From Arenibacter catalasegens (GTDB taxonomy: Bacteria > Bacteroidota > Bacteroidia > Flavobacteriales > Flavobacteriaceae): a stretch of DNA of 64,000 bases. Position 1 is the first letter of the stretch. Every line of letters begins with the position of its first letter. A program made the translations under genes and the position numbers. The stretch covers positions 62,001 to 126,000 of the forward strand of contig NZ_PHQQ01000004.1 of assembly GCF_002909235.1 (NCBI RefSeq), in the 5' to 3' direction. Shown here piece after piece: positions 1 through 64,000 of this stretch. A model generated the notes under the pieces. That model made no database searches. It worked only from the letters and a program-made list of their open reading frames with translations, and was not told the DNA's origin.

Positions 1-156
1 ACCAATACCTTTTATTTCTTGGTAACTAAAGCTGATGGAATCAGTTTTAATTTTTATCGTACCCTGGGTGTCTTTTGATTTTTTTGAAAAATTACAAGAA
101 GACATCAGACAGGCTAATGCGATAACTGCTACTAAGTGAGATTTCATTTTTTCCAT
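1..156 (-). CDS. Lipoprotein, N-terminal fragment (runs off left edge)
   Basis: Only the first 52 codons are inside the window, and they stay open to base 1. The protein starts with a short basic stretch, a hydrophobic core and the lipobox LMSSC (Cys21), so it is an exported, lipid-anchored protein. A second Met at residue 4 is an alternative start. The visible mature part ends in SYQEIKGIG, which loosely recalls the start of GH30/GH39-type glycosidases (...IxGFG...), but this is too short to assign a family. It lies 33 bp downstream of a sulfatase on the same strand, so it is probably another enzyme of the same locus. Confidence 0.7.
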   Translation of the reverse strand, partial: MEKMKSHLVAVIALACLMSSCNFSKKSKDTQGTIKIKTDSISFSYQEIKGIG

Positions 157-189
157 TTTTTTTTTATACGCTGTGGACTACTTTTTAAT

Positions 190-1815
190 TTATTTGCCTT
201 GGTTCACTTCACTTCCCCACCAATCTTCATTGGGCTGCCAATTGGGCGATAACATTTCTTTGCGTTGTTTCTCCAACCTTGGCATCAATTTAGTTTTATT
301 GTCGTCTAGCTTCTGTTTCCATGCGGCTTCGTTCCAGGAGCTGTCAACTTCGGCATATTGGGTATGCATGGACTCCAACCAAGCCATGAGTTCTTTTTTC
401 ATTTCAAGCGTCATTGTTTCGTTTTCGCCAGATAAATTATTGGTTTCACCCAGGTCGGAATCCAGGTCATAAAGTTCCGTATGGCCGTCTTCCCAATAGT
501 GAATTATTTTCCAATTGTCTTTCCGCATTATAGAAACAGGTTCCCCTCCTTGGTTGCCGTAATGTGGATAGTGCCAATACAAGGGTCTTTCTGCTATACT
601 ATTTCCATTCAGAAGTGGTTCTAGACTAATTCCGTCTGCATGGTTTTCGGGACGAAGAGGAATATCTGCCAAATCCAACAGCGTAGGAAACAGATCTGCA
701 CCGGATACCGGCACTTCACTTTTAGTACCCTCTTGCAACATCCAAGGCACATAAATAAAGTATGGCACGCGCAATCCACCTTCCCACTGATAACCTTTAC
801 CACCACGAAGACTTAGCTGGTTGGTGGAAAAATTGTCACCGGAGGTAACACCGCCATTGTCCGAGGTAAAGACCACTATTGTATTTTTATCCAAATTAAG
901 ATCTTTCAGTGTTTGTAAAACACTGCCAACGGCTTCATCTACTTGTTCTATCAACCCCGCATATACAGGATTGTCCTGATTCTTTCTAGCGGGCAGTACC
1001 CGCTCCATTTCAAAGCCTTTTTCAGCAATACCCATACTGTCCGCCTTGTCCCTATACTTTTTCCATTTGGCCTTGGTAGTTTGTATCGGAGAGTGAACCG
1101 CGTAAAAAGAGAGATAAGCCAAAAAGGTGGAATCCTTTTGTTCCCGGATAAATGCCGATGTTTCTTTGGCCAACTTCATAGAAAGGGGAATTCCCTTCTC
1201 CTCTGGATAATCTTTCATTTGTGGGTTGTTGAAAGGCGAAAAATACCCTCCGCTATATGGACCGCCCTTTTCATACCCCCCTTGGTTAATATCAAACCCA
1301 TGGTCGGTTGGAAGGGAATGGTCTGCTTCACTCCCCAAATGCCACTTGCCAGCGAAAAAGGTAGTATACCCATTTTCTTTCAGAACCTCGGGCAGGGTAA
1401 CATCTTTTTGATCTAAATGATGCTTGTACTCCGGGGGCAACAATTTGGAGTGCCGGTTCAAATTCTTCCAAGTCTGTCCTGATTTGGCACCCTCATATTG
1501 AGTAAGCCCGTGTCTGGCCGTAAACTGCCCATTCAATAAACTCGCCCTAGACGGACTACAAACGGCACAGGTGGCATAACCATTGGTAAAAATAGCTCCA
1601 GACCTTGCCAATCGGTCAATATTGGGGGTCTCATAATAGTTGCTGCCCATAACGCTCAAATCTGCATAACCTAGGTCATCGACCACTATAAAAAGGATAT
1701 TGGGTTTTTTAGGCTGCTCAGCTGTTTCTTTTTTGTCTCCACAGGAAATCAAAACCAGAAGACAAATGCCCTGCAAGACACTCATTTTTAACATTCTACA
1801 GACCTTTAATTGCAT
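190..1815 (-). CDS. S1 family sulfatase, lipoprotein
   Basis: Predicted formylglycine-dependent sulfatase that removes sulfate esters from a glycan in the periplasm or at the cell surface. Seen: a lipobox (LISCG), the metal-binding start PNILFIVVDDLG with its paired Asp, the maturation motif CSPSR followed by the usual ASLLNG, KWHLG, and FTSDNGG in the second metal-binding region. At about 541 residues the length is normal for the family. The frame can begin earlier (1854), but that would overlap the upstream GH97 stop. The Met at 1815, or one at 1794, gives a proper lipoprotein signal and 11 bp spacing to GH97, so the two are probably cotranscribed. The sulfate position and sugar cannot be read from the sequence. 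Confidence 0.93.
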   Translation of the reverse strand: MQLKVCRMLKMSVLQGICLLVLISCGDKKETAEQPKKPNILFIVVDDLGYADLSVMGSNYYETPNIDRLARSGAIFTNGYATCAVCSPSRASLLNGQFTARHGLTQYEGAKSGQTWKNLNRHSKLLPPEYKHHLDQKDVTLPEVLKENGYTTFFAGKWHLGSEADHSLPTDHGFDINQGGYEKGGPYSGGYFSPFNNPQMKDYPEEKGIPLSMKLAKETSAFIREQKDSTFLAYLSFYAVHSPIQTTKAKWKKYRDKADSMGIAEKGFEMERVLPARKNQDNPVYAGLIEQVDEAVGSVLQTLKDLNLDKNTIVVFTSDNGGVTSGDNFSTNQLSLRGGKGYQWEGGLRVPYFIYVPWMLQEGTKSEVPVSGADLFPTLLDLADIPLRPENHADGISLEPLLNGNSIAERPLYWHYPHYGNQGGEPVSIMRKDNWKIIHYWEDGHTELYDLDSDLGETNNLSGENETMTLEMKKELMAWLESMHTQYAEVDSSWNEAAWKQKLDDNKTKLMPRLEKQRKEMLSPNWQPNEDWWGSEVNQGK

Positions 1816-1826
1816 AGTATTAGTGT

Positions 1827-3731
1827 TTATTTTATAGAAACTGGTCTTATCCACATACAGTGTCCCCCGCCAGGGGCTATTTTAGCATTTACCATATCCC
1901 CTTTCTTCACCCTTCCTTTGCGAACTTGATAGGCCTCGGGATTGGTCTTGAAGTGGGTTTCAGGGGTATCTTCATAATAGGTGATATCATATTCCCTGCC
2001 CGCTTCCAAGAAATCCAAGGTAATGGGAAGTGTACCTCCCGGTTCATTATACACAGAGCCTATAAACCATGTTTCACCATGCCTCCTAGCTGTTGTAATA
2101 AAGGCATCCATTTTAGCATGTAGTATTTTAGTTTCGTCCCATTTTCCCACGGGCATTTCTTTAATAAACTCAAAAAGGTCACTTTTTTCGATATAGGCTT
2201 CCGGTGCGTCGGGAATACAAACTAGACCGCTAAAGATAATCAAGGTTCGGGCCGCTTCTGCCGTAACCGTAGTGTAAAGGTTTTGTGCTTTTGGACCTTT
2301 TTCCCTCTCACCTGCATTAATGCCCGTGATATCAAAACAACCATTGTTCATATCCAAAGGCCCTTGCAAGGCATTTATCAAAGCCATTCTTATAAAACCT
2401 TGTGGTGTGAAGGCACGTCTAGAATCTTGTTGGGCATGGCAATATTCCCTTGTTATGGCATTGGGATAGGTTCTCGTAACACCCGTAAACGGAACTGGAC
2501 TATCATGAAAATCGATTAAAAGTCTACTTTCTGCACTCATCTGAATGGCATCCCTGCTAAAGGAAACATTACTTCCCATGAAGCCATATTTTATGCCTTT
2601 GGCACCCAATTTTTGATAGTAGGGAAAAAGTGCCTCGTCACCAAAATTTCCTTCGCGTCTGTCATAATATAACAGTATGGACACCCCTTTTTCCTGGGCA
2701 TATTGCATTACCTTTTTCAGGTCAAGTTTATCCGACATTTCTATATGCCCTTCTGAAACATCAGTATACCAGGCATCATCTATTAAAAAGTATTCAATAC
2801 CGTTCTCTGAAGCGAAATCGATAAATCGTAGGTAGCTTTCCGTATCAATTCCATAGGTAAACCCGTCTGCTGTTGTATACCCATGTACACGCCAGTCCCA
2901 TACCGTTTTTCCCGGTTTGATCCATGATGGGTCTTCAAGGGCTAAAGGTGCGGCTACGTTGAGAGGTATCGTATTGGTTAGTAGATCACCAATATTTTCT
3001 ACCAAAAGAATCAAGCGCCAAGGTGTTATTAGTTTTTTTTCTTTTGATGTAAAGGCATTGTTCGCTTTAATTTTTTTCCTTTCTTGATCGTAATCAAAAT
3101 TGATTACTGTAAACCCCGGGGAACTCACCAGATCAGATTCAAGAAGCGACATAAATTGTCCTTGACCCGTCTCCACGACCAAAGGCACCTGCCAATGGTA
3201 TGGAATTGAATCCATCTGGGCCAGATCTCCAAAAACAATTGGTCCTTTGGGCATACTCTCCCCTGCCGGCATATAAAGCATGTCTTCATCGGCAAGGCCA
3301 TATTCGATTAAAAAAGAAGGTTCTACATTTTCAGGTACATTATCGATCTGAAACCTAAAAGCAAAGCCGCCATCATATGCCCTAACAAACAAAGTAGCTG
3401 GAACACCTTCGTAATCCAAAGACAACTGTAGTTCGTTATAATGGTCGGTGATTTCGCTGAACTGTCCCCAAACTGGTCGCCAAGTTTTTTCCTTTTCTTT
3501 AATTGTCGATGTCGTTATTGCCACTTTTTTTCCTGGAAGTATAGAAAGCATAGTACTTGAAATTGTTGCTTTTCCATTTTTATGAATCGAATAGGTGAGT
3601 GTTCCTTTGTCCTCAACAAGATGGACTTCTATATTTCCATTGGGAGCGCTTAAGGTTAGATCAACTTTGGTCTTGTTGCAGTTAAGGCTGACTGATACAA
3701 ATAGCAACAAACATAGTTTTTTAGTAATCAT
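1827..3731 (-). CDS. GH97 family glycoside hydrolase
   Basis: GH97 enzymes are alpha-glucosidases or alpha-galactosidases. The N-terminal beta-sandwich has the typical SAPNGNIEV start, and the central TIM barrel has TVWDWRVHG, LIDDAWYTD, LLIDFHDSP and RTYPNAITRE, followed by QGPLDMNNG. From memory of the family, an Asp in the position of LIDFH marks the retaining, alpha-galactosidase-like branch, whereas SusB-type inverting alpha-glucosidases lack it. This suggests a retaining enzyme, perhaps an alpha-galactosidase. The chosen Met (MITKKLCLL) gives a signal peptide ending near VSLNC, so it is probably a lipoprotein. It sits 11 bp upstream of a sulfatase. Confidence 0.9.
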   Translation of the reverse strand: MITKKLCLLLFVSVSLNCNKTKVDLTLSAPNGNIEVHLVEDKGTLTYSIHKNGKATISSTMLSILPGKKVAITTSTIKEKEKTWRPVWGQFSEITDHYNELQLSLDYEGVPATLFVRAYDGGFAFRFQIDNVPENVEPSFLIEYGLADEDMLYMPAGESMPKGPIVFGDLAQMDSIPYHWQVPLVVETGQGQFMSLLESDLVSSPGFTVINFDYDQERKKIKANNAFTSKEKKLITPWRLILLVENIGDLLTNTIPLNVAAPLALEDPSWIKPGKTVWDWRVHGYTTADGFTYGIDTESYLRFIDFASENGIEYFLIDDAWYTDVSEGHIEMSDKLDLKKVMQYAQEKGVSILLYYDRREGNFGDEALFPYYQKLGAKGIKYGFMGSNVSFSRDAIQMSAESRLLIDFHDSPVPFTGVTRTYPNAITREYCHAQQDSRRAFTPQGFIRMALINALQGPLDMNNGCFDITGINAGEREKGPKAQNLYTTVTAEAARTLIIFSGLVCIPDAPEAYIEKSDLFEFIKEMPVGKWDETKILHAKMDAFITTARRHGETWFIGSVYNEPGGTLPITLDFLEAGREYDITYYEDTPETHFKTNPEAYQVRKGRVKKGDMVNAKIAPGGGHCMWIRPVSIK

Positions 3732-3969
3732 GTAATAAGTCTTTTCTAATGGAAAAAGATGCATTTAGGGAATAATGAGGGTTATTTTTACGAATATATG
3801 TATTATTTTTTCCCTTGGTAGGGTAATATAATACTCCCCATTTTAGAATGGTAAAGCAAAGGACCCAAAACACAAGTACCCAAACCATTGAAGTGCTCAA
3901 AGGCCACAGCACCCATAAATTAGAGTGTGGTCATATTTGATGCTTATCCTCTAAATAATTTAACTATTT

Positions 3970-5655
3970 CTAATCGTTCCAATGCGCGTCGATTACTTTT
4001 TGAATGTGCGGATAGTTGACATCGGTCTCGTTTAAATCTTCCCTTTGTTTTGTTAACTGTTGCTTTAAATCGGCTATGACATCCTTATACGCAACTTCCC
4101 CGTAGGCATTGTTCATTTCTTTGGGGTCTTTTTTAAGGTCATAAAACTCCCATGCCGGTGGGGTGTGATTGGCAAAATCGTTGCCCCAGCTATCTTTGTT
4201 CCAAGTTGCCTTAGGATCATCGGTATTCACATAATACTTCCCATAGAAAAATATTAATTTATACTCTTTTGTCCTAATTCCAAAGTGGGCCGGATTTTGA
4301 TGGCGGTGTGCCATATGCATCCAATAGCGATAATATGTTGATTTTTGCCAATCATCGGGTTCCTTCCCTGTTTCCAAAATAGTTTTAAAACTATGCCCTT
4401 GCATGTAATCTGGGGTCTTCCCCCCTGCCATTTCAATTAATGTTGGTGCAAAATCCGTATTGTTGATAATGGCATCGGTACGGGTTCCTGCTTCAATAGA
4501 TTTGGGGTATCTTACAAAAAATGGCATCCGCATTGATTCTTCATACATCCACCTTTTGTCTATATAATCGTGTTCTCCCAACATAAATCCTTGGTCCCCG
4601 GTATAGACAATAATGGTATTTTCCAACAATCCTTCCTGCTCCAAATAATCCATTAGTCGCTTTACATTGTCATCTACACCCTTAACGCAACGCAGGTATT
4701 TCTTTAAATAATCTTGATAGACTTTACTGGTGTATTCCTTTTCATCACCTGACATTTCCCACTTTACATATTCCGATGGGGCAATGTCCCCTGCATTTCT
4801 ATATTTTTTATAGACAGTGGTATCGTTCCAATATATATTGTTGGCCTGATGACGTATCAGATTCCGGTGTGAAACCGAAGAACCGATGATCCTGGTAAGT
4901 GAATCGTTCTTACCTCTGGTAGCAATGGAACCGTTGTTTCCGTTATCATAAAGGCTCTCTGGTTCAGGGATAAAGGTGTCGGCCAAATAGTCTTCATATC
5001 TGGGGGCATATTCAAAATCATCATGGGGAGCCTTAAAGTGGTGCATTAGGAAAAATGGTTTGTTGGGATCCCTTTCGTTTTTTAAATAATCCAAGGTAAT
5101 ATCCATGATGTTGTCCGAAGAATGGCCTTTGGTCTGAACCAAATTTTGGGGCCAAGATTTTTCGCCTCTTACAAGAAATTCAGGATCAAAATAATTACCC
5201 TGCCCTGGTAAAACCTTATAATAATCAAAAGCTGCAGGCTCATCATGCAAGTGCCATTTACCTACTATGGCCGTTTGATACCCCAATTTCTTCATCTCTT
5301 TAGGCAGATATTGTTTTTCCAGGCCAATAGCTCCCTCTAGATCCAATACTCCGTTGGCCTGTGAATTCTGTCCGGATATAATAGCCGCTCTACTGGGCGT
5401 ACAGATGGCATTATTTACAAAACAATTGTCAAATATTATTCCCTCTTTGGCAATCTTGTCCAAGTTTGGGGTCGGATTTAAACCGGCCAATCTACTTCCA
5501 TAAATACCAAAGCCCTGTGTAGTATGGTCATCGGACATGATAAAAATTATATTTGGCTTCGTTGTTTTCTGGTCCACGGCCTTGTCTTCGCAGGACAAAA
5601 TAGTAAACAACACAAAAACAAGTAATAAACGGGATAGGTTATTCAGTTTTTTCAA
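3970..5655 (-). CDS. S1 family sulfatase, lipoprotein
   Basis: Sulfatase of 561 residues with lipobox TILSC (Cys22), the N-terminal metal site NIIFIMSDDH, the maturation motif CTPSR at Cys85, KWHLHD, and YTGDQGFMLGEHD in the second metal site. The C-terminal part has HFGIRTKEYKLIFFYG, a segment common in algal-polysaccharide sulfatases that ends in the sub-domain helping to define the substrate pocket. It is spaced about 240 bp from the GH97 gene and 174 bp from the next sulfatase, so it could have its own transcript or sit in the long operon. Its substrate is unknown. Confidence 0.93.
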   Translation of the reverse strand: MKKLNNLSRLLLVFVLFTILSCEDKAVDQKTTKPNIIFIMSDDHTTQGFGIYGSRLAGLNPTPNLDKIAKEGIIFDNCFVNNAICTPSRAAIISGQNSQANGVLDLEGAIGLEKQYLPKEMKKLGYQTAIVGKWHLHDEPAAFDYYKVLPGQGNYFDPEFLVRGEKSWPQNLVQTKGHSSDNIMDITLDYLKNERDPNKPFFLMHHFKAPHDDFEYAPRYEDYLADTFIPEPESLYDNGNNGSIATRGKNDSLTRIIGSSVSHRNLIRHQANNIYWNDTTVYKKYRNAGDIAPSEYVKWEMSGDEKEYTSKVYQDYLKKYLRCVKGVDDNVKRLMDYLEQEGLLENTIIVYTGDQGFMLGEHDYIDKRWMYEESMRMPFFVRYPKSIEAGTRTDAIINNTDFAPTLIEMAGGKTPDYMQGHSFKTILETGKEPDDWQKSTYYRYWMHMAHRHQNPAHFGIRTKEYKLIFFYGKYYVNTDDPKATWNKDSWGNDFANHTPPAWEFYDLKKDPKEMNNAYGEVAYKDVIADLKQQLTKQREDLNETDVNYPHIQKVIDAHWND

Positions 5656-5829
5656 AATGCTATTTTTTGGTTCTAAGTTTAAAAATAACGGATTTTACCT
5701 TACAAAATGTTCTCCCATAGTGAATTGTGTTCCACTTATAGTTTTTTCACCTACATTATAGTAATTCGCCCAATAATTTAGTCCATGGCACGAGATAGCA
5801 GATTATTTTAAAAAAAGCAGGCTTCTTTC

Positions 5830-7449
5830 TTATTTTATTTTTACCTGTCCCTTTTGAATATAGGCGGGATTATATTCCCCTCGTTCGTGAAAACCTTCAA
5901 ATTCGCGCATGGTTGAAATACGGGGGTAACTATCAAATATATCCCCATAACCCAAAACTCTTGGGTCGCCTTGCCGGTTTAGTTCCGTATCAAGTTTCGT
6001 TCTTAATTCCTTTCTTATCGCTGCGTAGAAAGGTACTTCTGCAACATTGTTTACACAGCTTGGATCTTTTTTAATATCGTATAATTGTTCCGGAGGCCGT
6101 TTCTCATAGGCCAAATTATATTGGGTAGGATACTTGGATTGTTGCTCTATTAAAAAGAGTTTTGAAGGGGAGTCATCTACGTCATGAAAACCAGGCGATA
6201 ATGACTTAAAGCCTTTGGATGGCAATTGGTTTTTTGCGGTTATAGGTTCTGGATCACCGGCAGGCCATAGATCAGGCTTAAAATTACGCACATAGTGGTA
6301 GTTTTGAGTGCGAATGGCGCGCGCAGGATACCCTAAATTATCCGGTCTGGCATGGGTATGTCTTTCACGACCCGTCAAGACAAATTTACGATGTGTTTGG
6401 GGCTTAATGTCCGAATTTGGAATCAATAGTTTTGAAAGACTTTTACCTGTCATTTCAGGTACCTCTTCAACATTGGCAAGTTCTAGAAAGGTAGGTGCTA
6501 AATCTATAAGCGCTACCAAGTCTTCCACTACCCTATTCCCTTTCATTTTAGAGGGCCAACAAATGGCCAACGGTACATGGGTACCGTATTCCTGTAAATT
6601 AGCCTTGGCGGAAGGGAAGGGCATACCGTTATCCGCAGTCACCACAATAATCGTATTTTCGAGTTCCCCCTGCTCTTCCAAGAACTGTATCATTTTTCCC
6701 AAATGGGTGTCGAACCATTCTATTTCTAGGGCATAATCGGCAACATCACTTTTAATTAATTCATGGTCGGGAAGAAATGCTGGCACAGCTGATTCCTCTA
6801 AAATTTTACCGGCCTTTACTCCTGAACCTTCTTCATAAGTTCGATGTGGTTCATGGCCACCGTACCAAAAAAAGAAAGGTTGTTCTTTTTCCTTTTGTTG
6901 AAAAAATGCTATAAAATTTCCAAAGTAATCCTTCGATTGAATACCAGTTGTTGGAACAGAACTCATCTTTTTATCATTGAACTCCGGTCCCACAGGGTTT
7001 TGTAGCCAGCCGGCATCTTTCCAGTTACCTGGTCCCCATGGTTTTCCTGTGAAACCAATTCTATAACCAACACTCGCCAATAAATCCGTAAACACAGGAT
7101 ATTTTTTCGGAAAATAGCTTGCATGTGTACCTGCTTCTTCAATTTGCCAAATATTTTTTCCAGTTAGGATTGCAGCTCTTGAAGGGCTGCATTGTGGCGC
7201 TGCAACAAATGCGTTTGTAAATAAAATACCATCTTGGGCGACCTTATCAAAAGAAGGGGTTTTTATACCACTGGTCCCATAAGCGGAAGCATAAGGAAAG
7301 GATTGGTCATCGGCAATGGCAAAAAGGATATTTGGCTTCTGTTCCGGTTCAGGTCCGGTTTCATTTTTAGGTTTGCAACCTAAGAGGGATATTGAAATAA
7401 AAATCAAATATATTGAAGCCGTTACCCATTGTTTTGTGTAGTTTTTCAT
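5830..7449 (-). CDS. S1 family sulfatase, N-sulfoglucosamine sulfohydrolase-like
   Basis: A 539-residue lipoprotein (lipobox SLLGC, Cys25) with the maturation motif CSPSR at Cys87. The segment after it (AAILTGKNIWQIEEAGTHAS) and the short FTGKPWGPGNW motif resemble the heparan N-sulfatase/SGSH branch rather than arylsulfatases. VTADNGMPFPSAK supplies the second metal site. Enzymes of this branch act on several sulfated glycans in marine bacteria, so the name does not prove N-sulfatase activity. It is 11 bp downstream of the next sulfatase gene and almost certainly cotranscribed with it. Confidence 0.92.
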   Translation of the reverse strand: MKNYTKQWVTASIYLIFISISLLGCKPKNETGPEPEQKPNILFAIADDQSFPYASAYGTSGIKTPSFDKVAQDGILFTNAFVAAPQCSPSRAAILTGKNIWQIEEAGTHASYFPKKYPVFTDLLASVGYRIGFTGKPWGPGNWKDAGWLQNPVGPEFNDKKMSSVPTTGIQSKDYFGNFIAFFQQKEKEQPFFFWYGGHEPHRTYEEGSGVKAGKILEESAVPAFLPDHELIKSDVADYALEIEWFDTHLGKMIQFLEEQGELENTIIVVTADNGMPFPSAKANLQEYGTHVPLAICWPSKMKGNRVVEDLVALIDLAPTFLELANVEEVPEMTGKSLSKLLIPNSDIKPQTHRKFVLTGRERHTHARPDNLGYPARAIRTQNYHYVRNFKPDLWPAGDPEPITAKNQLPSKGFKSLSPGFHDVDDSPSKLFLIEQQSKYPTQYNLAYEKRPPEQLYDIKKDPSCVNNVAEVPFYAAIRKELRTKLDTELNRQGDPRVLGYGDIFDSYPRISTMREFEGFHERGEYNPAYIQKGQVKIK

Positions 7450-7460
7450 TTTCCTGTTTT

Positions 7461-8927
7461 TTAATTCTTTAATCCCTGTTGGTATGACTGTTCGGCACGT
7501 TGTTTTTCAAAATAAGTATTTACGGAATTATTTTTTCCATTCAAGGTCCAAAGTGCATTCCGAACAGGTAGCTTTTGCCTGTGCATTTGAATGATCGTAC
7601 TGTTGGCCGTATCATTGGCAATATTTTGCCATTCATTGGGATCGTTTGCATGATCGTATAATTCTTCGGCCCCATTTTCATAGCGAATATACCTGTACTG
7701 CTCAGAAACCACGGCATGGTTGTTTCTACCATAGGTCGTTACCGCAAAATATTCGTCATTTAAATTGGTGTTTTCTATCATCGACTTTAGACTTTTACCC
7801 TCATTCTTTGTATTCGGAGGTAAGTTGCACAAATCGAGGAGTGTGGGATAGATATCCAACATTTCAACTGCTTGCTCACGGACTAACCCCTTCTGCCCCT
7901 TGGGAACGGAAATAATCAACGGAGCATTTGTAGCTTCTTGCCATAACGCATGCTTAGCGAAAGTCCCCTTTTCGCCCAATTGATATCCATGGTCAGACCA
8001 GAGAATTATAATTGTATTGTCTTTGTATTTGCTATTTTCGAGGGCGTTGAGAACTTCACCAATATAATTATCTACAAAGGTTACACTTGCTAAGTAGGCC
8101 TGCACTATATTTTTCCACTCCCCAGATTCAATGGCCCATTCGGTTGTTGGCATCATTGGCATTTCATGTACCTGTTTAGAAATAGCCGGTAAATCATTAA
8201 AGTCATTCTTTTTATAAGGAGGGGTTTGAACGCCACTGACAGGATGCATATCTAACCATTTCTGTGGTACATACCAAGGTACATGGGGTCGAACAAAGCC
8301 CGCTGCTAGAAAAAATGGTTTTTCATAATCTTCCCCCAATTTTTCAACGGCCCATTTTGCAGTTCTATAATCCGGCATTTGAATATCTCTTTCAGGAAAT
8401 GCGCCCCAATCTGTACTGGTTCCCTTTTTATCCCATTTAAAGTTTTTTTCCGGCTTTGGCCCAAATCCTTTTTCTCTCCCCGCCGCCTCATCGAAAACAC
8501 CTGCAGGTGCGAAGTTGTGGAATAACTTTCCCTTGCCCATTGTGTGATACCCATTGTTTTTGAAATATTCGGGAAGAAAAACTACGTCTAGGGTTACGTC
8601 GGAGGAACCCCTGATTTCTTCATCGTCAATTTGGCCATAAATCCCTGTAGTAGATGGCCGTAGACCAGACATCATAGAGGCCCTGGAGGGGCCACAGATA
8701 GGAGCTTGACATTGCGCATTGGTAAACAGCACCCCCCTTGCAGCCAACCTGTCCATATTAGGGGTTATCGCATTTGGATGACCGCCCATAACCCCGATCC
8801 AATCGTTCAGATCATCTACACAAATCATTAAGACATTTGGCCGTTGCTGGTTTATTTCCTGTGCTCTCACTATAGAACCAAAGAAAGTCAGGCTAACAAA
8901 AAAGAGAAGGTTGAGTTTGTTTTTCAT
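7461..8927 (-). CDS. S1 family sulfatase, iduronate-2-sulfatase-like
   Basis: A 488-residue exported sulfatase with a signal peptide ending near RAQE. The sequence follows the iduronate-2-sulfatase pattern: NVLMICVDDLNDW, GHPNAITPNMDRLA, CGPSR at Cys78, GLRPSTTGIYG, GFVRPHVPWYVP and WSDHGYQLGEKG. Relatives remove 2-O-sulfates from uronic acids in GAGs and other sulfates in marine glycans. A second member of this branch lies at about 22.9-24.4 kb, but the two are clearly diverged. It follows the heparinase-like gene by 43 bp, which fits joint action on an acidic sulfated sugar. Confidence 0.93.
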   Translation of the reverse strand: MKNKLNLLFFVSLTFFGSIVRAQEINQQRPNVLMICVDDLNDWIGVMGGHPNAITPNMDRLAARGVLFTNAQCQAPICGPSRASMMSGLRPSTTGIYGQIDDEEIRGSSDVTLDVVFLPEYFKNNGYHTMGKGKLFHNFAPAGVFDEAAGREKGFGPKPEKNFKWDKKGTSTDWGAFPERDIQMPDYRTAKWAVEKLGEDYEKPFFLAAGFVRPHVPWYVPQKWLDMHPVSGVQTPPYKKNDFNDLPAISKQVHEMPMMPTTEWAIESGEWKNIVQAYLASVTFVDNYIGEVLNALENSKYKDNTIIILWSDHGYQLGEKGTFAKHALWQEATNAPLIISVPKGQKGLVREQAVEMLDIYPTLLDLCNLPPNTKNEGKSLKSMIENTNLNDEYFAVTTYGRNNHAVVSEQYRYIRYENGAEELYDHANDPNEWQNIANDTANSTIIQMHRQKLPVRNALWTLNGKNNSVNTYFEKQRAEQSYQQGLKN

Positions 8928-8970
8928 TTGAATTGATTGTGTTTTTAATTAATTCACCAGGTAGATTACA

Positions 8971-11568
8971 TTATTTATTACTATCAATCGAATCCCTTTT
9001 CATCGCTATTTGGATTGCCTCTGGCATTTCATCGACGGCTTCTTGAAAAACTGATTCTCCGGCAATCAATTCAACCAATTTTGAACTACCCAATTCTTTT
9101 CCACTAAATGTTTTTCCATTGATGACAAGTGTTCCGGAAGAAACCAACGAAGCGCTATTATCATTATTCCAAACTTGAATATTTGCTGGTTTAGAGGTAT
9201 CCATCTGCACTTTTATATTCCAGTTTCCCACAGTAAATTTATCATCGTTATTATTGATTGCCTTCTCAAAACTGCCATCAGGTTTTACCTGAATAATGGC
9301 TAGATACCGCATTCTTGAAGTTTTTTCCTTCGAAACACCTTTAAAATGCCATTGGTTTTCAAACAATAATTTCTCTCCGTCCTCATCTACTTTATTTGTC
9401 CAGTTATCTACAGGAACGGAAAATTGGTCGGTAACACGAAAATCAATTTCAGACGAAGAAAAAAGAGAAATTTTAGCCTTGGCAAATTCACTTTCAGCCA
9501 GAATTGTTTGGTTAACGGCATCAATTTCAAACCCTTTATCGTTGTGCAACAACCAGCTCCATTCTGCATTATGTTCCGACTCCAACTCGTCATAAATTAC
9601 GATTATTGAGGGCCGAAGCATAATATAATGGCGGCGGAAAAATTTCAAGCCCCAATCAATATTTTTACCTTCCACTTTTCCTGCGTATGCATTGGAAGCG
9701 TCGCCAACAGCATACGAAATCTGTTCCCCGGTCAAAAAACGAGGTACCCATCCAAAAGCTCCATCACTAAAAGGTTGCCCTTCTCCATCAATTAAAATCC
9801 CGTTGTGCCCCTGAGTGTGTTTATGCCAACCCAGAAAATGAGGATCGCCCATAGCAGGACGGTACCCCGAATTATAAAAAAGACGCTTGCCGCCATAAGC
9901 AATGTTAAAAGTATTCTGGTCGGCATGTGTGTGTGCCAGTGATCCAAAAGGGCTGCTGCGCACGGATAACATAAGGTTTGTTTCTGGATTTGGTAAACTG
10001 GTGTGCATATAGGCAACTCCAGCATCAGGGAAAATAGCGGCCTGTGGTAGAGCAAATTCTTTTACCGGTGCCGGCAGGTTCATTTTATATCCCTTTTGAA
10101 TCCTGAACCAGCGAAATTCATCATCAGATGAAACATTCTGCCCAAGATTTTTAGCAATTTCATTTGCATACCAAGAAGAGTATGGATCATTGAACATTCG
10201 GGCTGCAGCATCGGCATATCCTGCGTAGTTTATATTAGGTTTTGGCAACCTATCACCATTGTTACAAAATCCATCGGCTACAGAATTAGGTGGAAATGCA
10301 TAAATCAACCAGCGTGGATTGTTTTTATACCAATCGGACCGCATAAAATCAACACCGGATAATTCTTTTAATGTATTGCTAAAATCATACATTGTAAGTG
10401 TATTCATCCTGAAATACGAAGTTCCATTAAACCAGGCACCATCATTTGCTCCCATTTTTGGTGCCTGTGCAACCCACAGTTCATAAATATATTCCAACCA
10501 AAGGTCTGCCTCCGGAATTTCACCCACAAATGCGAGAGAAGTATAAAGCATCCGATGCAGAATGTGCTGCCAAACGTGCATGGATGAAGAGCGGCTTTCC
10601 ACCTGGTTGATATAGTTTTTATAAAATTGATTTGCTCTTGATGACGCTTGTTTTATTATATCATCCCGTTCAGTTTTTGACAATAAATCCCAGAAAGTAT
10701 CAGCTCCAACGGCCAACCCGGCCATTATACCGGCATCACCGAAATTATTTGTATGTGTTGGCCCCTTCGGATTCCATTTGGAAATTTCGAGCATCCACTT
10801 TCTAGCTGCCGTAAAATATATTTCATCCCCTGTTAACAGGTAAGCTTGCGAAAATAGATTGAGAACTTCGTAAACATTCCATCCCACCCATTTACTGGCC
10901 AAGCTTGCAATTTTTTTATTTTCAAAATCATCTTTTCCTTGAGATTTAGGAAGTGCGGAATTCTCTTTTGGAGGTAATTGGATTAAATGTTTATTAGCCT
11001 CCTGAATAATGGTTTTCGACTCCTCGTAATTTTCCGCCCTTTTCCTAAGGTCTTCCAAATCTGTTTTATTTACTAAAATACTTGGATGTGTTGAAGGAAT
11101 TTTAGACAAAATAGATTCAATATCTGGCGTTTTGAATTTTGGGGTAGACGCTTTGATTGTAAAGGAGTCGATTTTATTCCATTCCTCATTATGGATCTTA
11201 TATTGCCAGTACCATTTTCCCTTATTTAACACTTGGTGCGGGTTATAAATGGCGAAAGCAATCCCCTGCTTTTCAATTAGGTTTTCGTTGAAATCCTTTG
11301 AAGATGAAATTCGAATACCGTAGGTGGTTTTTTTCTTTGAAGGCCATTGAAAACTGGGAGAATTGAAGGCTGGTTCTTCACCATTGGAAGGCGTTGTCCA
11401 AATTCTGATTTTTGGATAAATCATACTGCTGGTTACTTTTATTTCACCATCTGATTCAATAGGCTTTTCAGCACTTATACATCCTGTAAAAAGTATGAAA
11501 ATTAATCCTATTACGATTCCCCCCAACCTCGACAGAATAAATTTTTCCTTAATTAACATGGACATCAC
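8971..11568 (-). CDS. Heparinase II/III-like polysaccharide lyase (DUF4962-type)
   Basis: An 865-residue lipoprotein (lipobox LFTGC). It has the architecture of heparinase II/III-family lyases: an N-terminal Ig-like region (about 40-140), an alpha/alpha toroid (about 150-500, with SSSMHVWQHILHRML and GANDGAWFNGTSYFR), then a beta-sheet domain with HTHADQNTFNIAYGGKRLF and GWHKHTQGHNGILIDG. The His/Tyr/Asn-rich segments are where the catalytic residues of this fold lie. Lyases of this type cut uronic-acid-containing polysaccharides by beta-elimination. The start codon overlaps the preceding sulfatase stop by 4 bp, indicating translational coupling. The exact PL family and substrate are not determined. 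Confidence 0.85.
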   Translation of the reverse strand: MMSMLIKEKFILSRLGGIVIGLIFILFTGCISAEKPIESDGEIKVTSSMIYPKIRIWTTPSNGEEPAFNSPSFQWPSKKKTTYGIRISSSKDFNENLIEKQGIAFAIYNPHQVLNKGKWYWQYKIHNEEWNKIDSFTIKASTPKFKTPDIESILSKIPSTHPSILVNKTDLEDLRKRAENYEESKTIIQEANKHLIQLPPKENSALPKSQGKDDFENKKIASLASKWVGWNVYEVLNLFSQAYLLTGDEIYFTAARKWMLEISKWNPKGPTHTNNFGDAGIMAGLAVGADTFWDLLSKTERDDIIKQASSRANQFYKNYINQVESRSSSMHVWQHILHRMLYTSLAFVGEIPEADLWLEYIYELWVAQAPKMGANDGAWFNGTSYFRMNTLTMYDFSNTLKELSGVDFMRSDWYKNNPRWLIYAFPPNSVADGFCNNGDRLPKPNINYAGYADAAARMFNDPYSSWYANEIAKNLGQNVSSDDEFRWFRIQKGYKMNLPAPVKEFALPQAAIFPDAGVAYMHTSLPNPETNLMLSVRSSPFGSLAHTHADQNTFNIAYGGKRLFYNSGYRPAMGDPHFLGWHKHTQGHNGILIDGEGQPFSDGAFGWVPRFLTGEQISYAVGDASNAYAGKVEGKNIDWGLKFFRRHYIMLRPSIIVIYDELESEHNAEWSWLLHNDKGFEIDAVNQTILAESEFAKAKISLFSSSEIDFRVTDQFSVPVDNWTNKVDEDGEKLLFENQWHFKGVSKEKTSRMRYLAIIQVKPDGSFEKAINNNDDKFTVGNWNIKVQMDTSKPANIQVWNNDNSASLVSSGTLVINGKTFSGKELGSSKLVELIAGESVFQEAVDEMPEAIQIAMKRDSIDSNK

Positions 11569-12911
11569 TTAATTTTCTTTGGATATTCATCACTCTGTTT
11601 GAAGTGATGTGGAGGCGCAGAATTTAATTGAGCCTCAAATTTTTCTTTTAACAAAAGTTCCTTTTTTGTTAACTCAGTATCGGCTATTGGATGCTTTTCT
11701 TCAGCATCTTGGCTCACATTATAAAACCGATCGTCGCTATATAGTTTATATGTTTTATCGCGAACAAAACGTCCGTACCACTGTTCGTTATTTGCTCTTT
11801 TCAAGGGGTCATAATGAACAAAAACTGTTTCCCTAGACGGTTGGTTTTCATTGGAAAAAAGTGGATAGAAGCTTTTTCCATCTGTTTTTTCAGGAATAGG
11901 TAGTCCTGCAGCTTCGGTCAAGGTTGGAAGAAAATCACTGAATTCGAAGAGTTCGTTATAGTCAAACCCTGTTTTAATTTTTGATGGATTATAAACAACC
12001 ATAGGTACATGGGTTCCCGCATCGGGCATGATTCCCTTACCTCCCTTAAATGCGCCATTTAATGTTTCGGTAGTTATGCTGTAATGGGTTCCATTGTCAG
12101 CGGTAAAGATAAAAATCGTATCATCTTCGAGACCAAGTTCTTTGATGGTGTTTACCAGTTTTAATGCAATTTTATCGGTGTATTCAACCATGTCTTTAAA
12201 GAACTTTTTGTCTCCTTGTAGTCGCTTATTTTTGTCTTTCCACTCTTTGGAGTCAGGTGTGGGCAGGAAGGGGTTATGTGTCAAAATCATGGGGTAGTAG
12301 ACTAGGAATGGCCTGTCTTTGTTACGTTTCATAAAATCTATAGCATAATCGCTCACCACATCGGGACCATAAGCCTCTTCCAGTCCACTAAGCTGCTTTC
12401 CGTTTTGGTATAGATTGGGATTCGCATAACGATCACCAGAGCCCCCAATAAAGTTCCATAAGCAATACTCGTCAAAACCAAAATGTTGTGGGCGCTTTAG
12501 CATCTCCTTTTCGGGCGTTTCAAATTTTGAATTTACTCCGTTCAGTTGCCATTTACCAACTACACAGGTGGCGTAACCCGCATCTTTTAAAAGGTTTCCA
12601 AAAGTTTTTTCATTAACATCCAGATAACCAAAAGACTTATAATTCCGATAGTTATAACTACCGGTCATTATTTTTACCCGGGATGGTGTGCAAAGTGGTT
12701 GCGAAATGGCATAGTTAAATCGTATTCCATCCTTACCTATTTTATCTAAAAAAGGGGTGTTGTATGAAGTGCTTCCGTTTGCACTCAAACACTCGTAACC
12801 CATATCATCGGCCATCATCAAAACAATGTTGGGTGGTCTATCTTGAGCAGTTATTGTTACTGAAACCAAGCTTATGAGGAGGGAGAGAATCAATTGTTTT
12901 ATAAATTTCAT
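11565..12911 (-). CDS. S1 family sulfatase
   Basis: A 448-residue exported sulfatase. The signal peptide is cleaved near TAQD, so it is soluble in the periplasm or secreted. Motifs are PNIVLMMADDMGY, CTPSR at Cys74, VGKWQLNG (Gln where most have His) and FTADNGTHY. It is compact, with a short C-terminal sub-domain. The Gln in the usual KWHLG motif may affect sulfate contacts and marks it as a distinct branch. Its stop overlaps the start of the heparinase-like lyase by 4 bp, so the two are translated as a pair and probably act on the same substrate. Confidence 0.92.
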   Translation of the reverse strand: MKFIKQLILSLLISLVSVTITAQDRPPNIVLMMADDMGYECLSANGSTSYNTPFLDKIGKDGIRFNYAISQPLCTPSRVKIMTGSYNYRNYKSFGYLDVNEKTFGNLLKDAGYATCVVGKWQLNGVNSKFETPEKEMLKRPQHFGFDEYCLWNFIGGSGDRYANPNLYQNGKQLSGLEEAYGPDVVSDYAIDFMKRNKDRPFLVYYPMILTHNPFLPTPDSKEWKDKNKRLQGDKKFFKDMVEYTDKIALKLVNTIKELGLEDDTIFIFTADNGTHYSITTETLNGAFKGGKGIMPDAGTHVPMVVYNPSKIKTGFDYNELFEFSDFLPTLTEAAGLPIPEKTDGKSFYPLFSNENQPSRETVFVHYDPLKRANNEQWYGRFVRDKTYKLYSDDRFYNVSQDAEEKHPIADTELTKKELLLKEKFEAQLNSAPPHHFKQSDEYPKKIK

Positions 12912-12941
12912 TTTATTCTATTTTATTATTTAAAAAATGCT

Positions 12942-14291
12942 TCAATTGTTTTTATTTTCCACCAACCACTTACGATATTGATTCTCCAGTTCTTTTACCT
13001 TGTCAGGATACTTCACCGCTAGATTATTTCTCTCACCAGGATCTTTCTCCAAATTCACCAAAAACAGTTTTTCTGAAAAAGTATATTCGCGCTGACTGGT
13101 ATCGTAAGGATTTCCTAATAATTTCCACTTTCCCTTGCGGGCAACCCACATGTCCTTAAATGCCCAGCAATACCCATCAGTGTGTAGCGTATTTGATTTG
13201 CCATTACTGATTACGGGCATTAAACTCTTACCATCTAATTCCTTGGTATCTAATTGAATTCCACACAATTGAGCAAGAGTTGGCATCCAATCCGTATTTA
13301 CAGCGAATTGGTCGCGCACTTCGCCTGAAGAAATTTTCCCAGGCCAGCTAATTGCTGCAGGCACGCGAATACCACCCTCGAACAAACATTGTTTTGCACC
13401 TCGATAAATTCCTGCACTTCCCCCACCCCCATGAGCGCGTTCCTCTGTTGAATGTCCATTATCCGACTGAAAAACAATAATGGTATTTTCTATTAATCCC
13501 AATTCCTCAATCTTTTTAATAAGCTGACCAATTCGTTCATCTTGCGTTGAAAGAAATGCAGCATATAAATCGCGTGGATAGGCAACTCCATTTTCACGAT
13601 AATATTCGAGCCATTTTGTATCTCCCTGATATGGATAATGCGGTAAGTTCATAGCAAAATACATAAAGAAAGGCTGTTCTGTATTCTGCTCTAAAAAGGA
13701 TGATGCCTCTTTTACCATTAAGTCGGGAAAAAATGCACCATCGTAAAAAACCTCTTTCCCGTTCTGGTAGAGATCGTGACGGTTTGGACCATTCCAATAA
13801 AAGTAATGCGAATAATTATCGATGCAGCCAACTAGGTGTCCAAATGAATAATCAAAACCTTGTGCGTTTGGACTCATTTCTGGTTGATATCCTAAATGCC
13901 ACTTACCAATGTGAGCGGTGGCATAGCCGGCATCTTTAAACATTTCTGCCATAGTGTATTCCGCGCCAGGAAGCCCGTTATTACTATTTGGATTAGCACC
14001 CGCATTTCCCGGGCTACCTGCTCGTTGTGGTGTTTTCCCAGTAAGTAAAGACGCTCTAGAAGGTGAACAGATCGGGGAAGCATAAAACTGGGTGAATTTT
14101 ACACCATCCTCAACTAATTTATCCATGTTTGGCGTTACTAAATCGGTTGCACCATAGGAGTTCAAATCTACCGTTCCCTGATCATCGGTATAAATTATTA
14201 TTACGTTGGGCCTATCTTGAGCATTTGAATACCCATAAACAGCTATAAACGTAACTAATAGTATTCCTTTTGTAAAGATTTTCAATTTCAT
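12942..14291 (-). CDS. S1 family sulfatase, arylsulfatase A/GALNS-like
   Basis: A 449-residue exported sulfatase with a signal peptide ending around SNAQD. It shows NVIIIYTDDQG, CSPSR at Cys75 with ASLLTGKTPQRAG, IGKWHLGY, and FQSDNGHSTEERAHGGGG before a Gly-rich loop and YRGAKQCLFEGGIRVP. These are typical of arylsulfatase A/N-acetylgalactosamine sulfatase-type enzymes. It is 30 bp upstream of the next sulfatase, within the same transcription unit. The substrate position is not assigned. Confidence 0.92.
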   Translation of the reverse strand: MKLKIFTKGILLVTFIAVYGYSNAQDRPNVIIIYTDDQGTVDLNSYGATDLVTPNMDKLVEDGVKFTQFYASPICSPSRASLLTGKTPQRAGSPGNAGANPNSNNGLPGAEYTMAEMFKDAGYATAHIGKWHLGYQPEMSPNAQGFDYSFGHLVGCIDNYSHYFYWNGPNRHDLYQNGKEVFYDGAFFPDLMVKEASSFLEQNTEQPFFMYFAMNLPHYPYQGDTKWLEYYRENGVAYPRDLYAAFLSTQDERIGQLIKKIEELGLIENTIIVFQSDNGHSTEERAHGGGGSAGIYRGAKQCLFEGGIRVPAAISWPGKISSGEVRDQFAVNTDWMPTLAQLCGIQLDTKELDGKSLMPVISNGKSNTLHTDGYCWAFKDMWVARKGKWKLLGNPYDTSQREYTFSEKLFLVNLEKDPGERNNLAVKYPDKVKELENQYRKWLVENKNN

Positions 14292-14387
14292 TTTAGTTTA
14301 ATTTAAAGCAGTACACATATGTTAAACTTTAAGAAATGTCTGCTCATTGTTGTGGTGCTTGGTTACATGCTACCTACTCAATCTATT

Positions 14388-15773
14388 TTAAATAACATCT
14401 TTCAAATCAGCGATAAATACTTGTCTTTTTCCTTCAGGAGCACCATTAAAACAAACTTGATCGTAATTGTGGCTCCACACGGGATGCGGGTCTAGTTTGT
14501 AATGACTTCCCGTTTCCCCTTTTTTGTATGCTTTCCCATTATTGCCCACATTCGTAGCCACGGAACAGATCATTTGTTCTTCGTCTGTATTAAGATCTAA
14601 TAATCGAATAGGAACCTCGCCTTTTGGAGAAGAAATCCATTTTTGTTTGGGATAAGTATCGGCCAATAAATAACTTGAATCGGCATTGACACTAGGGTGT
14701 CCACTACCCCTATGCATTTCAGAAAGCACCTTAAAATCCGATCCATCGTATTTAAATTGACAGAACAACATATCTTCATGACCCATCCATCTAGGAATAC
14801 AGTTCATAATAATATGCTCGCCATCAGGGTGCCAGTTTGGGTGGTTACCTCCTCCTCCGAAACGGGCCTTTTGATTCCAATTCTCACGGGTTAGGCATTG
14901 TTTCAGATTACTTCCATCAATGTTCAAGGAAAACAGCGATGCATCTCTTCCCTCATCATCTATTAGCCCTCTATAAACCTGTAATATGCGAGTGTTTTGC
15001 TTGTTAAATTTGGAATGGAATAGATAGGGAATACTTTTACTGTAATAAGAAAGGTCCTCTGCAGGACCTTCAACCTTTTCAAGAAATTTATCAAATCCTA
15101 CCAGTAATTTTGTTTCATTGGTATCCAGATTCGTTTGCCATAGACCTTCAGTTTTTATATCCGCTTCAGTGAAAGTATCCGGCTTTCGAAATACCCGGTC
15201 TGGAACGCCATATCCGTATTGATGGATATTCATAGTCAGAAGGTTAGGACTTATTATTGATTTTTCATCGGGGGAAATATCATATTTTGCTCCAGAAAAA
15301 GCTTTGGCAACACCTGATTCCAAATCTATGCGAACACAGACCGGCCTATCATCAATAAGGTCGTTGCAATACAGGTATCTATTGGATGTTGCTCCCCATT
15401 GAACATTGGCCCCCAATTGAAAGGACCAGGCCTTGGTCTTATAAACGGTTTGAATAGTCTCATTTTCAAGATCTATCACGCAAACTTCGGCCGGATCTCC
15501 CCAAACCGGAGTTTTACCCTGGTATGGTAATTTTGTGACCGTTAAAAATTTTTGATCAGGGCTCCAAGGAACAACGTCATAAAAAGTATGTACATAAAAA
15601 CCGTCATTAGGAGTTACACAAGTAACGGGGGCCAAGAAACGGCCTGGTCTGTAAGCCCTAAACTTGTAGGAGTGCTTAATTCCCTTTTTGGGGACAAAGG
15701 ACCACAGGCCGGGAGCTATCATCATTGCTGAAAATCCGGCCGAGGTAGTTTTTATAAAAGAGCTTCGATTCAT
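14388..15773 (-). CDS. Exported beta-propeller protein, possible polysaccharide lyase
   Basis: A 461-residue protein with a signal-like N-terminus (MNRSSFIKTTSAGFSAMM). The body is built of repeated WxPD/W-type beta-propeller blades: VVPWSPDQKFL, NHPNWHPDGEHII, GHPSVNADSSYLL, DPHPVWSHNYDQV. This TolB-like layout is shared with oligogalacturonate lyases (PL22) and with the propeller ulvan lyases (PL24/PL25). Conserved His in HRGSGHPS and GSHYKLDPHP could bind metal or act in catalysis, as in PL22. Position inside a sulfatase/lyase operon, 11 bp from a PhoD-like gene, supports a role in cutting an acidic glycan. The activity is inferred, not shown. Confidence 0.6.
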   Translation of the reverse strand: MNRSSFIKTTSAGFSAMMIAPGLWSFVPKKGIKHSYKFRAYRPGRFLAPVTCVTPNDGFYVHTFYDVVPWSPDQKFLTVTKLPYQGKTPVWGDPAEVCVIDLENETIQTVYKTKAWSFQLGANVQWGATSNRYLYCNDLIDDRPVCVRIDLESGVAKAFSGAKYDISPDEKSIISPNLLTMNIHQYGYGVPDRVFRKPDTFTEADIKTEGLWQTNLDTNETKLLVGFDKFLEKVEGPAEDLSYYSKSIPYLFHSKFNKQNTRILQVYRGLIDDEGRDASLFSLNIDGSNLKQCLTRENWNQKARFGGGGNHPNWHPDGEHIIMNCIPRWMGHEDMLFCQFKYDGSDFKVLSEMHRGSGHPSVNADSSYLLADTYPKQKWISSPKGEVPIRLLDLNTDEEQMICSVATNVGNNGKAYKKGETGSHYKLDPHPVWSHNYDQVCFNGAPEGKRQVFIADLKDVI

Positions 15774-15784
15774 GTTTCTCGATT

Positions 15785-17233
15785 TTACTTTTCTATTATA
15801 TATTCATTTAAAACATTTCCGTCTGGATCATAATGACGGAAAATTAGGGTAGGCTTCCCATTTTCAAGGGAAACTGTGCCTTCTAAAAATCCTCCAACAA
15901 CATTCAAGTAAATATGTTCCGGTAACAAGTTACCTTGCTTCCATCCTCCGGCATGTGCATTACCTCCTGGGCCACAACTAAATTCAAGTACCTCATCTTT
16001 TGAATCTTTTGATACGTATTGCCAATGACGATCACCACAGACGGTAACCATATTCTTTTGTTCACCTATAAATTTTCTTAATACATCTCCTTCAGACTGA
16101 AAACCGATATTCGCATGATTGTCATTTTTGCTTCCCCGATCGGGACCAACAATTGGTGTAGGGCTAATTACTACTTTAAATGTAGCATCTGATTCAATAA
16201 CTGTTTTTTTGAACCAATCCATTTGTTCTTTTCCCCATATCGTTTTTTCTGGGCCATCTGGCATAGTGTTTTCACTTCTATAGTCCCGCCCCTCCGGCAA
16301 CCAAATCTGTAGGTCTTTACCCCAGCGGATAGTTCGGTATGTTTTATCGCCCATAGGGACCTCATCAAGGAAAATTTGTGTGCCTTGCTCATAGGTAAAT
16401 TCCCCCATAAATTTGGTTTTCATTCCTGGGTAAGCATCATTCATCCAGGTATCATGATCATCTTTTATAAAATAACTTGCTACCTGCCGATGATATTCGA
16501 TATTGTTGGGGTAACTATACATTCTATCCCAGTGCCAACGCGCCAAGTCTGCCGTTTTCCCTAAATCATCGTAATACACTATATCTCCGGTGTGAACAAA
16601 AAATTCAGGATCTAATTTTAATGAACTTGGATAAATTTTATACCCGGTATCACTGTCCACATCAGAATAAGATGTGCCCGTTGTTACTATAAAATTCACA
16701 TCGGCAGCAACATTCTTTGCTGGCGCAGTTTTAAAGCTACCCTTCATTGATGCGCTGATTTTATTTCCTTTTAACGGACCGGCTTCCACCAATAATTCAT
16801 ATTCCTTTCCGGGGGAAAGATTGGATAATTTAAATTGTGTGGAAAATGCAGCTTTTGGGTTCACCATTTGCCATTCCCTTTGTATCCAATTCTCCTCCTC
16901 TTTCACCTTATATTTTAAGCGAGCTTTTCCCTGGCTTCCGGGTGTTGCCCCTTGAATAGTTTTAATATTATACCCGTCTGGAAAATCGACCACCGGACTG
17001 ATGTCAGGCCTCCCCATTCGGGCTATCATTTTTCCAGTTTTTGCATCCTTGTATTTAACAATCGGCATTGGGGCGTCATTTCCAACTCGCGAAGGCGTTT
17101 CTGTTATACGAACCCAGACTATGGCCTCTGATTGGGTAACCTCTCCAATTTTAATTCCGGTTCCAAAATAAGGTCCCTTAGGGTCATTAGACTGACAGGA
17201 AGCCAGAACTAGAAATAATAGTAAAAACTTCAT
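15785..17233 (-). CDS. PhoD-like metallophosphoesterase, lipoprotein
   Basis: A 482-residue lipoprotein (LVLASCQS) from the second Met; the frame opens 18 bp earlier. It has an N-terminal fibronectin-like region, then a calcineurin-like phosphoesterase domain with the PhoD motifs HTGDIVYYDD, KDDHDTWMND and VCGDRHWQY. Known relatives are Fe/Ca-dependent phosphodiesterases or phosphatases. Here it lies inside a sulfatase operon, so it may remove a phosphate or other ester from the glycan. It is 11 bp from the propeller protein gene. Alternative: a general phosphate-scavenging enzyme. Confidence 0.85.
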   Translation of the reverse strand: MKFLLLFLVLASCQSNDPKGPYFGTGIKIGEVTQSEAIVWVRITETPSRVGNDAPMPIVKYKDAKTGKMIARMGRPDISPVVDFPDGYNIKTIQGATPGSQGKARLKYKVKEEENWIQREWQMVNPKAAFSTQFKLSNLSPGKEYELLVEAGPLKGNKISASMKGSFKTAPAKNVAADVNFIVTTGTSYSDVDSDTGYKIYPSSLKLDPEFFVHTGDIVYYDDLGKTADLARWHWDRMYSYPNNIEYHRQVASYFIKDDHDTWMNDAYPGMKTKFMGEFTYEQGTQIFLDEVPMGDKTYRTIRWGKDLQIWLPEGRDYRSENTMPDGPEKTIWGKEQMDWFKKTVIESDATFKVVISPTPIVGPDRGSKNDNHANIGFQSEGDVLRKFIGEQKNMVTVCGDRHWQYVSKDSKDEVLEFSCGPGGNAHAGGWKQGNLLPEHIYLNVVGGFLEGTVSLENGKPTLIFRHYDPDGNVLNEYIIEK

Positions 17234-17371
17234 TGATTCTTTATAATACATATCCTTGTTTTACGGTCAATTTCGAATTACTTTCAAATTAAAATGATGA
17301 TTTTCTAAGCTTCATTGCTTCCATAAAGTATCATATTGGTTGTTTACGGATGCAATTTGACAGCTAGCCAG

Positions 17372-17550
17372 TTAATTTTCTCTAATTTTTATACTCCTAA
17401 AAGAAACAGTATTTCCATGGTCTTGTGGAAGTATCCTACCTTCCAGTGCTTTTCTGCTTGATAACCACATACTTGGCCATTTTCAAGGGAGTTACTTCGG
17501 AATTGAATTCCTGAATTTAAATCTACTTACGTATTTACACCTTTGTTTTC
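17372..17550 (-). pseudogene. Remnant of a DUF1080 (3-keto-disaccharide hydrolase-like) gene
   Basis: In the 376-bp gap between the PhoD-like and GH92 genes, the minus strand reads LNSGIQFRSN...NGQVCGYQAE in one frame and then, after a frame change, ILPQDHGNTVSFRSIKIREN and a stop. Both pieces match the conserved core and the C-terminal strand of DUF1080 proteins, but the roughly 60-90 residues that normally separate them are missing and a stop precedes the first piece. This is a deletion-damaged gene. An intact DUF1080 gene lies at 26.0-26.7 kb. The rest of the gap (17234-17371 and 17551-17609) shows nothing recognisable. Confidence 0.65.
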
Positions 17551-17609
17551 AATTCTTTTGCCATCATTTTTTTTCTCATCATTTTTAAAACTTTCTATTA
17601 TTTTTATTC

Positions 17610-20009
17610 CTAGTTGGACTCTGTAGACATGGATTTAGGTAGTTTGTTAGGATCACTACCCCAACTTTTATTAGGTTCCTGGCCCATATTTAAAATGAGT
17701 TTACCACCCTTTATCAATTCATCGTGATAGAACCAAGTCTTGTCCAAGACGTTTCCATTCAAATTTGCAGATTGGATATATCTGTTTTGTGAAGAGTTGT
17801 TTTTGGTTTCAATTATAAACTCTCCTCCTGGGAAAAACTCTTTATCTAGTTTGATTGTTATTTTATCGAAAATTGGACTTCCAATTTCGTAACTAGGTCT
17901 AAGTGCGGCCCCTCCCCTCATCTCAAACAATCCCATTTTCAACAATACAGACAGGGATCCCATCAGCCCTTGGTCCTCATCACCGTTATATCCATTTTGT
18001 GGGTCTAAATGGCTGTAAATTCTTTCCGTTACTTCACGGGTCCAATATTGTGTCAGCCAGGGTTTTCCTGCATAGTTAAAAATAAAACCGACTTGCATGG
18101 ATGGTTGGTTGCCGTAATTAAGATATGTGTTATGCAGCGCTCTGCTAACAAATTTGTCCGATTTAAAGGATTTTGAAATAAAATCGTGTGAATTGCTAAT
18201 CTGAAATTGTTGGTTCAATTTAAGGGCTGCCTTTTCATTACCACCCATCAGATCAAAAAGGCCTTGCATATCGTGAGGCACGAACCAAGTAGATTGTGTG
18301 GCGGTACTTTCCACAAAACCATGGTGGCTCAAAATAGGATTGAATGGCTCGATCCAACTACCGTCAAACTCCTTCGGCCTCATCCAGCCTGAACTATTGT
18401 CCCACACATTTTGATAATTTTTGGCCCTGTTGGAAAAAAGTGACGCATCTTCATTTTTACCCAAAGCCTTGGCCATTTGTGACAAACACCAATCTTGATA
18501 GGCATATTCCAAGGTTTGGCCAGCTCCCTCGTTATGGAATGCGTTATTCTTATCCGGATTGGGAAACGGAACGTATCCGTTGTTGATATAATAGGTGAGA
18601 CCACCGCCTAATTCTGTATTGTGTTCATATCCAGCTCTGCCCATAATGCCACCAGGCAATGCGTTTTTACGCATTCCTTCATAAGCCTTATCTATATCAA
18701 AACCCCGAATACCTTTCATATACGCACTAACAATAAAAGGTGTAGACGATGCCCCGGTCATTACGTAGGTGTAATTTCCCCCTGACGGACCCCGTGGAAT
18801 CAGTCCACCGTCATCGTACATCTTGAGCATAGAGTTCACAAATCCCTCTGAAACTTCTGGATACACCAAATGCCATAAGGTATTAATGGTCCATTGTGCA
18901 CCCCAAAAGGAATCAGAATTATAATGGTTGAATTTCGGCTTTCCATTGGCATCCAATGGTATTTGTCCAACACGCGGAGATTCTCCGGTCATATCACTAT
19001 ATTTCCCATTAAAATCGCTAATAATCCGCCGGCCTTGCAGAGCATGCCAAAGATCAGTATAAAAACGAGACTGTTGTTTTTCGGTACCACCAGCAATTTC
19101 GATACGGCCCAACCAACTGTTCCATTCATTGAAGGCATCCGCTGCTACCTTGTCAAAATCCCAATGAGGGAGTTCACTTAGCATATTTAGTCTAGCTTGT
19201 TCCGTACTTACATAGGATATGGCTACCTTCATTTGCACAGTCTGGCCTTCTTTGCCCTTAAAATTGACGTAGACCCCTCCATTACTGCCTTCGAACTTTT
19301 TGGTCTTGTCCAATAATTTTCCATTTTGCCATGCCCGCATAGCCTCGAAAGGGGTATCGAACTTGATGGAATAATACACATAGGTCGCTTTTGGCCTTCT
19401 TCGCGTTGCCTCCATTAACGCATACCCAGCAATCTCATTTTTACCTACTTGTTTGGCATACCCTTTTTCTGTGCCACTTGGCCCCAGCATTGCCCCTAGA
19501 TCGAGCAACAGGTACTTCTCTTTTCCTTCGGGATAGGTATATCTATGAAAACCAACACGTGTTGTGGCCGTTAGTTCTGCCTTTATATCGTAAGTTTCAA
19601 GGTCTACGGAGTGATAGCCAGCTTTTACTACCTCATTTTCGTGGGAATAGCGCGATCCGTATTTTTCCGCCCCAAGATGCCCTTTAAAGTCCCCGGTTAC
19701 AGGAAGTACTGGAATACCGGACAATTGCCATGCGTGAATGTGGCTAAAAAAGTTTATGGTATCCCTGTTATAACGGTATCCCGAATCCCAAGCACCACCG
19801 ACACCCATATCCGGACTAAGATTTACCATTCCAAAGGGGCGGGTTGCCGATGAGAAGTAAAACCAACGTGAATTTGCCGCATCCAGCAAGGGATAGACCA
19901 AATCGGCAGGTTGTTTCTCTTGTTGCGCTTTAGCTGGTATAATCGATGCGCTTACAACGATGGCCAGCAGCATTATTTTTATGTAATTTTTCACTTTCTT
20001 AATATTCAT
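17610..20009 (-). CDS. GH92-like glycoside hydrolase
   Basis: GH92 enzymes are Ca-dependent exo-alpha-mannosidases. The protein has a signal peptide (IIPAKAQQ) and then the GH92 layout: a beta-sandwich with RPFGMVNLSPD and FSHIHAWQLSGIP, then an (alpha/alpha)6 domain with SDSFWGAQWT, YDDGGLIPRGP and GYNGDEDQGLMGS. The last motif corresponds to the catalytic GNEDxGxMS loop of mannosidases. The acidic residues are kept, but the following SAWY is replaced, so specificity may differ. The Met at 20009 (or 20018) is preferred because the longest frame overlaps the upstream stop and lacks a signal sequence at its start. Confidence 0.85.
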   Translation of the reverse strand: MNIKKVKNYIKIMLLAIVVSASIIPAKAQQEKQPADLVYPLLDAANSRWFYFSSATRPFGMVNLSPDMGVGGAWDSGYRYNRDTINFFSHIHAWQLSGIPVLPVTGDFKGHLGAEKYGSRYSHENEVVKAGYHSVDLETYDIKAELTATTRVGFHRYTYPEGKEKYLLLDLGAMLGPSGTEKGYAKQVGKNEIAGYALMEATRRRPKATYVYYSIKFDTPFEAMRAWQNGKLLDKTKKFEGSNGGVYVNFKGKEGQTVQMKVAISYVSTEQARLNMLSELPHWDFDKVAADAFNEWNSWLGRIEIAGGTEKQQSRFYTDLWHALQGRRIISDFNGKYSDMTGESPRVGQIPLDANGKPKFNHYNSDSFWGAQWTINTLWHLVYPEVSEGFVNSMLKMYDDGGLIPRGPSGGNYTYVMTGASSTPFIVSAYMKGIRGFDIDKAYEGMRKNALPGGIMGRAGYEHNTELGGGLTYYINNGYVPFPNPDKNNAFHNEGAGQTLEYAYQDWCLSQMAKALGKNEDASLFSNRAKNYQNVWDNSSGWMRPKEFDGSWIEPFNPILSHHGFVESTATQSTWFVPHDMQGLFDLMGGNEKAALKLNQQFQISNSHDFISKSFKSDKFVSRALHNTYLNYGNQPSMQVGFIFNYAGKPWLTQYWTREVTERIYSHLDPQNGYNGDEDQGLMGSLSVLLKMGLFEMRGGAALRPSYEIGSPIFDKITIKLDKEFFPGGEFIIETKNNSSQNRYIQSANLNGNVLDKTWFYHDELIKGGKLILNMGQEPNKSWGSDPNKLPKSMSTESN

Positions 20010-20055
20010 TGTAATCATAAATTTCAAGTGTTTGCATTTAAAACTAATCTTTTGG

Positions 20056-21276
20056 CTAATATAGAATAACAAAAATGTCGGCCATTTTTCCGAGTTTTGT
20101 TTCATTCATTTCTATTCCGAAACCAGGGTGCAGCTTGGTAATTTCACTCATCCCTTTGTTATTTATTCTTGTTGACATTTGCTTTACACAATTGGCGAAT
20201 ACCTGTGACTCTTGTGGTTTTTCAATGGCTTCGACCCAGGAGGCACCCAACCCAATGGCCAATTGTTGCCAAAATGTACAGGCCGGACCAATTAGGCTGC
20301 TATCCCCGATCATTAAACCACGGTCGGAAGCCAATATCCTCTTGCCCAATTCTATAGCCTCTTCGAAAGTTCCCATGGTATCGGGGTGTATGTTGAAATA
20401 ATCCCCCATTTGGGGATTAAATAAATCGAGCGCTTTATAGGCGGGACGCATCGGGCGATCAGGAATCAACGAAAAATCACCAACTTTGGACTGTAAGGCT
20501 ATCCACTGTTCCGATGTTAATTCCGCCGGATCTTCCATAGCATCCAATCCTTCTGATTGTAACCCCTTTAAAGTTGTAGCCAATTCATCAATACTTGTCC
20601 ACGCTTTATAACCCCTGTTTGCATCGGCCATTAAAAAAGTCTCTTTGCCAAAAGAACTCCGAAGTGCCTTGGTCAGTGCCAAATCGACTTCGGTAATACC
20701 GAACATTTTCACTTTTACATGGCTGGCCAATTTTTGCTCCTTGGCAATTTCTGCTTGCCTCAAAGCCTGCTCTACTTCCTTTTCCAAAATACAGAAGAGA
20801 CCAGGAACAGGATTTCGTTCTTCTAGACCCCATAATTGGATGGTAGACTTATTGGCTACCTTGCCCACTAAATCGTACAGAGCAATAAGTGCCGGCTCAC
20901 TCTGTTTGGCATTCCAGGTACCCCTAAGAAATTTATTACGGACATATCCTATAGCCTCTTCTAGTTTCAGACCTTGTAACTCCTTCAGGAAAGCTCCCCA
21001 TGCAGCAATATCAAAATCAAGATCGTTTTTATTTACCAACGCTTCGGCCCAACCAATGTGATTACCTGATTGAATTTTCAAAAAAACATGTTGTCTGTTA
21101 TACCAGACCGAGTGACTAAAATTTCGGGCTTTAGTTACATTGATAAGAAATAAGGAGACCGAGTCAACACTTTGTAAGGACTTTGTTCCACAACTACTAT
21201 AAATAATACCCGGCAAAAGTGAAAGCATCAGGGATGCCCCTAACGATTCTGTAAATTGCCTTCTACCTAAACCCAT
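20056..21276 (-). CDS. Exported enolase-superfamily (mandelate racemase/MLE-like) enzyme
   Basis: A 406-residue enolase-superfamily protein. The N-terminal capping region is followed by the barrel with the base motif HVKVK (Lys188, Lys190), metal ligands in ADANRGY (Asp218), MEDP (Glu248) and IPDRP (Asp273). Members abstract a proton next to a carboxylate, as in acid-sugar dehydratases, epimerases and muconate cycloisomerases. Unusually it begins MGLGRRQFTESLG followed by a hydrophobic stretch and a Cys, resembling a Tat-type, possibly lipidated, export signal. An exported acid-sugar enzyme would fit uronic acid processing after lyase action. The reaction is not assigned. Confidence 0.82.
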   Translation of the reverse strand: MGLGRRQFTESLGASLMLSLLPGIIYSSCGTKSLQSVDSVSLFLINVTKARNFSHSVWYNRQHVFLKIQSGNHIGWAEALVNKNDLDFDIAAWGAFLKELQGLKLEEAIGYVRNKFLRGTWNAKQSEPALIALYDLVGKVANKSTIQLWGLEERNPVPGLFCILEKEVEQALRQAEIAKEQKLASHVKVKMFGITEVDLALTKALRSSFGKETFLMADANRGYKAWTSIDELATTLKGLQSEGLDAMEDPAELTSEQWIALQSKVGDFSLIPDRPMRPAYKALDLFNPQMGDYFNIHPDTMGTFEEAIELGKRILASDRGLMIGDSSLIGPACTFWQQLAIGLGASWVEAIEKPQESQVFANCVKQMSTRINNKGMSEITKLHPGFGIEMNETKLGKMADIFVILY

Positions 21277-21361
21277 AATTTTAGATTCTTTTTTTTTGAG
21301 GTTGCCTTCATTAATAATGTGTCCCCAAACCTTTAAAACCAGATTAGAAAACTTCTTACTT

Positions 21362-22939
21362 TCATTCGTCGTCGTCAGATGATATCTTCAAATCGTCCAT
21401 TAAACGATAGTATGCTCCTTCAATATCCCGTATTCCGGTTTCCGCATTTGTTTTGGTCAGGAACTTATTTAGTTCTGTTTCTAGTTCTTTTGCTATTTTC
21501 GGATATTTTTCGATTATGTTCGTGGTTTCACCCAAATCTTCTCCTATATTGAACAGCTCAACTTTAGGTGTGTTCTTGTATTTTGTCTCCTTGGACCAAT
21601 ATTTAATTAGTTTAAAATCTCCTTTTCGTATGGCACTCCGTGGTTTGCGGTGAGACGCTTGATGAAATATCAGGTATTCGCTGTTCCGATCCACTTTTTC
21701 AATATTGTCATTGAGTAGTAATGGAACCATATTTCCACCATCAATTGCCTCTGTCATTTCAACATTTCCCCCAGCCAGCTCCGTAAACGTAGGTAAAAAG
21801 TCCAAACCAGTTACTGGAGTTCTGCTAACTCTGCTGGGTTTAATTCCAGGGCCTACAGCCATAAACGGAACCCTTATGCCACCTTCGTAGAAGGAGTGTT
21901 TTCCATCGCGTAACGGAAGATTTCTGTTGTGCTGTGTTGAATAATAAGCATTTACCAGTTCCTTGTTTTCATCGATTACTGCAATTTGATTTAGCGATAA
22001 TCGTCCGCCATTGTCGCCCATTAAAAAGATGTAGGTATTGTCTTCGATCTCCATCTCTTTAACAAAATCCATAATCATTCCCACACCGGTATCCAAATCT
22101 TTCAGCATTGCCCCAAATTCCGGGTTTGTATGTCGCTCTCCCGGTTTTTTGTCCTTAAAATATTCATAGGTTTCCTTTTGTGATACCAATGAAAGATGGG
22201 CGGCGTAGTGCGAAAGCTGAACATAAAAAGGTTTCCCCTCAGCAACACTCTCTTTCATAAAATCTTTTGCACGTTTGGTGATTCCAAAAATATCCTTGGC
22301 ATTCTTATCGTCCCAATGTCCGCTTGGCTTGCCGGCCCTTTTAGCATTTGAAGGATTTTCTTCCTTATTATCTTTCATATATTTATCAGCAGCCCTTGTA
22401 AACTCTTTGATATTTAAAAAACCATCACCAAAAATTTCGCCCCCACTATTGGAAGTCATTCCATCGTTGTAATCGAAACCGGCAACCTTAGGTTCCATGG
22501 CAATGTGCCACTTGCCAAAATGAGCAGTTCTATAAGCAGGGTTAGCTTTTTTAATGGCTCTTGGAATAGTTAGCCAATTGGTTGTTTTTTTATACCAGTC
22601 AGCATCTTTATTGTAAATGTGCCTAGCCCCGTTTTGTCCGAACATTAAACTGTTACGCGATGGGGAACAGATTGGATTGGGTGCATACCCTTCAGTAAAC
22701 AACACCCCTGATTCAGCCAGTAAATCCATATTCGGTGTTTCATAATAGTCACTTTTCGATTCTGGAATATTTGGGTCGGCCCGGTGCGAAGTTTGTGTCC
22801 ATCCCTGATCATCCGTCAGAATAAAAATTATATTGGGGCTTTTTTGTTTTTCTTTCTTAGCTGGGGTTACCCCCATGCATGAGCTCAACAATAGCAAAAC
22901 CCCAACTACTAAAATGTAACTTGTATTTTTTGATTTCAT
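21362..22939 (-). CDS. S1 family sulfatase, lipoprotein
   Basis: A 525-residue sulfatase. The Met at 22939 gives a clean lipoprotein signal (LLLLSSC); the frame opens further upstream, but that would overlap the preceding sulfatase. Motifs: NIIFILTDDQGW, CSPSR with NSLMFGQNGARH, FGKWHIAM and LMGDNGGRLSLN. Between the metal sites it carries an extra Lys-rich insertion (about residues 170-210) that could shape glycan binding. The C-terminus is an acidic tail (SSDDDE). It is spaced 7 bp from the next gene upstream, so the two are cotranscribed. Confidence 0.92.
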   Translation of the reverse strand: MKSKNTSYILVVGVLLLLSSCMGVTPAKKEKQKSPNIIFILTDDQGWTQTSHRADPNIPESKSDYYETPNMDLLAESGVLFTEGYAPNPICSPSRNSLMFGQNGARHIYNKDADWYKKTTNWLTIPRAIKKANPAYRTAHFGKWHIAMEPKVAGFDYNDGMTSNSGGEIFGDGFLNIKEFTRAADKYMKDNKEENPSNAKRAGKPSGHWDDKNAKDIFGITKRAKDFMKESVAEGKPFYVQLSHYAAHLSLVSQKETYEYFKDKKPGERHTNPEFGAMLKDLDTGVGMIMDFVKEMEIEDNTYIFLMGDNGGRLSLNQIAVIDENKELVNAYYSTQHNRNLPLRDGKHSFYEGGIRVPFMAVGPGIKPSRVSRTPVTGLDFLPTFTELAGGNVEMTEAIDGGNMVPLLLNDNIEKVDRNSEYLIFHQASHRKPRSAIRKGDFKLIKYWSKETKYKNTPKVELFNIGEDLGETTNIIEKYPKIAKELETELNKFLTKTNAETGIRDIEGAYYRLMDDLKISSDDDE

Positions 22940-22946
22940 AACACTT

Positions 22947-24425
22947 TTATTCTTGGTTTTGGTTGTTATAAATTCCTTTCGTAGGCTTTTGGGCACTCTT
23001 TGGTAGGTAAGTTTTAAGCTTTTCCTTTAATTCTTTGTAATTAATATCGCCAGCAATATTGGTCCATTCATGAGGATCTGTTTCATGATCATACAATTCC
23101 TCCTCTCCGTTTCCGTAGGAAGTATATCTGAACCGGTTATCTCTTATCGAATGAAAATCTTGCGTTAAACTTGAAATAGCTGGGCCGGTTCTTTTAGCTT
23201 TGGGGTCGATTAATTGTGGAACCAAGCTTTCACCCTCCAAAGCATCAATCTGTGGTAAGCCGCACAGTTCAATCAAGGTGGGATAAATATCTATGAGACT
23301 AACAGCTTGCCTACATTCGTCATTCCCTGCATTTTTAGGGTCATAAATTATAAGTGGAACCCTGGTTACTTCTTCCCATAAAGTAGCCTTTCGCCAATGT
23401 TCCTTTTCCCCGAGCTGCCATCCATGATCGCTCCATAGTACAATAATGGTGTTATCAGCGTACTTACTGTTCTCTAGGGCATCAAGCAATCGACCAAATT
23501 GTGCATCGGCATAACTTACCGAGGCCAGATATGCCTGAACGGCCTCATGCCATAAATCTGCATTTTTAATGGCTTCATGCTCACTGTTTTGGTCTGTATT
23601 ATCCAGGTCGTTATCATTACTAAAATTGGATGTTGAATAGGCAATATTTTTTCCTGATAGAGGGACATCATCCAAATCATTTTCTTTAACCAAGGGTAGT
23701 TTTATCTCCTTCAGGGGATGTTGGTCAAAGTACTTCTCGGGTACAAACCAAGGAATATGCGGACGATAAATGCCACAGGCCAAAAAGAACGGTTTGTCAT
23801 GGTCACGATTAATTCTGTCTTTGACCCAGTCAACGGTTTTACCATCAAACGTTAAGGAGTCCGGTGAGGAAAAGGAGCCCCAAGCAATATTACCGCTCAG
23901 CCTGGTTATGTTTTCCCTTTCTGGATTCTCTCGGTTACCCACTATTCCATCGTCTTGATGTCTGCCCACAAATTCGTGCCAATCGGTTTTCTCATAATGG
24001 AACTTGTGCAAAATCTTACCAGCTCCTGCAACAAAATATCCGTTTTCCTTAAAATGTCTATTTAGGGTTCTTTTACTTTTATAAAGATCTAGAGGTGTAT
24101 CCGTATTTTTATAAACTCCTGTTGTAGTAGGTCTTAACCCAGTTATTACCGAAGTTCGCGAAGGGCAACACATGGTGGCCACACTATGGGCATTACTGAA
24201 TAGAACCCCTTTTGCTGCTAGGCGATCAATATTGGGGGTTATGCTCTGTGGATGTCCGAACATAGCACCTTCCCAATCGTTTAAATCATCAAAGGCAACG
24301 AATAAGACGTTTGGTCTTGCGGCCTCTTTTTTAGCTGAAGAACATGTACAAAAAAGAAAACCTAAACACATACTCAGCACTAAAAGCAATGTGCTTTTTA
24401 ATTTTGAAATATTGTTAATCTTCAT
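22947..24425 (-). CDS. S1 family sulfatase, iduronate-2-sulfatase-like
   Basis: Second member of the iduronate-2-sulfatase branch in the window. It has NVLFVAFDDLNDW, GHPQSITPNIDRLAAKG, CCPSR (maturation Cys is the first of the pair), TGLRPTTTGVY, GIYRPHIPWFVP and LWSDHGWQLGEKEHW. A lipoprotein signal precedes CTCSS. Compared with the copy at 7.5-8.9 kb it has an Asn/Asp-rich insertion around residues 255-275, so the two probably handle different linkages. The internal Met at 24425 is preferred over the longest start because it begins directly with a basic n-region. Confidence 0.92.
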   Translation of the reverse strand: MKINNISKLKSTLLLVLSMCLGFLFCTCSSAKKEAARPNVLFVAFDDLNDWEGAMFGHPQSITPNIDRLAAKGVLFSNAHSVATMCCPSRTSVITGLRPTTTGVYKNTDTPLDLYKSKRTLNRHFKENGYFVAGAGKILHKFHYEKTDWHEFVGRHQDDGIVGNRENPERENITRLSGNIAWGSFSSPDSLTFDGKTVDWVKDRINRDHDKPFFLACGIYRPHIPWFVPEKYFDQHPLKEIKLPLVKENDLDDVPLSGKNIAYSTSNFSNDNDLDNTDQNSEHEAIKNADLWHEAVQAYLASVSYADAQFGRLLDALENSKYADNTIIVLWSDHGWQLGEKEHWRKATLWEEVTRVPLIIYDPKNAGNDECRQAVSLIDIYPTLIELCGLPQIDALEGESLVPQLIDPKAKRTGPAISSLTQDFHSIRDNRFRYTSYGNGEEELYDHETDPHEWTNIAGDINYKELKEKLKTYLPKSAQKPTKGIYNNQNQE

Positions 24426-24457
24426 TTTGGATACTATCACCTTGACTTTTTCAAATA

Positions 24458-26044
24458 TTATTTAACTCCTACTTCAATGGCCCATTCCTGATAGGATTTT
24501 TTCATAGCCTCGACTATCTCAGGTTTTTTGGCACTTAAATCGGTCAACTCTGTAGGGTCATTTTTTAAGTTGTACAGTTCCCAATCGGTAGTACTTCCCT
24601 TTACCAATTTCATATCTCCTGACCTCATTGCTTTTGCACCGGCAAATTCCCAATAAAGAGGCTTATCCCTGGTAATCATTTGGTTATTAAGAATAGGTAA
24701 AATACTTTTTCCCTTCAGGGGAATCAACGGTTCTCCATTGGAAACCTTGCTATAATCTACCCCTGCCACTTCCAAAAAGGTGGGCATAATATCCAGTATG
24801 TGACCGAACTGTTTTGATTCTATTCTAGATTCCTTTATTTCCTTCGGCCAATAAACAATACAAGGGGAGGAAATTCCTCCTTCATGCATCCAATTTTTGT
24901 AATATCTGTATGGCGTATTTGAGGCATTGGCCCACGGTTCCCTATAAGCTTTATACGAACCCTTTTCTCCAATGACACTTCCGCTAATATCCAGATTTCG
25001 GCCTTCGACACTTTCGGCACAACCTCCATTATCCGATACAAAAACAATAAGGGTATTATCCAATTCACCAGCTTGTTCCAATTGCTTTATTACTTTACCG
25101 ATGCCTTGATCCATTCGATCTACCATGGCTGCATATACCTGCATTCGTAAAGCCCAATCTTCTTTATTCTCAACGGACTCCCAAGATGGTATGGTCGAAG
25201 TACGTGAAGATAATGGCGAGCTACTATCGACTATACCCAACTCCAGTTGTTTTGCATATCTATTTTTTCGTAGCTCATCCCAGCCTATATTATACTTACC
25301 TTCATATTTAGCAATATCCTCGGGCAAAGCATGCAACGGCCAATGTGGAGCGTTGTAGGCTAGATATAAGAAAAAGGGTTGATCCGGATCTTTTGTTTCA
25401 TGGTCGGAAATAAACGATGTGGCCTTGTCCGTAAAAGCATCAGTCATGTAAAAACCTTCCGTGGGCGGATTCCATGACTCTCCGTTATACGCCATGACCC
25501 GCTTTCTTTCTTTTTGATCCAATAACTCATAGTAGCTGCTTGCACCACTTATCAAACCAAAATATTGGTCGAACCCTCTTTTTGTCGGCCAATGCTCCTT
25601 ACGCTCCCCTACATGCCATTTACCTGACATATAAGTAGCATACCCAGCCCTTTTTAGGCCTTCTGCAAGGGTTATGGTTTGATCGTTTAAAAAACCTTGA
25701 TAGGGTCCGGGTTTTATCTCCTTTTCCGAATCGGATACCATACGGCCCATACCGGCTTCATGGTGATAGACACCCGTTAATAGGGATGCCCTTGTTGGGC
25801 AGCATTTAGCCTCATTATAGAAATTGGTGAAACGAATCCCTTTGGATGCCAAATAATCCAAATTAGGGGTGGCGATTTCACTTCCATAACAACCAATATC
25901 TGAATAACCCATATCATCTGACATGATCAGCACAATGTTAGGACGCTTATCCTTAGGTTTTTCAGCTGAGCAGGAGTTAAGTGAAACCGCTAATGCCAGT
26001 GTTCCTAGGTAAAAGAATTGTTTAATTCCATTTTTCATAATCAT
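24458..26044 (-). CDS. S1 family sulfatase, AtsA/S1_4-like arylsulfatase
   Basis: A 528-residue lipoprotein sulfatase (SLNSCSAEK). The maturation motif is CCPTR, with Thr in place of Ser, followed by ASLLTGVYHHEAGMG. NIVLIMSDDMGYSDIGCYG, SGKWHVG and VSDNGGCAE are also present. The Tyr-Ser-Asp-Ile-Gly start and the long central region resemble Pseudomonas AtsA-type enzymes, of which relatives in gut Bacteroides remove 3-O-sulfate from galactose. The start overlaps the stop of the DUF1080 gene by 4 bp (ATGA), so translation is coupled. Actual specificity is not known. Confidence 0.92.
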   Translation of the reverse strand: MIMKNGIKQFFYLGTLALAVSLNSCSAEKPKDKRPNIVLIMSDDMGYSDIGCYGSEIATPNLDYLASKGIRFTNFYNEAKCCPTRASLLTGVYHHEAGMGRMVSDSEKEIKPGPYQGFLNDQTITLAEGLKRAGYATYMSGKWHVGERKEHWPTKRGFDQYFGLISGASSYYELLDQKERKRVMAYNGESWNPPTEGFYMTDAFTDKATSFISDHETKDPDQPFFLYLAYNAPHWPLHALPEDIAKYEGKYNIGWDELRKNRYAKQLELGIVDSSSPLSSRTSTIPSWESVENKEDWALRMQVYAAMVDRMDQGIGKVIKQLEQAGELDNTLIVFVSDNGGCAESVEGRNLDISGSVIGEKGSYKAYREPWANASNTPYRYYKNWMHEGGISSPCIVYWPKEIKESRIESKQFGHILDIMPTFLEVAGVDYSKVSNGEPLIPLKGKSILPILNNQMITRDKPLYWEFAGAKAMRSGDMKLVKGSTTDWELYNLKNDPTELTDLSAKKPEIVEAMKKSYQEWAIEVGVK

Positions 26045-26739
26045 GGCTTATTCTTAATCTTAATATCCTTATAAAAAACCTCCATATTGGGTCCTTTGTG
26101 CACTTGTAGCGCGATTATGCCCGAAGCGGATTTCTTTTCTATTTCTTTATCTATTACATCAATAGTTTTATGCCCGTTAATAAAGTGTTGCAAATGATCT
26201 CCATTGGCAACAATTCTATAGATGTTCCATTGTTCGCTCTTTATATTCTTCTGAATGCTTTCACTATTTGCAAATTGATTTACAGATTTATGTCCTTCTT
26301 CATCTACAACGACCGCTTCCCCTCTTTTTGCCAAAATACCCCTTCCCTTTTCTTCATATAAAATTCCCGAATGCTGGATTCCCGCTTCCATATCTGCCTG
26401 ATACCCCCCAACTATGAACATATCTTCATCAATGACTTTCGCCCGGTACTGTACACCGCTATTACCTCCAATGATTTTGTATTTAAAACTAAGTTCGAAA
26501 TCGGAAAAGGGATTCTCATAAATTAAAAAGGTGTTCTTATCTATCTGATTTTCATCGGTTGTTCGTCCAACGATACAACCATCCTCCACAGACCAGATAC
26601 GGGAATCTCCCCTCCACATATCCAAATTTTCCCCGTTGAAAAGTGAAATTATTTCTATATGTTCTTTAGATGTTTTCATGGGTGTCTTGCAGGCAAATAA
26701 TAAAAGACATATTGCAAAACAGAAAAGGTTTTTTTGCAT
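26041..26739 (-). CDS. DUF1080 lipoprotein (3-keto-glycoside hydrolase/lyase-like)
   Basis: A 232-residue protein with a lipoprotein signal (LLLFACK) and a single DUF1080 jelly-roll domain: SLFNGENLDMWRG, IWSVEDGCIVGR, FELSFKYKI, GGNSGVQYRA, GGYQADMEAG and a C-terminal VFYKDIKIK strand. Characterised relatives cleave 3-keto-glycosides after a dehydrogenase has oxidised the sugar C3. It could fulfil that step here together with the exported Gfo/Idh/MocA enzymes. A start at 26772 is possible but overlaps the upstream gene; the chosen Met gives a classical signal. It overlaps the following sulfatase start by 4 bp. Confidence 0.85.
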   Translation of the reverse strand: MQKNLFCFAICLLLFACKTPMKTSKEHIEIISLFNGENLDMWRGDSRIWSVEDGCIVGRTTDENQIDKNTFLIYENPFSDFELSFKYKIIGGNSGVQYRAKVIDEDMFIVGGYQADMEAGIQHSGILYEEKGRGILAKRGEAVVVDEEGHKSVNQFANSESIQKNIKSEQWNIYRIVANGDHLQHFINGHKTIDVIDKEIEKKSASGIIALQVHKGPNMEVFYKDIKIKNKP

Positions 26740-26764
26740 ACCGTATAATTTGGAGTTACTTGTT

Positions 26765-29464
26765 CTATTCATTGTAAATTTTATGATTTTTATCCCCTCC
26801 GGAGATTAAGAATGCAAGAAGATCGCTGAGCTCTTTCTCGTTTAATCGATTGATCAACCCAGGGGGCATTGCCGAAATGGGTGACTCTTCCTCTTTGATA
26901 ATATCTCTCTTTTTAATAATCGTTATCAAACTCGGGGAAAATGCGTTGGTACTAATTCTTAATTCACTTTTCGTTTCTTTGATTAGTTTACCGGTTACTA
27001 CTCTTCCTTCTGGTAAATGATATTCGGTAAAGCGATATCGGTCAGAAATACTACTTGAGGGATCAATGATGGCTTCCGCCATATCAGAAATTGTAAACCG
27101 TGTCCCTAATTGGGTCAATTCAGGACCTGAATTACCGCCAACTCCTTTAACACTATGACAACTAACACAAAGTGAAGCCTTGAAAAAATTCTGCCCATTT
27201 TCATAATTCACCTTGTCCTTATTATTTGCATACGCAGATTTTATAGTTGCAACGGTCCAGTTTTGTCCAGGACCTTTGGGTTGCACTACACCCTGCATTA
27301 AATTATTGGACTCCTGAACAGCCTCAGTAGCCAACGCTTCAAAATATTGTCGCTCAGCTATGGGAACATAGGTCAAGGCTTTTTCTTGAATTTTCCTGAT
27401 ATATTGGGCATAAGATTTGCCTCCGGATTTCTTTAAAGCCATGTTGTACCAATTAAAATATCTTTCCCTTAATTCGTTTGTCCAACCCCTTTCCATTGTA
27501 CTAAGGCTTTTTGCATAGCTTATATGTTGGGCATTCGGCATGTTTTTAAGCATTTCTTCGACTTTGCTCCCATACTGCTCGTTTCTCCCAGAAATATTTC
27601 CCGATAAATAGTTAACCTTTTGTGCCGCTGTTATTATAGTGTCCCGCTCCATCATTTCCAGTGTAGGCTGTATAATTCCGGGTATCTGTAAAAAGCTTAA
27701 TGTTTTACATAGTTCTTTGTTGATGATATCTGTACTCTTGGGATAAGCGGGAATCAACACATCCGTCAACCGGTTTTTTACTGCCTCGGGTAATTTCTCT
27801 TCCGTTCTGATCAATATCAATTCAATCGCTCTTATAAAATCGACCTGCTGTGACTCGGGCAGCGTTGTCCAATTAATTTCCAGTAATGCATCAAGTGACC
27901 GTAATCTGTCCACATCAGTGCCATGCCTGGCAATGGATATAGCAAGTGCAATTGTTTTTAAAGGGGATTTGCTATTGTATATTTCATTCTTCCAAAGACC
28001 GTATTCCTGATTTTCCATGGCAATCCGAGACGCAAATCTTGTAAACCGATCGGGGTGATCCAAATTCTCTAAAATAAAATCGATTTTATCAGCTTCCCTT
28101 TGCACATGAAGGACTTCCAACTCCTTTCGTAGATTTCTTTCGGCCGCCCCTTCGACGTTTTCTGGAAGGTCGCGTATTTTGATAGACTCTTCGCCTGTGT
28201 ATGTCAACTTATACAATGCAGATTCCAACTCTCTACCTCCAGTGAGAAAATACATGGAACCATCATTGCCCACTACACCATTGGTCAATGGCAAGGGTAC
28301 GCCGGACAAAAACTCCTCTATTTCAACGGAATAGCTACTCCCTTTTGGTGTAAGGCTTGCAAAATACATGGTGCCATAACTCCAGTCAAAAAGATACATT
28401 CCATTTTGATAGTAGGAAGGAAACCTTAATCCTTCGCCATTCATCAAGCCAGTAGGCGAACCCTGTCCTAAATTGGCTATTCCGGGAAGATTATCGGGAT
28501 ATTCCGCCGGAAATTTTCCAGTGCCCCTGCGCCAACCAAACTCACTGCCACTCGTAAAATGACAAAGGCGTATAGGCCTATACCAAGGCATCCCCAAATC
28601 CAATTCCATGTCGGAATCAAAACCGAATAGTTCCCCGTCCTGATTAAATGCAATATCAAAGGTATTTCGCATTCCAACGTTATGAACGGTCCATTCTTCA
28701 CTTTCTAAATCAATTTTTGCTACCCATCCGCCAGGTGCCATCACTTCATTGGCATGACCACTGGGGTCTGTTATTACGGGTGATATATTGTCTTCTCCCC
28801 AGACTTTCGGTACATAACTGTCCAACCCTTCCGGGATTACTATTCGATTTCCCAGCACTACATACAGCGATTTTTTATCTGGAGACAATTCAATATTGTG
28901 AGGGCCATGCTCCCCAAAACTTCCTTTAAAAACTCTTAGCGTATCTACCTTGTCCAAATTGCCATCTCCACTGGAATCAGTAATTTTATAAAACCCGCTG
29001 TGAATATGTAGATTACGTTTGATGTTAGAATTGACCAAGGCGTAGAGCACATCTTTATGCCAAAGCAACCCTTGTGCGAGGCCAATCTCTATATCCAGTT
29101 TTTTCACCACCACGCTATCTTGCTTGTTTGAGGCATTGGGGAGCGTTACTTGGTACAGATATCCAAACTGGTCCGAAGTGTACAATCTGCCAAGGTCATC
29201 TTGAGTAATACTTACCCATGAGCCTTGTTGTTTGTCTACGGGACTATATATTTTCTCGATAACAAATCCCTTGGGAATAGTAATGTTATCCATTAAAATA
29301 CGCTCGTTGATCGGCCCATCGGTTTCAGACTTACAGGATAATAAAATAAACAGAATGCTTGTGAGCAGGCTTAGAACGATAACGGATTTCTTATATGCCT
29401 TGGTTGGATGCAATTTCAAGAAGATTATATTTAAATTATTAAGACTGTAAAGGTTAATGCCCAT
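26765..29464 (-). CDS. PVC-type dehydrogenase fused to cytochrome c, lipoprotein
   Basis: An 899-residue protein anchored through LLSC. An N-terminal beta-propeller sugar-dehydrogenase-like domain (about 55-440, with MRNTFDIAFNQDGELFG and GEGLRFPSYYQNGMY) is followed by helical HEAT-like repeats (about 450-740). A C-terminal cytochrome c domain has the heme motif CVSCH at 766-770 and a likely Met ligand in SAMPPGL. Proteins of this type are abundant in Planctomycetes and marine Bacteroidota and are thought to oxidise sugars or alcohols and pass electrons to the respiratory chain. The start is uncertain because the n-region before the hydrophobic core is long. It ends just upstream of the DUF1080 gene. 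Confidence 0.85.
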   Translation of the reverse strand: MGINLYSLNNLNIIFLKLHPTKAYKKSVIVLSLLTSILFILLSCKSETDGPINERILMDNITIPKGFVIEKIYSPVDKQQGSWVSITQDDLGRLYTSDQFGYLYQVTLPNASNKQDSVVVKKLDIEIGLAQGLLWHKDVLYALVNSNIKRNLHIHSGFYKITDSSGDGNLDKVDTLRVFKGSFGEHGPHNIELSPDKKSLYVVLGNRIVIPEGLDSYVPKVWGEDNISPVITDPSGHANEVMAPGGWVAKIDLESEEWTVHNVGMRNTFDIAFNQDGELFGFDSDMELDLGMPWYRPIRLCHFTSGSEFGWRRGTGKFPAEYPDNLPGIANLGQGSPTGLMNGEGLRFPSYYQNGMYLFDWSYGTMYFASLTPKGSSYSVEIEEFLSGVPLPLTNGVVGNDGSMYFLTGGRELESALYKLTYTGEESIKIRDLPENVEGAAERNLRKELEVLHVQREADKIDFILENLDHPDRFTRFASRIAMENQEYGLWKNEIYNSKSPLKTIALAISIARHGTDVDRLRSLDALLEINWTTLPESQQVDFIRAIELILIRTEEKLPEAVKNRLTDVLIPAYPKSTDIINKELCKTLSFLQIPGIIQPTLEMMERDTIITAAQKVNYLSGNISGRNEQYGSKVEEMLKNMPNAQHISYAKSLSTMERGWTNELRERYFNWYNMALKKSGGKSYAQYIRKIQEKALTYVPIAERQYFEALATEAVQESNNLMQGVVQPKGPGQNWTVATIKSAYANNKDKVNYENGQNFFKASLCVSCHSVKGVGGNSGPELTQLGTRFTISDMAEAIIDPSSSISDRYRFTEYHLPEGRVVTGKLIKETKSELRISTNAFSPSLITIIKKRDIIKEEESPISAMPPGLINRLNEKELSDLLAFLISGGDKNHKIYNE

Positions 29465-29476
29465 AATTTTTATGGA

Positions 29477-31006
29477 TCAAGGATTTTTAATGTTATCCAA
29501 TTCTGTCAATAGTTCTTTTACCAATTCCGGTTTTTCACTATATAAATTATTGGTTTCAGAAGGATCCTCTGCTATGTTGTACAGCTGCCCTTTTGGTTCG
29601 CCCACATTTGGCTCTATCACAACAGGTATAGAAAATCCACCGGACCCTCTTTTCTCAATTAGTTTCCAATTTCCTTTTCTAAGGGCAAAGTAGCCCTTGG
29701 ACGAATGGTGAACAATTGGCCTTGCCTCAACTTTCTTTTTATCATCATCCAATAAAATGGGATAGATACTCTGACTATCCTCCCCGGTTCTTTCGTTCAA
29801 CTGTATACCAACTATATCAGCAGAAGTAGCAATCAAATTCGTCAGTGTGGTTTTAAAATCACTCACAGATCCCGCTTTCACCTTCCCTGGCCAACGTACT
29901 ATAAATGGAATCCTGTGACCCCCTTCATAAATATCTGCTTTCATACCGCGATAAATGTCAGTGGCCTTATGATCAAATCGTTTTATAAAATCGGGCTTCC
30001 AGAAGGGGCCATTATCACTCGCAAAAATTACAATTGTATTTTCTGAAACCTTACTTTCATCCAAACTTTTCAGAAAACTTCCTATCTGGGCATCCACCAT
30101 TTGCACAAAATCCCCATATTGACCTGCTCCAGAAGTACCATCATAATCTTTTTTGGGTACCCAAGGTGAATGAGGGGCAGCCAAAGGCAAATACAAAAAA
30201 AATGGTTTTTCGTTCTTTGAATGCGATTGGACGAACTCTTTGGCCTTATCGATGAACTTGGGCAATACGTCATAGAAATCAAAGCTTTTAGTAATACGCC
30301 CAGGCCGCCAAAATGCTTCTGTGGCATAAGACCCGGTATCAAGGTCGTTACCAGGTGTATGGTCGTTAGGTAATTCCGTTAAAACATCATTTTCCAAATA
30401 GCAATATGGCTCCATATCCAAAGAGGCGGGCAAAATATAACTATAGTCGAACCCATGCTCCAATGGTCCATCTGTCGGTTTTTTGGTAAAATCGACCCAA
30501 TCTCCGTTCATTTGGGTAATAATGCCTAATTCGCTTTTCTGAACAGACGCGCTGTTTATGGAATCTTTAAACTCCTCTTTCAAGACCCAGTCTAGGCCAA
30601 GGTGCCATTTTCCGATTACACCAGTTGTATATTTATGCTCCTTTAATAAGGAGGCTATGGTAGTTCTATCTTTTTCTAGAAGGGCTTGTCCATAACCACG
30701 TAACACTCCTGTTGGTAATTTGGTCCGCCAACAATATCTTCCTGTTAAAATTCCATATCTGGTTGGCGTACAAACCGAAGAAGGTGAATGTGCATCGGTA
30801 AACCGCATTCCCTCTGAGGCCAATTTATCAATGTTGGGAGTCTTTATTTTAGACTCGGGGTTATAAATGGATACATCTCCATACCCTAGGTCATCTGCTA
30901 AAATATAAACAATGTTAGGAGGGGTAATGGGTTCCTTGTTTTCGGAACAACCCAACATAATCAATACTCCCATGACTAAATAAGCGCTGCTATTTTTGAT
31001 TTTCAT
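29477..31006 (-). CDS. S1 family sulfatase, CTPTRYG branch
   Basis: A 509-residue lipoprotein sulfatase (IMLGCSEN). Motifs: NIVYILADDLGYGDVSIYNP, CTPTR at Cys79 followed by YGILTGRYCWRT, IGKWHLGLDW, LPLAAPHSPWVP, and FASDNGPFWKP in the second metal site. The CTPTRYGxLTGRY signature marks a branch that, in gut Bacteroides, includes 6-O-sulfatases for galactose or GalNAc. That is family knowledge and not proof of specificity here. It lies 12 bp upstream of the dehydrogenase-cytochrome gene and 89 bp from the GH28-like gene. Confidence 0.92.
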   Translation of the reverse strand: MKIKNSSAYLVMGVLIMLGCSENKEPITPPNIVYILADDLGYGDVSIYNPESKIKTPNIDKLASEGMRFTDAHSPSSVCTPTRYGILTGRYCWRTKLPTGVLRGYGQALLEKDRTTIASLLKEHKYTTGVIGKWHLGLDWVLKEEFKDSINSASVQKSELGIITQMNGDWVDFTKKPTDGPLEHGFDYSYILPASLDMEPYCYLENDVLTELPNDHTPGNDLDTGSYATEAFWRPGRITKSFDFYDVLPKFIDKAKEFVQSHSKNEKPFFLYLPLAAPHSPWVPKKDYDGTSGAGQYGDFVQMVDAQIGSFLKSLDESKVSENTIVIFASDNGPFWKPDFIKRFDHKATDIYRGMKADIYEGGHRIPFIVRWPGKVKAGSVSDFKTTLTNLIATSADIVGIQLNERTGEDSQSIYPILLDDDKKKVEARPIVHHSSKGYFALRKGNWKLIEKRGSGGFSIPVVIEPNVGEPKGQLYNIAEDPSETNNLYSEKPELVKELLTELDNIKNP

Positions 31007-31095
31007 AAGACAAAAATTTTCTATTCCTTAATGAGTACATCATTCATTTCCAATTTGAATACCCTCCTGTTTATTTTCAATAACATTAGGCCTTG

Positions 31096-32667
31096 TTACT
31101 TTTGAAATTGAACCCCTAGTACATCAGAATTTGTACCATAGGATATCACTTTTTCTAATTCAAAACCATCTACAGAAAGATCGCTCACCTTTAAACCCTT
31201 AACGTCCTTAATAATAAATTGCTCATTATCTGATAGCGAGGTGATGCTCCCACCTTCTATATTTAGACCTTTTACATCATCAAAGACATAAGCCGGCCTA
31301 AAATCTAGTTCTCGAACACTTAACCTCACATTCTTCATTTCCAAACCTGTTACGTGTCTCACAAAGAGTCCCCAGGAGGGAAGTTCTCCGAACATAGAGA
31401 ATTCCGGATACGAAGAAGCTTTTTCGGGTATTGTGTTAAGACGCCAAACCGGTAAGTGGGCATAACCTTTATTTCCACGTCCAGGATAGGAGATGGAGAT
31501 GTTTTCCAATGTAATATTTTCCACATCATGTCCAGGCAATCCGGAAATAGATGCAGGAAAAACGTTGTGAAAAAACGGGGGTTCCGGACCTCTAATATTA
31601 TAATTAAGATCTGGTTTGGAAAATGGGATATGAACGTTTAGATTTTTAATCTTTATATTTTTGATGGCACCTACTTTACCGTCTACATTTCTATGTCCTA
31701 ACTTAATAAAGAGTGCATTCCCTGTAGTGGTTGCAGATACATTGGTAACAGTTACATTTTCTATGGTACCCCCATCAACGGCCTCAAAGGCTAGAGCGGA
31801 TCGAAAGGTATCAAAAATCGTTATGTTCTCTATTTTAATATTCCTGAATCCACCAACAGATGCAGTACCAAACTTTATAGCACTGGCACTGGATCGAATG
31901 GTACAATTAGCGATATAGATATTGTCATTCTGGAAACCTTTCGAATGCGATTTAAGACAAATTCCGTCATCGGCCGCGTTTACATAACAGTTAGTTATGC
32001 GAACATTTTTACAGTCACTTATATCCATGCCATCATTGTTCCAATAGGCATCGCTATCCACCCGAATCTTATCGATAATCAGGTCCGTACACTTATCATA
32101 CGTCTGTACCCAACAAGCTGCATTCTTCAATGTTATCCCAGATATAGTTATATGCTCGCTGTTCACTACTTCAATAAGCTGCGGGCGCATAACCTCACTT
32201 GGCCTTTTCCTACGGATGTTATAATGGGTACTATCGAGTTTCCCGACATGAAAAAGACTATCTACTTTTAACGCCAGCTCTTGGCCCTGACCATCAATAG
32301 TGCCTTCCCCGGTAATTGCAATATGATTCTGGCCATCTGCCAAAACCAGTGATTTCCATCGGTTTATTCCCTTATAATCATATGGATTCGTACTTCCCAG
32401 AAGTATGGCTTCCTTTTTCAGGTGTAGTTCAACTCCTGTTTTAAGGATGATACTGCCCGTAAGGAAAACCCCTTTGGGGACAACTACCTTTCCGCCGCCT
32501 TTTTTATGGGCAGCATCAATGGCAGATTGAATTGCGGATGATGCCAATGTTTTTCCATCATTCCTGGCCCCGAAGTCCGTTATCGTATACTCTTGGGCAT
32601 AGATGCTGGTAGAGACGACCAGAATAAGAAAACTAGTTATTAATTTCGTTAATAGAGTGTTGTACAT
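31096..32667 (-). CDS. GH28-like parallel beta-helix enzyme
   Basis: A 523-residue exported protein (signal ends near IYAQE). It starts with YTITDFGARNDGKT, the entry of pectin-lyase-fold/GH28 enzymes, and continues in beta-helix coils with CTDLIIDKIRV, NNDGMDISDCKNV and NAADDGICLKS. These keep the NxDGxD and DDG acidic residues of polygalacturonases (Asp212, Asp233, Asp234). The next coil reads SSASAIKFGT, where GH28 normally has GHG with the catalytic His; that His is absent. It probably hydrolyses a linkage to a uronic acid or related sugar, but its chemistry may be modified. Confidence 0.8.
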   Translation of the reverse strand: MYNTLLTKLITSFLILVVSTSIYAQEYTITDFGARNDGKTLASSAIQSAIDAAHKKGGGKVVVPKGVFLTGSIILKTGVELHLKKEAILLGSTNPYDYKGINRWKSLVLADGQNHIAITGEGTIDGQGQELALKVDSLFHVGKLDSTHYNIRRKRPSEVMRPQLIEVVNSEHITISGITLKNAACWVQTYDKCTDLIIDKIRVDSDAYWNNDGMDISDCKNVRITNCYVNAADDGICLKSHSKGFQNDNIYIANCTIRSSASAIKFGTASVGGFRNIKIENITIFDTFRSALAFEAVDGGTIENVTVTNVSATTTGNALFIKLGHRNVDGKVGAIKNIKIKNLNVHIPFSKPDLNYNIRGPEPPFFHNVFPASISGLPGHDVENITLENISISYPGRGNKGYAHLPVWRLNTIPEKASSYPEFSMFGELPSWGLFVRHVTGLEMKNVRLSVRELDFRPAYVFDDVKGLNIEGGSITSLSDNEQFIIKDVKGLKVSDLSVDGFELEKVISYGTNSDVLGVQFQK

Positions 32668-32686
32668 GAAACTTGATATAATAATT

Positions 32687-34102
32687 TTAGAGTTTATAAT
32701 ATTCCTCCCAACCCCTGCGTGGTTGTCCTCCTCTTAGCATCATGTTGGCAAGTGGATTATTGGTAATCTGTTTTGTTTCGCGGTCAAAAATCAATTTTGA
32801 ATTTAATCTTTGCGCCAAAACACCTAAGGTAAAAACTTGGCTCAATGGCCCCGCAATATCAAATGATGACCGGCATTTTTCTTCGCCCTTACATGAAAGC
32901 AAAAAGTTTTCAAAGTGGTTTGAAGGGCTTTCGGGAACAATAGGTAAACTCCCCTGCATTTCCTTCGCCTTTTTCTCTGGGATAATTGATAATGGACTAC
33001 TGTGGGAACCTCCCTTAAAAGTCAAATCCTTTCCGTAGATTATTTTTCCGGGCTTTAGTTTGGTAGGCTCCAATTTTCCGTTACTCGGTGGTGGAATATT
33101 AGAATCTGTTGTAGAAACACCATACCCTTTTGGTATTGGTGGTTGATTATTCATCCCATCATACCAAGTGATGTCCAGTGCTGGCATGTTGCCCCTTTCC
33201 GGAAATTTAAATACAAGGGTAGATGACATAGGGAAGAAAAAAGGATTATGTCCTTCAAGCATAACCGGATCTACTTCATACGGCAGGCCAAGCTCAAGAA
33301 ACTGATGTGCCGTATCCATAATATGTGCTCCCCAATCGCCAAGGGCGCCCATACCAAAATCGTACCAACAGCGCCATTGTCCGTTTATAAAATCTTTGTT
33401 GTAATCGTGCTCCGAGGCCGTACCCAACCAAGTATCCCAATCTAGTGTTTTAGGTAAGATCTCCTTTGCTGGATATTTCGTCATTTTTGTATCAAAACCA
33501 TGCCAACGTCTACGACCGTTCATGTGTGCGGTAATAGCCGTTACGTCCTTGATGATTCCGGCGTCCTTCCATGCTTTGAATTGAAAATAATTCTCCCCAG
33601 AATGTCCTTGATTCCCCATTTGGGTAACTACATTATGCCTCTCGGCACAATCCATCATCAATTCTACTTCATTGAAAGTCCTTGCCATTGGTTTTTCTAC
33701 ATATACATGAATGCCCAAAGACATAGCCATCATGGTAATCGGAAAATGTGAAAAATCTGGTGTTCCCACATTCACCGCTTCAATTTTATCGCCCATTTTA
33801 TCGAACATTTCCCTAAAGTCCTTAAAACGTGGAACGTCGGGAAACATTTCCATTACCTCTAAGGTATGGGGAGCACCCATATCTACATCACATAATGCAA
33901 CAATATTGGCCAAACCTGTTGCGTGCAAAGATTTGGTAATACTCCCTCCTCTATTGCCAATTCCGCAACAGGCCAAATTTACTTTATCACTAGGGGCAAT
34001 ATTCCCAAAGGTTTTTCCCAGAACAGTTGAGGGTATTATAGATAAGCCTGCAATACCTACTAAAGCAGAGGCACTGGATTTTACAAAATTTCTTCTTTCC
34101 AT
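32687..34102 (-). CDS. Exported Gfo/Idh/MocA-family oxidoreductase
   Basis: A 471-residue NAD-dependent sugar oxidoreductase family protein. The N-terminus MERRNFVKSSASALVG is a twin-arginine-like signal, so the cofactor-loaded enzyme is likely exported folded. The Rossmann part has CCGIGNRGG and ALCDVD; the catalytic Lys lies in YVEKPMA (EKP at 136-138); the C-terminal domain has GDWGAHIMDTAHQF. Relatives include GH109 glycosidases and the glycoside 3-dehydrogenases of 3-keto pathways. It is the first gene after the susD hairpin and is followed 19 bp later by the GH28-like gene. Confidence 0.88.
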   Translation of the reverse strand: MERRNFVKSSASALVGIAGLSIIPSTVLGKTFGNIAPSDKVNLACCGIGNRGGSITKSLHATGLANIVALCDVDMGAPHTLEVMEMFPDVPRFKDFREMFDKMGDKIEAVNVGTPDFSHFPITMMAMSLGIHVYVEKPMARTFNEVELMMDCAERHNVVTQMGNQGHSGENYFQFKAWKDAGIIKDVTAITAHMNGRRRWHGFDTKMTKYPAKEILPKTLDWDTWLGTASEHDYNKDFINGQWRCWYDFGMGALGDWGAHIMDTAHQFLELGLPYEVDPVMLEGHNPFFFPMSSTLVFKFPERGNMPALDITWYDGMNNQPPIPKGYGVSTTDSNIPPPSNGKLEPTKLKPGKIIYGKDLTFKGGSHSSPLSIIPEKKAKEMQGSLPIVPESPSNHFENFLLSCKGEEKCRSSFDIAGPLSQVFTLGVLAQRLNSKLIFDRETKQITNNPLANMMLRGGQPRRGWEEYYKL

Positions 34103-34397
34103 AGGTTTAATTTATTAAAACTAATTATCAAAAGTTGATCGGTTAAAGGATGGAATTAAACATATGTCAATTTTGGCAAAGACATATAGAAACTTACCGC
34201 TTCCTTATTTCTGATGTTCAAATAGTGACCTATTCTATTATTGCTTTCTAAATAGGTATAGCTATAATTATAGAGAAAAATGTAGCTAAACAATAAAATA
34301 TAAGGTCATTTATTTGAGTGAACCCATCATAATAAGTATAGACAAGCCCATATTGGGCATGTCTATACTTGAAAACTAACTAAACTAACATTTTGTT
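34103..34397. other. Intergenic region between susD and the enzyme operon
   Basis: This 295-bp AT-rich gap separates susD from the Gfo/Idh/MocA gene. The only clear structure is the long hairpin at its susD-proximal end. The remainder presumably holds the leader and perhaps a promoter of the enzyme operon, but I find no exact TAnnTTTG element on the minus strand. Confidence 0.5.
34334..34370 (-). terminator. Hairpin downstream of first susD
   Basis: Inverted repeat with arms 34334-34350 and 34354-34370: 16 base pairs with one A.A mismatch and a 3-nt loop. It begins 28 bp after the susD stop. The following minus-strand sequence (TATTATGA) is only moderately T-rich, so it may be a partial terminator or a 3'-end stabiliser that lets susCD be expressed more strongly than the enzyme genes behind it. 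Confidence 0.65.
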
Positions 34398-36236
34398 TTA
34401 ATAACCTGGGTTCTGTCCCAAATTATTTGAGGACAAATCTATCTCCTGCTGAGGAATTGGACGCAATAGATGGTGTGCATCCAAACTACCACTAGCTGCG
34501 GTCCAAGGGTTATATTCTGTAGCTCTTTCAATTAGCTTTCCGGTACGCTTCAAATCGTACCATCTCATATACTCTCCCATCAATTCCCTTGCACGTTCGT
34601 CCAAAATCATATCGATATCAATAGTGGCTCCAGTGGCCCTATATGACTTTGAAGCTAAAGAGGTAATATCCTCTGGAGCAGATGCCTGTAATGGATCGGC
34701 TCCAGCGTTGCCACCTAAGGCTCGATCAAGGATTGTATTGTAATATACATCTGCCGTTCCAAGACTGCCACCAGTCGCACCTTTCACTATTGCCTCAGCA
34801 GCGATCAAATAGGCTTCCGCTGAACGGAATAAGGCAAAATCGAACGTTCCCCCTCCATCGCCATAAGGAATACCCGGTTCCCAGAATTTCCACATCATAG
34901 GGGACTTATAAGGGTCATGGTATTTAGAAGCGTCTATTCTACCATATTCGTCGGTATTGATGACGGAATAAGGCAACGTACCCCCAACGTCCAATCCTCT
35001 TTCTGCTGGCGTCAACGCCGGACTGTTCCAAGGTCTAAACTCAAGTACAACATCTCCCTTTGCTATATCTATTGGGGCACCACCCTCTACAGGACTAAAC
35101 CCAGAGGCATCCTTTAGGGCATATAATTTTCCGAGGAAGTTATGGTTGTAACGCATATCCATTTCCGGGTCAAACAAACGGTATATTGCCGGGGTTGTAT
35201 TGAATTTATTCAAGTGTCGGTTATAGGATCCGGAACGGGCTACTGCACCTGGCACATCGTCCGCTCCTCCACCGAAGATAGAGTGGTAATCGTTACCTAC
35301 TATCGAATTGTCATTGGTGTCATCACCGGCATTGGTAATATCATTTGTATTAAATTGAATGGCAAATACAATTTCCCCATTTTTAGCATTCTGACTACCT
35401 GGATTATTGGTTTCAAGCAACGGATTATCATTGCGTTGTGGAAAAAGATCAGCATAGTCTGCAGACAACGGATATTCTGCAATTACTTTGTCTGCAAAAT
35501 TCAGCGCCATATCAAAATCAGTAGTACTACCCCCTAAAGAATTGTTAAAATTCCATCCACGGGTCAGATATACCCGGGACAACACAAATTGAGCGGTTCC
35601 CTTCGTTACACGTCCATAATCGGAAGCTTCTTTAGGTAAAATAGATTCAGCGGCCGTTAAATCCGTGATGAGTTGGGCATACACATCAGCTGCAGCTATC
35701 TTGGTCACTTCCTTGTCCGCAGAAGAGGTTTCTGTCAATGGCATTGGAATATCTCCCCATTGCTGTACTGCATAGAAGAGTGCCATTGAACGCAAAACCT
35801 TGGCTTCGGCAACCCTTATAGCCTTCAGTCCAGCGTCCATACCTTCGACCGCTTCCGAACGGTCAATTACGGTATTGGCCCTGTTGATTTCCCTGTACAA
35901 CAAGTTCCATAAGGTTTCCAACGGTTCAAGGCCAGTTCCAAAACCTGTGTCATAAGCATCCTCTGGCGGTGCCTGGCCCAGGTTGGTAGTAGCGTCATCC
36001 CAGACACCCGCGCTGAATATATCCGTGCCTCTCAACACTAAGGTACGTTCCCTAATAATATCGCGCCATAAGGGATAAACGGCCCTTACCAGATCTTCAA
36101 ACCCATCTTCATTTACATAATAATTATTAGCGGTCTGAAGTGATAGTGGATCCTCATCCAAAAAATCACTACATGCAACTGCCGAAAAGACCAAAATACA
36201 TGTGGTCAGTAATTGCCATTTTTTATATATTTTCAT
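34398..36236 (-). CDS. SusD-like glycan-binding lipoprotein
   Basis: A 612-residue surface lipoprotein (lipobox VACSD, Cys22) that binds the oligosaccharide and caps the SusC channel. Seen: the family start SDFLDEDPLSLQT, the TPR-helical region with LREINRANTVIDR-like and AEAKVLRSMALFYAVQQWGDIPM segments, and the C-terminal RARELMGEYMRWYDLKRTG followed by LRPIPQQEIDLS and NPGY. All are typical of RagB/SusD. It is 45 bp downstream of its SusC, with the same operon direction. Confidence 0.95.
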   Translation of the reverse strand: MKIYKKWQLLTTCILVFSAVACSDFLDEDPLSLQTANNYYVNEDGFEDLVRAVYPLWRDIIRERTLVLRGTDIFSAGVWDDATTNLGQAPPEDAYDTGFGTGLEPLETLWNLLYREINRANTVIDRSEAVEGMDAGLKAIRVAEAKVLRSMALFYAVQQWGDIPMPLTETSSADKEVTKIAAADVYAQLITDLTAAESILPKEASDYGRVTKGTAQFVLSRVYLTRGWNFNNSLGGSTTDFDMALNFADKVIAEYPLSADYADLFPQRNDNPLLETNNPGSQNAKNGEIVFAIQFNTNDITNAGDDTNDNSIVGNDYHSIFGGGADDVPGAVARSGSYNRHLNKFNTTPAIYRLFDPEMDMRYNHNFLGKLYALKDASGFSPVEGGAPIDIAKGDVVLEFRPWNSPALTPAERGLDVGGTLPYSVINTDEYGRIDASKYHDPYKSPMMWKFWEPGIPYGDGGGTFDFALFRSAEAYLIAAEAIVKGATGGSLGTADVYYNTILDRALGGNAGADPLQASAPEDITSLASKSYRATGATIDIDMILDERARELMGEYMRWYDLKRTGKLIERATEYNPWTAASGSLDAHHLLRPIPQQEIDLSSNNLGQNPGY

Positions 36237-36281
36237 TTTATTCTATTTTTTTGTGAAACAATTTTTACCAAATTATATAAC

Positions 36282-39200
36282 CTAAAAAGTTACATTCAAC
36301 CCAATTGCAAACATTGCGAAGGGCACATCATCACTATTTACACCCGAATTGTATTCCGGACTGAACCCTTTGGTATTTGTAAACATAAATGGATTGGTTG
36401 CTTGTACATAGATTCTTAAATGACCTAGCCCTAAGTGACTTATTAACTCATTGGGTAAGGTGTAACCCAAAGTTATATCCGAGACCCTAATAAAGTCCGT
36501 ATCCACTACGGCAAAGGAATTCGTTGGTGTTTTACCTGACCCCCCAGCGCCATCTAAACCATAATAGTCATTGGTAGGATTTGTACTTGTCCAATAGTTG
36601 AGACTGGCATCTGCATTATATCGATCCTCGTTTATTTGACCAAAAGTCCCAGTCAGGTAATTACTTTTCCATTGTAAACCTTGTCTGGTATAGATAAAGA
36701 AGGAAAAATCGATGTTTTTGTACTTAATTTGGTTTTGAATACCCATAATAAAATCAGGAACTTCAGACCCAACGATTACCCGGTCGTCATCTTCTGTTAT
36801 TTTGCCATCTCCATTTTGATCAACAAACTTTACATTACCAGGTTCGTAACCAAATCCTTCTGCCTCTGCTGCTTCGTCTGTTTGCCATATCCCGGCCACT
36901 TCATAGTAATAAAGTGCATTAACCGACTCGCCAACAAATCTATTGTTTCCAATGTCCTGAGTAAGGCCCCCGGCCAATTTAGTTACCTCATTTTTATTTT
37001 TGCTAAAATTTACGGAGGTAGACCATCTAAAATCTTCTTTATCAATATTGACAGTGTTCAAAAGAACTTCTACGCCCGAATTGCGAATCTCACCCACATT
37101 GGCTACGACATCGGTAAATCCAGTTGAATTGGGTAGTTTATCACCCAAGATCAAATCAACGGTTTTTCTATCGTAAACTTCGATCGAAGTGGAGATCCTA
37201 TTATTAAAGAGCCCCATATTAAGTCCGAAATTGAGTTCCTTGCTTCGCTCCCATACCAAATTTTTATTGGCCAGGTTGTTGATTGCAAACCCATAGGCCG
37301 GAGAACCGTCAAAATCGTACTGGGTTTGGGTCACTGTAGATTGGGTGTCGTATGGACTAATAGAAGTAGCGTTACCCACTTCGCCATAACTTGCCCTTAA
37401 TTTCAAATTTGAGACCAAGTTTGAATTTTTGATAAAATCCTCTTCACCCACTTGCCATGCTATGGCTACTGAAGGAAAAAATTGCCATTTGTTGCCTTCA
37501 GACAATACAGATGCGCCGTCAGTTCTGCCAGTTACAGTCAACAAATATTTATTCTTAAAACTATAATTGACCCGCCCCATGTAAGAAATTAAGGCTTGCT
37601 CGGACAAAAAGGACTCGTTATTGGTAACCTCACCATCTCCCAGGGAAAACCATAAGGACCTAAATGGTAGATCCTTTACATCTATCCGAGAATATTGTTC
37701 TCTTTCATGAAAAATACTGTATAAGCCCGTTACGGTCAAATTGTGAGAGTCCGAATTTAGCTTATAGGTTATTGTATTGTCCAAGGTATAGGAAGACACA
37801 TCGGTGGTTTGCTGATTGGCTTTAGGCAAGCGAGTGGTTTTTTGGGACTTGGTGTAGGTGCCCCTATAATCACCGGCCCTTTGGTTAGATACTGCTGCAG
37901 AAAGCGAGGATCTGAACGACAATCCCCTAACGGGAGTAAAATCGACATAGGCATTCGCCAATAGGGATGAACGACGGGTTTCAAGAACAAAATTTTCAGG
38001 ATTTATTTCGACAAAAGGGTTAATAACCTGATTGTCATTAATTCCCATAAAAACCGCATACCCATTCCAATCTTTGTCCTGAGCCTGATCTTGTGGCAAT
38101 AAATCGTCATAATAAACAGTTCCTGTAGGTCTTGCTCTGTAAGCCGATCGCAGCGCCTCGGTCCCTGCCAAATTTTGCTTACTATAGGTATAGTAAGTTG
38201 ACATACCTACTTTTAACTTATCGTTTAAAATACTTTGGATTCCTCCTTTTATAGTATATCTTTTAAAACCAGTTTCCAAAGTATTTCCCTCTTCGTTCAA
38301 ATAACCTGCTGAAAAGTCGTAGGTGGTTTTATCAGATCCACCGGATAGCGCAAGATCATGGGTACTTTGCAATGCGGCACCCGTTATCAAATCGAGCCAA
38401 TCGACTGTTGTTCCATTTTGGACATTGGCCAATTCACTGTCGGTTATATTACGAGGATTCCTTCCTGTTTCCTGAGGACGCAATACATAGTTCTTGTTAT
38501 AGAACTGTTGCGCGTTCATCATATCGGGGAGGTTCGTAGGTACTTTTATTCCTGTATAGTTTTTATAGGTCACTTTCGGCTTACCCGACACCCCTTTCTT
38601 GGTTGTGATAATAATTACCCCATTGGCGCCACGTGAACCATAAATAGCCGTAGATGATGCGTCTTTCAATACATCCATGGCCGCAATATCATTAGGGTTC
38701 ATTGCATTTATATCACCCCCGACAACCCCATCAATTACAACAAGGGGAGCACTTGACTCACTATCGCCAAAACTACTTAGGCCCCGGATATCAATAGTGA
38801 AACCATCTCCCGGTCTACCTTTTACTTTATTGATATTAACACCAGTTACCTGCCCTTGCAGAGCGGCGGCAGCTTGTACAGGATTTGCCCTAACGATTGC
38901 CTGAGTACTGATAGAGGATACCGCCCCGGTTAAATCCCGTCTTTTCTGGGTTCCATAACCAACAACTACAACCTCTTCTAGTCCAGAGGCATCTACCTCT
39001 AGGGTCACAGTTATATTCTCTTGCCCATTGATAGAAATTTCTTTAGAAGCAAAACCAATGTAGGATATCTTTAAAACAGCCTTTTCATTGGTGACGGCTA
39101 GTGAAAAATTACCATCAAAATCGGTTTGGGTTCCATTTAAGGTTCCCATTTCAACAATGCTCGCTCCTGGTAAAGGCCCACCATCTTCGTCGTATACCAT

Positions 39201-39632
39201 ACCCGAGACTTCGAATTGCTGCTGCTTCTGCTGCTGCGAAATCACTTCGGTAGGCTTATCATTTGAGATACGTTCCCGGATAACGATACGATTTTTTTGT
39301 GACAGTTCAAATTCAACAGCACTGTTGGATAAACTTTGTTTTAGGAGCTCATCTACTCCGATCTCTCCTTTCTTTAATTGTACCTTAGGCGCGTTTGTAA
39401 ACAAATCGGCAGGATATAAAAAACGATACTTTGTTTGGTCCTGAATAATATCAAAGACCTCATCTACAGAAACTACCTTATCTACTTCAATAGATATTTT
39501 TTCTTGAGAAAAAGATTTTTCTGTAGTAATTCCAAAAACGGTTGTGCACAATAAGAAGATAAAGGCTTTCATAATCAAAATTAGCACCCGCATTCGGACG
39601 AATGACTGCGACTTAATTAATTTAATTTTCAT
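36282..39632 (-). CDS. SusC-like TonB-dependent transporter with STN signalling domain
   Basis: A 1116-residue outer-membrane importer. In order: signal peptide (about 1-43), STN secretin/TonB N-terminal domain (about 45-115, with DEVFDIIQDQTKYRF), carboxypeptidase-D-like repeat (about 143-215, VSGMVYDEDGGPLPGASI), TonB box and plug (VVVVGYGTQKRRD, then SGKPKVTYKNY) and a 22-strand barrel ending in the aromatic GLNVTF. The STN domain normally contacts a FecR anti-sigma factor to report substrate passage, and a FecR gene sits directly upstream. The mRNA leader contains a hairpin and a 17-nt element complementary to a predicted small RNA at 56.5 kb. Confidence 0.95.
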   Translation of the reverse strand: MKIKLIKSQSFVRMRVLILIMKAFIFLLCTTVFGITTEKSFSQEKISIEVDKVVSVDEVFDIIQDQTKYRFLYPADLFTNAPKVQLKKGEIGVDELLKQSLSNSAVEFELSQKNRIVIRERISNDKPTEVISQQQKQQQFEVSGMVYDEDGGPLPGASIVEMGTLNGTQTDFDGNFSLAVTNEKAVLKISYIGFASKEISINGQENITVTLEVDASGLEEVVVVGYGTQKRRDLTGAVSSISTQAIVRANPVQAAAALQGQVTGVNINKVKGRPGDGFTIDIRGLSSFGDSESSAPLVVIDGVVGGDINAMNPNDIAAMDVLKDASSTAIYGSRGANGVIIITTKKGVSGKPKVTYKNYTGIKVPTNLPDMMNAQQFYNKNYVLRPQETGRNPRNITDSELANVQNGTTVDWLDLITGAALQSTHDLALSGGSDKTTYDFSAGYLNEEGNTLETGFKRYTIKGGIQSILNDKLKVGMSTYYTYSKQNLAGTEALRSAYRARPTGTVYYDDLLPQDQAQDKDWNGYAVFMGINDNQVINPFVEINPENFVLETRRSSLLANAYVDFTPVRGLSFRSSLSAAVSNQRAGDYRGTYTKSQKTTRLPKANQQTTDVSSYTLDNTITYKLNSDSHNLTVTGLYSIFHEREQYSRIDVKDLPFRSLWFSLGDGEVTNNESFLSEQALISYMGRVNYSFKNKYLLTVTGRTDGASVLSEGNKWQFFPSVAIAWQVGEEDFIKNSNLVSNLKLRASYGEVGNATSISPYDTQSTVTQTQYDFDGSPAYGFAINNLANKNLVWERSKELNFGLNMGLFNNRISTSIEVYDRKTVDLILGDKLPNSTGFTDVVANVGEIRNSGVEVLLNTVNIDKEDFRWSTSVNFSKNKNEVTKLAGGLTQDIGNNRFVGESVNALYYYEVAGIWQTDEAAEAEGFGYEPGNVKFVDQNGDGKITEDDDRVIVGSEVPDFIMGIQNQIKYKNIDFSFFIYTRQGLQWKSNYLTGTFGQINEDRYNADASLNYWTSTNPTNDYYGLDGAGGSGKTPTNSFAVVDTDFIRVSDITLGYTLPNELISHLGLGHLRIYVQATNPFMFTNTKGFSPEYNSGVNSDDVPFAMFAIGLNVTF

Positions 39633-39647
39633 AAATTTACATGGTAT

Positions 39648-39664
39648 TGGTTAGACATTAGTTT
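39648..39664 (-). promoter_or_regulatory. Candidate small-RNA target in first susC leader
   Basis: The plus strand reads TGGTTAGACATTAGTTT here and again, identically, at 56500-56516. On the susC mRNA (minus strand) this is the complement, ending 15 nt before the ATG, within the ribosome-binding region. The copy at 56.5 kb lies inside a predicted plus-strand small RNA, so the two transcripts could pair over 17 nt. A shared protein-binding site is the alternative. Confidence 0.5.
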
Positions 39665-39678
39665 AAGTAATACGCTCT

Positions 39679-39726
39679 AAAGGGACGAAGTTGATGCACC
39701 GCTAAATGTTCTTCTTCGCTCCCTTT
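39679..39726 (-). terminator. Hairpin between fecR and susC
   Basis: Arms 39679-39690 and 39714-39726 pair over 12 bp with one bulge (AAAGGGA-CGAAG against its complement), leaving a loop of about 23 nt. It occupies the gap between fecR and susC on the minus strand. No long T-run follows, so it may be a processing or attenuation structure rather than a full terminator. Confidence 0.5.
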
Positions 39727-39737
39727 TATAAAAAATA

Positions 39738-40907
39738 TTATTTTAAAAGGATTGTTTTATTAATTATTTCATAATCCCTTATGACTCCGAAATTTTTAAT
39801 TGTATTCAATATATCTTCAATATTTTGATCTTTACCCAACGCTCCATTAAATAGTGCTTTTTCAAGTTTAGGACTCTCAAAATTAACATCGATATCATAC
39901 CAGCGTGATAACACCTTCATAATCTCTACTAACGGTTTTCTACGAAAACTAAAAACACCTTCTTTCCAGGAAATCTCGTTATAAACATTGACGGTAGCTA
40001 TATCTATGCTGTCATCATTAAGGTTCAGGCTTGCTTGTTGTGAAGGCTCCAGTACATTTTTTGTAGATGCCGTACTAATTGCCACTTTGCCTTCCACTAA
40101 AGTTGTATATATTGTAGTTTCTTCCTTGTAGGCTTTAATATTGAATTCTGTGCCCAAGACCTCTATTTCTTGAAATTGATTGAAAACTATAAATTTTGAG
40201 CCGTCATGTTCAGTGCTCGGAGAAACATCGAAGTACCCTTCACCGTATACGAGTTCAATTTGACGGGGTTGTCCTTTTATGAAGTTTACCGGATACTTAA
40301 GCCGCGACTCGGAATTCAACCACACTTCTGTTCCATCAGACAAAACCAGGTGAAACTGTCCTCCTCTTGGAACAGTTAATAAATTGAAGACCACTTCTGA
40401 AATATTGCTTTCCCCTGCTCCGTACATGATTTCTTCACCATCACTATGGACATTTTGTGTTTGATAAGCACTACCCTTCCCTAAAGCAACTTGAGAGCCG
40501 TCCTCCAAGGTCAAGGTTGCTTTATTGGAACCATTCTCTATATTATTGCTAATTATTCTAGGTTGCGTTTCAATGGGTTCAGTAAAGATATTGTCCTTAA
40601 GGAAATAACCTGTGACCAATAAACCTGTAACAACTGCGGCAGCGGCATAACTTATAACCCGACGCATTCTTTGGAGTCTATAAGTCTTTTTCTCCTCGAC
40701 CATTAATTTCTGCAACTTGCTTTTTAATTTATTGGCGTCGAATTGTTTCATTTCGTGTTCAATTGCAAAATTGGTTTGGACATAGGAGTTGAACAATTGT
40801 TCGTTTCTAGCATCTTTCAACCAAAACTCTAGTTCATCCAAATCGGCTAGAGAAGCCTGATGGGTCAAGAATTTGGCTATTAGAGCTTTCACTTTTTGAT
40901 CGTTCAT
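39738..40907 (-). CDS. FecR-family anti-sigma factor
   Basis: A 389-residue inner-membrane regulator. It has a cytoplasmic N-terminal sigma-binding region (1-80, with LDELEFWLKDARN), one membrane segment (about 84-103, SYAAAAVVTGLLVTGYF), a periplasmic FecR domain (about 115-290, with TVPRGGQFHLVLSDGTEVWLN-type core and LGTEFNIKAY) and a C-terminal STN-like DUF4974 domain (about 310-389, FRRKPLVEIMKVLSRWYDIDV). It would hold the ECF sigma factor until SusC signals substrate uptake. It precedes susC on the same strand and is divergent from the sigma gene. Confidence 0.95.
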   Translation of the reverse strand: MNDQKVKALIAKFLTHQASLADLDELEFWLKDARNEQLFNSYVQTNFAIEHEMKQFDANKLKSKLQKLMVEEKKTYRLQRMRRVISYAAAAVVTGLLVTGYFLKDNIFTEPIETQPRIISNNIENGSNKATLTLEDGSQVALGKGSAYQTQNVHSDGEEIMYGAGESNISEVVFNLLTVPRGGQFHLVLSDGTEVWLNSESRLKYPVNFIKGQPRQIELVYGEGYFDVSPSTEHDGSKFIVFNQFQEIEVLGTEFNIKAYKEETTIYTTLVEGKVAISTASTKNVLEPSQQASLNLNDDSIDIATVNVYNEISWKEGVFSFRRKPLVEIMKVLSRWYDIDVNFESPKLEKALFNGALGKDQNIEDILNTIKNFGVIRDYEIINKTILLK

Positions 40908-41014
40908 TCTGCTATTTATAATTAATACGTATGAATTTTACACAACCCTAACTTTTTTAGTACATTTTTTTTTAAATTATCCAAATAAGTAGCTAATTAT
41001 TATCATATTGCAAT

Positions 41015-41632
41015 ATGCTTAACAATTATTTAGATAACACACAATTTATTGAGGCCTTAAAGTCGGGGGATTCAAAAGCGTACACCGTCCTAGTCGATTA
41101 CTTTCATCATAAGCTCTGTATTTATGCGTATAGTCTAGTCAATGATCAGAATGCTGCTGAAGATATTGTACAGAACGTTTTTATTCGTACTTGGAAGAAA
41201 CGAGATCAATTAAAGTGTGATTTTGAAATTAGAAGTTTTCTTTATAAATCCGTTTATAACGAATTTATAGATGAATATCGGAAACAGAAGTTAGTTGTTC
41301 CCTTGGAGAAAAAATATATTGAAGCACTTACCATTATTGTCGAAAATGAAGATCAATATGCCTTAGATCGAAAAATAAATCTAGTAAAAAAAGAAATTAA
41401 CAACCTGCCTCCCAAATGCAAGGAAATATTTATGTTAAGCAAACATGATGGACTGACAAATTTAGAGATTGCGGAGTATAAACAGGTTTCGGTTAAATCC
41501 GTTGAAGCCCATATCACTAAAGCCTTTGCTATACTTAGGCAGTCAATTGGGCAAGAGATGCATCAAGTCTTATTTCTATTATTCAAAACAATAAAAGGTA
41601 AACAACCCGAAATCGCTATTGACAAGAAGTAG
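41015..41632 (+). CDS. ECF RNA polymerase sigma factor (FecI-like)
   Basis: A 205-residue sigma factor. Region 2 (about 20-90) has the typical DYFHHKLCIYAYSLVND and AEDIVQNVFIRTWKKR; region 4 (about 130-185) has INNLPPKCKEIFMLSKHDGLTNLEIAEYKQVSVKSVEAHI with a helix-turn-helix. It should direct transcription of the adjacent susCD under FecR control. It is divergent from fecR with 107 bp between, which is less common than the usual fecI-fecR order on one strand. I find no clear TAnnTTTG promoter in the shared gap. Confidence 0.95.
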   Translation: MLNNYLDNTQFIEALKSGDSKAYTVLVDYFHHKLCIYAYSLVNDQNAAEDIVQNVFIRTWKKRDQLKCDFEIRSFLYKSVYNEFIDEYRKQKLVVPLEKKYIEALTIIVENEDQYALDRKINLVKKEINNLPPKCKEIFMLSKHDGLTNLEIAEYKQVSVKSVEAHITKAFAILRQSIGQEMHQVLFLLFKTIKGKQPEIAIDKK

Positions 41633-41684
41633 TACGGACCTGCATGTTGAACAAAAGTGAAATTTAATTTTTGATGTTAATGGA

Positions 41685-43640
41685 TTACAACTCTACCTTA
41701 ATACAATCCAAAGGGAGTAGTCCATCCAAGGTTTCCAAGTAAACTGCATGTTTGCCTGTACTGATATCCAAAGACTTATATATGGACTTTGATTTTAAAT
41801 CCTTTTCATTTTTTAAGGAGATAACTTTTACCAATTTACCATCGAGATAAATATGAACTGTTCCATACAAAGGACCACGTGGGGCATAAATTTCAAACCC
41901 ATTACCTTCAAAGTTCCATTTGGCAAAACTTGAATCCTTTTTGGACACCGCTCCCTTCCCGTATAGAAATAAAGAATCCGTTTTGAAGTCCCAATCACTA
42001 TCCTGGTTCCCCGAGTTTACCAAGGCTTCATAAAAACCATAGGTAACAAAGCCTTCTACCTGGGGACCTTCTACAATAAGCCGATTGGCAAATAAAAAGC
42101 TGTTGAGATCCAAGGCCAATCCTATAATTCCTGGGCGGTTTGTTAATTCCCCTCGCCAACACTCTAGCCCATTAATGCTTAGCTGGAATTCTCCATTCAA
42201 TTTTTGCAATAGAAGTTGATTTCCATCCTTTTTCCAATCCTTTATGACCCCAGAATCCAACTGATTCATATTTTTGCCACTTTCATACACATTTATCTGC
42301 CAACCACTCTTATCAATAACAACCTCTTTATAATCCGCGTAAGTATGATTAAGGCTAAATTTTCCCCAACCATCCAATTTGTCTAATGGAGAATTAAAAT
42401 CCCAAATGACATGCATTTTGCCATCCAGCCTAAATTCCATATTAATTTCTTCAACATCAATAGCTTTCTTTATATAAGAGAATGTATTTCCTTTATTCGC
42501 TGTTAGACTGAATCCTCTTTCCCTAAACAATTTATTCCAGGAAGCCTTTGCAAGGTTGATGGTGCCATAATTCTTTGGATCCTTAGACGGAAACATGACA
42601 TATATTGAATCTTTATCAATAAACCCGGTAATAGTTTGTCCCCATATTCCGGCATCTTCATTCTCGACATTTTCTGAATGCCAGAAACCCCCGTCACTGA
42701 ACAATTCATAACTATTTGCTTTGGTCAAATCTTCTACCTTTACACGATGTACCGCTTGATAGTTTCTGTTAATTGCAACAGATGTTGATGGAAAATAGAC
42801 ATATCCGTCGTGAGTGAATGCTGGATAAAATTCCTGCAGTGGCTGATAATTGGATTTACTTTCTACATTCAACATAATATTGGTTTCACCGTATGGACCT
42901 TCCGGTTTTGGGGAGGTTGAAACCGCAAGCACCCAGCTGCGAGCAGGCGAGGTATCCATCATATAGAGTAATGCCCAGTCTTTTTCCCTTTTAACAATCA
43001 TAGGGGCGTACATCCTTGAATATCTATCCAGTAATTGGTTTTGTTTATACTGGGTATTCAGTTTAATGGGCTTATTTGAAACCACAAAAGGTCCTTCTGG
43101 GCTGTCGGCCACGGCATAACCGATTCCCGATTTCTCAGAGCTCTGCCAATTGAAATCTGCTGGAACCCAGTCAAATACCATGTGATATTTTCCATCAGCA
43201 TAGGTAACCATAACATCAGGGGCCTGTATTTTAATTGAATCATATGAAACCATGTTAGCGGGAAACAAATTCCCTTTACTACTCCATGTTTTTCCTCTGT
43301 TCTCGGACTCATATATTACACAGTTGAAGTCTGCAGTATCAATATCTTGATCGGAACGATAGTTTTCTTTATACTCACCAATATATAAATACCATTTATG
43401 ACTCATGGGATCGGAAAACAAGAAGCCATTAACGGGCCATTCAAGACCTTTACTGCCCCTATAAACCGGATTATTCGAGAAGCGTTCGAAAGTATCCCAA
43501 GTAGGACTCCCTAGAGCATATTCATGTGACCATTGGTCCCTTTGGGTAAGAAGCGCAAAATCATTTTCTTCATTATTATGATTACATGAGCTAAAAACGA
43601 CAGATAATAATAGTATGAATAGAAAATAAGAGACTTTCAT
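41685..43640 (-). CDS. Propeller-fold glycosidase-like lipoprotein (GH43/GH32-like clan)
   Basis: A 651-residue lipoprotein (VFSSCNHN). Residues about 40-370 look like a five-bladed propeller of the GH43/GH32 type: LEWPVNGFLFSDPMSHKWYLYIGEY, APDVMVTYADGKYHMVFDW, RMYAPMIVKREKDWALLYMMD and YPAFTHDGYVYFPS, with Asp/Glu in positions where these families hold catalytic residues. The C-terminal half (about 390-650) is beta-rich, with WDFNSPLDKLDGWGKF and a GNGFEIYAPRGPLYGTVHIYLDG segment typical of a carbohydrate-binding jelly roll. I cannot place it in a specific family. It faces the sigma gene tail-to-tail. Confidence 0.65.
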   Translation of the reverse strand: MKVSYFLFILLLSVVFSSCNHNNEENDFALLTQRDQWSHEYALGSPTWDTFERFSNNPVYRGSKGLEWPVNGFLFSDPMSHKWYLYIGEYKENYRSDQDIDTADFNCVIYESENRGKTWSSKGNLFPANMVSYDSIKIQAPDVMVTYADGKYHMVFDWVPADFNWQSSEKSGIGYAVADSPEGPFVVSNKPIKLNTQYKQNQLLDRYSRMYAPMIVKREKDWALLYMMDTSPARSWVLAVSTSPKPEGPYGETNIMLNVESKSNYQPLQEFYPAFTHDGYVYFPSTSVAINRNYQAVHRVKVEDLTKANSYELFSDGGFWHSENVENEDAGIWGQTITGFIDKDSIYVMFPSKDPKNYGTINLAKASWNKLFRERGFSLTANKGNTFSYIKKAIDVEEINMEFRLDGKMHVIWDFNSPLDKLDGWGKFSLNHTYADYKEVVIDKSGWQINVYESGKNMNQLDSGVIKDWKKDGNQLLLQKLNGEFQLSINGLECWRGELTNRPGIIGLALDLNSFLFANRLIVEGPQVEGFVTYGFYEALVNSGNQDSDWDFKTDSLFLYGKGAVSKKDSSFAKWNFEGNGFEIYAPRGPLYGTVHIYLDGKLVKVISLKNEKDLKSKSIYKSLDISTGKHAVYLETLDGLLPLDCIKVEL

Positions 43641-43713
43641 ATATATAAATTTTAAAAATCACTATCCCACTTTTTCCAGGAATTACAAAACGATATAATA
43701 GCTTTATTCCAAT

Positions 43714-44760
43714 CTAAATTGTGCGGTCATTGGAAGCACTTTCGTAATAGTCGAAGTGATTGCCCAATTTGTTCATAAGTGGAGCGGTAATGCGATCTAA
43801 TTCTTCTTTCACATCCAAGGGCAATTTTTTATTTAAGGATTGCACATTGGAATTTAATTGCTGAATATTTCTAGAACCTACCAAAGTACAAGTAATCCCA
43901 GGATTTTGAATAATCCAATTAATAGCAATATCGGTCATGGTAAGCTCTGTTTCCTTACATAAATATCGAATGGCATTCAAGGCTGAATTAGTTTCTTCCT
44001 CCGCTCCAGTCTCCCCATGCCGACAATGCTCGGAACCTAAGGCATTAAAATGGCGAGTTCTACGCTGCCAGGGTTTCACTTCATTAAGAGTAGCGTATTT
44101 ATCTGCCAATATTCCTTGTAATAGGGCCATATATCCAATTATGCCTACACCTTTCATTTCACAATAGGGCAAGGTATCAAATTCAATGGCCCTGCATAAC
44201 AGATTGTACGGCAATTGGTTTACGGCAATTTCTTCCAATGGAAGGTCCTCCATGCGGCTCTTTGCAAAATTACTGATTCCAAACTCCCTTATTTTTCCAG
44301 ATTTTTTTAACTGACGAAGGCTTTCAATGGTATCATTTATATTAGGTGGATTTTTTAATATAGACGGATTATCGGTAAAATGTTTTATAGAATGGGGATG
44401 TATGGGCCAATGCACCATATATATATCGACATAATCGGTCCCCAGTCTTTTTAAGGATTGTTCACAATGTGCTATTATGGTCTTATTATAACAATTAGAT
44501 GGGCTAATTTTTGTTCCAAGGATTAGTTTGTCCCTTGGAATTCCCTTAATGGCATCTCCTAAGGCCAATTCACTCCTACCTTCATTATAGGCCTCGGCAG
44601 TGTCAAAATAATTAATACCTAGGTTTACGGACTCATGAACAACATTGGTTACGTCTTTTTGGTCTTGGCTTCCCCAGTAATCCCCGCCACCAAAAGACCA
44701 ACAACCTGTTCCCAAAATGGACAGTTCCAAGTCTGTGTTTTTACATTTACGTTTCTCCAT
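43714..44760 (-). CDS. Aldo/keto reductase
   Basis: A 348-residue NAD(P)H-dependent oxidoreductase with the AKR tetrad: Asp53 and Tyr58 in YFDTAEAYNEGRSE, Lys84 in LGTKISP and His117 in MVHWP. The C-terminal nucleotide-binding segment GITCTLVGSRNIQQL is present. No signal peptide, so it is cytoplasmic and probably interconverts an imported monosaccharide and its lactone or ketose. The ATG at 44760 is preferred to a TTG two codons earlier. It lies between the propeller glycosidase and the NRAMP-like gene. Confidence 0.92.
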   Translation of the reverse strand: MEKRKCKNTDLELSILGTGCWSFGGGDYWGSQDQKDVTNVVHESVNLGINYFDTAEAYNEGRSELALGDAIKGIPRDKLILGTKISPSNCYNKTIIAHCEQSLKRLGTDYVDIYMVHWPIHPHSIKHFTDNPSILKNPPNINDTIESLRQLKKSGKIREFGISNFAKSRMEDLPLEEIAVNQLPYNLLCRAIEFDTLPYCEMKGVGIIGYMALLQGILADKYATLNEVKPWQRRTRHFNALGSEHCRHGETGAEEETNSALNAIRYLCKETELTMTDIAINWIIQNPGITCTLVGSRNIQQLNSNVQSLNKKLPLDVKEELDRITAPLMNKLGNHFDYYESASNDRTI

Positions 44761-44926
44761 AAACAATTTCTATTTAGATGGAAGTCCTGTTCTTTTTTAA
44801 TATTTAACTTTAATAACTATTATGTCATCATATACTTGGCGATATAACTATATAAAAATGTATGGTTAATAACATAGGGCATCACTTTAAAAGCTAAATT
44901 AGTTTTAGGTACATCCTCAGCTTAAA

Positions 44927-46192
44927 TTACCCTATGAAAGTACTTAATGCCAAAATTCCCTTATAGGAAATAATTAAGGCAAAGCAAAAAGCCGCTATAA
45001 GGGCAGTATTCATTAAATATCCCGCTTTTTGATCACCCATTAATGACTTTCTATTTATTAAGATAAAAATGCCAAATATTACCACGGGCAGGATAAAAAC
45101 ATTGGCCACCTGCGTAGCTATTTGAGCTATTATGGGATTTGCTCCCAAAATTGGCACTGTTAGACCGATTAGGCAGGCAATAGCAGCCAATATTTTAAAG
45201 GTGGGCGATTTAATATCCATTTCGCCATTCTTGTAGTCGCCGATTAGTAAGGGAAGTACCATCAAAATTGGAAATATGGAGGATAAACCTGCACTCATGG
45301 CTCCAAACATAAATACCACCACTGCCATTTTACCAGCAATAGGTTCTAGCGCATATACCATATCTAGAACGTTGTTGATCAATAACCCATCATAAAAGAG
45401 TGCACCAGTAGCTGCAATCATAATGGTGGCCGAGATCACAAAAAGGAAAATAGCCGAAACTAGGGCATCCTTTCGTTGCTCTTTTATATGTTGCTTTCCC
45501 CAGCCTTTCTCCTTTAAAATAATAGGTCTAACAACAAAGGTTGGGGCCGCCATTGTGGTGCCCACGAAAGCAGCGACCATAAGATTGCCTCCAGGTGGTA
45601 TTTTGGGTATAAAACCCTTTAATATATCCTGTACTGGAGGCATGACCATGAACATGGAAAGAATAAACGATATTCCCATTATTGTAACGAACACCACCAA
45701 TATCTTCTCGAAAAATGAATATTTACCAACCAAAAGAAATATATACATCAGGAGTACTAAAAGAATAGAGATTGCCAAAACCACCCAATAGTTGCTTTCA
45801 TCCAAGCCTGGATAAAAGAGGCGTACTAGCTCATAGATGGCATTGCTTGTAAGCCCTAGTATTCCGGATAAAGCGCTCCATTGCCCCATAACGATTCCTA
45901 TAATGGTTATAATGGCGAAAAACTTGCCCCACTTCAAATCCATCTTAAAACTATTTATGGCCGTCTTTCCAGTGACCACGGCGAATCGTCCAAAAGCATT
46001 CATTAGTACCCAAGCAAAAAAAGCACTCAAGAATAACACCCACAATAGCCCCATTCCATACATGCTTCCAGCTTTAATCATAGAAGTAACACTTCCAGTG
46101 CCTATGGTGTAGCCTATACAAAATATCCCTGGGCCCACTGAAAGAAGGAGATGCCATATTTTTTTAAGAACATTTTCATTTTGGATTTCCAT
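44927..46192 (-). CDS. NRAMP-like membrane transporter lacking canonical metal motifs
   Basis: A 421-residue inner-membrane protein with about 11 hydrophobic segments and the general NRAMP layout (GPGIF at the start of TM1, APTFVVRP in TM6). The TM1 motif DPGN of manganese/iron transporters is replaced by GTGSVTS, and the TM6 MPH motif by AAP. It therefore probably does not carry transition metals in the usual way and may transport another cation or solute. It sits between sugar oxidoreductases, 59 bp from a Gfo/Idh/MocA gene. Confidence 0.82.
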   Translation of the reverse strand: MEIQNENVLKKIWHLLLSVGPGIFCIGYTIGTGSVTSMIKAGSMYGMGLLWVLFLSAFFAWVLMNAFGRFAVVTGKTAINSFKMDLKWGKFFAIITIIGIVMGQWSALSGILGLTSNAIYELVRLFYPGLDESNYWVVLAISILLVLLMYIFLLVGKYSFFEKILVVFVTIMGISFILSMFMVMPPVQDILKGFIPKIPPGGNLMVAAFVGTTMAAPTFVVRPIILKEKGWGKQHIKEQRKDALVSAIFLFVISATIMIAATGALFYDGLLINNVLDMVYALEPIAGKMAVVVFMFGAMSAGLSSIFPILMVLPLLIGDYKNGEMDIKSPTFKILAAIACLIGLTVPILGANPIIAQIATQVANVFILPVVIFGIFILINRKSLMGDQKAGYLMNTALIAAFCFALIISYKGILALSTFIG

Positions 46193-46251
46193 AATAATTG
46201 GTGAGTTGGTTTACGATATAATATTAATGTTACTTTCTATTGTAATAGACA

Positions 46252-47613
46252 TTAGATTTGCTCAGGTATCTTATAGCCTTCCCTGTATTCTGTTCGTAGT
46301 AATGCATTGGCTTCTTGGCTCCCAATAAACATTTCTTTTTCCGCATCAAAGAACAATTGCTTATTGCCAACCCTATAGGCTATATTTCCTAAATGTATCA
46401 ATGTGGCGCTTTTGTGCCCTTCCAACATGCTTCCGTTAGGTTGCTTTCTTTCCCTTAAGGAAGCAATGAAATCCTGCTGGTGATAGATGTCCGGAACTAT
46501 ACCGTACTCTTGGGCCTGGATTTCCCCATCTTCACCCAATACTTGCCAACCACCACCATGACGGCCCAAGTACATTAAACCTTTTGTTCCATAGATTTCT
46601 GTGCGTGTTGCATTCTGTCTCCAATCGGGGAATTGCGAATTACTTTCACGTATTGACACAGGAGTCTTTTTCATATAATTTGTGGCATTGCCACTCTCAC
46701 AAGTAATGGCATAATCCTTAAAATCATAAGTAATAGATTGGAATTCAGGGGTTTCTCGTTCCGAGCCCCAAGCATTGTTCCCGCCCCATCCGTAGACGGA
46801 CTTGGGATGACCGGGGTCCCCTAGTACCATTCTAGCCAAATCTAAAACATGACTGGCATCGTCCGCTAAAGTACCGCCACTGTAGGCCCAAAAACTTCCC
46901 CATCCCCCTCGTTCTTCCATATCATGGATACCAGGATTATATGCACGGTAGGGTGCTGGTCCTTGCCAAGCATCCCAGTCCAACCCTTGGGGCACTTCAG
47001 TATTGGCCCTTGATTCCCATTTATTTCCGCCCAACATATTATAGGATTTAACATGCACAATTTTACCAAGTTTGCCGCTTTTTATATAATCTCGGGCAGA
47101 AAATCCATAAGGCGCACTTCTGTTTTGGAATCCCACCTGGACAATTCTATTGTATTTCTCGGCTGCTTCAACCATTTTTCTTCCCTCCCAAATATTGATA
47201 CTTGGGTTTTTCTCAACGTATACATCTTTTCCTGCTTGACAGGCCCATACCGTAGCCAGTGCATGCCAATGTTCTGGAGTTGAAATCCAAACGGCATCAA
47301 TATCCTTGTCATTGAAGACGGCCTTCATGTCCTTCACAAAGTTTGGTCTATATCCCAATTCCTTTTCCACTTGTGAAATGGTCTTGTTGGCCTTAACCGG
47401 ATTTACATCGCAGACCGATTTGATTTCGACATTCTTGTTCACCTTACAGGTATCGATTATGGTTCCTCTGCCCCTACCGCCAGCACCTATAATTGCAAGT
47501 ACTATTTTGTCATTGGCACCCAAACAGGACGCATTTAATAATCCAGAACTTGTAATCATGGCTACCGATGCCCCGGCAAGAGATGTTTTTCTAATAAAAT
47601 TTCGTCTTTCCAT
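46252..47613 (-). CDS. Exported Gfo/Idh/MocA-family oxidoreductase
   Basis: A 453-residue NAD-dependent enzyme with a twin-arginine-like start (MERRNFIRKTSLAG). The Rossmann motif is AIIGAGGRGRG, the catalytic Lys is in YVEKNPSIN, where the usual EKP reads EKN, and the C-terminal domain has GGTLADDASHVLDLARM. It is only partly similar to the other exported family member at 32.7-34.1 kb. Its start is 1 bp from the stop of the isochorismatase-ThuA gene, so the two are coupled. Likely a periplasmic glycoside or sugar-acid oxidoreductase. Confidence 0.88.
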   Translation of the reverse strand: MERRNFIRKTSLAGASVAMITSSGLLNASCLGANDKIVLAIIGAGGRGRGTIIDTCKVNKNVEIKSVCDVNPVKANKTISQVEKELGYRPNFVKDMKAVFNDKDIDAVWISTPEHWHALATVWACQAGKDVYVEKNPSINIWEGRKMVEAAEKYNRIVQVGFQNRSAPYGFSARDYIKSGKLGKIVHVKSYNMLGGNKWESRANTEVPQGLDWDAWQGPAPYRAYNPGIHDMEERGGWGSFWAYSGGTLADDASHVLDLARMVLGDPGHPKSVYGWGGNNAWGSERETPEFQSITYDFKDYAITCESGNATNYMKKTPVSIRESNSQFPDWRQNATRTEIYGTKGLMYLGRHGGGWQVLGEDGEIQAQEYGIVPDIYHQQDFIASLRERKQPNGSMLEGHKSATLIHLGNIAYRVGNKQLFFDAEKEMFIGSQEANALLRTEYREGYKIPEQI

Positions 47614-47614
47614 T

Positions 47615-49252
47615 TTAGTTGCTTTTAGTCTGGTTTAGTAAATAATCCACGGAATTGAACATAAGATTTTTAAAATTCGGAATTTCCCAGTCATCCCAAT
47701 GCCCCATAGAGGTATAAATGGCCTTTCCATATTGGTTGGTGTTGATCCAGAAAACAGGTTCCGAGGGATGATTAGGTATAGTTCCCTCCAGTAATACTTG
47801 TACTGTGTTGGACCTTAGGGGGGAGTTTATATATAACCAATTAGCGCTAGTAAAACCATTCACCTCTACCCCCTTTAAGATGGAATTTCCTTGCATTCCT
47901 GGAATGATACTTATTTTTGTCCCTTCGTTTAAATGGCCATGGTGTCCTTGATAATTCCCTCCGAGAACTTCCAAATCAAATTCGGTCCAATTGGATAGAA
48001 AATCATCCACCGTGCCTTTTGCTTTTTCAATAACACCGCCTTCTCTTGGAACATTGCCCTTAGGGTCAAAAGCGTGACTAGCTGTGCGAATTCCCAGTAC
48101 GGGTTTACCACTTTTAACATAGTTTTGGATGAGGTTCATTTTATTTGGCTCCAAGGCTCTTCGACGAATAAATAAAACGGCTAGATCAGCGTCCTCCATA
48201 ATCTGAAGATTCTCAATGTTATGTCTCCCCTCCCCTTCCATTATGGGCTTGCCGAGAGCAAATTCACAATTAACGTTTTTACGGAGTAAGAGTTCATGGG
48301 CAAATTCGGGCAACCTTTGGTCCGCTCGGTATTCACTCTCTGCTATGACAAAGGCAATAATAGGCCTGTCGTCATCTTGAAATCGAAACTGTTTTTCTGC
48401 AGTAATATCTGTGGAAACCATGGTTGGACAAACAAATTCTTCAATATATTCGCACATAAGACTGTTGCCAGTAAAGTGTGATACAAAAGGTTCTGAAGTA
48501 CTATCATACATGGTGTCAGTTAAATCCCTCATTAGTACCACATTCATTCCCAATCTTTTCATGTTACGTAAACCGAAGGTCCTACCAATAACGCACATAT
48601 TAGTATGTACTCCAGTTAGGATAACATTTTTTATTCCCTTTTTGGCGAACAAACTACCAATTTCTACCCCAGAATCTGAAATGGCGTCACCTTCAAGAAT
48701 ATCAATGGTACTGATCTGCCTTTTCCAAACACTTTCATTTTCCGGGGCATCTCCAGGGGATGCCATACAACCACCATTGGAAATCTGAAAAGGCCATGAG
48801 GCGACCTGCTCACTTTCGAGCTTTTCTTCCTCTACAATTTTAGAAGCTACTTTTTTATTAGTATACCTCATGGCTAGTTTCCTACCGGGATGGTCTTTGT
48901 AAAAATCCATGGTTCCGCTAGGCGCATGTACAATCATTGCTCCCCTTCCCCTAGCTATCTCTACTACACTATTGAGTTTGGGAGCCATTTCGGCCACTCT
49001 ATCAGTTGCTTCCACACACCAATGTCTATCCCACATGTCACAAATTATTACTGCGGTTTCGGTCATATCCCATTCCTCGATCCGATTGGTGAGTATGGTG
49101 GCCCCCTTATCTAATTGTGAAGGGACTCTTTGTTGTAGGGAAACCTGTAGTTTCTCCACTTCTTTTTGTGCTGTTACCTGATTGAAATTGATAAGCAGTA
49201 ATACTAGTATCAGTGTACTTGTATTCCCAACTAAAATTGGTTTTTTTTTCAT
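47615..49252 (-). CDS. Isochorismatase-like hydrolase fused to ThuA-like domain
   Basis: A 545-residue exported protein (signal ends at TAQK) from the Met at 49252; earlier in-frame starts lack a signal. The N-terminal half is a cysteine hydrolase of the isochorismatase fold: AVIICDMWDRHWC holds the Asp, and TGVHTNMCVIGRTFG the nucleophilic Cys. The C-terminal half resembles ThuA, a glutamine-amidotransferase-like domain linked to 3-keto-sugar metabolism: AELAVLFIRRRAL-type strand, GGNYQGHHGH and GKAIYTSMGHWDDW. It is coupled to the adjacent Gfo/Idh/MocA gene. The substrate is unknown. Confidence 0.8.
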   Translation of the reverse strand: MKKKPILVGNTSTLILVLLLINFNQVTAQKEVEKLQVSLQQRVPSQLDKGATILTNRIEEWDMTETAVIICDMWDRHWCVEATDRVAEMAPKLNSVVEIARGRGAMIVHAPSGTMDFYKDHPGRKLAMRYTNKKVASKIVEEEKLESEQVASWPFQISNGGCMASPGDAPENESVWKRQISTIDILEGDAISDSGVEIGSLFAKKGIKNVILTGVHTNMCVIGRTFGLRNMKRLGMNVVLMRDLTDTMYDSTSEPFVSHFTGNSLMCEYIEEFVCPTMVSTDITAEKQFRFQDDDRPIIAFVIAESEYRADQRLPEFAHELLLRKNVNCEFALGKPIMEGEGRHNIENLQIMEDADLAVLFIRRRALEPNKMNLIQNYVKSGKPVLGIRTASHAFDPKGNVPREGGVIEKAKGTVDDFLSNWTEFDLEVLGGNYQGHHGHLNEGTKISIIPGMQGNSILKGVEVNGFTSANWLYINSPLRSNTVQVLLEGTIPNHPSEPVFWINTNQYGKAIYTSMGHWDDWEIPNFKNLMFNSVDYLLNQTKSN

Positions 49253-49423
49253 AATTTGATTATAATTGGTTAATGAACATCTATTTATAATCTGTAAAGA
49301 GGGGTGGCTATTTGTTTTTAATCCCCTATCTAAAACTGTCATCATAAATTAAGGATAAGCCTAATTATTTTATAGGTTGAGTATATATTTCATTTGAAAA
49401 ATTTTCACACAAACCATAGCAAT

Positions 49424-50278
49424 TTACATTTCAATTTGAATAAAGACCGGGCAATGGTCGGATAAACAAATTTCATTTAATTTCTCTGTGAAAACGGCAT
49501 ATCTATTTACTGCAGAGATATTTTTTAAAAAAATATAATCAATAACCCTGCGCTGATCAAAAGGTTTGGTGTCGAAACCTGGAGAGGTCCAATTTGGACC
49601 ATAAGTTAATTTAGCTACCATTTCTGAGTTAACTAGGCTATCATCATCAGTTGAATCCGTTAAGCCTTGTATTGCGTCCGAATCAGGTAAGGAGTTAAAA
49701 TCACCTGTAAGAATAACTTGTCTTCCTTTGGAAATGCCTACTATTTTTGATTTTAATAATTGGGCACTTTTTATTCGGGCTTCTACACCCCTATGATCAA
49801 AATGTGTGTTTAAAATCAGGAACTCCTTTTCACTTCTTTTATCCAATAAAACTACCCAAGTCACGATTCTTTCTAAATTAGCATCCCAACCTTTGCTCAC
49901 CTTATCCGGGGTTTCACTTAGCCAAAAGGTACCTGTTTCAACTTTTTCAAATCGGTTCTTCCTATAGAATATTGGGACAAACTCACCTTTGTCCACACCA
50001 TCCTCGCGGCCAACACCAACAACAGCATACTCTTCTAAATTGGTTTTGAGGTAATTTAATTGGGAAAGCAATACTTCTTGAAAACCCATCATATCCAAAT
50101 CATAAAACTTAAGCATTTTTACCACATTTTCCTTTCTATGATGCCAGTTCTGTTCCTTGTCATTTGGTTCATCATACCTAATATTAAAGGACATAATATT
50201 TGTTTTAGATGTTGTTTGGGAAAACATAAACGTTATAAAGAACATCATTACCAGGGTGATACATTTTTTCATTATCAA
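49424..50278 (-). CDS. Secreted endonuclease/exonuclease/phosphatase-family hydrolase
   Basis: A 284-residue exported enzyme (signal ends near MFSQT) with EEP motifs MSFNIRYD, MGFQEV, LNTHFDHRG, TGDFNSLPDS and LSDHCPVFI. Members include nucleases, sphingomyelinases and sugar- or inositol-phosphate phosphatases; the WHHRKENV and NLERIVTW segments resemble the sugar-cluster type rather than DNA repair enzymes. It is paired with a second EEP gene 14 bp away, so both may remove phosphate-type groups from the glycan or its host-derived partners. Confidence 0.88.
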   Translation of the reverse strand: MIMKKCITLVMMFFITFMFSQTTSKTNIMSFNIRYDEPNDKEQNWHHRKENVVKMLKFYDLDMMGFQEVLLSQLNYLKTNLEEYAVVGVGREDGVDKGEFVPIFYRKNRFEKVETGTFWLSETPDKVSKGWDANLERIVTWVVLLDKRSEKEFLILNTHFDHRGVEARIKSAQLLKSKIVGISKGRQVILTGDFNSLPDSDAIQGLTDSTDDDSLVNSEMVAKLTYGPNWTSPGFDTKPFDQRRVIDYIFLKNISAVNRYAVFTEKLNEICLSDHCPVFIQIEM

Positions 50279-50292
50279 TTTTTTAATGATTG

Positions 50293-51138
50293 TTACTTTA
50301 TTTGCAATAATGCCCAGACGGGCTTATGATCGGATAAGGGCTGGACCATTTCTATGATATTCCCATCAATAGCCTTGACCTTATTCCTTGGATACATAAT
50401 ATGATCTATGACTCCACCTGCTTTATGCTTTCCTTGTTCAAATTTTACCATAGACCCCAATGGGATAACATCTATATTTAAATCGCGCCAACTGGCAACC
50501 ATTCCTATGTCTACAAACATTTCATAATATGGACTCCTGTAATCTTCCGTAGAAAGGAGGAAGTTGAAATCGCCCATAAGGATTGAAACTTCTTTTGTTT
50601 GTCTTTCTTTTAGGTAGTCTACAAAGGCGGTTACTTTGCCAGTAGTTTCATCTATGTGTGCCTGATCTCTCCACCCAAAAGGAAAGTGAACTGAGTACAA
50701 TGCAATTTCTTTATCATTAACAATGGTAATTGCTCTAGTTACTGTATGTAATGTATCTGCCATGAGAACCTCTTCGTAGCCTGAGAGTGGCGTACGGCTG
50801 GCGATAGTTTTATATTTGTCTTTATGGCCAGCAGTTGGATATTTGCCGACAATTACGTGATTTAGCCCCATTACGGATCCAACTTTTTTAGTCCAATTAC
50901 CTCCCGGAGCTTCTGAAAAGCAGACTACATCAAAATTGAATGGCTTAAGTAATTCCCCTATTTCCTCAGCAGTTCCCTTGTCACTAAATTCCACGTTATA
51001 GGCTGCTACATTCAATTTAATTTGACTACCCTTGGTTGAATTTTCCTCTTTAAATGAATTTTGATTGAATGAAAATAACAGAATAAGGCAAATAGGAATA
51101 CACACTCCTGAAATAATTTTTAGGCCTTTATGCTTCAT
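50293..51138 (-). CDS. Secreted endonuclease/exonuclease/phosphatase-family hydrolase
   Basis: A 281-residue paralogue-class enzyme with a hydrophobic signal segment (about residues 10-24). Motifs are AAYNVEFSDKG, FDVVCFSEAPGG, YSVHFPFGWRD, LMGDFNFLLS and LSDHKPVWALLQIK. It shares the fold with the next gene, but the sequences are far apart, so this is not a recent duplication. It is 14 bp upstream of that gene and is the first gene after the second susCD hairpin. Confidence 0.88.
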   Translation of the reverse strand: MKHKGLKIISGVCIPICLILLFSFNQNSFKEENSTKGSQIKLNVAAYNVEFSDKGTAEEIGELLKPFNFDVVCFSEAPGGNWTKKVGSVMGLNHVIVGKYPTAGHKDKYKTIASRTPLSGYEEVLMADTLHTVTRAITIVNDKEIALYSVHFPFGWRDQAHIDETTGKVTAFVDYLKERQTKEVSILMGDFNFLLSTEDYRSPYYEMFVDIGMVASWRDLNIDVIPLGSMVKFEQGKHKAGGVIDHIMYPRNKVKAIDGNIIEMVQPLSDHKPVWALLQIK

Positions 51139-51495
51139 ATGAATAATGTTTTAAATTTTATTAAGGATCCTTATGGAATCTGAATCGTCTATAAGAGAGT
51201 TTTCATGAGCTTTTAACGTGAATAATATTATAAAATAATTCCCCAAATGATAATTCAGTTCTTAGCCATTGTAATAGCTGACTAAAATATTGTTTGGGGA
51301 ATTTATTCAATAACAATTAAAGCTGTAAGTATTAGTCCTCAGCCCCCATTTTTAATAAAACCCTATAAAGGATAGGCATCGGTTCTATAAAAATAATACA
51401 TCTATATATATGAAAATCAAATATATAAGATATTAAATTGGAATTAGTCAAGAATAATTGGTTGTACCTTTCATCCTTGACTAATACATACTTTG
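51139..51495. other. Intergenic region downstream of second susD
   Basis: This 357-bp AT-rich gap holds a hairpin near the susD end and presumably the leader of the EEP gene pair. I see no open frame and no other recognisable signal. Confidence 0.5.
51443..51485 (-). terminator. Inverted repeat downstream of second susD
   Basis: A perfect 10-bp inverted repeat (ATTAGTCAAG, complement at 51476-51485) with a 23-nt spacer starts 11 bp after the susD stop. The place matches the hairpin after the first susD, although the sequence does not. It may form the 3' end of the susCD transcript. No strong T-run follows. Confidence 0.45.
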
Positions 51496-52965
51496 TTAAT
51501 TGACCCACTCGGGATTCTGTACTAGTACACCATCCGAATTATCAATATCCGTTTGATATAGCGGCTGATAATAATTTTTAGGGCCATTCCAAACTTTCCT
51601 TCCTACATCACTTGGAATCATTTTTTCCGGTCTTGCCAGGAATTCTTCCAAATCATATATCCCTGCTTTATCCCATCTGATTAGATTCTGGTAGCGGAAA
51701 TTTTCACCGGCCAGTTCTACCCTTGTCTCGTGGATCAAATCATTTATATCCGCTCCGGATACTGGAGCTAAACTAGTTCTTTCTCGCACAGCGTTTATCA
51801 AATCATCCCCAGCACCTGCACCATTCAACCTGATTTGTGCCTCTGCTACTAACAAATAGGTATCGGCCGCTCTTAAAAATGGAATATTTAGACCATGATT
51901 AAAGTTACCTGATTCCGTCCAGTCCATATATTTAAAATAACTATGTCCTGTATTGGTTAAATCTGAAGTGTGTTCTATCAGTCCCAAAGAACCTTGAAGC
52001 GAAAATTCGCCATCAGAAATAATGGTTACACTTTTCCTAATGTCTCCAGCTTCATATTCGTTTACCAAATCATCCAAAGGCTCCTGGAACCCATACATCC
52101 CCCATGGTCTAGGACCTCTGTGTTTGGACATTATGCTTTGGTTGATCCAATCCATATCGTTCATCATGATAAAAAGGTTTTCCTTTAAATATTGATTACC
52201 TTCACGAAAAAGGGAAAGATAATCGTCCGCTAAGGGATAATTGTCTACAACATTTTGACCCGCTGTAATTGCCTTGTTCAAAAATTCAGTATTGTTGTAT
52301 TCTGTAGCCCTATGCATATATATGGACGTCATTACTGCCCAAGCAGCACCCTTGCCAACACTTCCGGCAACATTGTTCAAAGGAAGAAGACCAACAGCCT
52401 TTTCCAAATCGGCCAATATAAAATCACTCAAAATTTCAGGCGACTCACATTTTGGAATGTTGTATTCATTGGTCAAAACATTTTCTTCTGTAATTATGGG
52501 AACTTGTCCGTGTATAAGATATAAGCGGTAATAGGCATATGCCCGTAAAAAATAGGCTTGTCCCATAATTGAATTGTACGAAGCATCACCTATAGCTCCT
52601 AATTCCTTTACTTTTGGACCATTGATCAAAATACCGTTGGCACTACTGATCACCTCATATTTATATCGATAGGTATCCCTTAGCTTATAGTTGGAGGGAT
52701 TGGTGTTAAAAGTTTCAATCTCCTCGTCTTCTGCATGATCTCCCGCTCTCCAATGGTCATCCCCCTGATTGTCAAAGAATAGGTCGTGCATACCCAACGC
52801 CCTTGTAGCCCATTGTCCATAAGCACCGGCCAATGCGTCTACCATATCGGCTTCGGTAGTCCAATAATCTTGATCAGTTCGTTTCCCAACTAAATCCTGT
52901 TCCAATATATCATCACATGAAGTTGTCATGACTATTGCAATTAATATAATTATATACTTTTTCAT
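51496..52965 (-). CDS. SusD-like glycan-binding lipoprotein (second pair)
   Basis: A 489-residue surface lipoprotein (lipobox TTSCDD, Cys17) with the SusD start DDILEQDLVGKRTDQDYW, the AYFLRAYAYYRLYLIHGQVPI helix pair, LRAADTYLLVAEAQIRLN and the C-terminal RVELAGENFRYQNLIRWDK and ending NPEWVN. It is shorter than the first SusD and clearly different, which suggests recognition of another oligosaccharide. It follows its SusC by 18 bp. Confidence 0.95.
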   Translation of the reverse strand: MKKYIIILIAIVMTTSCDDILEQDLVGKRTDQDYWTTEADMVDALAGAYGQWATRALGMHDLFFDNQGDDHWRAGDHAEDEEIETFNTNPSNYKLRDTYRYKYEVISSANGILINGPKVKELGAIGDASYNSIMGQAYFLRAYAYYRLYLIHGQVPIITEENVLTNEYNIPKCESPEILSDFILADLEKAVGLLPLNNVAGSVGKGAAWAVMTSIYMHRATEYNNTEFLNKAITAGQNVVDNYPLADDYLSLFREGNQYLKENLFIMMNDMDWINQSIMSKHRGPRPWGMYGFQEPLDDLVNEYEAGDIRKSVTIISDGEFSLQGSLGLIEHTSDLTNTGHSYFKYMDWTESGNFNHGLNIPFLRAADTYLLVAEAQIRLNGAGAGDDLINAVRERTSLAPVSGADINDLIHETRVELAGENFRYQNLIRWDKAGIYDLEEFLARPEKMIPSDVGRKVWNGPKNYYQPLYQTDIDNSDGVLVQNPEWVN

Positions 52966-52983
52966 CGTTATATAGCTTTAAAA

Positions 52984-55900
52984 TTAAAATGTAATGTTAG
53001 CACCAAGAACAACACTTTTGGACTGAGGATAATTGTTATAAATAACTCCACGAGTCAAATTATTTGTCCCACTTTCTTCAGGATCTACTCCATCAAAGTT
53101 AGTAAAGGTCAATAAGTTACGTCCAGAAATATAAAATTTCATATTGCTTACTCCTATCTGATCTGTAATAGTTTCAGGAATGGTATAGCCTAAAACTACA
53201 TCTTTCATTCTAAGGTAATTACCGCTTTTAATGCCTAATTCAGATACTCTGTAATTGTCATTTGCACGAATGGTGGACATTCTTGGATAGGTATTGGAAG
53301 TTCCTTCGCCAGTCCATCTCTGGTAGGCCACTGCATCCATGTTGGCGCTTTGTGTTGGGTCAATTCCCCGCATCATCATGGCATCGTACAGATCATGTCC
53401 AAATGCCCCACTGAACACAGCTGAAAAGTTAAACCCTTTATAGTTTAAATCTCCATGAAAGCCTAGAAGTAGACTAGGGTTGGCATCTCCTATATGCACC
53501 CTGTCCTTTTCATCAACAATATTATCCCCATTGGTATCCACAAAGCGAACATCACCAGGAGTAATATCTGCTCTACGTGCGTCACTTGAAATATTGGCAT
53601 CACTGTCAATTTCCCCTTGGTTTTGATAGATACCATCTGTTTTCCAGCCATAGAATGAACTAATCGGTTCTCCTTCATAAGTTCTGGTCTGATCTCCTCC
53701 AGAAATAAATTTACTTGAGCCGTAAAGTTTGGTTACTTCATTTTTTATTATAGTGGCATTCACCCCTAATTCAAAATTCAAATCCCCCACTTGTCCAACA
53801 TAGGATGGTTCAATTTCAAATCCAGAATTGTGCATTTCTCCAATATTGGAATCGGGAATAGCTACCAAACCGGCAGTATTCAGACCAGGTAAGGGAATTA
53901 GCATATCTGTAGTTAACCTGTCAAAATAGGCAACGTCCAAATTAAATTTATTATTGAAAAGGCCTAGCTCCAATAGAACGTTTAACGCACTTGTGGTTTC
54001 CCAAGTAATATCTGGATTCGCAAAAGATGCCAATCGGGTTCCGGTTAAATTGGTGTCGTTCAGAACATATTCGGTATCCTTATTATATACATTTAGATAT
54101 TGAAAGGCATTTACATTTTGATTCCCTAGTTGTCCCCAACCTACATTTAGTTTCATGTTGGAAATTGTTGGGTCATCTGCCAAAAAGCTTTCATTGGAAA
54201 TTCTCCATCCACCGGAAATTGAAGGGAAATACCCCCAACGATTTCCATCCGCAAATCTTGAAGAACCATCTGCCCTAAAAATAGCGGACAAATAATACTT
54301 GTCATTGTAACCGTAGGTTCCACGTACAAATGCGGAGGCCAATCCAGTGGCTAAATAATCATTCCCACCGCCTTTTATGATAGAAGCATTATCCATTACC
54401 AATTGGTTTTCGTCTACAGAGGCAAAACCCTCCCCGGACATATTAAGGAAATGACCTTTATCTACTTGTCCGGATATCCCAAGTACAGCTCCTATGTTGT
54501 GTAGTCCTGTAGATTTTTTATAGCTAGTAAATAATTCTCCCAGGGTGACAGTGGTTTCATCCGTATTGATCCTAAGTATAGGTAGGTTTTCCGTTCTTGA
54601 CTGATCTGGAGTGATGTTCTGAAAGGCTTCATATTTGGAAGTAGATTTTTGATAAGACGCCCTAGCTGTAAGCGTTAATTCATCGGTAAAATCATAATCC
54701 GCTTTCATACTTATCAGCGTATTAAATTTATATCGATGTCTCCATTCTTCCTTTGCCTTATATACAGGGTTCCACATATCTCCCAATTGGGTGGAAGCCT
54801 TTCCAGAACCATAACTGCCATCTTCATATTTTACTGGGATAGCGGGCATAAATCTATAGGAAGAATAGATAGTTTGAGAGGTTCCTGTTCCACCGTCGTC
54901 CTGCGTCAATAAGGTGTGATTGTTGGTAATCCTTATATTTTCCTCAATTCTAAATCGATCTGATATTTTCTGTGTACCTCTCAAAGAAATCCCCAAGCGT
55001 TTAAAGTAGGTATTTATCTGGGTGCCTTCTTCATCCCTATAAAAAATATTGGCATTAATGGTCGATTTTTCTGAACCACCACTTATGTTCATATTATAAT
55101 CTTGAAAAATACCGTCCCGGAACATTTCTTCTTGCCAATCCGTTCTAGTCTGATTGTAGTACTCATCTGCCCATGGCGAATTTGGGTCAATGGGAAGACC
55201 GTCCATAACGTATCTTTCACGTTTTAATTCGTAAAGCTGTTCCGCATTGGTTACAGGATACTTATTTATGACGCTGTTAAAACCCGTAGAGGCATTAAGT
55301 CTTACTGTTGTTTTCTCGTTAAATCTTGCCGTATTGGTAGTAATTAAAACAACACCGTTAGCTGCACGCGTACCATAAATAGCACCCGATGCCGCATCTT
55401 TGAGTATCTCCACAGATTGTATTTCTGAAGAAGCCAGTTGTGATAACATATCAGAAGATACAGGTACCCCATCCAAAACGATAAGAGGTTGAGAGTTATT
55501 TATTGTTCCAATTCCCCTGATTCTGATGCTAGGTGTACTTCCTGGTGTTCCAGAATTAACAAATTCCACACCCGAGGCCCTGCCCTGTAACGCCATAGCT
55601 GCATTGGAAGCTGTGGATGTTTGAAAATCCTTACCGTTTATCTGCGAAATAGATGAAGTTACCTCACTTTTTTTCTGGGTACCATAACCTACCACTACCA
55701 CATCATCCAGCTGGGTTGCATCTATAGGGAGGATGGTATTTATAACGGACTTTCCATTGACCACTACTTCAACAGTTTTGTAACCTATATAACTGAAAAC
55801 CAATGTTCCAGATGAACCCACCTCAATGGAATAATTGCCATCAAAATCGGTAACTGTTCCCGTGGCAGTGCCCTTTACGACCACACTGGCACCAGGTAGC

Positions 55901-56082
55901 GGAGTACCGTTGTCGTCACTGACTACACCGGTAACGGTGGTAGACTGAAAATTAACTTCGAAAATTGTTTTTACGTCAATCTTATGGGCATACGTAATTT
56001 GTATTCCCGAAGCATATAGTACTGCTAACAGGAATAAGCTTCCAACCCTTGGCTTTTGTCTTAAATTAATTTTAAATTTCAT
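52984..56082 (-). CDS. SusC-like TonB-dependent transporter (second pair)
   Basis: A 1032-residue outer-membrane importer without an STN domain. After the signal peptide comes a carboxypeptidase-D-like repeat (about 48-125, TGVVSDDNGTPLPGASVVVKG), the TonB box/plug (VVVVGYGTQKKSEVTSS, then RIRGIGTINNSQPLIVLDG) and a barrel ending in VLGANITF. Since it lacks STN it is not controlled through FecR. A LacI-type palindrome 60 bp upstream of its start may provide control instead. Confidence 0.95.
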   Translation of the reverse strand: MKFKINLRQKPRVGSLFLLAVLYASGIQITYAHKIDVKTIFEVNFQSTTVTGVVSDDNGTPLPGASVVVKGTATGTVTDFDGNYSIEVGSSGTLVFSYIGYKTVEVVVNGKSVINTILPIDATQLDDVVVVGYGTQKKSEVTSSISQINGKDFQTSTASNAAMALQGRASGVEFVNSGTPGSTPSIRIRGIGTINNSQPLIVLDGVPVSSDMLSQLASSEIQSVEILKDAASGAIYGTRAANGVVLITTNTARFNEKTTVRLNASTGFNSVINKYPVTNAEQLYELKRERYVMDGLPIDPNSPWADEYYNQTRTDWQEEMFRDGIFQDYNMNISGGSEKSTINANIFYRDEEGTQINTYFKRLGISLRGTQKISDRFRIEENIRITNNHTLLTQDDGGTGTSQTIYSSYRFMPAIPVKYEDGSYGSGKASTQLGDMWNPVYKAKEEWRHRYKFNTLISMKADYDFTDELTLTARASYQKSTSKYEAFQNITPDQSRTENLPILRINTDETTVTLGELFTSYKKSTGLHNIGAVLGISGQVDKGHFLNMSGEGFASVDENQLVMDNASIIKGGGNDYLATGLASAFVRGTYGYNDKYYLSAIFRADGSSRFADGNRWGYFPSISGGWRISNESFLADDPTISNMKLNVGWGQLGNQNVNAFQYLNVYNKDTEYVLNDTNLTGTRLASFANPDITWETTSALNVLLELGLFNNKFNLDVAYFDRLTTDMLIPLPGLNTAGLVAIPDSNIGEMHNSGFEIEPSYVGQVGDLNFELGVNATIIKNEVTKLYGSSKFISGGDQTRTYEGEPISSFYGWKTDGIYQNQGEIDSDANISSDARRADITPGDVRFVDTNGDNIVDEKDRVHIGDANPSLLLGFHGDLNYKGFNFSAVFSGAFGHDLYDAMMMRGIDPTQSANMDAVAYQRWTGEGTSNTYPRMSTIRANDNYRVSELGIKSGNYLRMKDVVLGYTIPETITDQIGVSNMKFYISGRNLLTFTNFDGVDPEESGTNNLTRGVIYNNYPQSKSVVLGANITF

Positions 56083-56141
56083 GTTTATAATAATTTTTAA
56101 GTTGATTTTCCCTTGTACTAATATATTTCAAGACGGTATGA

Positions 56142-56155
56142 CTTAAACGTTTAAG
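56142..56155. promoter_or_regulatory. LacI-type operator-like palindrome upstream of second susC
   Basis: CTTAAACGTTTAAG is a perfect 14-bp palindrome with a central CG, the hallmark of LacI/GalR-family operators. It lies 60 bp upstream of the susC start, near where the promoter should be. No LacI-type regulator is encoded in the window, so the cognate protein would be elsewhere. Confidence 0.5.
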
Positions 56156-56479
56156 CAAGTAAAGACATTTAATCCCTTATAAAGAATGTTGGTTCATATT
56201 CTGAATGGAGAAGAAATAAAAAATTGCTGTAGAATATTAAGAATCATCTGTATAGCGCTAAATACAATTTGCCCGATACTACCATTCACTGAAGAGTAAA
56301 GATGTTCTATAAAAGCTTATCGATTATTGCCGATTTCCTATAATGCTCTTATTATACTATTATAGCAGGAGCAAAAAATCACTAACAAAATTCATAAGTT
56401 GAAGTTTAACTAGGATTTTTTTAGTAGAATTATAGCATAAAAATGGAGGCAAACCGAATAAGTTACTGAGGTTTTTTCA

Positions 56480-56487
56480 TATCTTTG
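56480..56487 (+). promoter_or_regulatory. Bacteroidota -7 promoter element for the small RNA
   Basis: TATCTTTG matches the TAnnTTTG consensus of the primary sigma factor in this phylum. It predicts a transcription start near 56493. A convincing -33 element (TTG/TTTG) is not obvious upstream. Confidence 0.45.
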
Positions 56488-56492
56488 TATTG

Positions 56493-56567
56493 CTTTAAGT
56501 GGTTAGACATTAGTTTTAATCGCTTCTTAAATTTTCGGGGAATGTGACCGCATTTCCCGATTTTTTT
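56493..56567 (+). ncRNA. Predicted ~75-nt trans-acting small RNA
   Basis: The region runs from just after a TAnnTTTG promoter element to a strong intrinsic terminator, with no open frame and no ribosome-binding context. Bases 56500-56516 (TGGTTAGACATTAGTTT) are identical on the plus strand to 39648-39664, so the RNA is perfectly complementary over 17 nt to the leader of the first susC mRNA, 16-32 nt before its start codon. This would allow repression or activation of susC translation. Size and architecture (5' pairing region, 3' terminator hairpin) are those of bacterial trans-acting sRNAs. Existence and start site are inferred. Confidence 0.5.
56535..56567 (+). terminator. Intrinsic terminator of the predicted small RNA
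   Basis: Arms 56535-56546 and 56549-56560 form a GC-rich stem of about 12 pairs including two G-U wobbles; the innermost pairs would open to form the loop. Seven T residues (56561-56567) follow directly on the plus strand. No plus-strand gene lies upstream of it in this gap, so it must end a separate short transcript. Confidence 0.7.
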
Positions 56568-56729
56568 CAACCCTAATTTATAAATTTTTTTCTTAAAAAC
56601 TTGATTTTTGCATTAACAAATAGTTAAGAATATTTCTTATTACGAAATAATTGCACAATTTTATGAGCTTAATCCATATTGAGAGCAAGTCAAATCAACA
56701 AAAAATATAACTAACCTCCTATGGCTTTC

Positions 56730-56767
56730 CCAAATTATTAATGCAAAGGTTTGCATTAATAATTTGG
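56730..56767. repeat. 38-bp palindrome
   Basis: Two 18-bp arms (56730-56747 and 56750-56767) are exact reverse complements around a GG centre. The AT-rich arms share the core AATTATTAATGCAAA. There is no T-run in either direction, so a terminator is less likely than a protein-binding or cruciform site. Confidence 0.8.
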
Positions 56768-57299
56768 TTGAATTTTCAACATTATTAAAAGGTATACTTC
56801 GGGTTTATTTGGTGGAGTGTTTATTGAATTTAATTTTATTAATTAAATGTAGTCAACCAATAAATATTGTGTTTAAGTAGTTGTTAACTAACTGATTAAG
56901 CGTAGTAAATTTTATTTAGTAATTGAAAATACAAGTTTGTAAACCTTCACTTTAGTCGTAAAAACTAATTCAAGGTCTATTATCATCCTGAATAAAAACT
57001 TTATTTATAGTACAGCTGATATTAGTCGAAATTACTTGCAAAAAGGTATTCTACGAATGAATTTATCCTATTATTGCAGAAAAAGTGTGAATTAAAACAC
57101 TATTTATTTTTATTTATTATCAATTTATAGGTTGTAATATCCAAAAAAGACTTTATTTAATTGGATTGCCGAAATCTTTGTGACTAAATAATGATAGGAA
57201 TGTCGTATCCAGAACATTTACTAAAAACGATATCACTTTAAATTTTTATTTATTTTTAAAAGAATAGGTCTAACCAATTGGAGTATCTATTATAACATT

Positions 57300-57368
57300 T
57301 TAATGAAACTTATTGTATTACGGTCTTCTACATTCTTTAAACCTCTAGATATTAAAAACTAAAAATAA
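57300..57368 (-). pseudogene. Degraded 3' end of a PorP/SprF-family gene
   Basis: The minus strand reads ALFLVFNI-stop-RFKECRRP-stop-YNKFH-stop, which aligns with the intact PorP C-terminus at 61470-61538 (LFLVFDISRFKERRRSDYSKFY). DNA identity is about three quarters over 69 bp, including the stop codon. Upstream homology ends abruptly. It is in the same orientation as the intact gene, so the 57.4-61.5 kb segment lies between two direct copies. Confidence 0.65.
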
Positions 57369-57510
57369 AGCAATTTTTTTTCGACACTAAGTGTGGCAGT
57401 TGTACAAATAAGAACCCAATTGTGTAAAACAGACAATGGCAAGGTTTTTTGTACTACTTTAGATTTTCATCGGACAACTTGGATTCTGTAAGAACTTTTT
57501 TAGTATTTTC

Positions 57511-57633
57511 GAGTCAATTACCTCAGGGCAAGCCCATGAGGTATCAAAAGAAACTCCTTGTAACATTTCGACGCCCGCCTGAACGGAAAGGGCAGGCGCC
57601 GGGGCATTCAAATCTCACTTAGTGAGTAAAGAA
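57511..57633. repeat. GC-rich REP-like hairpin element
   Basis: A GC-rich island inside very AT-rich DNA. It contains a near-perfect hairpin (57519-57543, ACCTCA/TGAGGT around GGGC/GCCC), a GC-rich imperfect inverted repeat with ACGCCCGCCTG and GGGCAGGCGCC (57571-57601) and the palindrome CTCACTTAGTGAG (57614-57626). It looks like a dispersed palindromic repeat of the REP type. No second copy is visible in this window. Confidence 0.5.
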
Positions 57634-57802
57634 CATCTATATTTTACATCATTAAGCCTAATATTAACCCTTCAAATAAATAATTCTGAAAAAAATAATA
57701 ACCATAAATTTCTCTAACAATACAATTATTCAGATTAAAAATATAGGTAGAACAATAACAAGGTACTTAGTCGTTAATCTACAATTTCTGATAGTATTTG
57801 TA

Positions 57803-59884
57803 GTGATTTTGGTTTCCTGTAAACGAAAGCCGCTGTATGAAGGACCACTGAGTCCGCAAGAGTCCATGAAAACATTTCAGTTTGCAGAAAACTTTAAGGC
57901 GGAAATATTCGCATCAGAACCTTTAGTTATAGACCCTGTGTCCATGCAGTACGATGGAGATGGAAATGCTTACGTTGTGGGCATGTTGGATGCCTACAAG
58001 GATGATTCTGTAAAAGGAAAAGGGAAAATCGTTATGTTAAAGGACACTAATGGCGACGGAAAGGCCGACACGTCTACAGTTTTTGTAGACAGTCTTAGGG
58101 AGGCAACAAGTGTGTTGCCTTGGAAGGGTGGCCTGCTTGTATGTGCAGCACCTGATATCACGTATTATAAGGATACTGATGGAGATGGCCGTTCTGATGT
58201 AAAAGAGATTCTTTTTACCGGTTTCTTTAATAAGAATGAAGAGGTGCAAGTTACCAATCTTCGGTTTGGTATTGATAATTGGATTTATGCGAATAATGGC
58301 GGGCAGGCAGGTGAAATAAGTTTTAGCCGCAGACCTGATGCGCCCCGGTTAAATGTGCAGGGTGCCGATTTTCGCTTTCGGCTCGACCGGAATGAATTTG
58401 AACGTAGTACAGGACCAGGCCAGTTTGGACTTGCAATAGACGATTGGGGCCATCGGTTTTTTACAGCCAATTCCTTACACATTCGCGAGGTGGTGGTTCC
58501 ATTGAGATACCTTGAAAGAAACCCTTTTCTTCCAACTTCTGCTAAAAGTACGATTCAAAATATTTCGGACCATGATCCGCTTATGCACCAATTAAGTGAA
58601 ACGCCATACTGGAGACAGGTACGTTCTGACCGACGTAATAAGGATTACCAGGAAAATAACCTTGACAGGGTAGAATATGCAAGGGGTCATTTTACGGGGG
58701 CTTCAGGTGGTACGTACTACGATGGCGATAAGTTTCCAAAAGAATATTATGGTAATATCTTCACAGGCGATGTTGCAGGCAACTTGGTGCACCGGGATAT
58801 TCTTTCCGTTGCGGATAGTGTACCTTATATGGTAGCAAAGCAAGGCGAAAAGGAAAAAGATAAGGAATTTATGGCCACTACGGATTCGTGGTTTCGACCT
58901 GCAAATTTTTCAGTAGGCCCAGATGGTTATCTATATATTATGGATATGTACCGGCAACATATTGAAACACCAATGTCTATCCCTGAAGACCTGCAAGAGA
59001 CCATGGACTTCGACGCCGGGAATGAATACGGGCGTATTTACAGAATAGTACCTGTGGATGAAGGTGCATACAAGCCGGTGAACCCTAATCTCACCAAAGC
59101 GTCTTCTTCCGAACTGGTTAAAGCCTTGCAGCATGAAAATCGATGGTGGAACCTAACAGCTCAAAGGCTTCTATTGGAGCGCCAGGATAAAAGTGTGTTA
59201 CAAGAGGTAAGCACTTTGTTTTCCCAAAGTAAAAAACCAAGATTCAGATTACATGCCTTATATGTTTTAGAAGGAATGGATGCTCTGGATGCAGCTACTG
59301 TGAAGATGGCAATGAAAGATCCTTCAGCAGGAGTTCGAGAAAATGCTGCGATCCTTGCCGAACGCTTTCCTAGTTGTTTATCCCAGTTGGAAGAAATGAT
59401 TAACGACTCTTCAATCCGGGTCGCATTCCAAGCTACTCTGAGTATAGGTCAATTTAAAGATAACACGGTGATACCCGCTCTGGCAAAAGCGTTGGAACTA
59501 CATGGACAGAGTCCATGGTTCAGGACAGCAGTATTGAGTTCAGAAGCTGGATCAGGTATTGACCTTTTAAAATCCTTGGAGAAGAATTCTTTTTTTAAGG
59601 ACTCCTCATCGTGGAAGCTAAAATTTATTGAAACTTGTTCTTATGTAATTGGTGCTCGTAATGATAAAAGTCAGGTTTTTGGTTTAATTAGCATCCTAGA
59701 TCAACCTTCGCTATCATATTCGGCTAGCTGGCAGTCGGCAGGTATTAAGGGATTGCTCGAAGGAATTGGAAAATCGGAAGGCTTGGGAGATACCATAAAA
59801 GAAGAATTAAAAACCATTGGATCAGAAGCAGAAAGCAATGCAGCTAAAGCAATTCGAGATTTAAAAATAATGTATGCAGAATAA
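57803..59884 (+). CDS. PVC-type dehydrogenase-like lipoprotein without cytochrome domain
   Basis: A propeller domain (about 25-420, with DTNGDGKADTSTVF, VTNLRFGIDNWIYANNGG, FTGDVAGNLVHRD and FSVGPDGYLYIMDMYRQHIE) is followed by HEAT-like repeats (about 430-690). It resembles the N-terminal parts of the protein at 26.8-29.5 kb, but no CxxCH heme motif follows. The signal peptide lies in the same frame upstream of the GTG at 57803: bases 57734-57802 encode a basic region and LQFLIVFVVILVSC, but no ATG, GTG or TTG precedes it. An ATT at 57734 is the best-placed candidate. Likely partner: the HiPIP encoded next. Confidence 0.8.
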   Translation: MILVSCKRKPLYEGPLSPQESMKTFQFAENFKAEIFASEPLVIDPVSMQYDGDGNAYVVGMLDAYKDDSVKGKGKIVMLKDTNGDGKADTSTVFVDSLREATSVLPWKGGLLVCAAPDITYYKDTDGDGRSDVKEILFTGFFNKNEEVQVTNLRFGIDNWIYANNGGQAGEISFSRRPDAPRLNVQGADFRFRLDRNEFERSTGPGQFGLAIDDWGHRFFTANSLHIREVVVPLRYLERNPFLPTSAKSTIQNISDHDPLMHQLSETPYWRQVRSDRRNKDYQENNLDRVEYARGHFTGASGGTYYDGDKFPKEYYGNIFTGDVAGNLVHRDILSVADSVPYMVAKQGEKEKDKEFMATTDSWFRPANFSVGPDGYLYIMDMYRQHIETPMSIPEDLQETMDFDAGNEYGRIYRIVPVDEGAYKPVNPNLTKASSSELVKALQHENRWWNLTAQRLLLERQDKSVLQEVSTLFSQSKKPRFRLHALYVLEGMDALDAATVKMAMKDPSAGVRENAAILAERFPSCLSQLEEMINDSSIRVAFQATLSIGQFKDNTVIPALAKALELHGQSPWFRTAVLSSEAGSGIDLLKSLEKNSFFKDSSSWKLKFIETCSYVIGARNDKSQVFGLISILDQPSLSYSASWQSAGIKGLLEGIGKSEGLGDTIKEELKTIGSEAESNAAKAIRDLKIMYAE

Positions 59885-60024
59885 ATAGTTTTTTATAGCC
59901 AGATAGAATGCGGCTTTACGGCATAAAGAAATAGTTGTAACAAAATTATGGGGGTTTCCATGAAAGATGACGCAAACAGTTATTATTATCGTCAAATTAT
60001 ATCCATTAAAAAACAGTTTTAAAA

Positions 60025-60396
60025 ATGAGGAATAAAGACTATTCCAGAAGGAAATTTATAAATAAATGTTTTAAGACAGGGAGTTTGTTTTTAGGGGGCG
60101 CCCTCTTTCTTAACTGTCGCGGTACAAATGAATCTTCCAGTAATGAAAGTGAGAACAAGATACAAAGCACCCTAGAAGACCCTTGTAATGATCTAATTGG
60201 TATAAGCGACGGGGAAATTAAAAAGCGCCAAAGCTTAGGATATGTAAAACAATCTGCCGTTCCTAATAGTTCTTGTGGTAATTGCGCGCTCTATATCCCT
60301 CCAAAGTCAAATGAAAAATGTGGGAGGTGCATCCTATTTAAAGGACCGGTTTATGTCGAGGGTCACTGTATTCAATGGGCGGCCATTACTACATAA
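60025..60396 (+). CDS. HiPIP-like high-potential iron-sulfur protein, Tat-exported
   Basis: A 123-residue protein with a twin-arginine signal (SRRKFINKCFKTGS). The C-terminal half has SCGNCALY, KCGRCILFKGPVYVEGHCIQW, which follows the HiPIP pattern Cys-x2-Cys...Cys-x-LF-x-G...GHC-x2-W that binds one [4Fe-4S] cluster. HiPIPs shuttle electrons in the periplasm. It lies 140 bp after the dehydrogenase-like gene that lacks a cytochrome domain and may be its electron acceptor. An extra Cys in CGRC adds a fifth candidate ligand. Confidence 0.8.
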   Translation: MRNKDYSRRKFINKCFKTGSLFLGGALFLNCRGTNESSSNESENKIQSTLEDPCNDLIGISDGEIKKRQSLGYVKQSAVPNSSCGNCALYIPPKSNEKCGRCILFKGPVYVEGHCIQWAAITT

Positions 60397-60457
60397 TTGA
60401 AAAAATTCAGAAAAAAGTAGAAAATGTTCTAACCACTCCCCCATTAAATTTGTTCTT

Positions 60458-61423
60458 ATGTCAAAATCAAATAAAGGATTTTCCCGTCGTGAATTTATAG
60501 CAGGTACTAGTTTGTTCGCGCTGGGCACTTCTTTAAAACTAAACGCATTTACTGATATTTCAAACATCAAAAAAGAACTGATAATCGACATTCATCAGCA
60601 CACTCATTATGTGCAACGTACAGATGAACAACTGCTTGCACATCAAAGAGCAATGGGCATTACTACAACTATTCTATTGCCATCAGGTCGTCCGGTAAAT
60701 TCGCCATCTACTCATCAAGGCATAGCCAATGGATTGCAAGCTGAAGCGGGCGGAAATGCAGAATGTTACTTATTTGCAAGCCAACATAAGAAGGAATTCC
60801 GCTTTGGTGCTTGCGCTGTTCCAGACATGAAAGATGGGCTTTATGAGATTGAAAAATATTTAAAATTGGGAGCGGTGGTTATTGGTGAATTAAAATTTGG
60901 CGTCACCTGTGATTCGCCCGAGATGCAAAAAATTTACCAACTGGCACAAAACTATAATGTACCGGTACTAATGCATTGGCAGCATGAAATGTATAATTAT
61001 GGTTTCGAACGATTTTATAAAATGTTGGAGAAATATCCTAAAGTAAATTTCATTGGCCATGCGCAGACTTGGTGGGCTAATATTGACAAATATCATACAG
61101 ATCAATCTATCCTTTATCCTAAAAAACCTGTTACCCCAGGAGGAATTACCGACCGTTATCTTAGTGATTATCCGAACATGTATGGCGATCTTTCTGCGGG
61201 CTCAGGTCTTAATGCCCTTAAAAGAGATGAAGACCATGCGAAAGCTTTTTTGGAAAGACACCAGGACAAATTATTGTATGGAAGTGATTGTGCAGACCCA
61301 ACAGGCTCTGATCCAAAAAGTTGTTCGGGCACCCTGGATATTGCTGAGATCCGAAGACTAGTATCTAAACCAACCGAACGTAAAATATTATATGAAAATG
61401 CTAAGAAATTATTCCGTCTTTAA
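60458..61423 (+). CDS. Exported amidohydrolase-family metal-dependent hydrolase
   Basis: A 321-residue amidohydrolase (TIM barrel) with a twin-arginine-like signal (SRREFIAGTSLFALG). The metal site starts with IIDIHQHTHY (His46, His48), followed by MHWQHEMY, NFIGHAQTW and LLYGSDCADP. Members of this branch hydrolyse lactones (for example fuconolactonase type) or decarboxylate acids. A lactonase acting after periplasmic oxidation of a sugar by the dehydrogenase two genes upstream is a plausible role, but this is inference. Confidence 0.82.
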   Translation: MSKSNKGFSRREFIAGTSLFALGTSLKLNAFTDISNIKKELIIDIHQHTHYVQRTDEQLLAHQRAMGITTTILLPSGRPVNSPSTHQGIANGLQAEAGGNAECYLFASQHKKEFRFGACAVPDMKDGLYEIEKYLKLGAVVIGELKFGVTCDSPEMQKIYQLAQNYNVPVLMHWQHEMYNYGFERFYKMLEKYPKVNFIGHAQTWWANIDKYHTDQSILYPKKPVTPGGITDRYLSDYPNMYGDLSAGSGLNALKRDEDHAKAFLERHQDKLLYGSDCADPTGSDPKSCSGTLDIAEIRRLVSKPTERKILYENAKKLFRL

Positions 61424-61469
61424 GTATTCTATTTCATCTTCATTTGACCTGCGTTCAAGTAGACCTTAG

Positions 61470-62468
61470 TTAATAAAACTTACTATAGTCCGATCGTCTA
61501 CGCTCCTTAAATCTCGAGATATCAAAGACTAAGAATAGTTCCAAAGAATTTGGAATAATCTGTTTAGCTTCACCGCCAAAGGGCACTCTATAGTTTAATC
61601 CAAATTCAAACGTCTCCAGGGTTAAGCTAGTAGCAAATCCTATTTCCGAGAACGAAGCATTTTCCATGTAATTGAGATGCTCATTTATACCAATACTGAA
61701 ATTACCGAGGGTGAAATCTTGATAAAAATCCAATCTAGTATTTGGACCTTGTACAGATACTGCATTGAACAAATATAAATAGGAGTATTCGGGCAATTTG
61801 GCTTGACCATATTTATTGATGTTCAATTCATATCCGAATTGCCCTGAAATAAGCATGTTCAAATTCACATTATTTTCACTCTGCTTGGATGATATCCTTG
61901 GCTGATTCAAATGTTTAAGAGAAAGTCCAAATAGCATATTAATATCATTATGCACCAATATTGAAGCACCCATATCCAAATACCCTATATTTTCTGCGGC
62001 TGTAATAGGATCAATGGTATTAGCACTAATTTGCCCTGTAAAGATGTTAATTTGATCCTGAAACGTAAGATTGTTAAAATCGTACCTATAGTTGCTATAG
62101 GCTGCCGTTATGCCAGGATATAGGATCCAATCGTTTTTCAAAACCAATTTGTACATATAACTTAAGGCAGCCGAAGTATAGTTAAATCCAGAGTTATTAA
62201 GGTTATTATTAAACAAATCCACACCCAATTGAAAATTATATTCTTCAAAGGCTGTTGAGCCAAAGGCGTATTTATGTTGTGATTGTGCTCCTTGATTTTG
62301 ACTTGCAAATTCTGCCAATACCCCTATTCTGGTCTTGTCCTTAAAGGCATGAAAACTAGGGTTCAATGATGCAGGTAACTTACTAAGGTTATGTACGAAT
62401 TTTTCTTGTGCACTGGCCCCCCACGAAATTAGAATTAGAAGGAGGAATATATGATTTAGTTTTTTCAT
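61470..62468 (-). CDS. PorP/SprF-family type IX secretion membrane protein
   Basis: A 332-residue outer-membrane protein with a signal peptide (SWGASAQ) and the PorP/SprF features: HNLSKLPASLNPSF near the N-terminus, repeated beta-strands with NDWILYPGITAAYSNY and GLSLKHLNQPRISS, and the C-terminal LFLVFDISRFKERRR. These proteins support secretion or surface placement of the large adhesin-like protein encoded just upstream, as SprF does for SprB. It is 2 bp from that gene. A degraded copy of its 3' end lies at 57.3 kb. Confidence 0.9.
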   Translation of the reverse strand: MKKLNHIFLLLILISWGASAQEKFVHNLSKLPASLNPSFHAFKDKTRIGVLAEFASQNQGAQSQHKYAFGSTAFEEYNFQLGVDLFNNNLNNSGFNYTSAALSYMYKLVLKNDWILYPGITAAYSNYRYDFNNLTFQDQINIFTGQISANTIDPITAAENIGYLDMGASILVHNDINMLFGLSLKHLNQPRISSKQSENNVNLNMLISGQFGYELNINKYGQAKLPEYSYLYLFNAVSVQGPNTRLDFYQDFTLGNFSIGINEHLNYMENASFSEIGFATSLTLETFEFGLNYRVPFGGEAKQIIPNSLELFLVFDISRFKERRRSDYSKFY

Positions 62469-62470
62469 CT

Positions 62471-64000
62471 CTAGCGTAATATTGAGGCTTCGCCGGTTTT
62501 GGTTATTTGTTTATTGTCTTTGGTGGTTCCTACAAATAAATATCGGAAAGACTTATTTTTATAGGGTTTACCAGAACTGTAATTACCGTTCCATCCCCAA
62601 TTTACGGGCATACCGTCGTAGTCATGGGCTACACTATATATTAAGGCCCCCCACATATCATAAATTTGAAAGGTAAATGAGGCCATTCCAGTGAATTCTC
62701 CCTGGAAATAATCATTTATACCATCAGCATTCGCTGAGAAAACATTAGGGAACATTACATCATAACCGTTACCAATCTGTAGGCTTTGTTCTACGGTTTT
62801 GCTACAACCCTGTTCATTAAATAACGTTAGCGTTGTAATGAAAATACCCGGGTAGCTATAGTTATGCGTAGTCATAATTCCGTCATTAACAGGGTCTACG
62901 TTTACAATTGGGCTTCCATCTCCAAAATCCCATGAAGCATTGCCATAACCCGGCTCACTATTTATACTGAATCGAATCTCTTCCTTGGCCATTAGTAGAC
63001 CTGTTATTTCATACTCGTCCGAGGTATAGCTGAATATTGGATCTGTGACACCAGAACTAATTGGCATCGTTATTCCACACCCTTGATCATTGACCACGTT
63101 TAACGAAGCGTCTGCCAATGGATTTCCAATTTGTACGGTATAGGTATTTGTACCTGTTTTAACAGAAGGTGCAAGTGCATTTTCATAATAAAAGCTAAGA
63201 TCGCCCGGCTGGCTATTAAAGACCGAAACCGAAATACTGCCAGGATTACCCAAGCATAGGGATTCATCCAAATATGGTCCATCAAGAAGTTGCAATGATT
63301 GCGTTTTGTTAATCGTGATAATTTCTCGATAATAGTAAGCTGGATCCGCATTGGAACAGCCGTTTATATTACTTGTAACGGTCAGCCTCAATCTACCTTC
63401 TTCCAAGCCACTCAACTGGGTTATGTTTTGACCGAAAGGAGTAAACACTGGATCGGGATTGTTAGCTGTACCAGCCGTTTCTTTTTCCCAAGTAATGGTA
63501 TATGGTCTTAGACCACCACTTACTGCAATGGAAATAGCACCATCATTGGTAGCTCCACAACTTACAGGAGTTATTGTATTGTTTACAACAATCGGAGTAT
63601 AGGTGGTATTAAAGATAAATTCTATTTCCTGAGAGGAACAGTCATTACTGTCGGTAATGGTTAACCAATAAGAGCCTGCAACGGCATCAAAACTGGTGAT
63701 GTCCTGGGCCACAAAATTGTTAGGACCTCTCCAATCGTAAAAATAATACGGGTTGTTACTCCCATCCACAAAAGGTTTTCCTCCTGAAATCAAATTGGTA
63801 TTCAAGCTGAATGCGTAATTAACTTCACAAGAAGGAATGGTATAAGATTTGGAACCGGTATAATCCATAGGCTCATAACTCTCCATGGTAAACGTTTGTA
63901 CCACGCATTGGTTGGTATCGGTTACCTCAATTACATGACTGTTGTTGGAAAGAGCGCTAATCGTGGTTTGCGAACTACTGAAGATAACAGGAGTTCCACT
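62471..64000 (-). CDS. Large secreted protein with gliding-motility-associated C-terminal domain (partial)
   Basis: The frame is open through the right edge of the window, so only the C-terminal 509 residues are seen. They contain SprB-type repeats (EVTDTNQCVV, YWLTITDSNDC, DGAISIAVSGGLRPYTITW), a PKD-like domain (WDFGDGSPIVNVDP...HNYSYPGIF) and, at the end, the type B sorting domain of type IX secretion (FPNVFSANADGINDYF, QIYDMWGALIY). The product is an exported, surface-attached or secreted adhesin-like protein. It is followed 2 bp later by the PorP/SprF gene. Confidence 0.92.
   Translation of the reverse strand, partial: SGTPVIFSSSQTTISALSNNSHVIEVTDTNQCVVQTFTMESYEPMDYTGSKSYTIPSCEVNYAFSLNTNLISGGKPFVDGSNNPYYFYDWRGPNNFVAQDITSFDAVAGSYWLTITDSNDCSSQEIEFIFNTTYTPIVVNNTITPVSCGATNDGAISIAVSGGLRPYTITWEKETAGTANNPDPVFTPFGQNITQLSGLEEGRLRLTVTSNINGCSNADPAYYYREIITINKTQSLQLLDGPYLDESLCLGNPGSISVSVFNSQPGDLSFYYENALAPSVKTGTNTYTVQIGNPLADASLNVVNDQGCGITMPISSGVTDPIFSYTSDEYEITGLLMAKEEIRFSINSEPGYGNASWDFGDGSPIVNVDPVNDGIMTTHNYSYPGIFITTLTLFNEQGCSKTVEQSLQIGNGYDVMFPNVFSANADGINDYFQGEFTGMASFTFQIYDMWGALIYSVAHDYDGMPVNWGWNGNYSSGKPYKNKSFRYLFVGTTKDNKQITKTGEASILR

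Follow-up and report, generated by a model that had tools for sequence, protein, structure and literature searches.

SusCD importers determine polysaccharide uptake in Bacteroidota. The described systems most like the RNA gene analyzed here come chiefly from Bacteroides. In the portion of PMC7366714 available to us, DonS belongs to a group of RNAs, 78-128 nt in length, which reduce the expression of susC, and the corresponding portions of PMC10994844 and PMC9723704 report 32 PUL-associated antisense RNAs in B. thetaiotaomicron and 15 PULs with antisense RNAs in B. fragilis, respectively. On the evidence of these excerpts, such RNAs are short antisense RNAs divergent to the susC homologue of a PUL, and the RNAs described below are likened to them by position and layout. 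FopS and GibS of Bacteroides thetaiotaomicron are, in the available text of PMC11697453, multicopy small RNAs that act at susC translation starts; FopS has canonical Bacteroides promoters, and its members share a common seed and act in trans with RbpB. The part of PMC9723704 at hand also lists Flavo-1, an RNA motif found computationally in Flavobacteriaceae.

The locus studied here lies in a 64,000-nt stretch of Arenibacter catalasegens DNA, the whole of which was analyzed and is called the window. Like Flavo-1 it holds a flavobacterial RNA motif, but no Rfam 15 family reaches its gathering score anywhere in the window (0 matches). At E values up to 1, the two RNA regions described below gave weak matches to unrelated families, far below their gathering scores, and these were discarded. 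The usual members of the RNA family have the DonS-type layout, being divergent to susC and antisense to its leader; the window copy fits this layout solely if transcription of the neighboring SusC2 gene begins to the right of the RNA gene. The predicted length, from -7 box to terminator with the 5' end estimated, is ~75 nt as against 78-128 nt for the DonS type. The family differs from the DonS type in belonging to another lineage, in being definable as a sequence and structure family, and in placing its -7 box over the start codon, and the window copy differs further in having no full susC at its site. In contrast to FopS, the hairpins vary from paralogue to paralogue, and the usual copies each sit on a target of their own. 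A literature search on flavobacterial susC, antisense and small RNAs gave nothing on this RNA family among the matches listed, which is not a claim that it is absent from print. In the part of the Zobellia paper PMC5698469 that was available, "small RNA" occurs in the reference list alone, and the accessible part of PMC10861873 holds nothing further on this family.

The predicted small RNA and its family

The features of the window copy are as follows:

56478-56480: CAT, complement of the ancestral susC start codon, conserved across 66 distinct family rows
56480-56487, + strand: -7 promoter element TATCTTTG of the small RNA, from the sequence and the family alignment
56493-56567, + strand: predicted small RNA of ~75 nt, from comparative evidence and fold, 5' end estimated from the -7 box
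56497-56525, + strand: 5' hairpin with a GTGGTTA.../...TAATCGC stem, from covariation and fold
56500-56516, + strand: 17 nt identical to 39648-39664
56535-56567, + strand: Rho-independent terminator, hairpin 56535-56560 followed by T7

An earlier note on this DNA had described a complete small-RNA gene here, and each of its parts is present on the + strand of 56480-56567: the -7 box, a structured stretch of 75 nt and a strong terminator, with 11 pairs in the stem and then T7. The small-RNA stretch 56493-56567 folds into two hairpins. Its predicted folding energy on the + strand is -24.0 kcal/mol (z = -4.57, equaled by 0 of 200 shuffles), and on the - strand -11.5 (z = -1.56, equaled by 16 of 200). 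That this is a small-RNA gene is a prediction well supported by comparative evidence from the family, covariation, strand bias and fold.

BLAST of the genus with 56440-56575 returned many matches extending from promoter to terminator, besides short partial ones. A covariance model, R1, was built from 22 sequences. The earlier note had proposed a search of related genomes for the promoter-element-terminator unit, and R1 found matches in all 18 genus genomes, strong in 17 (E of 1.1e-9 or better) and at just 0.048 in the last, G001. The source genome itself (G000) has 11 matches, nine of them at E of 1.3e-6 or better. With one genome per genus, 37 of 149 genomes of the family match at E <= 1e-4. 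In the class, at least six of 295 genomes match, three of them in the same family; this count is a lower bound, with 14 candidates scored per genome. By eye, the ORF at two of the three matches outside the family resembles the STN type; that at L282 does not. When named genomes were scanned with a pattern, 55 stretches were obtained, 51 of them in Bacteroidota: Arenibacter (14, partly from the same genomes as the genus set), Zobellia, Maribacter, Kriegella, Sinomicrobium, Galbibacter, Algibacter and others, with one Fulvivirga. Among these 51 loci L138 alone fails the -7 expression. The four stretches in other phyla lack the -7 box and are unmatched by R1. Taken together, 56493-56567 looks like a member of a structured, multicopy family of putative antisense RNAs of Flavobacteriaceae, one that can be searched for by sequence and structure.

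Position at susC starts and coding strand

Usual copies sit at the starts of susC genes. At 48 of the 51 Bacteroidota pattern loci, an opposite-strand susC ORF starts 20-24 nt from GTGGTTA, and the N-termini of these ORFs are STN-type by eye (MKK...LKMKLS...). The three exceptions are L141 and L176, which are orphan-clade loci as described below, and L150, which is cut at the locus edge. A Pfam STN search of six genomes gave 58 rows, of which three in ORFs of 376-415 aa, the size of FecR, were left out. The element lies upstream of 53 of the remaining 55 STN-bearing ORFs; of the two without it, L222 has a different hairpin leader and L248 is a shorter ORF. The frequency of the element at STN-bearing susC genes in these six genomes suggests that antisense control of this class of importer is common outside Bacteroides too. 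The three ORFs set aside (G000:C11:73829, G003:C29:30252 and G006:C18:14312) have weak Pfam STN scores and lie by STN-susC genes.

The 53 STN loci, together with L083 and L230, make up 55 main-match loci. In 52 of these, the reading frame that starts at the CAT of the R1 match stays open up to the locus end over 100 aa or more; in the remaining three the ORFs are 72-91 aa, in short stretches. The CAT is invariant in the 66 distinct family rows and the A that follows it is kept in 65 of them. This layout marks the typical member as a probable antisense RNA to the susC leader with its -7 box over the start codon. In the alignments, the usual predicted member begins, on the strand opposite an STN-type susC, just upstream of the susC start codon and runs through the leader to its own terminator, which makes it complementary to the leader over its whole length. 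By analogy with DonS, usual members would lower the expression of their susC.

We also considered a code for the family based on a hypervariable hairpin loop; this was dropped, as loops of the C78, C23 and C34a types are conserved. In C37a-type copies (L083, L230 and L029), the RNA is nearly invariant save for the hairpin loop, which varies between species.

In nearly all copies read, the element falls within a susC leader, and the structure could in principle belong to the leader on the susC mRNA strand with no RNA gene involved. Strand-specific features make this highly improbable. In 52 distinct rows gathered without the pattern, the two stems hold 109 G.U and 2 A.C cells (counted in alignment A3, from whose 60 rows the five weakest, which overlap the opposite strand of stronger matches, were left out). 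The pattern-collected set gave 157 G.U and 2 A.C cells, some of its letters being fixed by the pattern itself. The RNA strand is favored because each G.U would be an A.C mismatch on the mRNA strand. In addition, the T-run lies on the + side and the z score of the + strand fold is far better.

Covariation was counted in an alignment that had been fitted to the model: eight of 17 pairs changed on both sides, in 25 cells against a shuffled mean of 4.1, with 0 of 500 shuffles as high. When the partners were slid by +1 as a control, six pairs and 18 cells were still doubly changed and 49.3% of cells paired. The unfitted alignment A1 gave three doubly changed pairs in six cells, with pair types no better than in shuffles (248 of 500). 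The covariation support is thus weaker than it first appears.

The orphan clade and SusC2

At the window copy, the gene that would ordinarily begin under the -7 box is reduced to a remnant, and the nearest susC lies further downstream:

51496-52965, - strand: SusD2
52984-56082, - strand: SusC2, a TonB-dependent transporter without a Pfam STN match, the conserved neighbor of the RNA
56463-56480, - strand: five-codon remnant ORF, MKKPQ-stop, at the ancestral susC start
56607-56630, no strand assigned: conserved box with the inverted repeat TTAAC-TATTT-GTTAA, candidate part of the SusC2 promoter region
56736-56765, no strand assigned: conserved palindrome ATGCAAAGGTTTGCAT, putatively operator-like

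Among the matches listed, this arrangement occurs in six of the 18 genus genomes (G000, G003, G005, G006, G011 and G017), which we call the orphan clade. Copies in the other 12 were read in part, and a weak orphan copy there is possible. In all six the ATG under the -7 box opens MKKPQ, MKKLQ, MNKLQ or MENLL and then meets a stop; an in-frame ATG at 56510 would extend the remnant of the window to 15 codons. The synteny is common to the window and its five relatives, with SusC2 starting 357-392 nt from the RNA in every case. SusC2 orthologues are 88-100% identical among the six and occur in none of the 12 other genus genomes. Judged from this gene order and distribution, the conserved partner of the predicted RNA is SusC2. 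The nearest other SusC2 homologue, in G010, is 45% identical and forms a longer ORF beside a canonical RNA copy, which suggests an origin of SusC2 from an STN-type susC whose front part was lost. The clade offers a natural experiment on an RNA whose start-codon target is gone, and the orphan RNA may still act on SusC2 or on another importer.

The likeliest explanation, to which we give about an even chance, is that the window RNA is antisense to a long SusC2 leader, any cross-pairing with the first susC of the window (SusC1, below) being secondary or added. SusC2 and SusD2 would be cotranscribed, their promoter lying beyond the right end of the RNA gene in the neighborhood of the boxes at 56607-56630 and 56736-56765, and the resulting leader would contain the full complement of the RNA. 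Pairing there would cause the SusC2D2 mRNA to be processed or terminated early. The RNA could not act by covering the start codon, as the pairing site would be ~400 nt from the SusC2 start. In the source species, the same hairpin might pair with the SusC1 leader as a side effect or in an added role.

The region upstream of SusC2 was examined for such a promoter. The box at 56607-56630, which is upstream of the RNA as seen from SusC2, occurs at all six orphan loci. The palindrome around ATGCAAAGGTTTGCAT extends to 17 pairs (56730-56767), and its core is found at five of the six loci, the contig ending in G005; no regulator gene was recognized among the scanned neighbors of this palindrome. In G003 and G011, the conserved boxes fall in the gap before the next gene, which is PorP/SprF-like. 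The motif TAnnTTTG is absent from the - strand throughout 56083-56900, from the spacer and the conserved boxes alike, so the SusC2 promoter would be of another type or further away. This result lowered our confidence in action on the SusC2 leader and raised that in a decaying relic.

If it is a relic, the RNA gene lost its function together with the STN part of the neighboring susC and its erosion is still pending. Besides the missing promoter of the common type, the degree of conservation is consistent with this: between the same genome pairs, orphan RNAs are 77-87% identical and canonical copies 86-99%, that is, the orphan is conserved at or below the level of the canonical copies, which points to weaker constraint. 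The hairpin loop of the orphan also differs in G003 and G005 from that of the other four (the loop-group comparison held three of the six orphans, all six being compared in a separate alignment). However, the -7 box, the terminator hairpin and the T-run are kept in all six genomes, while the spacer toward SusC2 has fallen to 36-72% identity between G000 and the other five, against 65-94% for the RNA and promoter region. On this balance we consider loss of function decidedly improbable, and regulation of SusC2 from its leader remains our preferred reading.

As a separate observation, SusC2 and the PorP/SprF gene are separated here by 57803-61423, which encodes a DUF7133/HEAT protein, a HiPIP-like protein and an amidohydrolase, whereas in G003 and G011 the PorP/SprF gene adjoins the SusC2 upstream region directly. 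Either the segment was inserted in this genome or it was lost elsewhere.

Complementarity with the SusC1 leader

The earlier note had drawn attention to a 17-nt match between the small RNA and the leader of the first susC of the window. The features of that region are:

36282-39632, - strand: SusC1
39644-39728, + strand: second antisense-RNA element, in the SusC1 leader, with a 5' hairpin, a terminator-like hairpin and the other copy of the 17-mer
39648-39664, + strand: the 17-mer, whose complement lies in the SusC1 mRNA 16-32 nt ahead of the ATG
39738-40907, - strand: FecR-type anti-sigma factor beside SusC1 (Pfam)
41015-41632, + strand: ECF-like sigma factor with Sigma70 regions 2 and 4 (Pfam)

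The match is exact and complementary to the SusC1 leader as claimed. The 17-mer TGGTTAGACATTAGTTT has exactly two copies in the window, at 39648-39664 and 56500-56516, both on the + strand, and no further match at up to three mismatches. The view that such a match is unlikely by chance also held: such matches averaged 0.25 over 100 shuffles, one of which had two, and the whole 5.45-Mb genome holds the 14-nt core at just these two sites. The label "STN-type" for SusC1 was not borne out, in that Pfam STN gave no score at E of 0.001 or 0.01; about 140 residues precede its CarbopepD_reg_2 domain.

The 17-mer proved to be the 5' hairpin shared by two antisense-RNA elements that are built alike, SusC1 having its own. 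The SusC1 element (39644-39728) folds with z = -4.96 on the + strand and z = -2.26 on the - strand, the latter equaled by 5 of 200 shuffles. It is highly similar across seven SusC1-type leaders, is missed by the R1 model, and has a short T-run in the source genome. Of the six orphan genomes, just G000 and G011 have an SusC1 orthologue (86% or more); another is present in G004, which has no SusC2 orthologue and no orphan copy among the matches listed.

Given the SusC1 match, the RNA could instead be a cis-antisense RNA in transition to regulation in trans, the STN-susC start beneath it having been lost: freed of its cis partner, it would now repress SusC1, and perhaps the susC of the C37 system, near the start codon in a FopS-like manner. 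If true, FopS-like trans networks could originate in this way from DonS-like cis pairs. We regard both the proposed transition and the proposed repression as unlikely. In the comparison of leaders, 70 loci were listed and 60 used, after removal of six without a start and four with a wrong start.

The complementarity itself is perfect over 17 nt and placed 16-32 nt before the ATG; when 5' hairpin regions were compared within genomes, in 365 pairs, just one exact match was longer. Among 10 leaders of the source genome, the predicted duplexes of the window RNA with C37a (-35.9) and SusC1 (-33.0) stand out, the next being -22.9. The longest exact matches of the orphan RNA within its own genome are with SusC1 in G000 (17 nt) and G011 (13 nt) and with C2e, a distant SusC1-like leader, in G006 (12 nt). 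Foreign orphans match the SusC1 of G000 by 12 nt at most (G017).

Against this, an SusC1 orthologue is missing from four of the six orphan genomes, SusC1 carries its own element, and the match is in part the GGTTA hairpin common to the family. The best predicted orphan duplex is with a leader of another genome in four of the six genomes. In G011, two of the 12 own leaders outrank SusC1, and the predicted duplex of the orphan is marginally stronger with SusC1 from G000 (-26.2) than with the SusC1 of G011 itself (-25.8). In G006, the closest SusC1-like leader matches the orphan by only 7 nt, while a foreign match, between the G006 orphan and the C37a leader of G000, reaches 15 nt.

A trans role toward SusC1 is thus possible in this species, yet it is not the conserved relation. 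Of the earlier proposal that one SusCD system tunes the other, the complementarity with the SusC1 leader stands; the 17-mer as a lone seed does not, and the conserved partner of the putative RNA is the adjacent SusC2, whose leader we still favor as the site of action. Among other sites, three one-mismatch 13-mer matches occur in the source genome. Two (L037 and L038) lie in coding sequence and were rejected as leaders; the one at C37:14125 corresponds to the C37a copy, of which it forms the 5' hairpin. A G006 match from the search with the 17-mer core (L002) was set aside as lying inside coding sequence.

Membership of the window RNA in FopS was rejected: the R1' seed is lacking, and the best local match is 11 nt with one mismatch, equaled by 94 of 1000 shuffles. 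The 5' consensus of FopS, as printed in the available part of PMC11697453, contains ATG AAA AAC in its reverse complement and reads like the complement of a susC start, as if FopS had derived from the antisense strand of such a start.
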